Source: Eutreptiella sp. 'Long Island Sound 2002'
Taxonomy: Eukaryota > Euglenozoa > Euglenophyceae > Eutreptiales > Eutreptiaceae
Assembly (NCBI GenBank): GCA_964036045.1
Contig: OZ038385.1
Location: 24,822,853 to 24,886,852, forward strand
Direction: 5' to 3'
DNA length: 64,000 nt
Shown here: positions 1 through 64,000 of the stretch, piece by piece
Layout of the letters: each line of letters begins with the position of its first letter
How positions within the stretch are numbered: the stretch's first letter is position 1
Position numbers and translations under genes: made by a program
Notes under the pieces: generated by a model
What the model was told of the DNA's origin: nothing
The model's database searches: none
What the model saw: the letters and a program-made list of their open reading frames with translations, nothing else

Positions 1-546
1 CATGGCGGGGCACCTGTGCTTTGCTATACCATGATAACGCTCAAGACAGGTGGGACGCCCTGTAGCTTAGCCCCACATAGTACAACCAGAAACCTTGGCG
101 TGCACTGCCCTGCCCTGCACTGCACTGCACATGTGAGGGATAGCAGCATCAATGAATGTGGAAGTATGTGATGACCCACGCACTTCATAATGTGGAACCC
201 CCCCACCTCAGCCCAGTTTTCCTGAAGCTTCTCATTTCACCACCACTTCAGCTCCATGCCTTTTGTGTGGACAACACGCTACATTTACCTTCCCGAATTT
301 CCCTGGGCACAGTGTACGGGTGTACCTGGTGCACTCGCATGTGGATGCCCAGTTTAGGAGGGAAACGCTGCCATTGTGACTAGTATATCATTAATATTCT
401 TTTTCTGAGCACATGCTGCAGCATAACTCCACATACACAACGTCCAGGGAGGCTCAGGTGCCTCCACGAAGATGTGCAATGCTCACACCCCTGCCACCCA
501 TTTTTGTCGTCCCATCCCACCCATCCTCTCTGCCCACCCATTGGGT

Positions 547-646
547 GGGGGCGTCGTGTGCGCTGCTGGGCACGCAGAAGCACGAAACGTCAAAGTGGGG
601 GCGTCATGTGCGCTGCTGAGCACGCAGAAGCACGAAACGTCAAAGT
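547..646. repeat. 50-bp tandem duplication
   Basis: Two adjacent 50-bp copies (547-596 and 597-646) differ at only two positions. Each begins with GGGGGCGTC and contains GCACGCAGAAGCACGAAACG. Confidence 0.9.
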
Positions 647-717
647 GCATTGTCCAGGTTACACATAACACGTGACAGCATTGGGCATATTTGTACCCCC
701 CCCTTTCCCAAGCTACT

Positions 718-766
718 GTCTTGTCCAGGCTACAGCGGGCGTAGGGACTGTATTAATTTGGGGCCC
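718..766 (+). repeat. Dispersed repeat, copy 1 (partner 1278-1320)
   Basis: The core 'GGCTACAGCGGGCGTAGGGAC' here and 'GCTACAGTGGGCATAGGGACC' at about 1287 are the same sequence with scattered substitutions. Both are followed by a variant of ATTGATTTGGGC. This is an old direct duplication about 560 bp apart. Confidence 0.6.
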
Positions 767-1154
767 AATTTAACTCGGTACCAATTTTGCTGCAACCAGA
801 TAAGACAAGAGTTTAGGGTTATAATGTCACATTTGTAGGCTGAAGGACATTTGCGTTGCTCTTGTTTGCCCAATGGTGCCCACAAATCTTCATTTGAGGG
901 GCCCTGGGCATTATTCTGCCCCTTTGCTTGCACCAGCACATCAGTTCCCATTTCCATGTGCTGTATGCATGCTATGGCGGTGCACCCTGTGCTGTGCGAA
1001 AAGTTGGCTGTTTCTTGCCCAAGCAGAGGCACATTTTCCACAGTCTGACCTGCCGCCGCTTGGTAAGTGAGGAGAGCGCTGTTTCAAAGAGAATTTCGGA
1101 CAGTCCATCTGAATTTTTGGACAAGGAAAAGCTGCAACACCTGGGTTTTCACAG

Positions 1155-1268
1155 TTTTGAATTGATCATGACCTGTAGGTGGGTGTTTTTCAGGGGTGCT
1201 CCCGGGATAAACACCGTGACAATTGGTGCTGTGCCCGCCCTGTGCCCGCACTGTGCAAAAACACCCCC
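1155..1268 (+). repeat. Dispersed repeat family A, copy 1
   Basis: About 110 bp matches 15763-15872 in the same orientation. Shared blocks include TTTTGAATTGATC, TGTAGGTGGGTG, CCCGGGATAAACA and CACTGTGCAAAAAC. A dispersed, diverged repeat; no coding content is recognised. Confidence 0.75.
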
Positions 1269-3299
1269 TATAGCCTTGTCTTTGCTACAGTGGGCATAGG
1301 GACCGCATTGATTTGGGCTTTTCCGCAGCTTGGCCATAAAGTGACGATGGTCGTCACCCTCCGGCCTCAAACTCTCGCAGTGCAGAATGATTGCGGATAC
1401 AGGGGTGTATGGCGCTGGCGCCACCGCCAGGAATTTCCGCAGCTTGGACAAATGGGACGGGGGAGGGGAAGGTGGGGGACTGAAGGGGCCCATGTTTTCT
1501 CAGTAGCGCCATCTGTACTCAGGGGTACTGTCTGGGGATGGTACAGGGTGCATGGTGTGCTTCAAAGTGCTCCAAAAATGACTCAAGCTGAGTGCTTTGA
1601 AGCAGAGTGAAGTGCTCGTGGGGTGGTGTTGCTCTCTGAGCTATAGTTCTGCACTGCGGTCAGCTGAAAATTTGTGTCAATGTGGCTTTCCTTAAAGCAC
1701 ATGGCCCAATCAATAGTAGAGTACAGCATGGCAATGGCCGCCGTTTGGCATTGATGTTGCACTGCAATGGTGCACCATGGCCCTGCACCGTTTCAGCCAC
1801 ATGCATCCCATGTGTTTATTTTTTTTCGATTGTATTTAAATTGTACCCAGAGACACAGAAACCAAAACCATAATCCACGATGGGAATTTTCCCCTGCATT
1901 TCCACATCAGCATCCCACTCCGCTTCAAGTGCGGCGTTGGGGAGGGGTGGATTCCACGGTCCAGGACCATGGCCGGGCGGTACACATCTTTCAGGTAGTC
2001 ACTGCACCTCTGAGGGAGTCCAGCTGACAAAGCACGTTCGGTGTAGACAATACTACTGCCGGCATTTTTGCTTGCTGTTGCTGTCTCTTGCGCTGCTGGG
2101 GGAAGCCCCTTGCTCTGATGGCGGGAAGGCGATCCTTGTCTGCCAGCAATCCGTAGTCAAGAGCCTTGGAGGGAATGTGAGCCAACCACTCCATGTGTTA
2201 CCGTCCTTCGTATGCTTTCCTTCCTGTCCCTTGTGCTGCTAATGTGTGCCTGCGTACTTCCCTCACAGACCCTTGTCTGAGAGGGCATCCTGGGTTTGTA
2301 GGGGGTGGGTGAATGGGAGAGGGGTTCGGGCCTCGTGGTTGGTGGTTTAGGTTGCTTCTGGCCAAGTGGTCCCGACATGCCACCCCACCCCCACCCTAAT
2401 GCTGGGTTATTTGCCTAGACGGGTGGGAGAGTGAGTTTAAAACCCATGAGGTTGCCGTGTACCATTCACTGTTGTGGGACAGTGCTGCGGAGCTGGAGCA
2501 TGCTAACAAGTCAACCCCAACCTCCTCAGCCTTATCTTATCGCCACTCAGCTCCACTGATGCTTTGCATCTTTGCATCCAAGTAGATACAGGAAACAAGA
2601 TTTTATGATCGATGGAATGCGGGCAAAGAGTCATTACCTCTGTGTTGCTATGACTGATTTTACGTGATGTGTGCCATTGCTTCATTTCGCAATGACAGCT
2701 GTTGTTCAGTTGCCGAGCTTGTGATTGTTGGCCAGCCTGTTGATGTAACTTTTGTTTCCAGTGCACATCCTGTCATTGCAAAATTTTGCAATGACAAATC
2801 CTATTTGGATGTTGTCCGACCTTTAACTTGTTTGTTGATTTTTTCCTGCAAAATTTGTTATTCTTCTAGGACGACGGTAACGTCTGGCATGAATGTAACA
2901 GCTTGTCAGGGTGCAAAGACAATGTGCACAACACGAAAGTGCTAAAAAAAAGCATGGTCTTTTGAATAATTTGTGTGGCGATGCTGGACCCCAAAAGTAT
3001 ACTGATATGAAGCACCTTCTTAGAGCAAATTGGACCAGAAACAATGCAAATAAGGCATCCCTGGAGCAAAAAATGATCACAAAAACATCCCTTTTTGTCA
3101 AGAGCTACCGATCTTGGAAAGTGAATGGGTGTTCAAAATACATGACAGCGCGAATGCCCATAAGCCTATATGTGTCGCACAATATTTATCACTCTAATGT
3201 GTCTGGGAACCAACTGTCCCTGAATATCACCCCCCTCCCTCTGTGGTGCTGATAGTGTATGACATACAACCCGCTGATTCATCTCGGCCTTCAGTCTTC

Positions 3300-3420
3300 A
3301 CACTGCTGTCTTTTTCAGCCTACAGTCTTTTTCAGCCTACAGTCTTTGTGCCTCGTGCATACTAGGAAGCCTACAGGCGTGGCAGTCTCCCACTGCATAA
3401 CCTGGTTTCAGACTCAGATC
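3300..3420 (+). repeat. Dispersed repeat family B, copy 1 (inverted partner 5520-5640)
   Basis: The reverse complement of 5520-5640 matches this stretch: CTGTCTTTTTCAGC, GTGCCTC, GCCTAC, CACTGCAT and GGTTTCAGACTCAG appear in the same order. A local 17-bp sub-repeat (TTTTTCAGCCTACAGTC) is doubled in this copy. Confidence 0.7.
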
Positions 3421-4164
3421 CGCTACCACGCCATTGTGGGATCATCGTAGCACTGGACAGCTCTGAACCTTGATTCCGAGAGGTTATCTCGAGTACTGTG
3501 AAGTCAGCAGGCTACCCCAGCTCATCTTAGTCTGAACCCCCCCAAAGAACTTCACTCCAACATGTGTGGGAACAAGTCGAGTTGTGTAACATTGGTTTAG
3601 GGTCGGGAAGAGCATATACTGTAGTGGCTAAATTTCGCACTGACGCAAATGCTGTCATTGCTGAGGCAGGCATGCCTCCTCACAGAGAGGCTACAAACCC
3701 TCCTTTTTCATATCCTATAGAGGAACACTGCCTGGAACAGCCACACCTTCTACGATGACAAACTCAGTTCATGACAAATTCAGCAACAATTGCAGTCTAG
3801 GGTGGCAGATACTGAGGTTATGCGTACTGTGAGGTTACCAGACTCAGGAGGCATGTGTCGTTTGTGTCAAGGGCCGGAACCAGTCCATACCCTGTATTTT
3901 TTTCACACGATCATGGGATACACGAGGGTGTGTCTTCACTTTTGCAATCTCACTTATTACCGCCAACGTCTAAGGTGATACCATTTCAACATGCAAGGAG
4001 AGACACGTACTGTATCACTGTATCGCCAGAGCATTGTGTTACTGTGCAGAAACTACGCTATTCTTGAGGCATGAAATAGTGGGAAACCAAGCAGCAAGCA
4101 TGTGTGCATGTTTTGTATACGGATATTGTTTCCAATAGTTTTACTGCTACAGCCCAATGGCACA

Positions 4165-4265
4165 AAAGGATTAATACTACGAAGACTAATACGAATACTA
4201 ATCCTAATGCCAATTTTGATACTAATGCTAATGCTATTACGAATGATATTCATACTAATACTCAG
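4165..4265. repeat. Degenerate ACTAAT-type hexamer array
   Basis: Many variants of ACTAAT/AATACG/AATGCT follow each other with 6-bp spacing, giving open frames of alternating residues that are not real coding. Confidence 0.75.
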
Positions 4266-4437
4266 GGGGAGTGGCTGCGCGGCGGGCATCTTTTTGGGCC
4301 ACTTTGACACGGAGCCGTAATCCGCACTTTTTGCATGGCCCATTTCCGGTTGGGGATATGGCAATTACTCCTTTCGACAAGTTTTTTGTTCCATACCGAG
4401 GTTTTTTTTTAGCTTCTTAGGGAATGCCATGCATGCA

Positions 4438-4481
4438 GTGCGCACGCAGTGCACACACAGTGCGCACGTAGTGCGAAGTTT
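4438..4481. repeat. GCGCACGCAGT-type minisatellite, copy 1
   Basis: Short units of 10-11 bp built from CAGTGCGCAC / CAGTGCACAC. The same kind of array lies at about 5090-5150 in the same orientation. Confidence 0.8.
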
Positions 4482-4710
4482 TGAATGTTGGCCAATACTC
4501 AGACCCTACTTTTGGCCCCTTTTGACAAGTTTTTGGTTCCATACTGGGGTTTTTTTAGCTTCCTATGCATTTGGGATGTGGCACATTTCAATTGTCACCC
4601 TTTGTTGCCCAATGTCAACCATTTTTACCCATTTTCCATCCCCCATATTGAACTCTCCCCACTATGGGGACCCCGAGAAAGCAGGGGTGATGTAGCCATA
4701 CATAGCCCGC

Positions 4711-4998
4711 GGACCTTGAGGAGTTTGTGGTACGGCCTTCATCCCCACCACATCACTGATCTCGCTCGCCATCAACAAGTGTGTCGTGTCCACGCTCAGA
4801 ATCACCACCGCCCTCCCCTTCACCCTATGCGCGGTCCCCATCACCCAAGAGACCACGGACAACGCGTTCCCCGCGCTCCGAGTCAAGGGACACCTCATCG
4901 CCGCCTCCAAGAACGAAGCCACAGGCACCGAAACACTCGAAGCAAGCGGACTTTACAAGGCTGAGTGGTTTGTTCATAGGGACAGTGGAGTACCAAGT
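4711..4998 (+). pseudogene. C3-biased coding remnant of unknown family
   Basis: From just after an in-frame stop, a plus-strand frame runs about 95 codons to a TGA at 4996-4998. Unlike the surrounding DNA, third positions are mostly C or G (runs of ATC, ACC, CTC, GCC), as in gyrA, so it looks like genuine coding sequence. The product would include ITTALPFTLCAVPITQET, then a Ser/Thr-rich part and LYKAEWFV near its end. I do not recognise the family. No convincing start lies nearby, so it is either one exon of a larger gene or a fragment of a captured or mobile gene. Other frames also stay open here through composition, so the frame choice rests on codon bias alone. Confidence 0.35.
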
Positions 4999-5089
4999 TG
5001 AAGGCAGTTTCGTCGTTCTCATGTGGGCTTTGCTGCTTCGCTGTGCAACCAGTCAGGTGACAGGTATTCTTGGGTGAGTATCCCGGCCT

Positions 5090-5152
5090 CTGCATGCGCA
5101 GTATGCACGCAGTGCCCACGCAGTGCACACACAGTGCGTACGCAGTGCAACA
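5090..5152. repeat. GCGCACGCAGT-type minisatellite, copy 2
   Basis: Same unit family as 4438-4481 (CACGCAGTGC, CACACAGTGC). Confidence 0.8.
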
Positions 5153-5519
5153 ACTTGGCCTATGCACCCTTTTCATGTGCCGATTTCGAACAGTGCACAT
5201 CGATTTTTGGGCAAACGAAAATCCTAGCTACGCCGATCAACAAATCCAAGTGCCCGTAGTAGTGCGGCACATCCTCACTATTGGAAAGGGCCATCACTTA
5301 CCGAAGGATACGGTGCATTTGGAGGGAGGAACTATGGTGCCTACAGCCTTTTATGGAGAGGTTTCACGGCTGCGTACTCGGAGACAAGAGGACCTTGAGA
5401 AACAAGCTTGGAAGAGTTGATCATCTGCTCCACTACCGGCAGCCAAAGGGCAACGCAAAATTGTTGGAAAGTTTAAACCAACCGCCACTACTGTGGTCAT
5501 GAATGTGACACGTAGAGAG

Positions 5520-5640
5520 GATTAGCTGAGTCTGAAACCGGGAAATGCAGTGGCAGACTACTGCGCCCGTAGGCGTCCCATTCCGCATGAGGCACAAGAA
5601 CTGAAAGCTGAAAAAGACAGCGGGGTATAAAGTTTCGTTG
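5520..5640 (-). repeat. Dispersed repeat family B, copy 2 (inverted relative to 3300-3420)
   Basis: Reads as the family-B sequence on the minus strand, including CTGTCTTTTTCAGC and GGTTTCAGACTCAG. Together the two copies bracket about 2.1 kb. Confidence 0.7.
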
Positions 5641-6480
5641 AGGGGCATGAAATACTGGGAACAAGAAGATATTGAACACACATGTCATGTCGCGGGGTAG
5701 GGGGTGCTTGACTGCAAAAATCATTGGGGTGGCAGGGTGGGGGGGAAGGGGGGCTCTCATGTAGCAGGGGAACTTGGGAGGAATATTGGAGTAGTGGGGA
5801 CTACAACCAACAGTTACCCTCCCTTGAGCCACTCAACATGGCTCGAGACCTGTGTATGTCTTAAAAGACGAAACACAGGGCACAAATTCCTTATGGCATT
5901 CTTTGTTGCAGCCGCCGATGCTTATTTCTGTGATGTGTAGTAGTTGTTGGGTGATATTGGCTGTTCTGTTGTTGTTGTCCTTGTTGCTTGCAGTCCCAGG
6001 TGGGTGTGCATGTCAAAGCCTAGGCAATGAGATACTTGGGGCGGGGGGCATTTTTGGGCTTGCTAGCGACTATTTGACCCACTACCTCATACTTGGGGGG
6101 AGGGGGCATTTTTGGGCTTGCCACTGACTATTTGACCCACTACAACCAACCAGTCACCCCTCTACACCCAATGGGAAGTGCAAAATCAGCACTCTTTGAC
6201 CCATGATACAACCACTGCAGCCACTCAGGACAGTGTTGTTGCGAAATTTCCTGGAGAAAGATGACATGCAGCTCGAATGAGGCTTTAGCGCAGTAAGCCG
6301 ATCCCAATGCCAAGTCCTAGTGGTTGTCGTGGCTCATGTGTGGCTGTGTGGACAGCAGGTGATGGCGTTTGGTGGCGGGTGTATGGCTGTTTTGAGAGCC
6401 ACTGGGGGCGTTCGGGGCTGATATGTGGCGGATTGGAGGGCATCCAGGGGTCCGCCGTATTGCAGTTGGCATTCCACTGA
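5641..6480. other. Spacer upstream of gyrA
   Basis: No gene recognised. Contains the 57-bp tandem duplication at 6032-6144. An in-frame TGA (6478-6480) directly precedes the gyrA ATG. Confidence 0.5.
6032..6144. repeat. 57-bp tandem duplication
   Basis: Two adjacent copies begin ATACTTGGGG (6032 and 6089) and share GGGGGCATTTTTGGGCTTGC and GACTATTTGACCCACTAC. They differ in the G-tract and a few bases. Confidence 0.85.
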
Positions 6481-9400
6481 ATGTCTTTTGTTTTGCGAAT
6501 GAAGCCAGTGATCGGCCTCTCCGCATTGGATGCCGCTGATGGCGGCTGCGACGAGTACCTGCTGCCCAATGGTGGGCCAGGTGCGCGGACTGCGTCCGTC
6601 ATTGATGTGGCCTTCCCGGTTTCGATGGCGTTGGCTTTGGGCGCCGTCGTCGGACTTGCAGCATCCCTTTTGCCCCCGCTACGCCCCGCTGCCGGGCCCG
6701 TCCAATTGTCCCAAGTGGCAGCCCACAAACTCAAGGCGCCGACGATTCAGGGCTCGTCCAGGTCCCTGACCATTGACGGCTCCGCAGCAAACCAAATCCC
6801 GGGTGCTGCTCTACGCCGGAGCACAAGTATGGCCAGCGATGCGCTGTTTGCAGACGGGGCTCAGTACGGCGTTGGGGCGAGGGCCCGGGAGGGCCTTGGC
6901 GCGCGGGCCGCGCCCGGGCAACTGAAAAGCAGCGTCGCATTTGGCGTGCTGGCCCTCAGTGGTTGGCTGGCAGCCACCCTCGCATTGGTACGCCGGTGGC
7001 CTCGCCGCCGCGGCGAGGCTGACCACCAGGAGGCCTCAAGTTGGGCGATGATGGCAGCGCAGCCCGAGGACGATAAGGACTATGACGTGTTCGAAGAGTA
7101 CCAGGCGCTGATGAGGAAGGCAAAGGACAGCCCCGATGATGACTGGAAGGACGACGATGAGGAGGAGGACGAGGGGGACGCAGCGTCTGCCACGAGCCTG
7201 GGCGAGGAGATCGGCGATGCGTTCATGAAGTATGCCATGAGCGTAATGCTTGGGAGAGCACTGCCAGACGTCAGGGACGGGCTGAAGCCGGTGCAGCGGC
7301 GCATCCTCTACGCAATGAAGGGCCTCGGGCTCGGCCCAGGATCTGGCTTCCGCAAGTCAGCGCGCGTTGTGGGGGAGGTACTGGGCAAGTACCACCCGCA
7401 CGGGGACACGAGTGTCTACGAGGCAATGGTACGGCTGGCTCAAGACTTCGTGATGTCGGAGATGCTTGTTGACGGCCACGGCAACTTCGGAAGCATCGAT
7501 GCAGATCCTCCCGCCGCTATGCGGTACACGGAATGCAGGCTGCGGCCGCTGGCATCCGCGGCGCTGATGGAAGAGCTCGATGCCGAGACAGTGGACTTCG
7601 TTCCTAATTTTGATGGATCAGAGGAGGAGCCTGTCATCCTCCCGGCGCGCCTCCCACTCCTGCTCATCAACGGCGCCTCCGGCATTGCCGTTGGTATGGC
7701 CACTACGATACCGCCCCACAATCTCGGCGAGGTCTGCGACGCAGCGTTGCTGGTCGTTCGCGCCCGCAAGGCCTCTGCCGCGGACCTGGGGGGCCCGCCG
7801 CCGGACGAGCGGGTGACGGACGCTGCTCTGCAAGAGGCACTCCCGGGCCCCGACTTCCCGACGGGGGGCCTGATCCTCGGTGTCGAGGGCATCGCGAAGA
7901 TGTATGCCACGGGGGAGGGAAGCGTGGTGATGCGCGCGCGCACGAACATCGAGACCATCGGGAGGAGGCAGGCCATCATCGTCACGGAGCTGCCGTATCA
8001 AGTGGTGAAGGCGGAGCTGCTGGGCAGAATGGCGAAGGCCGTCAACGCCGGCAAACTTCAGGGCATTGCCGACCTCCGCGACGAGAGCGACCGGCAGGGC
8101 ATCCGGATCGTCATCGAGGTAAAGAACAAGGCGGACCCCACCGTCCTGCTGAACAACATCTTCAAGTCTACCCGCCTGCAAACGACCTTCTCGGCCCGGA
8201 TGGTGGCGATCGCCCACAGCGTGGAGGGCCCACCCGGCGACGGCACCGGCGCCGTCGCCCCGCCGCAGCTGCGGCCGGAGCCGCAGGTCCTGCCGCTGCG
8301 CCGGATCCTGAACGACTGGCTGGACTTCCGCTACCAGTGCGTGGTCCGCAGCAAGCGCTGCGACCTGCGCAAGGCGGAGGCGCGGCAGCACATCCTCCGC
8401 GGGATGCGGATCGCGACGGGCCGTATCGACGACGTGGTGAGGCTCGTGCGGGGGTCTGCGGATGCGGGGGGGGCCAAGGCGGGCCTGTGCCTGCCCGAGG
8501 ACCAGACCGACCCCTCCACCGGCGTGCGGGGCTTTGGGCTCAGTGCCACTCAGGCGGATGCAGTGCTCGCGCTGCAGCTCAGCCGCCTGACGGCTCTGGC
8601 ACAAGACAAAGTGGAGGAAGAGTATGAGAAAGTGACCGCGACTATCAAGTCCCTCGAGGGCCTCCTCGGGTCCGATGAGCAGATCTACGGGTACATCGAG
8701 GAAGAGGTCGTGGCACTGCGGGGGCGCTTCGCGCGCGCGCGGCGGACCGAGATCCTGACGGATGGGAGGAAGCTGGAGGACGAGTTGCCACCCAGCAACG
8801 ACCGCACAGTCGTCACTGTGACCGACGCGGGCCTCGTCAAGCGGATGTGCGTGAGCGACTTCCGCACCCAAGCAAACCGTGGCAACGTGGGCACGGCGGT
8901 GGTGCAGAACGAGGCCACCATTGCCCACTTCTTCGCCTGCAATACCCACGACATCGTCTTCTCGATCATGTCCGACGGCCGGTTATATATGACCCCCGCC
9001 TTCAAGATCCCGCAGGGCAGTCGGAAGGCCCGGGGGACCCCCATCCACGCGGTGCTGGCCACGCCCGACACCTCGGCCTCGCTCACGTCGATCTTGGCGA
9101 TCTCCCGGGATCTGCTTGGCCCCGGCGACGGCGGCGGGGCGAGTGGAGACGAGGGGACGGAAGGGGGCGCGCAGGGAGACGAGGAGGAGGAGGGCGGTGC
9201 CGAAGTGCGCGCCGCAGTGCAGGGCCCGTACCTCGTGCTGCTAACGAAGATGGGGTACATCAAGAAGCTGCCGGTGTCGTATGTCGGACGGAGGGGGGGG
9301 CGCGTCATCGCCTTGCAGGCGGGGGACGCAGTCTGTCGGGCTCGGATCTGCACCGACGGCGACGATCTGGTGATCGGGAGTACCCAAGGAATGACCCTGC

Positions 9401-9855
9401 GCTTCACAGAGAGCGCCGTGCGGCCACACATCACACGCGCAACGCGTGGCATCCGCGCGATGAAGCTTGGCGGTCCTCATGAAAGCCTCGCGGATCTCGC
9501 GGTCCTCAGCCCCGACGCCAACAATCATCTGCTGGTGGTGACCAGCCAGGGGTATGGCAAGCGAGTCGATAGTGACTTATTCAGGCCGCTTTCGAAGTGC
9601 AATTTGAGAGGGGTCAAAGCAGTGCGCCTCCGAGAGAGTCGCGAGGGGGGCGAGGTGCCCGCTGACACGATGACGGCCCTGAAGGCGGTCGGTGATGATG
9701 ATGAGTTGATATTAATTAGTTCCGACGGCAGTGCGGCCCGGCTGAAGTCTCTGAACATCCCGGCACAGTCGCGCACAGCGCGAGGGGTGGTGTTGCGCAA
9801 ATCCTCAGACGACCCCATCAAACAGGTGACTGTAGTCCCGAGGGTTGAAGATTGA
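6481..9855 (+). CDS. gyrA: DNA gyrase subunit A, probably plastid-targeted
   Basis: This intronless 1124-codon ORF encodes gyrase A, the DNA-cleaving subunit that with GyrB introduces negative supercoils. Residues from about 240 are typical Gyr[19 protein letters not shown], the helix with [13 protein letters not shown] (about 303-314), and the catalytic tyrosine in MRYTE (Tyr349, codon at 7525). The breakage-reunion domain, coiled coil and C-terminal beta-pinwheel follow. It is longer than bacterial GyrA (about 850-900 residues) because of a roughly 235-residue N-terminal extension. That extension has hydrophobic segments at about 41-66 and 151-170 (the second followed by RRWPRRR), a Ser/Ala-rich linker, and an acidic stretch ([10 protein letters not shown]). 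A signal-plus-transit presequence for a complex plastid is inferred. The ATG directly follows an in-frame TGA, so an upstream spliced start is possible only if an intron ends here. Coding GC and third-position GC are far above the flanks. Confidence 0.93.
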
Positions 9856-10191
9856 CGGTTTCACTGAGGTCCATTGCACAACCGGGGACTGGGGCCCCGA
9901 CGGCTGGACCGGTCGCAGAAAGGTTACTCAGCGCCTTAGATCCAAGTCTGGGGTGGTGCTCCATGAGGAAGACGAAACATAACATTTGATCACTAACATA
10001 ACCACAAAAATTAATGTCGCAAGTGCAGCGCCCCGCCCCTCCCTCTCGTCCAGGATGGGTCAATGCGGGGGGAAGGGGGGGGGGGGGGGCAGCTGCATAC
10101 CGGAGGGCAGGGGCAGACCATGCAGATCCACATTAGAACAGCACGTCCCCTCATAACATTCTTGACCTCTAGACGGGGGGCGGGCCGGTTG
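9856..10191. other. 3' flank of gyrA with poly-G tract
   Basis: No gene. A long broken poly-G run lies at 10068-10090. Confidence 0.5.
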
Positions 10192-10370
10192 CAGGTTGCC
10201 ACAGTACCTCTTGTCTTCTGTTGGCGACCTGTGGTTTTGGCTGCGGCGGCACGCAACGCCGGAGGGTCTCGTGCATGCCTCATGGCACATATTTCATCCA
10301 GAAAACAGTACAGACTGGTGCAGTGATGGGTCGCATGATGCACCGGCCCTGCGGCATGTGGCAGAACGAG
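10192..10370 (+). CDS. Candidate exon, unknown gene
   Basis: An acceptor-like CCGGTTGCAG precedes, and a GT follows GCAGAACGAG. The open frame between reads naturally (VGDLWFWLRRHATPEGLVHA), unlike the alternatives. I do not recognise the family. It lies at the start of a 3.5-kb plus-strand tract with several similar exon-like stretches, but I could not join their phases, so membership of one gene is an inference. Confidence 0.3.
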
Positions 10371-12137
10371 GTGGGGGGGGGGGGGGGCACGGCGGTGGAC
10401 TGGGGGGTCACCGGGGGAGGGGCGTTACAGTTCGATGAGAACGAGGCGTCTGCTTGATGTTTCCGACATTCAGTAGGCCTTTTGTATTGGATAGTAGGAC
10501 AAGCCCTCTGCACAGGTCCGCAGGGAACTTCTGTTGTCACAGCGAAAGGCGCCCATGGCCACGTCACTGAGGAGCTTTTTGTTGTGGCTTTTGTTGCTCT
10601 GCACACCCAAATGGTCCGTGAGGGCACTAGCACCCGTTTCCATGGGGAGACGGGGGGAGGGTAAAGGCGCAGGACTTGTTGCCCCCACCTCCCCACCGTA
10701 ACGCGTGAGGGATCAGGCCAGGTAACCCTGGCCCTGACCCACACATGGGCCTGTCGTTGACCCATGGACTGCTTTATGAACGCCCTGCGAACGCTGGGCG
10801 GCGCTTCGGTCTTGAATTAGAAAAAAAAGGGCTTTGCCTCGAGGGGCCAGGGTCTGCTACGACATTTGCATCCCGCAGCGCCAGAAGAGGGGGGGGGGGT
10901 CATCCACAAAGGCACACAGGGACGCTGGCCTACGCCCCGAGTTCAGGTCAGGTCAGATGTGCGAGGCCGGGGGGCAGAGTTTTGGGGGGGCACCTACAAC
11001 GCCTCCACTCTCCCCTCATTAACTGAACTCGGTTGCAAGCAGCAGCTCAGAGTCCCAAAGGATGTGGACCATCCATCAGAGGCTGACAGGGACGTGGCAT
11101 TCTTGCACTTTGGAATGTTCACAATGTGCAGGAGGATGTCCCCAGGGTCTGTGGGTAAATTTGGATGTCGGCAGGAGCCCCCCCCCTTTCATTCACCCCC
11201 CCCCCCCCCCGAGATCAATTTTTGTCGTAAACGGACCAGCGTCGCATTTAAACATAAGTTTTGGATTCTTCGCTCAGGGCCGTGTCGTTTTGATTCGGCA
11301 TGACGGAGGTGGTGGGCAGACGGACGGCATGGAATCGCCTGTGCTGAGGGTCTCTGCCCGCCTGTGCTCCTTCCAGCGCAAAGAGTAGCCCCATGCAGAC
11401 CCTCATGCGGCCACAGCCCCAGTGGCCCGACGCAGGGGTCTATGAAGTCACATTTTATATATGAAGGCCGTGTGTGCCGGTGCATGTCCACAGCTGTGGG
11501 CAAACGGGTGCAGCGCTTCACAACCCCCGGGACAAGTCAGGTTTGCCGTCACTGATGTTGATGGTCATCAATGTGAGCCCCCCCCCCCCCCCAGGGTTAT
11601 CTTGATGCTTCTGGGTTTACGACGGACCATGCTGGATGTATGTGGAGGCTGAGCTGTGTCATAGCACAGCGATTCTTCTCTGCAGCCTTACTTGAATTGA
11701 ATGGACATTGGCTGGAGTGCGAGTGCATCCAGTATCATGCTACAGACCACGCTTGTGCCCAGGGTTTGACGCCTCTTTGACTGGAGTGACGTCAGAACAA
11801 GGCTATGCTCTGACCCCGCCAGGGCGGACGAGGGATCACTGAACCAGACGGAAGCTAATTGTTGCTGTGCTGAGCTGATATTGCAGTGAAGGCCGTGTGA
11901 AGGCAGGCGCCTGTGGGGGATGTGAAAGGTGGTGGTGGTATGGGGGGGGGTTTCCAGGTAGCTCCACTGCACCCTAATGTATTCTGTCTGGGTGCAGCTT
12001 GTGAACGAAATGAGCGGAGGTTTTTTCGCAAACCACAATTGATTCGACGAATCCATTGCGCAATGTCAGTGTGGCCGCAGCCAGCGTGACTACAGTGCCT
12101 TTGCCGCACGCATGCACTCAGTTGTGTGCCGCCTCAG
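10371..12137. other. Probable intron/intergenic sequence with weak exon-like patches
   Basis: Contains homopolymers (G at 10373-10387, C at 11199-11210 and 11578-11592). Two short plus-strand stretches near 10524-10660 and 11056-11148 read like protein but lack firm splice support. Nothing recognisable otherwise. Confidence 0.35.
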
Positions 12138-12416
12138 GGAGCCCATGCCGACCTGCGAGACTGCTGTCACTTTGTATTGAGAGATATTCACGGCCACAGT
12201 CACGCTGTGGCATCCACCACCTCTGCACCTGAAAGCACCCGGCACGCACCTGACCTGACACAGACAGCTGTCACAGTGTCACAGGTCTTCCCAACCATCT
12301 CCGTGACCTGCGCTGAAGCCCTTAAAGTGTCAGCGGTACTCCCAACAACAACAACACAACTCCCAGCAAACATCATCGGTCAGACTTTAAAATGTGGCGG
12401 GGGGCTGAGTGTCTAA
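12138..12416 (+). CDS. Candidate exon, Ser/Thr/Val-rich, unknown
   Basis: Follows an acceptor-like CCGCCTCAG. The frame gives GAHADLRDCCHFVLRDIHGH, then a Thr/Val/Ala-rich tail, ending at a TAA. No domain recognised; weak call. Confidence 0.22.
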   Translation, partial: GAHADLRDCCHFVLRDIHGHSHAVASTTSAPESTRHAPDLTQTAVTVSQVFPTISVTCAEALKVSAVLPTTTTQLPANIIGQTLKCGGGLSV

Positions 12417-12576
12417 TTGTTTTGGAGGCGAACGGCGCCTGTGGTACCACTGATCAGGATGTTCTTGTGCAAGTGCAGCGTGTCTTTCTGCAAGATTACA
12501 CAGCTCTGTGTGTGGAAGGGGAGGTCCATTGAGCACCTTAAAACCGGGGGCGGATCCGGGTGAACGGCTGACGTGA

Positions 12577-12779
12577 CCAGGCCCTGAACCCGCCGCCATA
12601 GAGTCTGTCGCAGAAGGCGCCAAAACGTTTTGGAATCGTCATTGTGGTCAAGGGCTTGGTCTTGATGAGCACGGTCTGTGGCACCATTGCACCAAATGCG
12701 GGAAGCGGGACTTCACTGGGCAGCACAGTCTGAGTATGGCCGAAGCACAACAGCACTTTGGACACGAACGGATATGATT
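12577..12779 (+). CDS. Candidate terminal exon with CxxC motif
   Basis: After an acceptor-like GTGACCAG, a frame of about 67 codons runs to TGA. It contains FWNRHCGQGLGLDEHGLW, then CTKCGKRDF and a His-rich end (HFGHERI). The CxxC followed by spaced histidines suggests a small zinc-binding module, but it fits no family I can name. It could be the last exon of a plus-strand gene starting near 10.2 kb, or independent. Confidence 0.35.
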
Positions 12780-13419
12780 GCATCCGCTTGCCGCGCGTGT
12801 CTCAAAGAGATGCCACGGCCGTCGCAATGTGCCAAGCCCCCCTCCCCCCCTGTCTTCAGAGTGAGTGTCTGTTCGGTTGCTTGAATGGATGTCGCCTTTC
12901 TGTCTTTTTGAGATCCAACCAGGTCTGATTTGGATCTCTTCAGATCGTGGATTGCATTGTCGCATCTTTGCATTCCATTTCAGTTGTCTCTTCAAAGTAG
13001 CTCCATGTGCAGCCCAGTCCACTATACTCTCTCTGTGTTTGCCCTCCGGGCACAGGGTCTTCCATGACGCTCTGTGGTGCCCTTTCATGCACTGACATGG
13101 TGGACCAGTGGCAGTCTTTTATCCACATGTTCCCGGTGAATTGGTCCATGGTGTCAGGGATGGATATAATACTGCCACAATCATTTTGGTGGGGGTGGGG
13201 GGGGGGGGAGGGGCGGGGCTGCGGACCCCTGAAATGACGAGATGATGATTACCAAATTGCAATTTTCCACTGCTTTTTCTGCACTGAACAGCACTGAGAC
13301 ACTTGATGTGTTGGGACAGCATTCGCATGCACCGGAAAACAGGACACCCCTGCTGCAGATGAATACCCTGTTGCCAGTGCAGCTTCTGCATGGGCAGTGG
13401 CTGCCTCTGGGGACCACAG

Positions 13420-13660
13420 GCGCTTTCGAGGCAGCAAGCACAAGGTTCGTAGTAACAAGGGCAAAAAGCGCAAGGTTCCTGCCTTTCTGAGGGGCGATGA
13501 CAATGCTTTGAAGGAGATGCTCCAGCCTGGCGCCCCTCCTGATGCAGATTCATGCTCCAGCAGCAGCCAGTCCTCCAGTTCGTCAAGTGACTCATCCAGC
13601 TTGGAGGATGAGGCTGAAATGGAACGCATTTTGCGAAACTGGGTCAAAAAGAACATGTAA
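13420..13660 (+). CDS. Candidate terminal exon, basic then Ser-rich acidic tail
   Basis: Acceptor-like GGACCACAG is followed by 80 codons ending in TAA. The product begins basic (SKHKVRSNKGKKRKVPAFL), continues through LKEMLQPGAPPDAD, and has a run of serines followed by LEDEAEMERILRNWVKKNM at the C-terminus. That basic/serine/acidic-helix pattern is typical of eukaryotic nuclear proteins. Family unknown. Confidence 0.4.
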
Positions 13661-14315
13661 AACACTGTTCACATTGTTTTTGGGTTGCAGAAATGACCTA
13701 TGTCCAGTGCTTCGTCTTGTGTCTCAGGGAAGAGGGACCCAGGTCTGTGACTGCACCGTACTTTTGCTTGGCCGGCATTTCGTAATCGTCATTTTGTCAT
13801 CTGCAGCTCCCCCCCCCCACACACACACTGTCTCCATCCCTGATGATGGTGTCCCAATCCCAATATGGCTGGTCAATGCTGAATCGGCAGAGTTGGACAC
13901 TGCCTGGGCTGTCTTTCCTCGGTGCGTGTGGCCCTACTGGGGCCAGTGTTCCTGCTCTCGGCGATCACTTGCAGCGCCCCCCCCTCTCCCCCAAGTAGTA
14001 CCCCCCACCCCTTGCGAGAACAATGCCCTTGTCACTGCAACAGTAGGTGTTGTTTCCGTCAAATTTTGCGACCTTGGTATCGCTGTCGCAAGGGGAGGGA
14101 GGCCCAGTAGAACTGGTCTCAATGAAGCGCAAAGAGGGTGAGAATACCCCTAATACAAAGGAAAAATCAAAGGGGGAGGGGGATGCGCACCCGACACAGC
14201 GTTACCCCTTGCTTTGAGTATGAATGGCGTCTGCCTCTGCTCAGCGCTGTGGTCTTGTGTTTGGATGGTGTTGGCGGAGGTGTGGGTGATATGTGTGGGT
14301 ACCTCCCTTCATCAG
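13661..14315. other. Non-coding stretch
   Basis: C-rich runs (13806-13814, 13978-13990) and no recognisable gene. Confidence 0.4.
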
Positions 14316-14423
14316 ACAAGTACAGTGCCCCCTGACACATCTGATACATCTGACGATGGCACCACAACTCCTCCTTGTGTCCCATGCACAAGAAAAGTGT
14401 TGAAGATGAAGCAGCTTGAGTAG
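14316..14423 (+). CDS. Candidate terminal exon, unknown
   Basis: After CTTCATCAG, a frame of 35 codons ending in TAG includes DTSDTSDDGTTTPPCVPCTR and a basic end (KVLKMKQLE). Protein-like but short. No family recognised. Confidence 0.28.
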   Translation, partial: TSTVPPDTSDTSDDGTTTPPCVPCTRKVLKMKQLE

Positions 14424-15180
14424 CTGTGCAGGTAGAGAGGGAGGCCTATCCATCGGTTGGTTGGCAGTTTTTGGGATAGATGTGCATTGTTGGCAGCCAA
14501 GCAGGCAGGAAAGTGGGCAGGCGCTGGCTGCATGGGGTGAGGGGCAGACGAATAATGCATGTGTATCTGCATTGGTCTGTGTGACGAAGTTCCTTATGTC
14601 GGACCAAAACTTGAGGTGCGCAAGACAAATCTAAGGCATGTGTAATGAATCGCAACGCGCCTGCGACGATATCTACATTTGTGGTGTGATTCTCCATTTT
14701 CTTTGCGTGCCTTTTGTAGTGTACCATTAACCTGGGCTGACCTCGTCTAGCTCGAGTGCAAGCGCTGATTTGTCAGCCCACAAGCAAAGATGAATCTGAT
14801 TCATTCAGACCCTGTGGCAGGTTCTTGATTCAGATTCTGATGCAGAGATCAAATTGAGGGGGATCTGTCTGATTCGAGCAAAGGCCTTGGTATCATCCAC
14901 GACACAGAGGATTCACACTGTGTGACAGCCAGATCCTTTCCATGCAGAACTTCTTGAGGAGTGTGCCATCTTGTGCACTTGTGAATTGCATCCTCAGATA
15001 AGTGGGCAACACGGGGGGTGGGGGGGCTTCTGTTTGTTCACAGCTCAGTCACCCTTCCACTGTCCAGTCCCCATCGTTTTAGCACTGATAGCACCGTGAC
15101 CATGTTACTTGATGGTGCAAAACACGACTTCTTTTCCCCTCCTGAGACCCAAGACTCTGGTGCGTACCAACAAACCCTCC
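14424..15180. other. No gene seen
   Basis: Unique-looking sequence without sustained coding frames. Confidence 0.4.
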
Positions 15181-15530
15181 TGTTTTTTTTACCAAAAAAA
15201 ACCCCAGTAAGGTTGGGTTTTTTTTGGTGAGATTCCCGTTTTTTTTTGCAAGAACTGGGTTTTGTTTGTCAGGTTTGGGGGTTTTTTTTGGTAAGAATTG
15301 GGGTCTTTTTTGGTAAGATTTCTTGCTGGCCTCTTTTTGGGATATTGGGTTTTTTTTTGGTAAGAAATGGGTTTTTTTTTGGTAAGTTTTGTTATCTCTC
15401 CAGGGGGGTACAAATACAGGGTGTGTGTTGGTATGAATTGCGGGGTTTTTTTTTTGGTCGAACAAGGTTTTTCTTGGTATAAAGCGGGGTGGGATTTGGT
15501 AAGTTTGGAGGTTTTTTTAGTAAAACAAAG
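15181..15530 (+). repeat. GT-rich array of TTTTTTGGTAAG units
   Basis: A degenerate tandem array in which runs of 6-10 T are followed by GGTAAG or a variant and a G-rich spacer, at roughly 25-35-bp intervals. The plus strand is almost free of C over long stretches. Each unit contains a near-consensus 5' splice site. A strand-reversed array of the same kind occurs at 23690-24060. Confidence 0.8.
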
Positions 15531-15624
15531 ATGGCGCTTTTTTCCGCACCAGACTATGAGTCACTGCAAAAAAAATATGGGCACCGTGTGTTGTATGAAA
15601 AGTCAGCTGTTTTCCACCACCAGT

Positions 15625-15755
15625 AGCCTCGGGTCCCAGGGTCCTCAATTCTGCACCCTACAGCGCCTGCAGGTACACCATGGTACACCAGGTACAACAG
15701 GGGTATTATTCTTAGTCTGATGCTTGCCATGGATCCCCGGGTCCTGAATTCTGCA
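15625..15755 (+). repeat. Dispersed repeat family C, copy 1
   Basis: Contains two GGGTCCT(G/C)AATTCTGCACC blocks about 95 bp apart separated by TTAGTCTGATGCTTG. The same order occurs at 20585-20735. Confidence 0.75.
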
Positions 15756-15762
15756 CCCCATG

Positions 15763-15872
15763 CTGTTTTGAATTGATCTTGCATGCTTCTGTAGGTGGGT
15801 GGTTTTCAGGGGTGTTCCCGGGATAAACAACGTAATAATTGGTGATGTGGGTGCACTGTGCAAAAACGCCCC
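15763..15872 (+). repeat. Dispersed repeat family A, copy 2
   Basis: Matches 1155-1268 in the same orientation. Confidence 0.75.
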
Positions 15873-16716
15873 TTAGGTGGCTCAAATTGCAAGGTATAAA
15901 ACGCTGCAAATGCTGGAAAACAAGGCGTCATTCTGCTGGTGTTGCATCCGTAAGTGAACCCAGATTTTTTGGCAACATGAGATGGTTATGCCCAATGGTG
16001 ATCGCACCACCCTCCCACACGAACCCACGGTGACGCGGGTCTGAAAAACTGCACAAAATGCCGATTTCCAGTGCGTAGAAAAAATGTTGTAAACCCCCCC
16101 CCAAAAAAAAAACTCTTTTTTTGAACTACCCTCACCCCCCATGTCTAGCCCCCCCCCCCCCCCAAAGGGGGGGGATCGCATTTGGCCCATGAACAATGAG
16201 AAATCAATAGGAAATCATAGATGCCGAAGAAAATTTTTAGTTGCGTTATACTACAATTGGCAGCTCGGGAGTGGTGTACGCCCCCCCCCCCCCCGGGGGG
16301 CCGACCGTCACCCTCGGGGTGGGGGGGACCGTCGCCCCTGGGAGGTTTGGACAAGGGGAGGTGAGGGTATGTTCCCCACAGATTTCCCACAGAGGCACAA
16401 AAAAATTTTGGGGAGGGGTTTCCATGCACGGGGGCCCGCGCATGATCACTCCCAGCCTATCGCAAAACATTAAAGCAACCATATGAATTTTGCTCTGGGC
16501 GCAGCTACTTTCCAACGGCATTGAAGTAATTACATTGCACAATTTCCATACCGTGATGCACCCAACATCTGGGATAAAGGTTATAAAGGTCAATGGTTTC
16601 CTAAAGACTTAGCCCACGCAAACTGCACCCTGTTTTTCACCTCAAGGGCGGCATTTGTGTGCAAAAAAAAGACGCGCAGTTTCCGCGTGTTTCCACCTGA
16701 AAACTGAGAATTAAAA
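15873..16716. other. Non-coding stretch with poly-C and C/G junction
   Basis: Poly-C at 16150-16163 abuts a G run, and a second C-to-G junction lies at 16279-16300. Such junctions can fold as hairpins. No gene. Confidence 0.45.
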
Positions 16717-17322
16717 AACGGAGGAATCTCAAATATATTTTTTGAGGCTATTAGCGGAATGCAAGTAGTCAGAGGTATGAAAAAAACGTTATTTTTGGCA
16801 TGTTGAGTGCGCGAGGCCTCGCGCACTCAATTATGCACAATGTGTATTTCCCAATGGTCCTGAATAAACAGTATTCCATGCCAAATGAGGCTCTGATGTC
16901 TTCATGGGTGCCTCATGGTGTACCGTTCGGGTCATGTCAGCAGCAAGAGTGGTCAATCAATGGACGTTTTGTACACGCCATGCACTATGTAAGGTGTAAT
17001 AGATCTAAAAAGGCGGGTTGCCCTCAGTCCTTGCTAAACACACGATTTTCAGTTAGTTTACCTACAAATGAGGTGCCCAGTCTCCCATCTTTTGGGGCTG
17101 TACAACAGTTTGTCAGAAGCGCTAGGTCACAGGACGTATGAAGCAAGTGCTCTAGAGGAGGATAGTCTAATCGCTACTCTTGAGCTCACTGTTTTCACAG
17201 GATTCCAAAAGGGAGGAATCTCAAAAAGCCTTTTGGAGGCTATTGGCAGAATGCAAGTAGTCAGGGGTATTCAAAAACCCATGCTTCTAGCATGTTGAGT
17301 GCGCGAGCTCTCACGCACTGAG
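16717..17322 (+). repeat. Direct repeat pair (490 bp apart), each ending in a palindrome
   Basis: 16717-16830 and 17207-17322 share GGAGGAATCTCAAA, GAGGCTATT and GAATGCAAGTAGTCAG. Each ends with a TTGAGTGCGCGAG palindrome. Confidence 0.8.
16803..16830. repeat. Perfect 28-bp palindrome
   Basis: TTGAGTGCGCGAGG is followed directly by its exact reverse complement. A looser relative lies at 17295-17322. Confidence 0.95.
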
Positions 17323-17448
17323 TGTTCCGCTGAGCAAGTCTTTAACCCATATTGAATCTTGCAGTTTTGCTTTTGCTCCATCCTTGCTTCATGCCACTTC
17401 TGATGTCAAAAAGTGATCTCAAAAAAGCCTGAAAATCTCACTCCAGCT

Positions 17449-17480
17449 GGCTGAGTGCGCGAGGCCTCGAGCACTCAGCC
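17449..17480. repeat. Near-perfect 32-bp palindrome
   Basis: GGCTGAGTGCGCGAGG is followed by its reverse complement with a single mismatch. The same GAGTGCGCGAGG core occurs in the 16803 palindrome. Confidence 0.93.
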
Positions 17481-20055
17481 TCCCAAAATAAGTATTTTTT
17501 CATGTGGACATGTACAGGATGTGTGAACAATGCCCATCTTTAATAGTTTTCCAGACGATCCAAAAATTGGTATTCTTCAAATTAGCAAACAAAATTTTTT
17601 TTCGGGGAAAATGACCGGTAAACCCTCTGATTTTGGACTAAAGAATGGTTATTTGACCCCCCTAAAAACAGCAAAAAATGGGCAAAACTGATGAAAAATG
17701 CATTTTTTGGGAGGGTTTGAAAAACAGTATTTTCAAGATGGCAAAAGAAAGTATTTTTTTCGATGACAAAATCTAGGTGCTTAGGTGTAAAAAAGGGGGT
17801 GCAGTTTGCGTGGGCTAAGAAAGAAGGACCTAGTAGTGTTGATGCTTTGAACAAAGACGGATGGTGTATGCCCGGCGGGTTCACAACCATAAAATTTGTC
17901 CGAGAATAGAGATTTGAATTGATGATTGGGGCCTGCAAAGAGAAATACGATGCAAAAAAAGCTTTTTTTTACGGTCCAGTGATGTGTGAGGCCCCATATA
18001 TGGCATTCTACTAAGCTTGACAAGGATGTACTGTTTGTAATGTGCTTCCGCAGACCATGCAAAAGGCATGTAGTCACTGGTTTGCTGCGCGGGGTCTCGT
18101 GCATGAGGCGTGCTCGTATTATACATGATATTTTTCACACCTTTTGCAAACGCAAAGAAACAAATCACACATGAGGCATTGTTTCTTGTGTAGCATCTTT
18201 GGAGAGGCGAGCTGCTAGCCGAGAAACACCAATTTCGTGCATTTATGAATGTTGTCATCACTTTTTCCTTCAAACCAATATTCTTTTGGTGCTTTTTCGA
18301 TGTTGGCCGGTCAAGAACAAAATCTGTAAAACCGTGACAAACATGTTTTTGTGTGCCCCTTTGCGAACACTTTGCATCAAGTATGGTGAAAACACCATTT
18401 TCAGTTCTTTTTGTGAAACCAAACATTGGGCAAGCTCTGTGCACTTTATACCGTGCTGTTGAAGCCAACTAAGCAAGTAGTGATAGTCAATGGAGGAGCT
18501 TTGAGCACGGTGTGTGCACAGTGTAGTTATTTCGCCATCAAGGTAGCATGAGCATTGATTGTTTAAGTTAGTTGTATGACAAAGTCTTCATGTGGCTGTC
18601 AATGTGGAGCTACATGTTTTCACCGTGTAGGTGACTCCGAGGTTCATGGTTTGTGAAGAGGACTGGTGCGCTGGGCATTTTTTGTCACCATTCTCCATCT
18701 GTGTCTTTTTTTGTTTCCATCTACTAAACAATTTGCTTCCAAGAACGCAACAGTGATGTCTCGAAAAAGCAGCATTTATGTCACCAATCCGCCCCTTTTT
18801 TTGCCAGCGGAGAAGGCAAAGTGACGGTCTAATTTCGTCCTATGTGATTGCGTACACCTAACAAGAAAGGTATGGGGCAGCCAATTCTGATTTTGATTTC
18901 TGAAATAGTAGCTTCGTTCCACATCATGCAACCTAATGACCATATGAGGAGTCCGTCCTTTTGTGCTTTGCTTCGTCTCCATGTGGTACTCTTGACAAGG
19001 CAAGGGTGATGTAGCCATTTAGTCCACCTGTGAGCCCCTTAGATGGCGGAGGCTTAGCGGGCACTATTAAGTGCTAAGAAGCAAAAAGATCGTACATTGT
19101 GCGCTTCCGAACACGAGTGCTGTAGAAGCCATTCATTGAACAAAAGAATGGAACTTTGACAGCCTAGGATCATTTACATAGGTGATATTTTGTACGCATT
19201 GAGCAGCTCTTTGGTCGCTGATGGCAATCGGGCTCTTAAACAAACATTTGGCATGGCAGCCCGTATAGTTGCACCAGTCAATGCGTACTCCATTGCATAT
19301 TGCTCAGTTTTTGTATTCGTAGGCAATTCCGCTACCCTCTTTATGGACCATGGAACCACACTTCATCTCATGTTATAACAGACAAGAGCAAGTCTGCCAC
19401 TACACGTGTCTACCACTTTGGCAATAGGTATGGTACCACAGCCAGTTGGCAAAACTATGTATATGTCTAGAATCACATGAATTATGAAAGGCACCCTCGG
19501 TGACATTTTATCACGTAGAGCAACCTACTTTGCAAGGAAGGTTTGAAGTCTAGTGTTGTTTATTTGGGGGGCATTGTCCAAGCGACAACAAAATTGGGGC
19601 TAGTGCCAAGATCTTCATGCAAACGTAGCGCGCCCAGTAAACATCAGAACTTTTGCCTAGTCCACTATTCCCCGTTATTGCAAATCACTCTTTCTGATGC
19701 ATGCCATTTGCAGCGTAATTCAGGCCGTGTAAGCTAGTGTATATTGGCCGAGCCACCTTCCTCTCCACTTCTTTTTCTTACTGTTACGCATGTCCCACAA
19801 CATTGTTTGTACTTCATCATTGAAGGTGTTTTACCAAATTTTCCTATGAGGGGATGAACAACCTCTACGATGAACTCTTTTCATGCTTTTACGTGCCGCG
19901 GCAGAGGCCATAGATATTGAGATGCAGAGCTTCTACGAACTATGGTGTGAGAGCAGCACAAAAACAAGAAGGACAGCCACTGGATGCATCTATAGAACTC
20001 TTCATGCTACTGCCTTTGTGCTACAAACTATGTACCTCATTACGTGAAGTTTGCC
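17481..20055. other. AT-richer stretch, no gene recognised
   Basis: Moderately AT-rich, with short frames on both strands (for example 17881-18468 minus) that lack domains or codon bias. An AGGGTGATGTAGCCAT block at about 19003 also occurs near 4684. Confidence 0.4.
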
Positions 20056-20386
20056 ATGGATTTCACCAAAGCAAAGAACAACAAGCCATCGGGAAAGTCG
20101 GCGCAAGATGCAACGAAACACAAGAGACTTGAAGATGAGATGGCAGCGATGGTAAACACACTCTGCGGCGAAAATGAACCAAAGCAACACAAAAGAGGCT
20201 CATCAAAGAGTTACGGGTGCACCGCATCGTGGACAAGGTCTTGCAAGCCAAGCTTGATTTGCACAAGGGGCCGCAGCAAAGCTTGGGGTGTGTCCACCAA
20301 TTGGCGGAGTTGTTTTTGCAAAATCCGCACGGGTGCTGGCATTGCTTAAACACCTCTCTCCCTAGTCCTAGACACCTAGGTATTTA
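20056..20386 (+). pseudogene. Frameshifted coding remnant, helix-rich, unknown
   Basis: An ATG at 20056 opens a frame reading MDFTKAKNNKPSGKSAQDAT, then RLEDEMAAMVNTLCGENE. Near 20190 the sensible frame shifts by one and continues as KRLIKELRVHRIVDKVLQAK to a TAG at about 20384. Both halves are charged and helix-like, so I read this as one small coding region broken by a 1-nt indel. A tiny intron cannot be excluded. No family recognised. Confidence 0.35.
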
Positions 20387-20502
20387 GACAATGAATTATC
20401 TACGCAAAGCCCGTGCACATGGCATTGGCATGAGTGTACCAAAGAGCAGAAGAGGCAAAGAGCCGGTTGTCCATAGGAGCACCGACTACAAGGGGGCGTT
20501 GT

Positions 20503-20554
20503 CGCACGGTGCGCGCACGGTGCGCGCACGGTGCGTGCACGGTGCGCGCACGGT
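20503..20554. repeat. 11-bp CGCACGGTGCG minisatellite, locus 1
   Basis: Four to five near-identical 11-bp units, with a twin array at 21172-21211 in the same orientation. Degenerate units also occur at about 30617-30640. Confidence 0.9.
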
Positions 20555-20584
20555 TCAATGTTTTTGGGATGGTGGCCCAACTTG

Positions 20585-20735
20585 TACCCCGTTGAATGGC
20601 CCCCATAGAAACACACCCAGGGTCCTGATTTCTGCACCTTGCAGTCCATACTGGCATACCAGGATTCTTCAATTTTTAGTCTGATGCTTGTCACAGGTTC
20701 CAGGGTCCTATTTTCTGCACCTTGCATGCACCTCC
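20585..20735 (+). repeat. Dispersed repeat family C, copy 2
   Basis: Same block order as 15625-15755 (GGGTCCTGATTTCTGCACC, TTAGTCTGATGCTTG, AGGGTCCTATTTTCTGCACC). Confidence 0.75.
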
Positions 20736-20800
20736 GTAACAAACCATGCACAGGCGACAACACAAGCAACAACACTGGTTGGGTTACGGGAATTTCAATT

Positions 20801-21136
20801 TCATCCGCCACAGCATTCTGGCTCATGATCATCAATTCTAGGGGCTTCAACTTCCACTTCAGGTAATTGGGGCTCCAGCAAAGCGTCCATCGGCGCCTCA
20901 TGGTGCACAGGTTGGGGGGAATCGGGGCTCTCAGCAGTCACAATTGCAAACTCCAACCGCTCCTCGGGTGCATGCTCGTACAAGACCTCTTCACCACCCA
21001 ATGCGTACCGAATAGAGACGCGACGCCCACCTCTTGGAGAAGGGTCAACGACAGTGGCCGACACCCTATCCCCGTTGGAGCGGTGGTAGTACACAGGCAG
21101 TCCGGCGACAAGCCAGGGCAGCTCAGAATCAGGCAT
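20801..21136 (-). CDS. Small protein with Tudor/SH3-like barrel and acidic tail
   Basis: A 111-codon ORF with its own ATG. Residues 1-55 read like a compact beta-barrel: LPVYYHRSNGDRVSATVV, then RRVSIRYALGGEEVLYEHAP and ERLEF. This pattern (a glycine turn between strands, aromatic strand residues, a basic hairpin) resembles Tudor/SH3-like domains of chromatin proteins and of some mobile-element proteins. That is a resemblance, not an identification. The C-terminal half is Pro/Glu-rich (EVEVEAPRIDDHEPECCGG). It lies between two copies of an 11-bp minisatellite, which would fit a repeat-bounded unit. Whether it is a complete gene or one exon of a larger gene is unclear. Confidence 0.45.
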   Translation of the reverse strand: MPDSELPWLVAGLPVYYHRSNGDRVSATVVDPSPRGGRRVSIRYALGGEEVLYEHAPEERLEFAIVTAESPDSPQPVHHEAPMDALLEPQLPEVEVEAPRIDDHEPECCGG

Positions 21137-21171
21137 TGTGGATCTGGTGGACACAGAATACGCAAAAGGAC

Positions 21172-21211
21172 GCACGGTGCGTGCACGGTGCGCGCACGGT
21201 GCGCGCACGGT
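21172..21211. repeat. 11-bp CGCACGGTGCG minisatellite, locus 2
   Basis: Three to four units; see 20503-20554. Confidence 0.9.
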
Positions 21212-22170
21212 TCAGGCAACACCCCCCAAGCATATCCATGACAACATGCACCGGAGCAACACCAACAATAACGGTGTTAGAGCAGTCCGAAGTCAACTGA
21301 CTACAAAGTCGCGGAACATATCTTTTAAGTTTGAGGTGGAAAAAAATATTCAAAAAGGGAGAGCAGCTTCATTGTCTCTGTGTTATTATTTCAAAAATAC
21401 AAAAACTAACGCAAAATGCAAGAAGTTGTTTTAGTTTGAAGTGTGAAATATGCTTCCTAGGGGGGTCTTTGACTTTCAAGTGTCCTGACTTTTGGCACTT
21501 GCCTATATCTACTAAAAGTGACGCGCCATGAGCGAAACAGCAGCGCCGGTGAAAAGACCAAGAGCCGTCGATGCAGAGGCCAAGAGTCACGTGGGGGTTT
21601 CGGAAACCGACCTAGCCATAGCTACAATTTGTGCGTTGGTTGTAGCTCAACCGCAACGGCGGTTGTGGTGGAAAGTGGTGATCAGCTTTGAAGTTTGGGT
21701 ATGGAATTGGTTATAACTCCGAGAGTGGGATTCCTCTCCGGAAAAGATCGTAGCAATGCCATACGCTAAACAAGGTCCCACAGAGGCTGCGGATTTGCAA
21801 AAATATAGGTCGACGGTTGGTTAACGACTTGGCCATAACCCCCAATGTGAGATTTTTCTCTCCACCACGCCCTATTGTGCATTGCTGCGCTGCATTGAAG
21901 ACGGCAAATGCCACTGATGAAAGAGACGAATGTCTAAAAAAACAATCTCAACAGCATGAGATGGCGCTGGGTTGAGTAGCACGTACGTTTGTGGCGCCTC
22001 GGACATGATCAAGATTGCTACAAGTTGGAGACAACACGATCCATGGTAGACATGGCGAATGTTCGCACGCCATGGGCACCGCAAATATGGGCCTTGGCAC
22101 ATGTTTCCAGCGGACCCATGGGGCACCTGTGGTAAACTCTTCTTCTTGCATTGCCAAAAGACGCATTTGG

Positions 22171-22208
<38 letters not shown>

Positions 22209-22372
22209 TACTGATGCTTTCTTGTGCATTGTTCGCAAACACAATACACCCATTTTTTTTATGCCCTTCAGTGACCCTTGGCCCGCCATGAAAACTTGTG
22301 CTGTCCATGGTTCGGCCGATTTGTTGCAGTGTTTGAGTCCTTGAATCGCCACAACAAGCCACAGCTCCAAGT
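21212..22372. other. Non-coding stretch with (CT)17
   Basis: Pure CT dinucleotide run at 22173-22206. No gene recognised. Confidence 0.5.
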
Positions 22373-22484
22373 GCAATAAAGTGGCGCCCATTGGAGAGCG
22401 CCATGCAATAAAGTGGCGCCCATTGGAGAGCGCCATGCAATAAAGTGGCGCCCATTGGAGAGCGCCATGCTATAAAGTGTCGTT
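22373..22484. repeat. 32-bp tandem repeat with internal hairpin
   Basis: Three identical 32-bp units (22373, 22405, 22437) plus a partial diverged unit. Each has GGCGC...GCGCC arms around CCATTGGAGA, and an AATAAA hexamer. Confidence 0.95.
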
Positions 22485-23689
22485 TTTGGGGTTGCACTAT
22501 TTTGATGTTGTTAGACGATGTTGCACCCCGGGTGTACAAAATTATCTTATCACCTAACAAAGAAGATTGTTCTATTTACCTAGGTAGTGTGCATCAAACT
22601 TCTGTGTCAGATGCACAGAAAATCAAAACTAAACTCTTTGAGGTTGCCCAAAGAATGCAAAAAATTTGCTGCTTCATTTGGGTTCTTTTGTATAATACAA
22701 TGCCATGCCCCTTCACTAAGGCAAAAAAATTGTGAACAAAAATCTTCTTCGTAAACAAAGTCTTTCTTCATCTTTTGATAGTGCAGCAAAATATTCATGG
22801 TTTTCAGCATTTTACAGATAAATGCCATTTTGCCAACCCTTGTGGCAACCCAACGAGAACTAGTCCACTAGTTCAGGTACAAAAAGACCAGGACCAGACA
22901 TCCATGACCAGCGGTCAAACTACATGCATGTGTCATCGTTGTTCTATTTACAACTGACATGACAAAAAAAATCAGATGGAAAGTAGCGATGATACAGCCC
23001 CAAACTGCAGATTGGGGCTTTGATTTTGGCTATGTGTGAGCCCCAGTGGAAGATACTGCCATCTGCAAAAAGAAAAAGGTGAGAGGCACAGAGCAAAAAA
23101 CTGCATCAAAGGCATCTGAAAGATTTTTGTGGTTTACACAGACAGCAACAGGCATCAATACTTTGGATTGGAACAGGCTCAGTACTGTGGGTTGGTGTGA
23201 ATGGTGCTTGATAAACGGTTATTCAGACACCATCTACTACCAACTATTGCCTGATGCTGCTTTGCATCCCAACCTGGTGAAACTTTTGGCACTTAGCTGG
23301 AATACATGTGAGAACAGCGTCTGTGACACCGCGGTCTGTGCATTTGGGTGGGAGATGACTTCAGCTTGGGTTCGGCCTCCAGGCAACAACAAGGAGCGTG
23401 GCATCTAAACGGACCCTGTCTCCCTCTGTGGGGGAGCTAAGCTTGCAGCCCCCCACCCCAGTCCCCCCACCACATCCTTGAAAATTGCTGCCCCAGCCCT
23501 GCTATCACTGGATACCATTGACCACTTTTGCTATCCTACGTCCAATTGCTTGCCATTTATGGGCTGCTTGTTTCCCGGGCCTGTATGTCTACTTGTACAC
23601 ATTGGCATTTGGATCCTCCAAGGCAGGATCTCTCATGATCAACACGTGTCGTTGGCAGCAATGCTGGTATGCACAATCCAACCCTCTGC
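22485..23689. other. Mostly non-coding; one weak open frame
   Basis: A plus-strand frame at 23046-23408 contains YQLLPDAALHPNLVKLLAL and several Trp/Cys residues. It reads protein-like but has no recognised domain, no codon bias and no clear splice sites. Nothing else is seen. Confidence 0.3.
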
Positions 23690-24060
23690 TTTCTACCAAA
23701 AAAGGCCCCCGCAGTTTACCCTACCCCCCCTGTTTACCAGAAAAAAACCCAATTATTACCAACCAACCCCCCAAAAAAATATTCCCACAGAATGCAACGA
23801 AAAAACAAAAAATATACAAAAAACCGAAATGCCCCCCCCACCCCCAACATGTACTAAAACACCCAAAAATGTACCGAAAAAAAACCAATTCTTACCACAA
23901 CCGCCCAAAAAAGTACGTCAAAAAAAGTGCCCATGCCCCCCCATTAAGACCAACCCCCCATTCTCAAAAATGTACCCAAAAGTCCCAATATTTACCAAAA
24001 CCCCTCCAAAACTTACAAAAAAAAACCCGCCCCCAGAACGTACCAAAAGATTCCCCCCGG
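23690..24060 (-). repeat. AC-rich array, reverse complement type of 15181-15530
   Basis: Plus-strand runs of A and C with TACCAAAA and CTTACC-like units at about 25-35 bp. Read on the minus strand this is a TTTTGGTAAG-like array. It is followed by one plus-oriented TTTTTGGTAAG and a poly-G tract at 24081-24097. Confidence 0.75.
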
Positions 24061-24222
24061 GCTTTTTGGTAAGATTTGGGGCGGGGGGGGGGGGGGGTGG
24101 CAAGAAAACGAGGAATTCTGGGTCGTCACCAGCAGCAATGCACCAACAAACTCACAGCCTTCCAACTGAGTCTTGAGATCCGGACCCAAAGATCACTCCA
24201 TGTAACAACCACTCCTTTCCAG

Positions 24223-24641
24223 GCGAGGCAGGCTCCCGCCCAAGAGCATCGGCCCCAGAAGCTGGTCGCAGTCTAAGTTCCGTCCGGTCCCATGGCCGTC
24301 AGGGGAACAGACCACCACATCAGTCCGCCGACTGCGTCACCGATGCAGCATCGCACATCTCCACCTCCGCTGTGATGTCAATGACCACACACATCACTGC
24401 ACGCGCTGCCTTAGCAATGCGCTCAACAGACCTCCAGCCCGATGGCGCGACTGATCTTACCACGCCGCCCAGGCCGCATGCCTCGTCCACTGACGTTGGC
24501 AGTGACCCATGTCTGTTCCTGCTCAGTGACAAGCAGATGACTCCACGTTCCCTTGTCTCACAGTGGGACGCCTGGATGGAGGATTTACGACGGAAAAGAT
24601 CCGTCATTGCGATGTTGGTGCGCCCTCCTTCAGCACAGTGA
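24223..24641 (+). CDS. Candidate terminal exon, Ser/Thr/Ala/Arg-rich, unknown
   Basis: A polypyrimidine acceptor (ACTCCTTTCCAG) is followed by about 139 open codons ending in TGA. The product is Ser/Thr/Ala-rich with a charged C-terminus (SQWDAWMEDLRRKRSVIAML). Third positions favour C/G. Family not recognised. The last 38 nt overlap the last exon of the minus-strand gene at 24604-24867, so the two would be convergent with overlapping 3' ends. It is possible that only the minus-strand gene is real here. Confidence 0.35.
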
Positions 24642-24867
24642 ACTCCGAGAGCTCGAGGTAACACTTGCCCACTTTGTACGCGGCGTAGCCCTCCGGTCGG
24701 AGGTTGGTGACAGAGGAAAGCCCGGCGGGGGGGCAGGACTGCCCGTGTACCGTCTGAAGCTGGTCGTACAACAGCACACGGCCCCCATCAGCGAACCACT
24801 CATCGTAAAACCGGTTGGGGTGCTGCTTCACAGTGTTCAGGACCCAATTGTCAAAGCGGATGTGCTC
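24604..24867 (-). CDS. Exon 2 (terminal) of a 124-residue protein gene
   Basis: Minus-strand acceptor GCAACAG precedes GAGCACATC. The 87 codons to TGA include NWVLNTVKQHPNRFYDEWF, GGRVLLYDQLQTV, then NLRPEGYAAYKVGKCYLEL. It joins in phase 0 to the exon at 26729-26839, giving an in-frame 37 + 87 residue protein with both a start and a stop. The density of Tyr, Trp, Gly and Asp suggests a small globular domain. I cannot name the family. Third positions are GC-biased. Confidence 0.55.
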   Translation of the reverse strand, partial: EHIRFDNWVLNTVKQHPNRFYDEWFADGGRVLLYDQLQTVHGQSCPPAGLSSVTNLRPEGYAAYKVGKCYLELSEFTVLKEGAPTSQ

Positions 24868-26728
24868 CTGTTGCGAATAGACAGCGGATGAGACCTTTGA
24901 AGGAGGGGGGAACGTAAATTGCATGTGTTTGAGACAGTATACAACACTACGAACCTTCAAATAAATGTGGAGCCACAGCATTTAAGTATTTTTACAATTT
25001 TACAAACCAGCAAACTAGCAAATTATTGCCTCATGGGGCACAACTGATACCAAAACACAGCACAGCACACTGGAAAACTGTTCCACCAAAATCTCACATC
25101 CTTTGCCATTGGATTCGCCCCATTAGGATTTTCCCCCTGCGATTTAAGGGATGCGCAGTGCAAAGTGCAGTGGCTGTGTATTGCAATGCAACCACAGCAC
25201 ACAGCCACCACTGCACAAGGACTGTCACTAGGCCGCCTTCTCAAACCAATGTATCGAAAATTATTCGAATATTTCTAAAGTTTCTCAAAATGCGTGGCCG
25301 CCGTCTTGAATTTCTGGTATTTTGCGCATTTTTTTTTCACATTTCAATTATGCCATCCCTGAACGATAAAATCCATCACTTCACCAAGGAGACACGGTCG
25401 CGCAGCGGAAGGGTACGCAAATGATATGGGGACCATTTCAAGGGCCTTCAGCGCAGCGACTGACCAATGCTCCCGATCCATGGCCAGCCTACCAACCCCC
25501 CGGGCCCCATCTCGTACCAAAAATACATTGCCCCATCGGCTTGGGACAAGCAATGTACAAAATTTCCTCCTGAAAACCCAAAGCAGTGCGTACACCCAAA
25601 AGGACCACCCGGCACACACTTACTCAGTCATCAGGGCCCCCCGTCACCTGAAGGGAACGCCCTGTAAGTGCAATGAACCCGGGTGTCCCAACCCCTGGGC
25701 AACCCACTTCGTTTGAGTCTTTCAACTGGCTGCGCCCGGAGATTCTACTTTGTGCATGCAAGCGTTTTGTGTCGCGTGCGAGAACCGTGAGTTTTCGGAA
25801 TGTGGGCGATTGTTAGACAAGATGGGGGAGGCTACATTCCATTCCCAGGGGGAGGGGCTGGTTGCTGCTGAGGGGCTGCCAACCCTGTAGGTTCTTGGGT
25901 CCTGTTCATAGAACCATGGGTACGAAGGCCCAATGGACAGACAGACATGTTCAAGCAACTCACAGATGCACAAACCAATTGTCCACAGCCTACCAACTGC
26001 AAACATTCTGCGTTGTATTGTGTTGCACTTGGTACCATATTGATTTTGGTCCCAAATAAATTGAGCCACCCGGGGGGGGGGGGGGGGCTTCGACAAGGCA
26101 CGGGGGGTGGTAACCCTTTCCCCAGCATCTTCTTATTGCAAGGGCACCTGTCTCCTCGATTTCCTCCGGGTCCCCCTTCCCACTGCATGTCTCATTGTGT
26201 CCCACGCCTCCCTTTGGCGGGGGAGGGGGGCATGCAACCCCCCCCCCCGTTCCGGCGAGAAAAACCCAACGTTCCGGCGCAACGTTCCGGCGAGCCGTTT
26301 TTTCAGCAAAAGAGGTTCCCAGTGCCCAGGATCTCCTTCCCGGCGCCCAAACATACCTTCCTTTTGGTTGTTCTGTAGTTGGGGTAATGTGGAAACCCAA
26401 AGCAGCCCTCAATTTGCAAAAAAATAATTCAAAACTGTCAGTCTCTACATGGTTCCTGATCAGTTGTATGTCGCAACCTGCCACTGGTCCAGTGGTATAT
26501 GTACCGACTTACAGGACCGCAAGCGTGGATTCAAACCCGGTAACCACCCACCGAAGTCTTTTGCACTTTTTGTCACTTGGCTCTGATCTGCATCCAAAGC
26601 TGTCCTGTTTTTTCATGCAGAAACAAGGCTGAAAGAAAGGTGGCAACAGGCCGCATGGGAATCCTCGTTTGGCCATGCTCCCCAGAGCGTTTGAGAGCCT
26701 GGTACAGTGCAGGCCAGAGGAGGCGTAC
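24868..26728 (-). other. Intron of the 124-residue protein gene (1,861 bp)
   Basis: Bounded by GTACGC (donor side, minus strand) and GCAACAG (acceptor). Carries poly-G/C tracts at 26070-26087 and 26240-26248. No other gene recognised inside. Confidence 0.5.
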
Positions 26729-26839
26729 CTTATCAAACTCGACATAAGGCCCGTGGTCCCCATAAAGAACGGATGTATAGCCCACCGCAAGAACAGTACC
26801 GTCGGTTGTCTCAAAGCGGACCAGCGTCTGCGGAGGCAT
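26729..26839 (-). CDS. Exon 1 of a 124-residue protein gene
   Basis: Starts at an ATG (minus strand, 26839) and gives 37 residues: MPPQTLVRFETTDGTVLAVG, then YTSVLYGDHGPYVEFDK. It ends at a consensus-like donor (GATAAG|GTACGC). The frame stays open upstream of the ATG into a low-complexity CACGCACG region, so a further 5' exon is possible. The ATG is chosen because coding-like composition begins there. See 24604-24867 for the rest. Confidence 0.5.
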
Positions 26840-29160
26840 TGGATAGCATCGACATCCACTTTGAGCAACGGCCCCGAGGACCGGCCTCACGACTACCGCA
26901 CACACGCGTGCGTGCACTCGTGCGTGCGTGCACTCGTGCCTTGGGGGTGCAGACATGCAGTTGTGGGGGGAGTAGTTCAGATAGACATGGATTGGGGTGG
27001 ATTAAGGCTGCGCACTCTTCACTGGGGCTAACCATAACGGTCGTCGAAAACCGTGTAACCTGCTTGTGCGAGGGTGCAGTGGGGCAAACTCTCCGTATTG
27101 GCGACGGGTAATGCTGTGCACCACAGTGCAGCTGTTATAATGAGGGTTTTCAGAGAGGTCAAGGAAAATGGATCCGATAATACATCTGGCAACCCGTAAG
27201 CAGTCGGGGTTTTGAGGGCAGGGACTCCTCTGCACTGTCGACGACTGATGCTAAGCAAAACGACACACGGCCTTACAAGGGCTTATGGGCAGACATTCTG
27301 TTGCCTCCCTTGAGTAAGCGCACAGACACAATGTCTCTGAATGATTCCCCATGTGTCAGGCATGAGGGGGGGGGGGGGGGCAACAGGAGCGGGAGACCAT
27401 CGGGGGCAGACCAGCTGTGAGGGGGAAAGGGGCATATGGTGGACGGCCGGGACAACGCGTGGAGGAACAGGGCACCTGGGCCTCATGCACACAGAAACAC
27501 AGCGAGGCAGGCTATGGACGGCCTGTGGACAGAGGCGCGTGGACAGCAAAAATAGTCAAACGACCCCGGCAACAACCAGCACATCCTCAATATGCCAACT
27601 ATTGGGCGCCACTGACGCGCAAACAGCACACCATGCCACATTCAGCACAGCCCCAACACACCAACTACTGGGCTCCGCGAACGCGGAAACGACACCAGCA
27701 AGAGCAGCGGCCGACAGAAAGCAGCAACCCGACGCAACATGCGAAGGGAAGAACGGGTGACTGTCCAGGGCCCCGTAAAGGAACACCAACCAGACGGAAT
27801 GTCACACAGGGGGGGGGGGGGGGGCTCCAGCCTTCATCAGTGGCTCGCACACCTGAGCCCCCGCGTTGGGTCAGACCAAAATGGGGTCGTGGGGCTGTAG
27901 CGGAGCGGATTTCACCCACTGCCCGTCCATCGGGTCCTCCTTCGGAGCGCAAGTTTCGGTGCGCCCCCAAACCAGAGCATATGCCCCGACAGACGCAACA
28001 CAAAACGGGGGACAAGAGGTTTGCAACGACAATGCCAATGTGAGGGGCGACCGGACCTGTGTCCCAAACTCCGGCAGCATCCACTCCCTCTCGAGCTTCT
28101 CCTTGTCTCTCTTCCGATTGGGGGTGTCTGCGGTACTGACCTGCCCTTCGGCTGCAGGCCGCATGTGCGGCATAAAATTGACCCTTGACACAGGGCCTGC
28201 ATTGCGACAAAAAAAGCACAGATGTAGAGGGGTTTGGGTGGGGGGGGGGGGGTGAGACATCGGAAAGTCATTTCTAAGCCCCTCACAACAATGCCCTTGC
28301 GATTTAGCACCCGCAAATGCACCCTGCTTGCCGGTCCACTGAACCTCCTCCCACCACTGCCGAGTCTCAGCCATCTTGCTTGCCCCTATCCGCTTGCTTG
28401 CGGAACCCCCGACCGCTGGCGTGCCCCCTCCCGGGTAGCGATCCTCGATGAAACCTCCTCTGGACCCTGCACACCTGCAACGCTTCCGCTACCGCTTCTG
28501 CTCTCACAGTTGGGTATAAGCAGCTCAAAAAAGAGCTGAAGATGATGGGCAGGGCACCTGCCACGGCACATTCGCGCGTGCTGGCACAAGCCGTGGCTGC
28601 CCGTATGCTGAAACTGCTCAGACGCTGGTTCTGGCACTGGCTTTGCCTCGGGTCGAGAAGCTTTATAGCAATATATGGCTGAACCTGTGGCCGATCTACG
28701 GAGGTATTACGGAGTGGTGATCAAGTTGGCCGGCGCTGGCTGGCCACGTCCACCGTTGTGGAGTACTGAGAAGGCCCGTGGGGAGGGTGGGGGCTGACGA
28801 CCCCACTGACCCCCACAATGGCGCATGCACGCGCGTACCGTCTGTGACTGTGGGCACTACTGTCGGGGCCGGAGCGTCCCAGGGCGTGCGCAGCGCAACA
28901 GCCATGACTGCCGACACTGCACATTATCTTGTGGCGCGCGTAGGCCACCTGAGGCAACCTTTGAGACGGGGCAGGGGAGGGGGGGATAGGGGGGTGCAGA
29001 CAAGCAGAACGGTGACCCCCTGAACGACCCGTGTAAGGGACTGTCAAGCAACTCGGCAATTGGTGGTGTACAGTGTGGCTGTGTCACCTCAAAGGCCCCC
29101 AAGGGTACCCTCCCTATCTCACTCAGCTGCCGGGCTCAATGGCGCATCCCTCTCTCCCGT
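26840..29160. other. Repeat-bearing stretch with weak minus-strand exon candidates
   Basis: Poly-G at 27366-27380, 27810-27824 and 28239-28251. Near 28259-28374 (minus) a frame reads MAETRQWWEEVQWTGKQGAF. Near 28160-28205 (minus) a short stretch with CRTCG lies between AATGCAG and a GT. Both are too weak to call. No other gene recognised. Confidence 0.35.
27594..27695 (+). repeat. 66-bp imperfect tandem repeat
   Basis: CCAACTATTGGGCGCCACTGAC... and CCAACTACTGGGCTCCGCGAAC... are diverged copies 66 bp apart. Reading YANYWAPLTRK / HTNYWAPRTRK in one frame, they may be an in-frame duplication in a coding remnant. Confidence 0.6.
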
Positions 29161-29309
29161 CTACCAAACACCGTGTGTGACAAGTGCATCGGGCATGTCA
29201 AAGGGTGACCAGCAGTGCAAAACTTGGGATGGGATAAGGCAGTGGAGTAGGGAATTAACGGCAGATTTGAGGTAGCTCGTGAGAGCCACATCAGCAACGC
29301 CAGCGGGGC
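29161..29309 (-). CDS. Terminal exon of an unknown spliced gene
   Basis: Minus-strand acceptor TTGGTCCCAG, then 49 codons to TAG (29161-29163), including VADVALTSYLKSAVNSLL and VLHCWSPFDMPDALVTH. It joins in phase with the exon at 29419-29780 across a 109-bp intron that carries the (GT)20 run. No domain recognised. Confidence 0.4.
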
Positions 29310-29347
29310 CTGGGACCAATGACCAACGTGTGGGTCTGTGGGGCTGT

Positions 29348-29349
<2 letters not shown>

Positions 29350-29389
<40 letters not shown>
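29350..29389. repeat. (GT)20 microsatellite
   Basis: Uninterrupted GT on plus (AC on minus), inside the inferred intron between 29309 and 29419. Confidence 0.97.
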
Positions 29390-29391
<2 letters not shown>

Positions 29392-29418
29392 GTGGGTGTG
29401 AGAAAGAGGGAGAGAGAC

Positions 29419-29780
29419 CGCCCTGCACTGTACTACACACTGCACAACCTGGTGCCGGAGGCTGCTCGCCAGGGGGCTGTATCGCAACAGCCTGCCGCTT
29501 CTGACTGTACGCAGCAGCTTCTCTCTGACGTAGCGTGGCAAACTTTTGAGGCTCCGGATGGGTGACATGGACTGGCTCCCCAGTGCAGTGCATGAACCGC
29601 AGCTCCGTCAGGGCCATGTACAACCCCTGAAGTGTGTGCACAGGGGCCGTATGCAGGCGTGCACTTTGGACATGAGCCGCAGCTTGGGTACAACTGACGA
29701 AGGGGAGCTCAACACCGTTGTGGGGGATGGGGGATGCAGGACGCGGTGGATAGAGGTCGGTCTCGGGACCAGCTTGAGCT
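29419..29780 (-). CDS. Internal exon of an unknown spliced gene
   Basis: Minus-strand acceptor GCCCTCAG and donor GGCG|GTCTCT bracket about 120 open codons. The sequence includes NGVELPFVSCTQAAAHVQ, LYMALTELRFMHCTGEPV and KFATLRQREAAAYSQKRQ. The exon ends in phase 1 and fits the next exon (29161-29309). No family recognised. Confidence 0.42.
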
Positions 29781-30419
29781 CTGAGGGCCGCAGTGCAAGC
29801 ACAAGTGGTGTGTCAGAAATCCACTGGAAATGTGTTGCTGAAACACATGTCCATGAGGAACAGGAAGCGGGTTTGGGAAGGGCAGATCCCCAAAGCCATG
29901 CTTCCCGGAATGCGTTTGCAATCCCCATCAAACACTAGAGTGAAACACGGGTTTGCAGCGTCAGCAAGCAGACTCCATCAATAGCTGCGTTGTGTGGTCC
30001 GGTCATGTGTGTCGTCAAACGTCAGGATTTTCGGTTTTTTAAAGAATCCTCGACGGTGGTGCCGCTGTAGGCACCCTTCCACAGGGACTTCCTAATCCAT
30101 ACTGCTCGGTGCCAAGTCAAAGGCGTGTCATATTGGGTTTCATCCCCCAGAGATGCGGCACAAGGGGCTGACTGCTCATGGCCTGCGGCCAACCCGAAGC
30201 GCATAGGCAACCCCCAACCCTCCAGGCTGCCCTGAAGGGGCTCCCCTGGGCCTGGAAGAGCATTCGGCAGAGGGTGCTACAGACCACAGGTACAACGTGT
30301 ACACACGGTGGGGGTGTTGTTGCACGGTGCACCCACAGCGCGGCACTTTTTTGATGTTTCCGCAGATTTTACCGGTTGAAGAGGTCCTCTCGAAACCACT
30401 TTCTGGATGGTTGGACAGG

Positions 30420-30510
30420 TTGTGTGCCATGGAGGTGGCATTGGGCATATTGTGTGCCATGGAGGTGGCATTGGGCATATTTATTGTGTGCCACGGAGGT
30501 GGAATTGGGC
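30420..30510 (+). repeat. 30-bp tandem repeat, three copies
   Basis: TTGTGTGCCATGGAGGTGGC... at 30420 and 30450, then a diverged third copy at 30484 after a 4-nt insertion. Confidence 0.92.
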
Positions 30511-30713
30511 CGTTTTACCCAGGGTTTTATGTCGCATTGTCCCTCTGTACCACTTGACCCCAAACGGGGCAAAGGGTAGTGCCCATGCAAACCGACACAT
30601 AAAATCATTGCAAGATGCGCGCACGATGCGGCACGGTGCGGGCAACACCCTCCGTGTGCCCTGTCCATTCGCACAGGGACTGGGTGAGAGCCAGTGGCAG
30701 GGGCACACCTTAC

Positions 30714-30837
30714 ATGCATGAAACTTCTGCTTCTGCAGCCCACGCTTCGCTGCATTTACGGAGACGGAATCCTTGGTGCCCAGGATCTTCAGGCCGTGCT
30801 GGTGCAGCCGCCGTCGGAGTACTCCATGCATTAACCC
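30714..30837 (-). CDS. Internal exon of an unknown spliced gene
   Basis: Minus-strand TATCCAG acceptor and a consensus donor (GCAT|GTAAGG). 124 nt encode a basic segment, GLMHGVLRRRLHQHGLKIL, then KRGLQKQKFHA. It starts in phase 0, matching the phase-0 end of the exon at 31513-31678. Confidence 0.4.
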
Positions 30838-31078
30838 CTGGATACAGGGATACAGAACCATCCCTTGCCTTACACACTGCACTGGCCTTAGCAATCTAGT
30901 ACTAGTGTCTCAGTGCCAGGCACGCCACCAGGGCCCCACAATACAGCCAAGGAAGGGCTCACAGACGCATCCAGCCCAAGAGGATTAGCACTGCAGGCTA
31001 CGCCCAGGGCGCATACAAGAAGGGAAGCCTGCACCACCCTGCGGTTGTTACTGATAGCACTGTGCTAGCTGATCATCA

Positions 31079-31205
31079 TCAGTGCAGGGGATTGCAGGCT
31101 ATTGTAGCATAGTGCACGGCACTGCAGCGTATTGCAGCGTAGTGCAGGGTATTGTGGCGTAGTGCAGGGTATTGCAGCGCAGGGATTGCAGCGTAGTGCA
31201 AGGCA
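31079..31205 (+). repeat. Degenerate GTAGTGCAGGGTATTGCAGC array
   Basis: Five to six diverged units of about 20 bp, with related reverse-complement fragments around 31797-31853. Confidence 0.75.
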
Positions 31206-31512
31206 TGGCGAAGCAGTGCCGCTCGTTGAACATCGTGGCATGGGTGTGCAACATTCTGAATGCATGCAACACACTGCGATACACAATGAAAAGAGAGCCG
31301 CCAGGTCGTTGCGCTTGTGGAGAAGGGTCTATCATGGAAAATCGGTACCACGGGCACATGGATCCATCAACAACAACAACAACAAAGGGCACTCAGGAAG
31401 ATCAACAAATACTCCCTCGCATGGGTAAGCCGTTGCCGTGGCGCCCTTCATGCTTCACATCCTATGCTCCGAAGCCCTCCTGACAGTGAACATGAGGCAA
31501 AGGTGTGCACAC

Positions 31513-31678
31513 CTGCCGCGGGTCACTGCACAGTACGTCGAGTGTGGTGAGGCAGCCCACCACGTTGCTGCTTGCGATGTCGACTACGGTGGCACTTACG
31601 GCAGCGTCAGTGTCTTCATCAATCCCTGCACATGCAATACAGTCTAGGACAGGCACTGCGGGCTGCCTCAACCTGACA
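31513..31678 (-). CDS. Internal exon of an unknown spliced gene
   Basis: Minus-strand acceptor GTCCCCAG and donor CGGCAG|GTGTGC. 55 codons read PVLDCIACAGIDEDTDAA, SATVVDIASSNVVGCLTTL and DVLCSDPRQ. Alternating hydrophobics suggest helical repeat or globular sequence. Unidentified. Phase 0 at its 3' end. Confidence 0.42.
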
Positions 31679-31879
31679 CTGGGGACCAGCCAACCCAGCA
31701 TGAACCAGTCACGCTGACAGGCCGCTGCTCCGGGGGTCAGCCTAAGCAATCATGCCATGATCACTTACCCACTACCTCACAATACCGGCCCATTGCCCTG
31801 CAGTTGCTTGCCACAGCCCTGCAATAACTGCTCTGCCCTCCTGCAATACCCTGAGATACACACTCACTGCAAGCCTTAC

Positions 31880-32097
31880 CTTCCTCAGCCGTTTGCCGCT
31901 CGTTTTTCTTCTCCAGCCTCCGTCTCCGCCTCCGCCAGCGGACTCTCCCCTGCACAGCCCCCGATGCATCCTGGCATTCCTGTGGTGTGCAGGGCTCCTG
32001 TTCGGATGCCGTGCTGTCATCGTCTTCGGCGACCTCCTGTTCACCCACAGCCTCAGGGCAGGGGGCATCATGGCTGTCCCCGGGTGGCGGCACAATC
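31880..32097 (-). CDS. Internal exon, acidic then Arg-rich, unknown gene
   Basis: Acceptor TTGTATTTCAG and perfect donor GAAG|GTAAGG on the minus strand. The product is acidic (EVAEDDDSTASEQEP) then strongly basic (RVRWRRRRRRLEKKNERQ), like a disordered nuclear linker or localisation signal. The splice signals here are the best in the region. The simple joint to 31678 is out of phase, so an intervening small exon or another isoform would be needed. Confidence 0.45.
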
Positions 32098-32273
32098 CTG
32101 AAATACAAGAGGATTCCTGGGGAGAGCGTTCATGGCAACAGCAACAGAGCAACACACGTTGAAAAGGAACAGAATGCACGCGCGCATTCACAACACAAGC
32201 GTACCCACAAACTTTCATAAATGTAAAGATCCTCGAAACCTCCGCAAAGAACTGAACCGCAAAAGCAGCAGCA

Positions 32274-32302
<29 letters not shown>
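32274..32302. repeat. (AC)14 microsatellite
   Basis: On the minus strand this is a GT run directly at the 3' edge of the exon-like stretch 32302-32614, so it would form the 5' end of an intron. Confidence 0.95.
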
Positions 32303-32306
<4 letters not shown>

Positions 32307-32614
32307 GAAGAATACCCAACACCAACACTCTGAAAGCAACAGGGCAAGCCACTCGGCAAAACAGCTCGTCAGGCAACGAAACATGGAGAGTAAGAACAGA
32401 CCATGGGCTATGTGCCTTTCTCGGTAACAGGAATGGGCAGAAATGCAGTCCATACGCAGCCCCTGAGTGCTGAAGGTGACTTGATATATTTTACGCCTGC
32501 CTCTGCGTGCCACACAATCCTGTACCCGCAACAAAAGGGACGGGGGCACCCGACCAGTCTCAGCGTACATTAGCTGCGGCATGCATACAACGAAACCAGA
32601 GATGCTTGCACCGC
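32302..32614 (-). CDS. Candidate exon, unknown gene
   Basis: Minus-strand acceptor GGTTACAG, then about 104 open codons: GFVVCMPQLMYAETGRVP, RGRRKIYQVTFSTQGLRMD, SCYRERHIAHGLFLLS. The strand-like KIYQVTFSTQGLRMD pattern faintly recalls PTB/PH-type beta strands, but I would not assign a domain. The inferred donor is a GT-repeat, as for the ABCG first exon. Confidence 0.35.
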
Positions 32615-32693
32615 CTGTAACCGGGGGGCTACACATACAAACTGAGGAGGTAGGAGGCAGTCGCAGGTCTGTGTGCATATCTTTTTGCACAAG

Positions 32694-33179
32694 TCATCCC
32701 GGGGTCATCGAGGGGTCTGCTAGTGCACCACCAGGGGTAAGATTGCAGCGGTCCAACCTCAGACCAGGAGACCCAGCACCGATGCTCATGGGACGGGAGC
32801 AGACAGAAGTCCAAGGGTGGGGAGCACATCCCTTCAACCACCCTGGAAACATATCCCAACATGTCCCCTCGAATCCCCGGGAGACTGGAGATATGGGATT
32901 GGGGATGACAGGATCCCCACCAGCCCCCGTAGTCTGGGGCTGTTCCAGACCCAGACAGGCCCCAAAAGTCGAAAATGGGCCTACGGAAGGCGGAGTGTCT
33001 CCCAGCCCAATCCTGGGGCCCACGATATACATGCAGCCCTTAAAGGACCCTGTGCCACGCAGCCCTCCTGGACTCACTTCCACAAAGCGCAGGATCAACT
33101 TCCCCATGACCCATGAGACAATCCCTTCGGGTGTCGCAACCCTACCCTGGAGGGAGTCCCACAGCCCATACCTTGACAC
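32694..33179 (-). other. Region open on both strands; coding strand unclear
   Basis: A 161-codon minus frame (VSWVMGKLILRFVEVSPGG) and a 213-codon plus frame (32581-33222, Pro-rich) overlap completely. The minus frame fits the neighbouring minus-strand exons. The plus frame has a Pro/Gly composition expected of antisense noise. No domain supports either. Confidence 0.25.
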
Positions 33180-34800
33180 GACCGGAGCTGCCCCTCAGGA
33201 GGGGGGGGGGGGGGGGCACTGATACATCTCCCCAAGAGCAGTCGGACACCCTCCTTGCCCCTCCACAGCGATAATTCATGAATACACACACAAATACAAC
33301 CGTCGGCCTCCCTACTGTCTCGCTCTGTCCTTCGCAGACACAGCTCCGTCAACTGGCCAAGAGCTGTGGAGGGTAACACTGTGCCTCATGCACGTACAGC
33401 ATCAAAAGGGCTGTAGAGAGGGGTTCAGCCGAGCGCTCGGGGGGTCTGCTCACAGCAGGAGGTCCAGCGCTAAAGCGCGACGCAGATCTTGGACTGATCC
33501 GACATGGACTCCTGGCGCCAAGTGCACGTCAAAACATACCTCTCAAACACTATCTGTTCAGCGACTGCAGCTTGTTCGGGTCTGTGAAGCGACGTGCATG
33601 ACACAGCCAACCCACAAGCGCATACCCACAGTGAGCACCCCTCACATAGCAGAACATCAGTGCCCACATGCCCAGCTGTACTAGAAGCGGCAGAGGGGTG
33701 ATGAATGGATGGATGGATGCTCCTGACTGGGCTGGGCCTTGACAGTCGCCCTTTTGTGCTTTGACTTGATTTCATGGTCGGTGTTTTGGGATGGACTGGA
33801 GACATTGCCTGCTGCTGTTCACGGCCGGATCACCTTCCCTTACTTATCCCAGGCTTCAAAGCCGGGTCATGCTGTTGCAATGGCATGTGCAAGCGATGGC
33901 CATCGATTTGTCGGTCCACCCTTATCCAATGGGCACTGGCCCGGATCGCACTTGCGACAAATCGCTGCACACTCGTCAATGGCATGGCCTCACTGAAGGC
34001 ATTAATATTGGCGTGAGAAAGGAGAAATGGCTGCTGCATCCTCTTCCCGCTCCTCCGCACCGCCACCACCAACAGAAGACTCGCACAGACACCAGTAGAT
34101 ACGCAAGCACCGCTGGCTCTTGCATCCCTTGTGACATCAAAAAGAAATATTTGGATTTCGCCGGTTCCCAAGCACGACATTTTGAAAGACCTTTGTGCCT
34201 AGCTTTGGGCTATGTCCATCACTTTTATATGATCATCCAATACAACGCACCCGCTCACGCTCATCCCTCAAATATTCGTTACACATTTTGACCCGCACAA
34301 TACTGCTAAGTGAACACTGCAAACCATTGTGGCACCCTGCACCGATCCATCTCTTCTTCCAGCTCCAGCTGTTGCCAACCCTCTCAAAACAAAAATCTGA
34401 CTAATCCGTGCAGGTACAGGGCCACAGAGATGTATTGCGTATGCACAATCTCACACCTGCCAAGGACAATGAGTCGGTATGTGCATCCCAAAGCGCCCTG
34501 AGAAGCACGAACATTGATGGCCAACACACACACAGGACGTGAGGAAAACCAATGAACCAACGACCAAGAAACCCAGTGTGGCAGGGCAGGCGATCGCAGG
34601 GCACTGGTCTGCAAACACCTCATCAGGCCATAAGAAGAATGCAAGTCATGAGGCTAGGCGCCTTTCGAAAAAAATAGACACTCAGCACACACAAACACAC
34701 ACCGTGCTGATGTGTGTGTTGTGGGGGAGGGGGGTCACCCATCCAAGGTGCAGCAGGTTTGCCGGTTAGCACTTCCGGTTCAGCGCTCGTGGAGGCGTAC
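33180..34800. other. No confident gene
   Basis: Poly-G at 33200-33216. Short frames on both strands. A minus-strand patch near 34400-34480 resembles an exon but lacks a clear donor. Confidence 0.35.
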
Positions 34801-34887
34801 CTGCAGGCTGTGGACAGCAGCTCCTTGGCGGTGCGGAGGTTCCACTGCTCACCGTGAGGGAGAAAGGGAGAGTGCACGGGGTCAATT
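34801..34887 (-). CDS. Internal exon of an unknown spliced gene
   Basis: Minus-strand acceptor CTCACCCACAG and consensus donor CTGCAG|GTACGC. 87 nt encode IDPVHSPFLPHGEQWNLRTA, then KELLSTACR. Protein-like with good splice signals. Unidentified. Confidence 0.42.
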
Positions 34888-36531
34888 CTGTGGGTGAGAG
34901 TGGAATGTGTATTCCCCTGCTTACTATTGCAGCCTTCTACCGCCATGGCGCCCACAGGGGGGGGGGTGTTGCAACTAGGGTGGAGGTAGGGATGCTCAAT
35001 GTGTAGTTGTTGAAATATCTCTCGGGGACGGTGATTGTGCGCGGACACGGAACAAAGTGTGGCTTTTTTCCCCCATCTGTACATTTCCCTTCATACGGAC
35101 CCCCCCCCCCATTTTCGAGGGTGGTGAACTAAAAAAAAAAACATGTTTTAGATGGGTAGGGGTGGGCTTTGAGGCCTAGTAAGGGGTTGGGAGGGCTAAC
35201 AATAGGGCATGACATCATTGTGCGCAGATTACCAAAAATTGGTAATTGAGGGACAAAATTAGTGATGTGAGCCATTATTTACCCCTACAAGTTACTGTGA
35301 TTGATGAAAATGAGCAAAAGGAAGGGGAATTTTCCAACTTCCTTGGTATGGAGGGGCTAAAGGTTAGGGGTAAAGGGGTAAAATGGCTATTTTTAGCCCT
35401 CCCGTTAGGATCCTATCAGCAGTGATGTCGTCCCCCATTTTTTCATAATTATGCCCTCGCACAGCTCTCCCACTGTCCAAACCTTCTCCAAAACATATTT
35501 TTTGAACTCCCCAGCCCCAAAATGGGGGGGAGCCCCCCCTCCCAAAGCGCACCCGGTAATAGGGATGGGGGGTGGTGCAGGAATGTCTGAAACCTGACCA
35601 GAAGAGGCAAAAAAAGCGTTAACGGAAAGGGCCATTTTTCGAAAGAATACGGTCCCGGACCCCACCCCCCCAACCCATACATACATCTCCCAAAAGCCCT
35701 CGTCAAGGGCTTTCCGAATATACCCCACATACCCCTACCGGACACTCAGTGGGCACAAACGAGGCAACAATACCAGCCCCTGTGTTCGCGCGTTTCTCGT
35801 GTCCCCGAGCGATATGCATGATCCATGCACATGTGGGTGCCGGAGGTGGGCACCAGATATCCCCAAGAGAAAAATTGAAATGGCCCAACACCTTACGAGC
35901 TGTATATGGTTCACAATCTCAAATCCCAACGCGAAGCACACGCGGGCAATACACATGAAAGCTGCAACAAACTGAAGGACAGGGAGGCTCGTTGCTTCGA
36001 TACCTTTGGTGACATCAATTCATGCTTTCTGGTATCACCACGTACACCTTCACGTTTGTTAGGGGGCTGTGATGATGGGCACGTGGAGGGGATCAATGGG
36101 TGTCGATGGTTGTTGACAACTCATGACCCCCCATCCATATACGTTGGGTGTGCATGTGTTTGAATCCACCCAAACCACTTGGGATTGTAACGTTGTTGCA
36201 GACCTATGTACGTCAGGCAATCCCAAAGTACAACCACTGAGGGCCCCCCCTGAAATGCGCATGTACACAATGTTTTCATCACATCTCTCATCTTCTCATG
36301 ACCCCTGGAGATGGAGGCGGCGAGTTGGAATGAATGCCATTAGAAGGGAAGGGGCATCAGAAGGAGGTTCCAGAAGCGGTTGGGCATATGCTTGTGGGTT
36401 AGAATGCCATGGAAGCCTGCAGTTGCGGCCGGAACAGAGCAGCTGGGCCATAGGCTGGGGGCCCTGGAACGGGGAGGGAACCCCACCCCCTTCCAATTCC
36501 AATGCATCCTACCAAGGATGCAGGTGCAAAC
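34888..36531. other. No confident gene
   Basis: Includes a T/A-rich patch (35100-35400) and C-rich runs. Open frames lack domains. Minus-strand introns of the surrounding exon series are the likely content. Confidence 0.35.
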
Positions 36532-36604
36532 CTGACGGATGTGGTCTTGCAGATGGTCCCAGCACTTCAAGGTTTTGGCTGCCAAGACCAAACCTGACAT
36601 GCCC
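36532..36604 (-). CDS. Candidate exon of an unknown spliced gene
   Basis: A strong polypyrimidine acceptor (CTTTCTGCTCTTTTCAG) on the minus strand precedes 73 nt encoding GMSGLVLAAKTLKCWDHLQD, ending at CGTCAG|GTTTGC. No family recognised. Confidence 0.38.
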
Positions 36605-37689
36605 CTGAAAAGAGCAGAAAGATGATGGCCGTGGGGTGGAGCTCCGCAGATGAATGTAGACAAAGTGAACCCTAAAACAACGACTGTCTGATGCTGAGCT
36701 CATTTCTCAAGGCCGAAGAAGCAAGGCTTTGGAAGAATTGAAACTACATGTCTGAGGGGAGTGGTGTTAAGACCTAATTAAGGTGAGCTGAGCGAAGGTG
36801 TAGGTGGAACCTTTGGCAGACAGGTGGTCCGGGGGGTGCCATCAAGGCTCAGTAAGTGTGCCAGGTGGTACTGCTGGGTGTACGCACTGGCTTGAGTTTT
36901 CATGGACGAATGAAGGTTTTTGCTGCTTTGGTTGACACACCTTCGTGGATAAAGGGTTGGGACAGGGTAACCTCGCTTTTGTCACTGTGATTCACGGTGT
37001 CTGGTTTGTCCTCGTGTCTGAGTGCTGTGTTGATGCCCGCGAATTCGTGGCATATTTCATCGTCCTTTGCCATGAATTTGCTTTCCTCATGCTTGCAAAT
37101 CCATGCCTCTCATCCACATTTCATTGTGACTTGTCACGTGTCGTTGTATACACTCTGATGAACTTGTTGTTGCCTTGGTTGCGCTGTGTTCGTTGAATTC
37201 GTGCACCAAAGGCATGCTCTTCTTTCAAATGTGGAGGATTGCTGTGCGCACCCATTCTCACCCGATGATTGTGTGTGGTGGTTGGCGGAGGGTTGGTGAG
37301 GAATGCGGCGCACCTTGACAAGGCGTTCACAACGCGCGGCTTTGGGAGTGCATCAGCAGTCTGCAACAGGTTGGCAATGCAGAATGACTGCTGCACAGTG
37401 CTGTGTAAAAGTCGGCCCAATGAAGCCCTCACGCGACGTACGCTCACCGAGGCTCCGCAGCACACGGTCGAAGAAATCACACAGCAATCGAAGAAATCAC
37501 GCATAGCGAGGTTTTGCGACAAAACAGTGGAGCGGCAAAGCGTGCCCCGTTGCATGTGCCTCACAGCTTGCCCGCCAAGAACATCCAAACATGCGCGCAG
37601 CATCACGCTGTACACTGTCCATGCCTAACACCCCAGTGGTGAAAAGCCCGTCAGCCACTGGAAGCCCGCAAACAGGCACATCAACGGAC
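36605..37689. other. No confident gene
   Basis: Open frames exist on both strands at 37121-37628. On the minus strand they could continue the pseudouridine synthase-like gene, but no HQIR-type C-terminal motif is visible. Confidence 0.35.
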
Positions 37690-38100
37690 TGCCAATCACC
37701 ATTGACCAGCCGCCACTTGCAAGGTCGGTCTGGAGAAAACTGCCCTTGTTACAGCACACCTGAGAAGGCTTCAAGCTGTGTGGCAGTGCTAGCTCTAGTG
37801 TATGGTGGTCTCTCTGGTCGGCAACAACTCCAGACGGCTTCCAAACCACTGCCATATGATCGTCCTCCACCAATACCTCGATGGGAAGTGCATCCCGTGC
37901 ACATGCGATGGCTCTGTCGTTAATCACTAAACACACGCGGTCACCGGGCTGTAGCACATGTGCCGGATTGATGATGGGGTGTCCGTTGACAGCCACGTCG
38001 CCCCGGTCAATGGCATGTTCGCAACCTTGAAGAGCAAACGCAGCATTGCTGAAGCCCGATGCCACTGGGAATGGTTGACGTTGATACTCATGCTGCTTTG
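37690..38100 (-). pseudogene. S4-domain / RluA-type pseudouridine synthase fragment lacking catalytic block
   Basis: RluA-family enzymes convert uridine to pseudouridine in rRNA or tRNA. On the minus strand the frame gives an S4-like RNA-binding segment (AIDRGDVAVNG, then VLQPGDRVCLVIND), followed by the conserved start of the synthase fold, IEVLVEDDHMAVVWKPSGVV, and then LELALPHSLKPSQ. The family next requires an HRLD-type block with the catalytic aspartate. Instead, after a GT and 30 nt, an AG leads into KWRLVNGDWQSVDVPVCG, which resembles sequence beyond that block. So the catalytic exon is missing, displaced or deleted. The left boundary is uncertain (in-frame TGA at 38114-38116; acceptor-like AGs near 38093-38101). 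It is a gene fragment or a non-catalytic relative. The family call is inferred from motif resemblance. Confidence 0.55.
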
Positions 38101-41100
38101 CTGCGACTGTTGCTCAGAGCCGTGGCGCGCTGATTAGGCAGTATTCCGTTTGTCACGAAATGCCACCCATCACTAGTCATGAGGCGCTCGCGGATCACGA
38201 CCGCCTTCATTCGACACATTCGACACATTGGCTACCGACCATGAAAAGACAACATGTCCTTAAACATGCAAACCCGCTTTCCAATGCGGAGGCACTTGTG
38301 CAATTGCATGGCAAATGCCATGAAATGGAAGCGGAAACTCACGTTCGTGACGTACCCACAACCGGGTGGGCACGTGAAGGAGGGTTGTTTGGGCCCTCTT
38401 TTCGCATCCTTGCGATGCATACCTTGTTTGGAAGATAATGAATCTCGGAAATGTAGCTTGCAGAACTTCTTCAGCCGGCAGCTCTCACTCACAGCAATCT
38501 CTTTGACCTCGTGACTTTGTGGAAGCAATCACGTGGGAATGCACAAGGCTATATTTGGTAAGCGGGGTGGGCTGGCGACAAAGCAAGCAAGCACAACACC
38601 AGACTCAAAGCTGCAACGTCATAACGTAGGTTGACGGAGTACTCAGTCTACCAAGCACAAACCGTCCTCGGAGGTCGTTTCATGTTATCCTACAGATCTG
38701 CTCTCCGCCCCTGCCTTTCGCTTGAACACGATTACTAACCATATTCTACGTATTATTCATCTCTGATCTCTCGTCCTGTGGGCGTGCACTAACATCCATC
38801 CCTAAACCAGTTCTTATGTCGTGCCACGTGCATGCATGCATTATCCATGTCATGCCCGGATACCGCACAGCATTGTCTACACGTGGAAACACATTCGTCT
38901 ATCCAGTGCAAAAACTGCGTCATACTAGCAGCTCACCACCCTGTCTAAGCGTAGGCAGTCGTACAAGCGCCACAAGGGTAGGTGCCACCAACTTTGTGGG
39001 AAATCCTGCTTGCCAACACCTTTTATGAGGGATCCGAGGTTGTGTAACAAGTGTGCCTTTTGAAAGGCATAACAGATGCACTTACATATTAAAGAAGGGC
39101 GTGTGGGGAATCCTTGTGGGCCCACCAGTCCCACTGCGGACTCCCGGCGTTGGGGAAGGGCAGTGCGTCAGTTGTACCTTTACGAACTAGCGAGATCCTT
39201 TGTTGAGGGCCAATACAGAAGTACTGTGCCACGACAATCGGCCCTTCCCCCAAGTGGTGAGCGATCTCCAATCATCCCATTGCAGTTGGATCCCACATTA
39301 GTGGTTCGTCCAGGAGTGCAGTGGGAATGCGAGGCAGACGATAAGGGGCATTCGGGTAAGGGAATGTGGCACTCCCCAGGAGCCTAGTGACAGGGGAGGA
39401 AGCACACGGGCGGAGCACAAGAAGGGGGTGAGCCCACCGAAGTCTTGGTGTCCTCACCCACGCAGAGTGCGGAGCCCAGGTGGAATGAAAGGTTGAATGG
39501 CTGGAAGATGTGGGTAGGGAAGGGGACAAGGGAAACACCTAGAGAATGCAACCAGGGGGTAAAAGCATTTGGCAAGAATCGAAGTGGAAAGCAAGCGGGG
39601 GGGGGTTTGGCATGACGCCATGGTGTGTTGTTCTCGTCTGCGGGAGGGGGGGGGTGTCAATAGTTGAAGGACGCATCAAAGTTGAGCCCACGTTGTTTGG
39701 TTGCTTTTTGTGATCGCTATGTCCCTCTTCCATGTTAACCCATGTTGGGGGACAAAAGCTATCAATGAATGAATGAATGTTAGGGGATTAGATGCAGTTG
39801 TATTTGCGACATCATGTTACTCCCATTATCTTTGTCCTTGTCCACCTTTGGGCCACTTGGGTGGGTTTGGAACGGTCCTATAGGGTGTTCCGAGCCGCGG
39901 CTGCTTTGACCCCCCCACCCCCCCCACCCCTCCCCGATGGCGCTCGCCGGATACGCTAGATGAGGCCGGTTGTGCCCAAGTGAGGAACGGCAGGCTGGGT
40001 GGTCGGATTTGGTGATCTGGGTAGTTGGCTGGCCCGACCCCGGCCTAAACTTGAGCATGCCAAGCCGCCCTTTGCCCCGACCCCTCAACCTCCTTGTCTT
40101 GCTGCTACTTTGCTTCACCTTGCCCTTGCTTTTTGGCTCCCTTGTGGGCAAGGGTCCATTGCTGACCTGGTATAACGGCATGCTTGTCCTCCTCTTACTT
40201 GGTAATATTTGTCAAGGAAAGACGGGAGCAAACCCAAGCCAATCCCAAGCAGAGCATCACTCCTCGCTCAACCCACGAATGCATGGTGCATTGTTGCGGC
40301 AATCCACGACACAAAGGTACCATGCACAATCCAAACCTCATGGTCATTAACTTTTTTTGCAAGCTCCAGAATATACGTGTGGTGCAAAGGTTGCACAAAA
40401 GTAACTCCTCTCATGCCAAAGGTAAAGCTAGCCACATGAAAGTAACTACTGTAGGTGCATCAGCATGACACAATACAAAGCGCTCTCAAGCGCACAACCT
40501 GGCAGCATATGTGTGAGGAGTCACAATATGCTACAACCGGGCAAACAAAGGTTTCTAACGACGTATTTCCATGCTGAAAGCTGAAATGAGTACACAATCA
40601 GTATGTGGTTTAAGGCAACTCGTTTCGCAATTTATAGTGATCTTGTTTTTTGGGTGCATCACCAAAAGTGAACCAGAGCCGCCCATCTTGGGATTACCGG
40701 GGCTTTGCGCGGTGCCGGGCGCGGCGCGGTGCTAGGATGTGTTGCGTGTGCTCTGTGTGTCTATTGTGTGTCTCAAATAGAGGTCGCCGCTCTAATTGAG
40801 GACCAATTTTGGGCCGATATTGAACTTTTGTTGGAGACCCTTTGAAACTTGATACTGATGCCCCTAGCGATGTCCCAATTGCCCCTCCTAGCTCAGAAAC
40901 ACATGAACGGCGATGGACTGACATGAAATTGAGGCACATACTTCATTCAACAGACCACCAAACCCAAACATGCCATGTGAAATGAAGCTATTGTGGTGTT
41001 ATAGAACTAGGTAGTGCACTTGTCCCTTGCGTTGACTGGTGTCGGTTCCTCTGTCCTTCGATGCAAACGAACACAGCAAAAGAAGAATGAGACACGAGAC

Positions 41101-41190
41101 AGCGTCTTTCTGCAAGTGACAAAGAGGCAGTTCTGCATGAGTGCTCTCTGGGGTGTTGAGGACACCGTTGTCGGGCCTTGTGAATGCTTC
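38101..41190. other. Gene-poor stretch
   Basis: Open frames include 38232-38528 (minus; CPPGCGY and spaced His residues, possibly a zinc-finger exon), 39076-39387 (plus) and 39780-40181 (minus, Lys/Arg-rich). None has codon bias, splice support or a nameable domain. Confidence 0.35.
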
Positions 41191-41930
41191 TTACCCTTCT
41201 TCTTCCATATCTTTTTCACATGGTGGGCGCATCCACTCGTCTTCTGCTTTGGGCATCTCCTTCAAGCCCAAACACCTAAGGTGGTACCAAACTGTGCAAT
41301 AGTCAGGCCCGACCCATTGTTGCATGACTGACCAATCACCATCATCACCCATGGCACATAGGCCCATCCTCATCCTCAACGTACTCCTCCTCCTCCTCCT
41401 CCTCCTCCTCCTCCTCCTCTTCTTCTTCTTCTTCTTCTTCTTCTTCCTCTTCCTCACCATCCTCCCTATCCGACATCACCTCATACCCTTCTTCACCCTC
41501 CTCACTCTCCTCTTCCTCCTCCTCTTCCTTGTCCTACTCCCTTTCTAGCCGTCTCCCTTTTGCCCCCTTTTTACATTGCCCACCCTTCCTTTTCCTTTTT
41601 GCCTCGTTTTCTTTTTGTTTCTTGTCGAGTTCAAGTGTAGCAGTGAAGAAGTCATCACTTGTTACCATTGCACCCAACCGCAAGTTCAACGGGTGATGTC
41701 TTGTTACGGTGTTGATGGCTTTGCCGGTCACTTGGCAGCCAAAGTCTTCGTTCGTCCTTGTTGCTCCACCACCTCCTCTCCCCTTCCTCCCTCTACATGG
41801 TCATTGGAGGGTACAAACTCTTGGTGAACATTCGCACCAACGAGCTGTTCAACAACTTGAGAAATGCACACGACATTAATTTCTTGACCCCAAACTTTTA
41901 CTTTTTCTGATCCCATTTTAGGTACTGCAG
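41191..41930 (-). pseudogene. Broken gene for an acidic protein with a C-terminal PHD-finger-like module
   Basis: Minus-strand coding sense can be followed through three frame pieces. First, VVEQLVGANVHQEFVPSND ... QQGRTKTLAAK. Then, after a frame change at about 41730, MVTSDDFFTATLELDKKQ and a Lys/Arg-rich part, read through a TAG at 41534-41536 into a long Glu tract encoded by the CTC/CTT repeat. Last, after another frame change near 41360, GPDYCTVWYHLRCLGL and DEWMRPPC. The end matches the second half of a PHD zinc finger (C..WYH..C ... W..P.C). 'Serine/Asp-Phe-rich segment, basic linker, acidic run, PHD' is an arrangement seen at the C-terminus of some pogo/jerky-type transposases. No DDE domain is visible upstream, so that link is an inference. 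Confidence 0.5.
41384..41455. repeat. CTC/CTT trinucleotide tract
   Basis: About 24 triplets, CTC then CTT. On the minus strand in frame it encodes the poly-Glu of the PHD pseudogene. Confidence 0.95.
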
Positions 41931-42236
41931 CTATTGGAGGGGACAGAAGTTGGAAGGGGTAATTCCGCATGACCGCCCAGGATTCACCCCATTGTCACAG
42001 GGAATGGGGTTCAGGTTACTAATCATAACTCGCCAACCCTGCTGATATGAATATTGTCCGCAGATCCTAAAACCAGCCTGATTCAAGGAGGGTTGAACCC
42101 AGCGCCAACCCTCCTGGAATCGGGCTGCTTTGTAGGATCTACGCACACTGTTCTGCATGGGGAATTCTGCGGAATCCTACTCCCCACCACAGTACTCCCC
42201 CTCCGCCGGATAGTAGACCCACCAGCAAATGACCAT
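41931..42236. other. No gene seen
   Basis: Non-coding by composition, with no recognised element. Confidence 0.35.
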
Positions 42237-43135
42237 TTAAGAGATCCACCCCCATTTTTGAGTCTAGCCCAACCAAAGCGATAAGAGACCCACTTGGAAA
42301 AGTACACTTTTAAGAGACCCACGCGCAAAAGGAGACAAAGGCGAACCCACGCCCCAGCCCCAATGTGACAAAACATATGTAACCGGATGCTCCAACATTG
42401 AATGTTAAGGGTATTGTGCTACACAATTGTACCCGCCCGTCAACTTGGGTTTTGCACAAAAACATGATGTCATTTGCACTAGGGGAGGTGCCTTCTGCAG
42501 AAGGGTGGTGCTTTTTGCTTTCGCAAAATGCAACAAAAAAGGTGATATATGCACAAGGATGTGCATTATGCATAGTTTCCGTGCGAAAGACAACCAAAAT
42601 GCCGGCGCAAGTGTGAGATATGCACTAGTGCAAGGTGGTACAGTTGACGGGCGGGTACAACTCCAAGAAATAGGCCTTCAAATGACACACCCTTAGTGAA
42701 AATGTCATGGGACAACAAAAACTGTCCCCTGCATATGATAGTTCCAGTACTGTAGCAACCACTTCAAGAAGAAATGGGCCCAACGATGACATTAGTGTCT
42801 GAGCCAACACTTCGCACTTCGCAACAACCGGCTTAAGGCCAGCATCAATGGGTTCACGTCGAGACACATCAAGAAGTGAGCATAATTTGTTCCCCATGTT
42901 TCGTCATTCCATGTGGTAATGCGATGTCATGATGTCACCAAATGACCAAAAAATCGGTTTTTTCCGGTCGAATAATCAAAATCCATGAATGTGGACTCGT
43001 TGGATGCGGCTTGTTTTTGTGACCTCGAAGACAGGTCACAGGGCTTGGGCCTACGACATAAGAGACCCACTTGGAAAAGTACACTTTAAGAGACCCGGGC
43101 CTTTGGCTCCAGGGGAAAAATTAAGAGACCCAGGT
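42237..43135 (+). repeat. Scattered AAGAGACCC motif series
   Basis: AAGAGACCC or AAGAGATCC occurs at about 42238, 42284, 42312, 43061, 43087 and 43122. The 27-bp block AAGAGACCCACTTGGAAAAG plus TACACTT is repeated at 42284 and 43061, bracketing the 42427-42660 element. Confidence 0.7.
42427..42660. mobile_element. 234-bp MITE-like element with perfect 19-bp inverted termini
   Basis: TTGTACCCGCCCGTCAACT (42427-42445) has its exact reverse complement at 42642-42660. There is no coding content. The outer TTGTA/TACAA makes a TA target duplication possible but ambiguous. Flanking direct repeats are not evident beyond that. Confidence 0.65.
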
Positions 43136-43699
43136 CTACTGTCGGGGGGGGGGGGGGTAGATAAGCAGTGCTCGGAGGTGGACATTGTAAGCAGTACCCA
43201 AGATTCTCCGGAGCAGGTAGTGACATAAGCAATGCCCACTGACAAGCAGCACCTCCATTCCTAACGAGTTAGCTATTCTTACCAAGTAGTTGTTCAGTCT
43301 TACCGGTGTGAAAATGGATCTCTTGTAGGAAAACTTGGCATTTGGGGTACCACACTCATGGTAAACGAATCCCAAAGCATGCTAGTACCAAGCAATAATA
43401 GTGGAATAGGCCATGGAGGTGGAGTTACAAACCGGATTGAAAAAAGAACACGGGTGATTGTTGGTGGTTCTTTGTTTGTTTCCTTTCCTTTGCTAGCTTT
43501 GGGTTTGGTGTCGGGAGGGGGGTTTGATGGGGGCTTGGCTTGGCAGTGTGCCTTCGGTGGAGGCTTTGGTGCGGAGTTCTCCACCGGGGTGGGTGGGGAA
43601 GTCCGGTGCAGCACATCAGCCGATCGGCTTGTTAGCGCTCATCGCCGAAGACCCATGGCAGGGCTCAGCCGTGATCGGTCAGGGAATCAACCGCCGTGC
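42661..43699. other. No gene seen
   Basis: Contains poly-G at 43143-43157. The plus frame 43358-43912 is Gly/Val-rich low-complexity without a domain. Confidence 0.35.
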
Positions 43700-44140
43700 A
43701 GGGTTTGGTTGACTCAGTTGTGTCAGTCACCAGTCACGATTTTTTTTGACTCATTCAAGTCAACTCACGAGTCACACCGCTACAGTCGACTCTGCCAAGT
43801 CATGATGTCGCGTGGTGACTGTGACTCAGTCGGCAATAAGAGTCACGGATGGCCGGTTCAAATCCCGTACGACTTGCACGATCGTATGGTGTCGATCGCT
43901 TTGCGCATCTAGCGATGAGCGAGCGGATCGGTGGCAGATCGAAAAAAATAGGTATGATTCTTATAAGTTTTTCTCCATGGCATGGGCAGCAGCAGTCCCC
44001 AGAGTTGGTTCAGAGATAAGTGCATTTGTCTCAGGCAGTTCTTCAGTTCCCGCTTGATTGGAGTATGGGTGACTGACTCATGACTCAGTCACCAGTCACT
44101 CCAGTATCATGAGTCATCGATTTTTCGACTCAGTCAACCT
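43700..44140. repeat. Cluster of TGACTCA / GAGTCA motifs
   Basis: At least ten copies of TGACTCA, GACTCAGTC or their complements fall in about 430 bp. The blocks GTCAGTCACCAGTCAC (about 43725) and CAGTCACCAGTCAC (about 44085) are near-identical. Confidence 0.8.
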
Positions 44141-44426
44141 ACAGTAACGCTGCCGCCGTTAATGCTAAATCGTTGCTTGCGCATCCCCAACATTGAGGTT
44201 TTTTTCTATAATACCCAATCCCGCACCCTGCCCCCCCCCCCCCCCCAACACCCCCTCCGGGGCTGTTGTGTTGATACAACAACTTTTCTACGTGGTACGA
44301 ATGGCTGCACTGATTTGTAGGTCGTTGCTGGATGTCCGATGAAACTTTAATTAATTAATTACCGGCAGAAAGTCGAATTTTTCAGTTTTTCAGGGGCAAA
44401 GCCACCCCAAAAAAAATTCGTCAATA
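44141..44426. other. Spacer with poly-C
   Basis: Poly-C at 44230-44247 and a TTAATTAATTAA run at 44348-44359. No gene. Confidence 0.45.
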
Positions 44427-45331
44427 CTGTAGAAATCAATCGAAATACAGATTTGGAATCTGGCAGCGGCGTTATCATTAAAAATACAGGAAAAAATACA
44501 GAAATTGAAATCCCGCCAATTAAAAAGTACAGAAATCCGATTTACAGAAAAGCGCTGCGCCGCTGCTGCCTGGGAAACCGGGATATGAGTGGAATATCTA
44601 TTGTTTGGTCTAATGATGAGGCTGACAAGGATGAATGTGATTAATTGTATGATGAGGCAAGGCACTTGGAACGAGAAGGAAAGCTGTTTCAGGTGGCAGG
44701 TGGGAGGTCAAAAGATGGGCGTCGTGTGGGCTGGTGTGAGTGGTTTGTTGGAACAGCAGGTGCTACAACCACCATGAAACTGCAAGCGCAAGCGGAATGA
44801 TGCTGACACTGAAGAGGATGTAGAGTATTCGGCTAATGAGGAAGAGGAGGAAGAGAATGACCCTGCATTGGCTGATTTGATGGCTGAGATGGCTGAAGAG
44901 GATGAGGATGTAGTGGAGAATGATAGTGATGATGAGAATCAGTTGCCCACTGACCTTGCCTCTTGCTTCAAACCCACCACCACTCGTAGTGGTCGTACCA
45001 CACGTCCTCCAGTACGGTCTTAGGTCTCAGACTCTGACACCGGTCTCGGACTCGTACACGTTTTTGCACCATTTGCTTCATGCACCCGGCTTTGTATTTG
45101 TTGCTTTCATTTGCTTTGCTGTTGCCTATTGCATGAATTTCACACGCCGCTGACGGCGGCGGAGCAAATTTTGGAAAGGTATTAAAAATACATCCTCCGA
45201 TGATGTCTAGCATTAAAAAATGAGGAAAACATCCAAGCAGTCCGGGCTACATTATTAAAAAATATGGAAAAGGAAATTAGACAAGGCTTCTCAACGGAGT
45301 TATTATGCTGTATTTCGATTGATTTCTACAG
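44427..45331 (+). mobile_element. DNA transposon (905 bp) with perfect 24-bp TIRs and TA target duplication
   Basis: The left end CTGTAGAAATCAATCGAAAT... (44427-44450) is exactly the reverse complement of 45308-45331. Both ends are flanked by TA (44425-44426 and 45332-45333). Inside, on the plus strand, decayed coding sequence reads HLEREGKLFQVAGGRS, then RRVGWCEWFVGTAGATTT, one frame change, then a very acidic stretch (DEDVVENDSDDENQ) and TRSGRTTRPPVRS before a TAG at about 45022. This looks like the C-terminal part of a transposase or accessory protein, making it a deletion derivative of a larger element. The TA duplication is compatible with Tc1/mariner-like or other TA-targeting families. 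The family is not assigned. Confidence 0.8.
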
Positions 45332-46784
45332 TACTTGCATTTGAATTGGTTTGTGAAAAATGCGACAAAATCGTGAGAAAGGGGAAGAGAAAGGTCCTTT
45401 GCGACATCATGACGGGTATGAAATTGCCCTTAAAATGGGGTGTAGTGTTCATCGGAGGGGGTATTCCCTACCATAGTAGATAAGCAACGCTACTTATTTT
45501 GATTTGGACCCGGTTCCAAGCCCAGCGTTCTTACACAACCCCACACCTCTAGGCGTTTTTGGACAAAAACTCCTTTGGGGAGGACAAAGTCTAAACCTTG
45601 AGTTTGGGTTCCCAGGAGTTCAAAACACCTCTGTCCTCCCCTCAATGAGGGTCCCGGTCGTAGGCCTAACTACAAGGCAAACAGGCGTGCCCCACACATT
45701 GGGGTTGGTGGGCAACTTCGTTTTGTTGCAGTTGAAAGCATCTCTCTCGCTACGACTTGTGAACGAATCACCCGCGAGTGCTCGAGGTGTCAGGAAAAAA
45801 ACGGGGAGTGTGCAAAGTGAAGTGTTTGTGACCCTCCAAACAAAGCAATGGAAACCCTCCCAACATTGTATTGCACACCACTTAAGTTTTTCGAGTGAAG
45901 TGTGGGGAGATTTGTAGCGAAAACTAGTGCAAGCTTTTCCAAACTCCACTACATTCGTGCATGACATCGAGTCCAAATTTGTGACTTCATTAAAATTCGC
46001 CACAAGACACTGGTGTATTTGGATGTCCTGTAGCTCGTGTGTTGCACCTACATGCATTCATCTAAGTGGCTATGTGGTGCCATCCAACTCCCCTGACAAC
46101 GAAGGAAACCAAAACTGTGGTTCGATGCCATGAAGACTTGATGAAGATTCACAAAGCACCCGGTAATGGCGTATCTCAAAGTTGACGGCGACCACCAAAA
46201 CACCATACACCAGCAAACAAACTCAACTCAAACCTTTAGTCCTTGGACACAAGCACCCAGCGGGTAGGGTTTCCTGGACCAAACCCGAAAAGGTGGGGAA
46301 AGAGGATAAACCCGGGAAAACACCAACAATTTGGGGGAAACCTGCACTTGGCGCGCTCAAGGTCAATTTGTGTCCGATCATGTGAGATCCAACAACATTC
46401 GGGGTTGCCACAACGAATCGGTTGACAAGTGCGCTTGCCATGTACCCTTCACCTCCAAGTGGTGTGATTCGACGACCAATGACATTCATAGAAGGATGGC
46501 TCCCGAGCGAACGAGAGCAACACATCATTGACACTTTACTACATGGCAGACTACGGCCATGAGGTGCTTCAAGCAGTGGGCTGACCTCCCATGTGCGTTA
46601 TGCATCAGGGCCCGTGATGCCCATCAAGCGGTTTTAGACGCCAATTTGTTGTCAGGATCAGGGTAATTTGGACATACCACACCGAGGGTCATTTCAGCTA
46701 GTAGCACCATGCATGACACGCGTCTTCGCCCTTGCACTCCCTTTACCGATATTTTAGCCTATGACCAATCAATGAGGATTTGTT
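45332..46784. other. Ambiguous open frames on both strands
   Basis: 45504-45917 (+), 45620-46057 (-) and 46223-46534 (-, GYMASALVNRFVVATPNVV) are open, but none shows a domain or codon bias. Possibly remnants of mobile elements. Confidence 0.3.
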
Positions 46785-47688
46785 TTGCTTTGTGTGCTCG
46801 CAAGCCTTGAATTGGGAAAGGATGTTGAAGATCTCCGCGTAAATCTCACCGTACTCCATGAGATGCCCTTCTTGATGGAAGAGAATCGAACCTCGGAAGC
46901 TGGGTTGGTGCGAGCGAAGGCAAAGCGCATGGACTTGGAAGAAAAATGCGACGCTTGGGAAAGGAAATGCAATGAATGGGAAGCGAATTATGAAGAGTTG
47001 CTAAAGACGAGTGCGGAAGCGTGCAACACGTTGCTTTTGAAGGATAAGGCAAATGAAGTGCATCGTTCAAATCTTCGTAGTGCCGAGTTGGAATGTCAAG
47101 TTTCTGCAATGTATCAGCAAGACGTTGCCGCCCAATTAAAAGCTGCATCAAGGTGTCGTGTACGAAGAACAAAGTACTTCTTGAAGTGGCCGAGGTTGAG
47201 CAATCTCAAGATCTGTTTTGGGAGGAGTAGAGGGATGCAATGTATCATGCATGTCTTTGCAGTTCCGAGTCGGACGACCAAGTTTGCGCATTACGACAAC
47301 TGGCTACGGATGCCATTCTAGAGCGCCATGAGGTGTGGGAAGACCGTGAATGGGCAAGGTTGAGTTCCTTGAGTTATGAAGAACAAGGGGCTCGCCGGTA
47401 TGTTGAAGCGATGGAGGCCGAGCACTGTCGGGACGTGGTTTCGAAGTTGCCAGATGCACTCTTGAAGGAGAGGAAGGGTGAAGTACATCATGCAAATCTT
47501 CGTAGGTTCGAGCTCTACGGTCAAGTTGGCGCATCACAACGACATTTTTTTCAAGCAGCTTTAGAGCTCAGCATGAAGAACAAGAAGCTCGGCAAAATCT
47601 TGTAGCGGCCGAGATGGAACTATGTCGTGATATGGTTTGGGAGCACATGTGGAAAGCAGTTTCGTTGCACACACTGTGCTCGAAGTAG
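46785..47688 (+). pseudogene. Degraded coiled-coil coding region with internal repeats
   Basis: Plus-strand frames 46785-47321 and 47240-47605 encode charged, helix-forming sequence. LLLKDKANEVHRSNLRSAEL in the first and LLKERKGEVHHANLRRFEL in the second are clearly diverged copies of one repeat about 450 bp apart. A third trace (AEMELCRDMVWEHMWKA) follows at about 47613. The frame changes between copies, and a TAG (47686-47688) ends the series just before the GIY-YIG frame. I read it as a decayed gene for a repetitive coiled-coil protein, or as the 5' part of the retroelement. Family unknown. Confidence 0.45.
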
Positions 47689-47697
47689 CCCCGTACC

Positions 47698-49407
47698 GTG
47701 TTGCAACAAAAAGGATTTGTGCTTGATTGTGAGGAGGAGCATTTGCGTGACATGCTCAAAGCAAAGGGTGATCATGGGCTGCAAGAACTGCTTGCATGCA
47801 ACACTAGACTGTTGAACAAGCTCGAGAAGGGAAAGGATTGTGCATGCCTACTAACTGATGCCAAGGACTCACGCCTACGCCGGATAGCCCGCCTAGCGAA
47901 GCTCCCACTCACCTGGAGGCTTGATGAGGTGGGTTCCTGGGTGTATACGGTGTGCGGCCCGTACCCCCCCTACGTAGGGCAAACCGGATGCTTCCAAAAT
48001 CAGAGATCCTGCTTAGATAGATATAGGGAACACCTACAAAAAGCCAAGGCGCTGGCCAACCATTTCTCAGGTATCCGCCACAGAAAAATCAGAGCAGCCA
48101 TGGGATTCGGAAAACTCCCCTCCCTTGCTCGCATGCTTGCTCGCGAGGGTCCAGCAAGAGTTACCATTGTGGCGCTACAAGACGTGGCTGATAAACAGGC
48201 TGGTGCCATTGAACGTTGGTGGAACACAGTCCTAGGCCAGACGCTGAATCAAGTTACCCCCTTTGGTGGTATCGACGCATTCAAAGTCGAACGGCTATTA
48301 GGAGCTCACTCAAAGACCATTTCCATGGAAACTGCCTCACTTACAACAATGGCACAATCATTGTTACGCAACAACTCCTGTAAATCCAATCGTGAGATGG
48401 ATGAACGGTGGTGGTTCCTAGCATGTGTTGCAGGCAAGATCGAACCCAATCTGTTTGAACGGCTTTTTAAACACATTGCGAGGTTAACCAAGAGTAAATG
48501 GAATCTTACGGTGAAACGAAGACTGGTACTGCGAATTCCTTGCTTTGACCCCACGATACAAACACAGGTGAGAGGGATCTGTATTGATGCTATGACCAAG
48601 CTCATGATCCCGAGGGGCCTCAGAGATTGGTTTGCTAAATCCATTTGTGTGATCCCGGTCCCTTTTATGACAATACGCGATGCCTTGAGTGGAGGAGGGC
48701 AGCAGAATGCGCCTAAAATCACAACACACATCCCGGAGGAAATGCGATGTTCTGATTCAAATTTCTGTACCTGGGTCTCTCTCCCACGGGAACTAGGAGC
48801 CTGGAAACTGGAAACTACACCTGCAGCACTCCAACAGGTATGTGCAGAGGCTCTGAGCCGTATTAAAAAGCGATCATGTATGTGCTCCCACATGCGCAAG
48901 GGCTCACCAAATTTTGGCGGCTTTCTTGACCACGTGGTCATTCGATCTCCGTCCGATTGGTCCCATATCCTGGAGCCCCAACCTGTACGTATTTTTACTG
49001 CAAATGCTAGAAATCAATTCTTCCCGGACCCAGGTTCACTCAGACAGCAGTTGACAGACATGACTACTGCCCTGCAGGAGCTGGCAGTTTCACAGGTTTC
49101 TGTCGAACGGTGTCAGTTTGTGGCGAAAGGTATTTTCGAGGGAGGGATTGTAAAACAGACAGAGTCCACACTATGGGAAGCAATGCGAACCACAGTGGCC
49201 CAAGGCGTCCAGTTAGCCCCATGGCTCAATGGTTCACAGATCTATGGTTTGCGGTATGATGTCTCAGAGTTACAACTGAGGGTGACTGTTTGGGACAAAA
49301 AACTGACAAAATTAGGTGGTCTGTGCTCCCAGCTGTATGATACTCGTCTGTTAGAAGTCCTGAGCTATGCAAGAAGGCACACAGCAGTTGTAGGGCACGG
49401 GAAATGA
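47698..49407 (+). CDS. GIY-YIG endonuclease and N-terminal RT-associated region (ORF1)
   Basis: The frame opens after TAG 47686-47688. The first ATG is at 47752 (the listed start is a GTG), so the true start may lie upstream by splicing or in a fused frame. Counting from the GTG, the GIY-YIG core is at residues 82-188: VYTVCGPYPPYVGQTG, arginines and His in LDRYREH, then the metal-binding Glu172 in AGAIERWWN followed by the family's LN. This nuclease would nick target DNA for target-primed reverse transcription. Downstream are LVLRIPCFDP, a CMC pair with nearby His (SCMCSHMRK), and a helical stretch to ELQLRVTVWDKKL. The TGA at 49405-49407 coincides with the left edge of the inverted block, so the stop is a product of the inversion and not the natural end. 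Length 569 codons. Confidence 0.7.
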   Translation: MLQQKGFVLDCEEEHLRDMLKAKGDHGLQELLACNTRLLNKLEKGKDCACLLTDAKDSRLRRIARLAKLPLTWRLDEVGSWVYTVCGPYPPYVGQTGCFQNQRSCLDRYREHLQKAKALANHFSGIRHRKIRAAMGFGKLPSLARMLAREGPARVTIVALQDVADKQAGAIERWWNTVLGQTLNQVTPFGGIDAFKVERLLGAHSKTISMETASLTTMAQSLLRNNSCKSNREMDERWWFLACVAGKIEPNLFERLFKHIARLTKSKWNLTVKRRLVLRIPCFDPTIQTQVRGICIDAMTKLMIPRGLRDWFAKSICVIPVPFMTIRDALSGGGQQNAPKITTHIPEEMRCSDSNFCTWVSLPRELGAWKLETTPAALQQVCAEALSRIKKRSCMCSHMRKGSPNFGGFLDHVVIRSPSDWSHILEPQPVRIFTANARNQFFPDPGSLRQQLTDMTTALQELAVSQVSVERCQFVAKGIFEGGIVKQTESTLWEAMRTTVAQGVQLAPWLNGSQIYGLRYDVSELQLRVTVWDKKLTKLGGLCSQLYDTRLLEVLSYARRHTAVVGHGK

Positions 49408-49768
49408 CTCTACTATAACTCTGGAGGGCATGTGATTTGTAAGATACAATATCCCTCCATTTCAGGACCGGGTTATCAGGATCATACTCCGTAGATTTCC
49501 ACTTAGGGAGTGAAAACATCGCTGGGGCACTGGGGTAGCGTTTATGGGGCTGGGGGTCCATAAAACATTCAAACAGAAAGTCGTCTGTATCTTCCTGTAA
49601 AGCAAAACAGGCTCTGCCAAGACGACGTTGCAGCATGTCATTAATGATTCCACATTCCCGTGCACGCTTGATGACCATGTGTGTAATTGCGAGCCTTGCA
49701 ATAGCAGGTGAATCAGCCCACCCCCACAACTGAAAGCGTGAGCCAAAAATAGTAGACTCTGCCTGGGC
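49405..49768 (-). pseudogene. Inverted RT segment carrying motif 2
   Basis: On the minus strand, this block is open and reads RFQLWGWADSPAIARLAITH ... LQEDTDDFLFECF ... WRDIVSYKSHALQSYSRV. The R-x-I-V-S-Y-x-x-H pattern is a typical RT motif 2 and should precede motif A by about 50 residues. ORF2 starts with motif A about 29 residues in. On the plus strand the same bases are full of stops. Short inverted repeats GGAAA (49400-49404) and TTTCC (49769-49773) flank it. With these edges, turning the block over would keep the reading frame at the left joint and be off by one at the right. Confidence 0.6.
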
Positions 49769-51235
49769 TTTCCAAACATGTTGGGTGTGCGTGATCAAAT
49801 TAAGGCAATTCAGCGATTTGCTGGCGGTGCGACCTCGGTTAATTTTAGAGAGCGCGACATGGACGACATGTTTTGGCAAATTGAACGGTCAGAGGCTCTG
49901 CAAGCTATCAGTTGGGCCATAGACAGAGCACGCTCAGACGCTCGTGGGAAGACACTGTGGTTTAGTATAGCCAAAGGCCTGGAGAAAGACCTAGATAGAT
50001 TTGGAAAAAATTCTGCGAAATCTTTTGTAACACTCTCGGAATCAGAAGTGCTGCGGTTTGTAGAGTACGACATGACTGAAAACGTATTCCTCACTGTTGG
50101 TTCCCTTATATTATGTCAGGGTGCGAGAGGAATCCCCATTGGGGGATTTCTCTCAGCACAAATTGCCGAGATATGGGCCTGCTGGAAAGAGTTCACCAGC
50201 CTTTTTGGTGAAAATGTCCAGTCTGCCCAACGACAGCTTACCGACCTCTTTGCTGATTTTTCAAAGACACAGGGTATCCCTGTGCAGATTACACTTCCAG
50301 GGACAGTTGGGCTTATTCACCACTCCCCTGATGAAACAGTGCTAGCCCATGACATGTTTGTCTCCAGGACAGTGCACCTGGTTACTCCAGAGAGATTGTG
50401 CCAGTCAGGTTTCTCAGGGTGGTGGTCCCCTGCAGACAGAACCTTTGCCACCGCCGAAGTTGCAGGCCACCATGTACGCTTCATACATACCCTCCCCTGG
50501 GATGGAGCGGAGGGGGGACGATTGCAGAGTATTGTGCGGCATTCAACACGGAAAAATAAGCGCGTGGTGATGCAGTTTTTTCGAAATTTTGATGCGCTGA
50601 ATGGGGTGGTGGGGGAGATCTTGTCTGCAGAGGCTGAGGGTGTTGATACAGGCCCCTCATCTCAGTCCAGACCAGTGGTCATCATGTCACGATATAGGGA
50701 TAATATCTACTTTGCTATGGCGGGCATCTCCCCCTTTCTCGAGGCCCCCACTTTATTTTTGATTGAGCAATTGACTGCGGTGTTGTACAATATCCCACTG
50801 AAGTGGGAACCCCATGGGAGTGTTACTACGTGGGGAGAAGCATCTATGCTTCTTGATCAGCATATGGGATTTTTCAAGCACAGTTTTGGTCTGCAGAAAA
50901 AAGGAGTTGTTCAAAAACTCAGTGACTGGGTCACAGGGACAGTGACAGCAGAGTGGGAAAACTGGGTCGACGCCCACTCGCCCAATGCACGGATGGTGTT
51001 GCGCTCCCTTCTGCCCTCTTTGCTGTATAAGTCTCTCCTGTATGCCTTGAACAAACGAGATGTCGTATCCAACATGCGAACACTTCTGTGGGGCCTTGGT
51101 GTGAAAAGATATCCAGACCAGTGGTGGAGACCTGCCCTGCATCGCTTCTTTCACAGATTCCGGCTTCACAGGGTAGTAGGTTTTAAAACCATGATGTGCT
51201 GGTACCAAGAAGGGCGACAGGTTCTCAGTGTGTGA
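49742..51235 (+). CDS. Reverse transcriptase core, motifs A to E (ORF2)
   Basis: Open from 49742 (stop at 49739-49741), first ATG 49778, ending TGA 51233-51235. From the ATG: motif A at RERDMDDMFWQI (Asp27/Asp29), motif B at QGARGIPIGGFLSAQIAEIW (114-133), motif C at SRYRDNIYF (about 304-312), then LKWEPHGSVTTWGE as motif D/E-like. The catalytic second aspartate of motif C is Asn. About 175 residues separate B and C, far more than the 40-70 usual in RTs, with a Trp/His-rich insert (GFSGWWSPAD, HHVRFIHTLPWDG). The C-terminal third (PSLLYKSLLYALNKR, VGFKTMMCWYQEG) would be a thumb-like region. The frame is intact, so loss of the upstream part by inversion may be recent. Confidence 0.72.
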   Translation, partial: AKNSRLCLGFPNMLGVRDQIKAIQRFAGGATSVNFRERDMDDMFWQIERSEALQAISWAIDRARSDARGKTLWFSIAKGLEKDLDRFGKNSAKSFVTLSESEVLRFVEYDMTENVFLTVGSLILCQGARGIPIGGFLSAQIAEIWACWKEFTSLFGENVQSAQRQLTDLFADFSKTQGIPVQITLPGTVGLIHHSPDETVLAHDMFVSRTVHLVTPERLCQSGFSGWWSPADRTFATAEVAGHHVRFIHTLPWDGAEGGRLQSIVRHSTRKNKRVVMQFFRNFDALNGVVGEILSAEAEGVDTGPSSQSRPVVIMSRYRDNIYFAMAGISPFLEAPTLFLIEQLTAVLYNIPLKWEPHGSVTTWGEASMLLDQHMGFFKHSFGLQKKGVVQKLSDWVTGTVTAEWENWVDAHSPNARMVLRSLLPSLLYKSLLYALNKRDVVSNMRTLLWGLGVKRYPDQWWRPALHRFFHRFRLHRVVGFKTMMCWYQEGRQVLSV

Positions 51236-51468
51236 CCTCGTTCTCTGTGCCAGACGCTTTGTTGGTTGAAGTGCCAGTGGCGAGTTCGCTGCGGCGTTTC
51301 CCACGGTGTCTGTGCATGGAGACGTCGTGACCAACTAGCCCTATGCACATGGCATGAATGGCATGGTTGAGGACGTTGGTACCAAGGAGGACGACAGCTT
51401 CTCGGTGTATGACAGTTTTCTTTGCTGGATCTAACCCTATTGACATGACATGCATGACACGGTTGAGG
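51197..51468 (+). repeat. Local duplication at the retroelement 3' end
   Basis: GCTGGTACCAAGAAGGGCGA (about 51199) recurs as GTTGGTACCAAGGAGGACGA (about 51377). CATGGCATGAATGGCATGGT (about 51348) recurs as CATGACATGCATGACACGGT (about 51443). The end of ORF2 lies inside the first copy. Confidence 0.75.
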
Positions 51469-52989
51469 ACAAGTGAGATTGTTTGTTTCACATAATCTGG
51501 TGTTAGGGTGCAAGATACGAAAGACGGTGGACTAAGATGAGTAGAAGAACGTTGTTTCCCATACTTGATCTTCAGTCTATTGCAACTGATGAGTGTTTTG
51601 CTGCTTTGCTGCTCGCTGTAAAGCCCCCTTCTACTTGAACAACCTAATGCAGAGCGTGTTGCCGTGCTCCTCGCATCCACCGGCGTACCCAAATCTTGCT
51701 TTTCTTCATGCCTGATCTTTGGAGTGGCATAGGACACATGAAATGATGCCACTTGTGTTGTGGGCTGACTATGATGTATGCATGTGACTCTTTTGGTGTG
51801 TGGACATAATGATTGTCAGTGGTAATGAGGAGACGAAAGACCAGGACGAAACACGTGTCAATGTACCTAGCAAGGTCATGGTGTGCCAAGAACCCTTTGT
51901 GTTGCTCTGATACTCTATGACTCCTATGGTGTCGCTTCACGTTTGTTGCAGTCTATTGAGCATATCCATGTGAGCAGTGCCCTTGTCTTGTAGCCAAATT
52001 AGACAACACATGAACGTGAACGCGGCCGTTTCCCAAATTTGCGTGCATGGATTGGGTATGGATGGCCGTGGATACGGAAGCCCTTGTTGTGTTGCATTTG
52101 AATTTGCGTTGCTTCATGTCATTTTGCTTGTGCTATGTTGTGTTGTTTTTGTAGTTTTGTGTTATGTTGTGTTGCGTCGTACTTCTAACGTGTGTCAGAG
52201 AAATGCACTGTCATGTGCCGTGGACACAAACTCAATCATTTTGGATGTGAAGTGTAGATTTCCTTTGCATTGTGTAGATTGCCTTCATCATGTCCACCAA
52301 CGTGCTTCCACAAAGCAAGTAGCACAAAAAAATACCGGCCGTAATAGTATGGCTGTAAATGAGTGTGGGATTTTTGGAAGGCTGGCAATGATTCTCCAAA
52401 CACCGCAGCGCATGTGTGCTTGCAGCTTTGCCGACAAAAATCGCGTCCATAATACACTAAAGCAAATTTATAACAGTGTGTGCAATAGTGTGTAATGGTT
52501 TGTCTAATAGTATATCTAGGTCATGCTCGCGATGGCCGTTTACCCATAGGCATCAACAACATCAAACACACACCACTCCGTTGATCTTCTCAATAATATC
52601 CTTTTGGTCCACACCGGCATGTAGCGCCGGTCCCGTAGCACTCACTACTTTCACTCCATCGCATGGAAGGTGTTGCAATTGCTCTTTGCAGTAAATTGGG
52701 GCTTTGTGATTGGAATTGAGCCTCAGGTTGTCGGAGATCTTACTACCCAAGAAGGGGGTCTAAAACGATCGTGGTTGAATCGCGAAAGACGGATGAGTAA
52801 CAACGTATGCATGTGAGGGCAAGCACATTTGCACTTTTTCACAAGTCATTGTGCGCTGATTCCGCTCATTTGGATATTGCAACGGTACATACGGACCTCA
52901 ATGACTTGCACTTGGCATTCACGCTTTGTGTTTTGCATATCAAGACAGATCATAGCTATTAATCAATTCTACAGCTCCTCAAATGCCAT
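51469..52989. other. No gene seen
   Basis: T/G-rich patch at 52090-52170 (repeated TTGTGTTG). No domain in any frame. Confidence 0.4.
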
Positions 52990-53600
52990 TGAGGGACAGC
53001 GATTAAGAATGGGGTGGCCACGCAGGGCAAAACAGCGACAAGCAGACGGCACCCACGGCAACCACGGACATGACGAACGTTTGCCACAGGGTTCCCATAG
53101 TATCTGCCACCGTGAGTCCAAAACGTTGGTGAAGCCCCTGCATCCCGCCTACGGTGGTCATACCTTGTCAACGTGGGGGTTTCTGGGTGTCTAAAGAGAC
53201 GACGGCTGCATAAACTCGTGCCATGTTGAACCAATCGGTAGGAACCACGTTGGTGTTGCCAATGGAGCGGACGTGCAGTTGAATCAGCCAGTGTGCAACC
53301 AGCTACTCCGGGATGTTGATGACGGTGTACGATCATTCCACACTTTGGCTTTTTCGAGCACCTTGGCAATGGTGTGGGTTTCTCTCAGGACCGTAGGTTA
53401 CGGATTCTTCAAGTAGCAATCGTTATATGGGCGATCAAATCGTGTTTTGAGGCTTGATTTCTGGTGCCATAAGCAATAGCCGTTAGTACAGCGATGCGCA
53501 AAGGCGAAGCACTCTGCCTCGATTGTACACTTGGCTTTGCAAATCTCCACATTGCCATTGAGGGGATCCCACTGGTTTAGTGTGCCACCTTAAAGGCAAT
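52990..53600 (-). pseudogene. Decayed minus-strand coding remnant
   Basis: Minus-strand text such as CTIEAECFAFAHRCTNGYCL (near 53510), HTIAKVLEKAKVWN and AHWLIQLHVRSIGNTNVVPT (near 53260) reads as protein but is interrupted by stops and frame changes. The first piece loosely resembles the T-x-E-A-E motif of copia RNase H. That resemblance is weak. Confidence 0.25.
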
Positions 53601-54337
53601 AAAGTGTAACACCCCCACAATGATCATCAACCTCAACCACGTAATCGCTTGTGGAAGCCCATGCAACATGCCACGTGGCAAATGCGATCAATCCAATCAG
53701 CCACTTCTGTGGCATTGATAAAGCGTTGAAGAAATGAAACCAAGAAAGGGAGAGAGAAGCAACCGTCAACGAGCAGTGCACATAACACCTTGTCCTGGGG
53801 GACAGCTCTCCCCAAAATGGCCAGTGCCAATGGCACACCTTGGCCCCGGTGGAGCATCAGAACCAGTCCCGCCGCAACCTACGGCCCACTTGGCCGGAGC
53901 GGTGGCCGTGCAGGGGGGGTGGCCAGCCAGGGGTTGCAGGGGGGTTGGGACGGGTCAACACCACGCTGATCATTTTGACTGCACACAAATGGGTTAAAAT
54001 TTTCTTGGATTCCTCAAATTCTCCACGACACTCCAAGCATTTTGACCATGAACGCATGGGTCAAAAAATTATGATGACACTTGCACACACTTTTTTGCGT
54101 GGATTGGTGTTGGGCCATTGTGGGCCATCCTTATGCCATTTCTCGGACATATTGTGGAGTTGGAGTCCCGTTGGGATCCATATGCACAGCAAGCAATGCA
54201 TCATCCGTCAGCACCATTCACTTTTGCTTTGGTTTTCTTTTGTCTGTGCCACAGTGTCCATTTCTGCCTGGGACAGGGCATGGCGTAGGGAAGGGTCAAC
54301 CCCTAAGAGGCACAAATTCCGTTGATCTTCGGTCCAA
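53601..54337. other. No confident gene
   Basis: Short frames on both strands; none recognised. Confidence 0.35.
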
Positions 54338-55987
54338 TTGCCACCTAATTCACAAGTCCATTATCCGACATATCCCAAGGGCCCGTCAGCGGATGTTGTT
54401 GCCCTGGGTGCGGCTGTGCAGAATGCTGTGCTCCACTTTCAACAAGTTGCCTACCCCAATGCATCACTCATGACCACTGAGGCATGGGTTGGTCAGTCCT
54501 GCAACAGAATGGAGTGCTATGTCACCAACTTGTCGGCCACCGATCCTGTGAAATCCACCAGCGATGCATCACAAGCCGCTGCGACATGAAACGTCCCCAT
54601 GCCACCACATCAAGGCCCGGATTCATGGGCCAGGGCAGAAATCACGCTGTACTGACGGACAGACAACCTCTTGTCCCTATTCTTGAAGAGACCAAAACGA
54701 GTTCGGCTTATGACCCAAGGTCTACATTCCCAAACCTGCGCCGGGTTGTAGTTGCCCCCTTTCCACCAAGGGTCACCATGCGAGCGGTAATCAGGCGCGC
54801 CTCCCGCACGCCACAAGCACTAGGATCCTGGATGGGGAGGGGGTTGCCATACAGGCTCATCCCCACGGGTAAGCATCACGGGGGCAATCCCACACCACTG
54901 TGCCCCTTCGTCAAAGATATGGCCTGTCCCAATACAGAGGTGTGTGTCCCGAAAGGATTCTTATTGATGTAAGGAAACGTGCTTGGGTTGCATGCATTGG
55001 AATTTGCTGGTCACAGTGATTGTATGTCTGTGATTTGGCCACCATTGACCTGTCGTGCTACATAAATGGCTGTCAGTTCATGTCACCCACCCCACCCCCC
55101 CCCCGGCCCCACCACAACCCCCTTCCTTTGCAGGTTTGCCCTGCCAATAAGCCGGAGCAGGCCCCCACCATCAGGACCAGCCAGGGCTCCCCTCATGGGG
55201 ACGGGACTCTACTTTCTCTGGGCCTTGCCAGCCTCTCTCCGATTCCCAGAGGACTTCAAGGGCCGTGTCGTCCTGCCCGGCCATGTTCATGTGCCTCGCT
55301 GCAGTTCTAGAGTATCGTACGCAACTGTTCTGAGCTTGCACTGCATGTGCCTTGCTGCGGTTTCAGAGGGCCGCGTGCTGCAATAGGGCCGTCCTGCCCT
55401 CAAAACGACTCTGTGTGTGTACGGCCAGACGTCTTGCCGCTTGACACCTCTCACCCAGTTTTGTTTGTTGTTGGTCTGCCTTGGGGTGTGTCAATTGAGC
55501 AGCAAAGCAGCCAGAATAAAAGTAGTTCAGCCATAGAATGGAATCCACCGAAGGCACCCCACTGGCCAAACAGTGCTGACACTGATATTCTTTTTCCACA
55601 GTTTGCGATTTCATTGGTGAGGGATGAGTTTGTGGTCACTGTGAGGCATGAGGCATGTAACAACGAAAATTGAGGCAGGCACACATCATTTTCCCCAGTG
55701 GCTTGAGGCTCTCTACCTTCGAGGATGTCGGTTATGTTGCAGTGCACCACCGAACGGACATGGGTTTCACAGCCCAGAAAGCGCACTCTCAGGATGAATC
55801 AGATTATTACTCCGGCCAATTTGCTGAATTTGTGGTGCTTCGTATTCCCTTGCCAATGGATTTGCCAGCGGTAAGGGTATTTGGTCACAAACCTCCAGAG
55901 AATATTTGGTCTGGGCTGCAAAAGTGTCCACAGCATTGTCCAACGACCACCCCCTCGTTAAAAAGCGCTTTTTTGGCCTTAAAATGA
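54338..55987 (+). pseudogene. Series of plus-strand coding remnants in changing frames
   Basis: Successive plus-strand stretches read as plausible protein. At 54338-54589: DVVALGAAVQNAVLHFQQVA and SCNRMECYVTNLSATDPVK. At 54602-54972 another frame: GNPTPLCPFVKDMACPNTE. At about 55440-55673: FVVGLPWGVSIEQQSSQN and LFPQFAISLVRDEFVVTV. At about 55697-55987: LRLSTFEDVGYVAVHHRTD and AEFVVLRIPLPMDLPAVRV. Frames switch without convincing introns, except a CTTTGCAG|GTTTGC site near 55134. This could be a decayed gene or inserted element, or an intron-containing gene. No family recognised. Confidence 0.35.
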
Positions 55988-56100
55988 ACGACCACCCGCT
56001 GGTCAAGCGGTGCAACTTTGCTGGTTGTTGCGCAAGGGAGGTGGGTCCCATTCAGTAGTCAGCAGGGCAGAGCACCGCTTTTCAGAAGGCTCCTGTCAGC

Positions 56101-56628
56101 ATGTTGATACACCCTCGCTGTGTTGCGTGTCAGGGATCTGCCATGCACAATGGAGTGGCCCGTCATCGGTGGCCTGGACCCTATCCGAATGAAAGCCCCA
56201 ACTATCCACCTCAAGACGGTTCGACTGGCAACGTGTACAGCCCCGTGCCGAGCGAGAGCTACAGCTACGGCTACGGTGTGAGCACACCCTTGGGCCCCAT
56301 GCCTCCGGAGGTGCCCTACCCGACCGATGAGGGCTCATTCTTGGACTACGGCATTGGAAAGTGGCCCTATTGCAGGCGCCCGGTCAGCAACGGTGGGCCT
56401 GCGGGCGCACACGCGTACGGCAATGGCAACGGCAACAGCAATGAGCATGGCTTTGCGGACGTGGGGCATTGGGGACAAGGGGTGTGGGGAAGCCACCTGC
56501 ATGTGTGCGACGTCACGTACGAGGTTGAGGTCAAGGTGAAGAAGGAGGGAGAGCAGCACAAGAAGTGTGCTCGGAAGCACAAAGAGGTGCGGCGCATCAT
56601 TGCGGACGTCAATGCCACAATTCAGCCC

Positions 56629-56629
<1 letters not shown>
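56101..56629 (+). CDS. ABCG half-transporter, exon 1
   Basis: First recognised exon of an ABC transporter of the G (White) type, a half-transporter that places its ATP-binding domain before the membrane domain. The ATG at 56101 is the listed start. An in-frame ATG at 56143 lies just after an acceptor-like GTGTCAG (56127-56133), so the 5' end may be spliced. The N-terminal part is rich in Pro, Tyr, Gly and Asn (SESYSYGYGVSTPLGPMPP; GNGNGNSNEHG). It then runs into the ABC fold: HLHVCDVTYEVEVKVKKEG and IIADVNATIQPG. The exon ends in phase 1 at 56629 and the intron begins with a (GT)n run. Exon 2 restores the codon as Gly. Confidence 0.8.
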
Positions 56630-56668
<39 letters not shown>

Positions 56669-57549
56669 TGTCACAGGGGAAACAGGGGTAACAGGCGACC
56701 TATATATTGATGGGTTCCTGTTTGTGTGTAAGTAGCAGTCCACGCGGAAAAGTTTACGTTTGTTTACGCAAAAACCGTTTACACTCGTTTCCATGGACCC
56801 CTCCGTTACTTGGCCGTTTTTTTTTCTGGGTTCAGGCTGTTGGTTGTTTACCCTTCCGTGCTATTGAGGTTAACCGCCCCACATGGAACAGTGCTCCGAC
56901 TCCTCAGGTGATGCCTGAGTGTTGGCTCAGCGTGGATCTCTCTGAGTTACCGACGTCAGTACCTCAAAGAGGGCAACACAACAGTAGTCATTGTGGAGCA
57001 CGATGAGTTTGCATTTGACCAACACACCGCATGTGCTTTTGTTGCGTTGTGAGTTTTGAGGTTCAGAAGTTGGTCCTGTTTTGCTGTGCAATCCCCCCCC
57101 CCCACTCAGGGAGCTGTCATTTGATGACCGTTCCCCCGGGTATGGGGGGGGGGGGATCGGAATGCTGTGCTGACACCGTCACCACCACCACCACACACAT
57201 GAGAAAATACGCGTCACCATACAAGGGGGCATCACACAACGGGGGGGGGGGGTTGAAAGGGGGCAACCGTTTGCACTCGTTGAAGCATGGTTACCCGTGA
57301 GGTTTTTTCGCTTAAACGGGAATAAAGGTGCGGCCCGTAAGAGTCAAATGGCCTATTGACACAGGCAAGAGCCACAGCTGAAAAAAACGAAGTATTACTG
57401 AGTTCTCACCGGCGCGCTTGCAGCCAACTCGGGGCTGCAGGCACCACAGTATGGCCGACATGTTCTGCACAGTGCTGGGGAGGGTGCTGCGCTTCTTTGC
57501 AGCAAAGCCCCCCTCCCCCCTCCTGCTGCCCCCAGTTTGGTTGTTGCAG
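56630..57549 (+). other. ABCG intron 1 (920 bp)
   Basis: Starts directly with (GT)15 and ends GTTTGGTTGTTGCAG. Holds poly-C/poly-G tracts at 57102-57112, 57146-57156 and 57241-57252. No gene inside. Confidence 0.8.
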
Positions 57550-57737
57550 GTGAATTAACCGTCATCATGGGCGCCAGTGGGGCTGGGAAGACTACGCTCC
57601 TGAACTTGATGGCCAACCGCACAAAACCCACATTCGGGAGGATCTTTCTGGATGGAGTGCCCTTCGACCAAATCAATGATATCCAGCGCCGTATTGCCTA
57701 CGTTATGCAGCAGGATTGTCTGCTGGGCACCCTCACG
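57550..57737 (+). CDS. ABCG half-transporter, exon 2 (Walker A and Q-loop)
   Basis: 62 codons, starting mid-codon: [19 protein letters not shown] (Walker A GASGAGKT), then [14 protein letters not shown] and the Q-loop in [15 protein letters not shown]. The acceptor is TTGTTGCAG and the donor ACG|GTCTGT. The phase joins exactly to exon 3 (T-VKES). Confidence 0.93.
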
Positions 57738-59670
57738 GTCTGTGCCCCCCTTTCCCCTCGTCTGTCCCCAGTGCTTTCTTCTCCAGGGATAATTGCCCCA
57801 ACAGGTGACGCGGTGACGCTACTGCCAACATGCGGCGTCGTTTGGGGCCAATTGTCCACATAAGCTTAGGTGGTTGGAGGCCAAGAGGCTACGGCTGTTT
57901 GGAGTAATGGGAGCAGAAGTACACAGGGGAGTTAGCCCACAGGGCCATAGAGATGCGCAACACAGAGCTGGACCGGCCCATGCTGAGAAGGGTGGTAGCA
58001 GAAGCCACCTAGACAGCGCAGAGCCGCCACCGGGGGTGGGGTGGGGACTGGCAGCCAAGGTACCGAGGAAGGGAGGGGCCCGTCGCTTGGCGCAGTGTTA
58101 TGCTTTTACTCAGAGCCAGTTTTGGTGCACCCAGGGTGGCAGTCTTCACTCTTGTTGGGGGCAGGAATTGGTACAAGCCGGAGGTCAAGAATGTGGCTCT
58201 GTGAGGCCCACAACAAGCCCCCGTGCATGGCATGCGTGGCTGTGGTGTGGGGCACCCACGGGCAACACCCACAAGGCGCATGCTATGCTTGCCACACAGC
58301 GGCCAAGAGTCTGCGCCATCATCTTAGTAGGCAATCGCTAAGTGGCAATTGGCTGCAAGCACTGGCGAAAGTGGGAAGTGGAGTGCCCATTCAAGCGGAG
58401 GCGAGCGTCAGCCCGAACGGCGCACCATGGGCAGGGATGCTGATCACGAAACCTTATCCCATGGGAGGTTCTCGTGAAGGCGAGAGGCTTGGCAGCCCAG
58501 CTGCCAAACCCAGCGTGGCCTGTGATCATGTATGAGTGCTTACCTTGCTGACCCATGCTGTTGCACCTGATTAATGCGGTTTTCCTACTAGCAGACCCAC
58601 ACACACGCACACAGCCACACGTACACACACACACACACACACACACACATGCACAGGCGTCCTTCTTCCCAACTGTCGTCTCCAATACCCGGTGCATAAT
58701 TCCCCCAACAAACACCCCTTGTGCTCCCCCTTCTGGAGCCCTGCCCCCCCCTATTGTTCTCCCATCCCCATGTCCGTGACCCCTCCTGCATCGAAGTTTG
58801 ATGCCGAGAGCTTGCATGCATTTTAGGTGATGCTATTTTGCGGTCACCCGCGCTCTCTGGTAATCACTTTGTGTGTTTCACATAGCATGGGGTTGATAGA
58901 TAAATGGCTTTCCATGAAAGACATGGATTCAAGTGACACATTCATGCATCATGTTTCACATTTTGCTTTCGATGTGCGATGCATTTTCGAGTAGTGTGCG
59001 TGCTGTAGCCCGTCGGTCAGATGTAGCCTCTACGACATACACTAAACATCCAAACCACCCACGACCGGTAAGTAGGGGCAAGGCCGTCATGCGTACTTCC
59101 CCTTTGGGACGTCTCACATGCATTGCCAATGATGGTGGCAATTTTTTGGCAGCATCCCGAACGGGGAGAGGACTTGTACCAAGTCCTCAATCAATCATGA
59201 TAGAGTTTGTGGCCATGCATGGGTGTGGGTGGTGGCTTCATGAAGGTACACGCTCTCCTCCCATGTCTCCTTTTTGCCCTGCCCATGTTGGAGACGGTCT
59301 TTTTGCTCCCACAGCTTTCTACAACCCAAATACAGCAAAATTTTGCACTTGCAACAACGAGACAAAAAACTACTGGCAGTCCAATTTTTTTTTACTAGAC
59401 TACCATTTCCACCAGGTGTTGGTGAGCGGGGTCAGTTTAGGGGCATCCCCTCTATCTGCCTTTCTGTTTCTCTCCCTCCAGTTCAAAATGTTGGGCAGTG
59501 TGCTGGAGGAATACCTTTTCTTCGGCTGCCGTTGTGATGAGCAATGTAGAGGACAGGGAACATGGTGTTGCATTGGAGCAGGCACCACAGTTAAAACCCC
59601 AACAAATCACACTTGACGGCATTGACCAATGCCCAGCTTGCCGCCCTACTCCTGGTTGCCCTTGCCTCAG
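57738..59670 (+). other. ABCG intron 2 (1,933 bp)
   Basis: GTCTGT...TGCCTCAG. Contains a CA microsatellite at 58623-58649. Open frames at 57874-58341 and 58933-59616 have no domain and are taken as noise. Confidence 0.8.
58623..58649. repeat. (CA)n microsatellite in ABCG intron 2
   Basis: About 13 CA units with flanking imperfect CA repeats from 58595. Confidence 0.95.
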
Positions 59671-59906
59671 GTGAAGGAAAGCCTCAAGTTTGCTGCCTGG
59701 CTCAAGCTGGGGGCCCTGTCCAAATTGCAGCGTGAGCAGGTCATTGAGGCTATGATCGAGGAGCTTGGGTTGTCCAAAGTCCGCAACAACCTCATTGGCA
59801 ATGCCAATCAGCGCGGAGTGTCTGGGGGTGAGCGCAAGCGGACGGCTGTTGCAGTGGAGCTCCTGTCAAAGCCCTCCATTCTCTTCCTGGATGAGCCCAC
59901 GAGCGG
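59671..59906 (+). CDS. ABCG half-transporter, exon 3 (signature and Walker B)
   Basis: Begins VKESLKFAAWLKLGALS and continues to the ABC signature VSGGERKR and Walker B ILFLDEPTSG. The last codon is split (GG|GTCC) and completed by exon 4 as Gly, giving the expected TSGLDS. 236 nt. Acceptor CCTTGCCTCAG. All spacing is typical of ABCG proteins. Confidence 0.94.
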
Positions 59907-59993
59907 GTCCTGCCACAGCACTCCTTCCTCTGTTCCTCGCGATGCACGTCTGAAACATCCCGTTTGCTTACGAATGGGGGCTGCACTGTTATA

Positions 59994-60604
59994 CAGGGGG
60001 GGGGGGTATTTCGCGGGGGAATATTTCGTTGTGGGAAATTTTCGTATTTCAAATGTGTGCGAAATTTCGCGCTCAAATTTCAGGCGTGCGAAATTTAGCC
60101 ACTGGGGCGCATTTTCACTACCTCTTTGTTCTCTTGCTTTTGAGCTTCTCAGTATGGGAAGAGGATGGAGGCGGCCCCTGAAATCCGGATTCCCTCCCTG
60201 GCGAGGGTGTCTATACGCCCACAGTCCACGCGGATGTCCCAGAGACGGGGAAAGGCTCCGGGGAATCAAGGATCAGGGTCAGGGATCAAGGAATCCCAGT
60301 TAATGAGGGAATTGGTGTTTGTTGTGCCCCAAAGCAGATGAAGGGGCTAGTGCTGGATTGCCTTCGACCTTGGGGCATGGGATTGAGATCCAGATCATGC
60401 AGGAACCCCCTGAAAGTAAAGAATGCAATCCTGGAAGCCAGCTGGAATTTGGCAGTGCAAAGCAGGAACTGCTCAGTAGTAAACAGTACAATTCTGGAAG
60501 GGTGCGAAATTTCCCGCGGGATTTTCAGGCCACTGTGCGAAGTAAACCCGGTGCGAAATTTTCTCATGCGAAAAATTCCCGGTGCGAAACCCCCCCCCCC
60601 CCTG
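59994..60604. mobile_element. 611-bp MITE-like element with poly-G termini and TA flanks
   Basis: Starts CAGGGGGGGG and ends CCCCCCCCTG, with TA on both sides (59992-59993; 60605-60606). Inside the poly-G, both ends carry imperfectly matching arms rich in TTTCGC, GGGAAT, TTTTTCG and GCGAAATTT, over about 80 bp. No coding content. It sits inside ABCG intron 3, only 87 bp past the exon 3 donor. Confidence 0.7.
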
Positions 60605-61771
60605 TATCTGAATTGGATTGCTGTGTTGCCTGTGTATGCAGAGTTTTTGATTTTTTGCCCGGGTTTTGCCGGCTAGTCCCCAGGAGCTGGGGTGCTGCTG
60701 GTGTCGGAATTTTTTTCAGTTTCGCTGTATTTTTGGCGCCTCAAAATGCTCAGGATTTACTGGAGAATTCAGATGTGAAAGCAAAACATGAAAAACACAT
60801 CTTGAACCCCCCCCCCCCCCACACACACCACCACTTGTTGTCTTCTCTCCTGCTTGGGGACCCTGCTGTGGCAGGGGTCATGTCGGGGCAATTTAGCTCA
60901 CGCACTCATAACTGAATTCCAACCATCAGGATCTTCGAGGAATTGTTTTCACAAGTTCAATCAACCATCAGGAATGCATATCATTTCAACCAATCCACTT
61001 CCCTGGGCCCTGTGGCAGTGAAAGGGCCGACCCACGAGAAAAAAAATCCATGTTTGTACCGGGGTCTGTGGTAAAACTTGAAAAACATTTTTCTGAAAAA
61101 TTTTTGTTACTAAGTTTTGAAACTTAGTCAAAGATATTTTTACATTAAGTTTCATATCTTGGGGTTTTTTTTCCACTAAATTTGAACCTTAGTAGTTCCC
61201 CGCAGGCTGTGGATGAGCAATGTAAGACAAATTCCTCTGGTAAACCTAAACCAGTGTGTATACTCAGAAGTACCCACCACCACACTCCAACCCACGAGCA
61301 CACTCACTCAGCCTTCACGGCACCCCCCCCCCCCCCCTCACTGGTGTGGGTCTGAAACAGATTGAGGAGGGCGGTGCACGTGTCTAGGCAGACGCTGTCT
61401 TGTGACCCACTGTGTGACAACTGCACGGGGTCCTGCAGCCAATGGTGGATGGAGAGTGGGTGCACAGGTCCTCTTTCGAGGATGGGTGGGTTTGGGGGAC
61501 AAGGACGGGAGAGCCATCGCAAGTGGTGTGCGATGCATTCTGTGTTCAAAATGACACATTGCTGGGGCATGCTGTGTCTGGTGGTGGGCAGCCTCAGTGG
61601 TGGGTCATTAGGCAGTTGATTGAGTTGGCAGGCTGCCGATGGCGATAGTGTGAGCCGTTAGTGGTTAAGTGAAGGCGGTTGGCCAATAGATGGTGTTTCA
61701 AGGCGGGGCGATGACGATTGGTGCTGAGTCCCCGTTTCGGTCCAAGCCCCAAATGTCACGGTGGTCACACA

Positions 61772-62275
61772 TCACCCCCCCCCCCTGCCCCTTACTTTTT
61801 GAAGAAATTCATGATTGGTTGATATGGAGCCTTTCTGCTTTTTATATTGCACACATTTCAAGCTAGATTCTTTGGCCTTAGCGATGCGATCCTCCAACTT
61901 CTGAGCGTGTTGGTGAATGTCGTTTGCACCCAAATTGGGCGGAATAAATTTATATTCAGGTGCACAACGCAAAGAGGCACCAGAGGGATCCAAGTATCCC
62001 AAATTGGCAAATGAAATTGCCACATTCACCCTAGACATAGTTTTGGACCAAGCCTGTGCAGCAGCACTTGCAAGAAATGCACGTTTTTGCTTTGCCGTCT
62101 TTGGTTGTGGACCCACATCATAAAAAGCACCATGGTGCTTCCGATATGTGCATGGTGCATCCATATCAACGAATTGCAACCATACATTGAAACCTGCAAG
62201 GATGATGCCTGGCACAAAAGCACAATAACTTCCCGAGCAAGCGAAACACATATAGATAGAAATTCCGGGCAGCAT
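61772..62275 (-). CDS. Antisense open frame nested in ABCG intron 3, unknown
   Basis: On the minus strand, a frame of up to 167 codons includes CTYRKHHGAFYDVGPQPKTA, QKRAFLASAAAQAWSKTMS, ISFANLGYLDPSGASL and HAQKLEDRIAKAKE. It reads as a natural protein with a coiled-coil end, unlike neighbouring frames. An ATG at about 62302 (METKEEIEDAARNFYLY) with an AG at about 62223 could supply a 5' exon, but the phases do not fit simply. It may be part of a mobile element, with further minus-strand protein-like sequence at 62371-62763. No family recognised. Confidence 0.35.
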   Translation of the reverse strand: MLPGISIYMCFACSGSYCAFVPGIILAGFNVWLQFVDMDAPCTYRKHHGAFYDVGPQPKTAKQKRAFLASAAAQAWSKTMSRVNVAISFANLGYLDPSGASLRCAPEYKFIPPNLGANDIHQHAQKLEDRIAKAKESSLKCVQYKKQKGSISTNHEFLQKVRGRGGG

Positions 62276-63390
62276 CCTCGATCTCCTCTTTTGTTTCCAT
62301 AGTAAAAAAAAAATGCTACACAGAATGCAATGCCGGATGGGTCTGTTTTAAAAACCGATTGATGAAATTCTCACCCACGGTCTTCTGGCCTGGCTATGGA
62401 CAATTTTCCGGGCGATGAATTCGCCTCTTGAGTACTCTTTGCACAGCTTTTGAAACTGCGGAAGTTTCTCACACTAGCATCGCTTTTTCTGCTACATGGA
62501 ACCACTAGTCCCCGTCCACGGACCGGGGCTATCACAAAATGTACCTTTCTGAAACGTTTTGCTGCGACAAAGTTTGGGCTGCACTGTTGTAGACCACTGC
62601 GTGGATTGCATTGCAGCTGCAATTGTTGCACTTTTCTAAGAAGAATGTGCAACTGCAACATCTTGATTGTCAGAAAAGTCAGATTGTCAGAAAAGGGATG
62701 ACTTGGTGGGGGTGGCTTCCCTCCGCAGGCCATAACATGGGGCGATAAGAGCCTGCAGCACACACAGGGGGGCGTCCGGGCCCGGTCCTTGTATGCGACC
62801 CCCCCTGCCCGGGGTTTTGAGAGATAGTGGTGTGGGGCTTAGGGCACCAACGGCAGCCATTTTTTTTTCATGCTTAGTTGAAAGGGGTACTATGTGTTTG
62901 GTCCTTGTTGTGCTCCCTTTGAAGGGGGTACCATGTGTTTGGTTCTTGTTCTGCTCCCTTTGTACAGCCCAGTGACACACCATGGCAACAGTGACACACT
63001 GTGGCACGACTTTCTTTCCGGCAAAGATGAGAAAGCGCTATTATTGCATACATACCTGGATACCCCCATACCCCCAGACACACATCCCCCCTCCAGGTAT
63101 GCATGTGGTAGTAGTGGGTTGCGCACAGCCCCCCCCCCCCCGCTTGGGAACCCCCCACCCCAGCCGTACCACCAACCCCCCCTGTGCAGACATCATCTGC
63201 ACAAACAACAGCTTGCAATTTTGTGGCCTTGTCCAGCGATGAGCCGCCGCACAATCGGTCAAGAGGGAGGTATTGTGGTGGTCGCACACACCCCCAGGAG
63301 GAAGGTACAGGGGTGCTGTGCGCAGGAAAGGCTGATCGCCTGTGAGGTGCCACGGCCGCTTCTCCTTGTGTCCCTCTGCTGGGCTCACAG

Positions 63391-63511
63391 ACTGGACAGC
63401 TTCTCTGCGGAGTCCGTGGTAGGCACCATCCGGGATTTGGCGCAGCAGCAACGCACTGTCGTGGCCACGGTCCACCAGCCTAACTCCGAGATCTTCGACA
63501 TGTTTGGCAAG
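63391..63511 (+). CDS. ABCG half-transporter, exon 4 (D-loop and H-loop)
   Basis: Begins by completing Gly, then LDSFSAESVVGTIRDLAQQQ, followed by TVVATVHQPNSEIF with the switch histidine, and DMFGK before a GT donor (AAG|GTGCCC). 121 nt. This completes the nucleotide-binding domain. The transmembrane domain must lie beyond the right edge of the window. Confidence 0.92.
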
Positions 63512-64000
63512 GTGCCCCCCCCCCCCCCCTCCTTGACCGTATGCCTTTGTGGATTATCGCCCAGCACTCTGTCCAGGAAGGGCCTCAGACATCATTCATT
63601 ATGGGTCAGGTATCGGTCATTGTGCCTCAACATCATCTTTTATGACTCCGGCCTCGTCTATTGTGCCTGAGCCACCATTCATTGTCACTCAGAAATCGTT
63701 CATAGTGCCTGAAGTGTCGTCCGCTCTGCCTCCAACCATCAGTCTTGATACCTGAGATTTCATTTCTTGTGCTCAAACTGTTCACTGCACCTTTCACTAT
63801 GCCGGTGTTGTGCATTGTGCTTCAGGGATCTACTGTGCCTCGGACATCGTTCCTTATGCTCAGACAACGTTGTTCTTTGTGCCCCAGACAGCGTCTACTG
63901 TGGCTGGGACATCTGTCTTGGTGCCTCAGACATCGTCCATTACCGTGCGAGTCAAAACTGCAGTGAGTTAAAACTTCTGTGAAGGCCCCTTCGTCATCTT
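63512..64000 (+). other. ABCG intron 4, start (runs off the window)
   Basis: GTGCCC donor, poly-C at 63517-63530, then the degenerate 21-bp array. Confidence 0.75.
63585..63960 (+). repeat. Degenerate 21-bp minisatellite in ABCG intron 4
   Basis: About 15-17 diverged units of the form CATTGTGCCTCAGACATCGT, with most spacings 21 bp or a multiple of it. Confidence 0.8.

Follow-up and report, generated by a model that had tools for sequence, protein, structure and literature searches.

A block of about 404 nt (49356-49759) lies inverted within a reverse transcriptase (RT) gene of Eutreptiella sp., as judged by comparison with eight near-identical copies of the element from this genome (sisters, about 97-99.8% identity) and with all eight database proteins that contain the matching part. 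The window, that is, the whole stretch of 64,000 nt that was analysed, is located on contig C8 of the genome that we searched (2.28 Gb, 2205 contigs). We conclude that this micro-inversion is authentic and precisely mapped, that it resides in a dead retroelement copy and that it is ordinary in kind. Taken alone, it is the scar of a rearrangement in a mobile-element copy that is itself dead. Small inversions can rarely be mapped to the nucleotide at both ends; here the presence of near-identical copies in a single assembly makes this possible, and a second independent case in the family makes the formation of inversions of about 400 bp a countable question.

The inverted block and its joints

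In the initial annotation, the RT part missing from the interrupted plus-strand frame, including RDIVSY, had been read on the minus strand at the same place, and the interruption had been put at 49400-49773. This reading holds, while the block itself has to be moved to 49356-49759. The features of the copy are the following.

47849-51645, + strand: 5'-truncated telomerase-like/Penelope-like retroelement copy, including the inverted block (similarity to near-identical sisters)
47849-49355, + strand: upstream forward part of the open reading frame (97.5-99.4% identity to eight sisters; P0022 over the shared part)
47938-48253, + strand: region which we take, from its motif, to be GIY-YIG-like (VYTVCGPYPPYVGQTG ... 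RYREHL ... ERWW..LGQTLN; motif level, conserved in relatives)
49348-49365, no strand: left joint CTGTTAGA/AGTCCTGAGC (one net extra nucleotide relative to the sisters)
49356-49759, - strand: inverted block, predicted RT fingers (STIFGSRF ... KWKSTEY ... KWRDIVSY ... LHSSG; sister protein and DNA)
49748-49767, no strand: right joint AATAGTAGACTC/TGCCTGGG (nothing lost)
49760-51235, + strand: downstream forward part of the open reading frame, with RT palm, thumb and C-terminus (P0022)
49856-49882, + strand: DMDDMFWQI, presumably motif A, by position in the alignment
50129-50176, + strand: GIPIGGFLSAQIAEIW, which we take to be motif B-like (alignment)
50687-50710, + strand: motif C-like SRYRDNIY, with Asp-Asn for Asp-Asp (16 relatives, alignment A3)
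51236-51645, + strand: 3' untranslated end, recurring upstream of some sisters in a pseudo-LTR-like, partial tandem fashion (locus comparison)

The upstream (+), block (-) and downstream (+) pieces were handled separately in the protein comparison. The downstream part retrieved 19 relatives and the upstream part seven more, whereas P0022 as query added no new ones, giving 26 proteins in total. In P0022, the closest of them, 248/251 (upstream), 132/133 (block) and 480/491 (downstream) residues are identical, and the order is ...YDTRLLE, then STIFGSRF...LHSSGL, then CVGFPNMLGVRD. The part encoded on the minus strand is thereby confirmed as the missing RT part, which belongs between the two plus-strand pieces. 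Eight of the 26 proteins contain the block; in all eight the downstream part continues after it in one polypeptide, and five have the upstream part in front, although in P0017 only weakly (E = 0.003). The remaining 18 proteins are without the block and silent on orientation, and inverted copies would show in a protein survey only as fragments. The end of P0009 resembles the block in another frame; this was rejected as an inversion, being on the sense strand and after the downstream part, which points to a tandem copy or a gene-model join.

The DNA of the sister copies gives the same picture. When 49000-50200 (1201 nt) was used as query against the organism's own genome, the window itself was the only one-piece match among the best 40 of 72 candidates, while the near-identical sisters matched as 1-356 (+), 356-761 (-) and 756-1201 (+). 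In 9 of 11 sister loci the upstream, block and downstream pieces follow each other in this order and share one strand; in the other two, which have no upstream match, the block agrees in strand with the downstream part. Sisters with the window's orientation were absent among the copies seen, so that the proposal of a small, clean inversion inside an RT gene finds backing in sister-copy protein and DNA alike. Identity to the eight sisters is 97.3-99.8% for the block and 97.0-99.6% for the flanks, and since block and flanks are equally close, a single recent rearrangement fits.

The left flank can be followed unambiguously up to 49355 and the right one from 49760 onwards, which places the joints at 49355/49356 and 49759/49760, with block ends uncertain by 1-2 nt. 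Between the flanks there are 404 nt here versus 403 in the sisters measured, that is, a net gain of one nucleotide and no loss. Within the 1-2 nt ambiguity of the breakpoints, the simplest reading is that a single left-site base was duplicated and none was lost. It had also been noted that, with the block turned over, the left joint would be in frame and the right one off by one; the latter observation fits the net extra nucleotide. The 5-bp inverted repeats GGAAA/TTTCC, which had been thought to flank the block, are displaced from its ends: GGAAA (49400) falls within the block, 44 nt from the left joint, and TTTCC (49769) begins in the right flank, 10 nt past the joint. Nor are such repeats remarkable, as a pair of 40-nt stretches drawn at random from the window have an inverted 5-mer in common with P = 0.64. 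The longest inverted match that lies 15 nt or less from the actual joints has 4 bp (AGTC, chance P = 0.89). A candidate 6-bp inverted repeat at the joints, AGAGTC/GACTCT, was dropped because the sister DNA reads AGAGTC and AAAGTC, a 4-bp match.

The host element and its family

The retroelement had been described as otherwise intact, which does not apply to a copy that is 5'-truncated at 47849. Similarity to near-identical sisters starts at this position and ends at 51642-51647. Eight sisters of the same subfamily extend further 5', where the window copy stops; in a 1651-nt stretch, 241 nt are common to these eight sisters and the window shares only the last 55 nt. Some sister copies retain stop-free stretches of about 1,600 codons. 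The window copy has no intact RT frame: the open frame 47689-49407 runs by chance into the inverted block, and the downstream open frame spans 49742-51235. No target-site duplication was found next to the element ends, the best candidate having 7 bp and lying 62 nt past the 3' end. Three diverged 69-nt repeats immediately precede the element, at 47034-47527 (+), in a region with long open frames.

The gene is a member of a divergent RT family of retroelements. Its predicted fold is closest to that of telomerase, and the fingers part is contained in the block. In a PDB search with the model of the whole P0022, telomerase was the closest structure, and by this model the RT of the family is of the telomerase/PLE type, a first likeness to Penelope-like elements (PLEs). 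The RT family has no Pfam match, in which it differs from PLEs. The viral fold library gave no match at E <= 0.001, and no relatives were confirmed in viral contigs, phages or prokaryote genomes.

A second likeness is the partial tandem arrangement, in which the 3' end of the family is repeated upstream, a trait described for PLEs (PMC11167929, PMC3846280). Among 20 fetched 9.5-kb loci, the 3' end is also found upstream and on the same strand in L024, L029, L036, L039 and L040, and among the best 40 of 540 candidates, upstream pieces starting near 50734 occur on contigs C19 and C1. Several sister-locus matches begin near 50734-50758, as if a pseudo-LTR of about 0.9 kb (50734-51645) started there.

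PLEs with an N-terminal GIY-YIG occur in green algae and protists. The GIY-YIG-like motif of this family is N-terminal, in contrast to canonical Penelope/Poseidon elements, whose GIY-YIG is C-terminal (PMC11167929). Beyond the motif level, GIY-YIG received no support from Pfam, PDB profile search, hhalign to T4 SegA or fold, and the model of this part is poor (pLDDT 44.7). Regarding ribozymes, the hammerhead motif is common, not universal, in PLEs; no Rfam family reached the gathering score within the window, where the copy is 5'-truncated. On the strand opposite to the element, 38931-39345 (-) carries a diverged fragment from the C-terminal part of this family, with 35-55% identity to P0005 in several frames.

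Origin of the inversion

As regards mechanism and timing, we infer two breaks followed by end joining. A 5'-truncated telomerase-like (Penelope-like) copy would have been inserted, already unable to make the full protein owing to its truncation. Either at insertion or afterwards, a pair of breaks some 404 nt from each other would have freed the piece with the RT fingers, and end joining would have restored it back to front, with no loss and one net extra nucleotide. We regard this insertion of a truncated copy, followed by two nearby breaks and the joining of a flipped piece, as the probable origin of the inversion.

A second inversion was found in the same family, with a query centred on this region. 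The copy L042 (C11:27554200-27559200) is collinear with L036 (97%) except for 415 nt that are turned over; one base is used twice at each joint, which gives a net +2 nt and no loss. It is an independent event with ends that differ from those of the window inversion, and the two inversions partly overlap in the element. Little or no loss and no long end homology are the signature of end-joining inversions used in the comparison, and both are seen in the window and C11 copies. Small inversions made by end joining are thus resembled here in the ends without repeats, in the lack of loss and in the gain of at most one nucleotide per joint; they differ in that here an element family is concerned instead of unique DNA, with two independent cases among the copies seen. 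That loss-free exchange with at most one extra base per joint and no repeats occurred twice speaks for two breaks and end joining, rather than for recombination between repeats. Random breaks, on the other hand, do not predict the directly repeated GCGAG noticed by inspection at both C11 breakpoints.

The frequency of such events was estimated with an uninverted reference, which gave 43 matches corresponding to 39 copies, 31 of them covering at least 900 of the 1201 nt. These counts are lower bounds, as the best 40 of 42 candidates were scored. The script returned 37 clusters in total and 30 with at least 900 nt; the figures of 39 and 31 arise because one cluster on C10 and one on C5 each comprise two copies. 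Opposite-strand pieces were present only in C8 and C11 among the 39 copies seen. Likewise, when 23 sequences, the window and 22 fetched loci, were all compared with each other, the pattern of an inversion within the element appeared only in the window and L042. Two other candidates were rejected. The stretch C9 10248215-10249312 runs opposite to the adjacent sequence because a further copy has inserted there (87% versus 68% identity to L036); the locus, L043 (C9:10247900-10252300), contains an L036-subfamily copy nested in opposite orientation inside a more diverged one. A +/-/+ pattern of 42-45 nt between L033 and L032 consists of self-overlapping matches in upstream sequence outside the window-matched part.

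A template-switch origin, already raised in the initial annotation, is the first alternative to consider. During replication or reverse transcription, the polymerase would jump to the other strand, copy the block backwards and jump back. The similar size of the two inversions (404 and 415 nt) would agree with it, as would the abundant inverted structures that are reported for Penelope elements and ascribed to self-priming (PMC3846280). However, in both events the sequence resumes in the flank no more than 1 nt from where it left, and there is no net loss. On general reasoning, two independent jumps would usually leave a deletion or a duplication, and a return to the right base would be a coincidence each time. 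We therefore disfavour this origin and judge it unlikely.

An assembly or read-chimera artefact is still less probable. The evidence is the assembly alone, and repeats that are 97-99% identical are prone to misassembly. Nevertheless, the differences from each sister are scattered over flanks and block alike, as expected of one copy; the joints are clean, and the same pattern with other ends is seen elsewhere. Moreover, a flip of 404 nt would not follow simply from the misjoining of different copies.

There is very little to recommend twin priming, or another inversion at the time of insertion as in LINE-1. The copy is 5'-truncated, as products of TPRT often are, and it resembles LINE-1 5' inversions in having an inverted stretch within a 5'-truncated retroelement copy, but about 1.5 kb of forward sequence precede the inverted block. 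Products of twin priming, as described for LINE-1 (PMC2912911), have the inverted segment on the 5' side and a non-inverted 3' segment after it, whereas here the inverted segment is internal. A programmed or recombinase-made switch between two orientations, also suggested initially, is equally remote: despite a loss-free exchange and a second inversion in the family, no inverted repeat longer than 4 bp is present at the joints, the two inversions have different breakpoints, none of the 39 copies seen shares the window's inversion, and the copy is truncated.

Recurrence, motif C and neighbouring genes

The recurrence of such inversions and the Asp-Asn motif are the points of interest that this analysis leaves. 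Two independent cases (404 and 415 nt) with different ends were found among the 31 copies that cover at least 900 nt of the 1.2-kb stretch. It is conceivable, though doubtful, that a specific process causes loss-free inversions of about 400 bp again and again in copies of this family. Such a process might consist of paired cuts by the element's own endonuclease, or of breaks at a fixed chromatin spacing, followed by end joining, and if it exists, its traces would be preserved in the several hundred copies of this genome. The likeness in size, the partial overlap and the GCGAG repeats at C11 are noted here as observations on two cases.

RTs in general have [YF]xDD as motif C. At the motif C-like site RDN of this family, DN is present in 15 of the 16 relatives with letters there, DG in one and DD in none, a further difference from PLEs; the placement as motif C is suggested by the hairpin of the model and by position, not by residue-level superposition. 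For the RT of a retroelement, lack of the second catalytic Asp would be unusual, and this evidently recently multiplying element (sisters 97-99% identical) has Asp-Asn where Asp-Asp is expected in RTs.

Elsewhere in the window, 6481-9855 (+) holds a single-frame gene for DNA gyrase subunit A with an N-terminal extension of about 235 residues, perhaps a plastid-targeting leader, which together with the size of the genome points to a photosynthetic protist, and 59626-60303 (+) holds a fragment of an ABC transporter ATPase of the white/pigment permease type.
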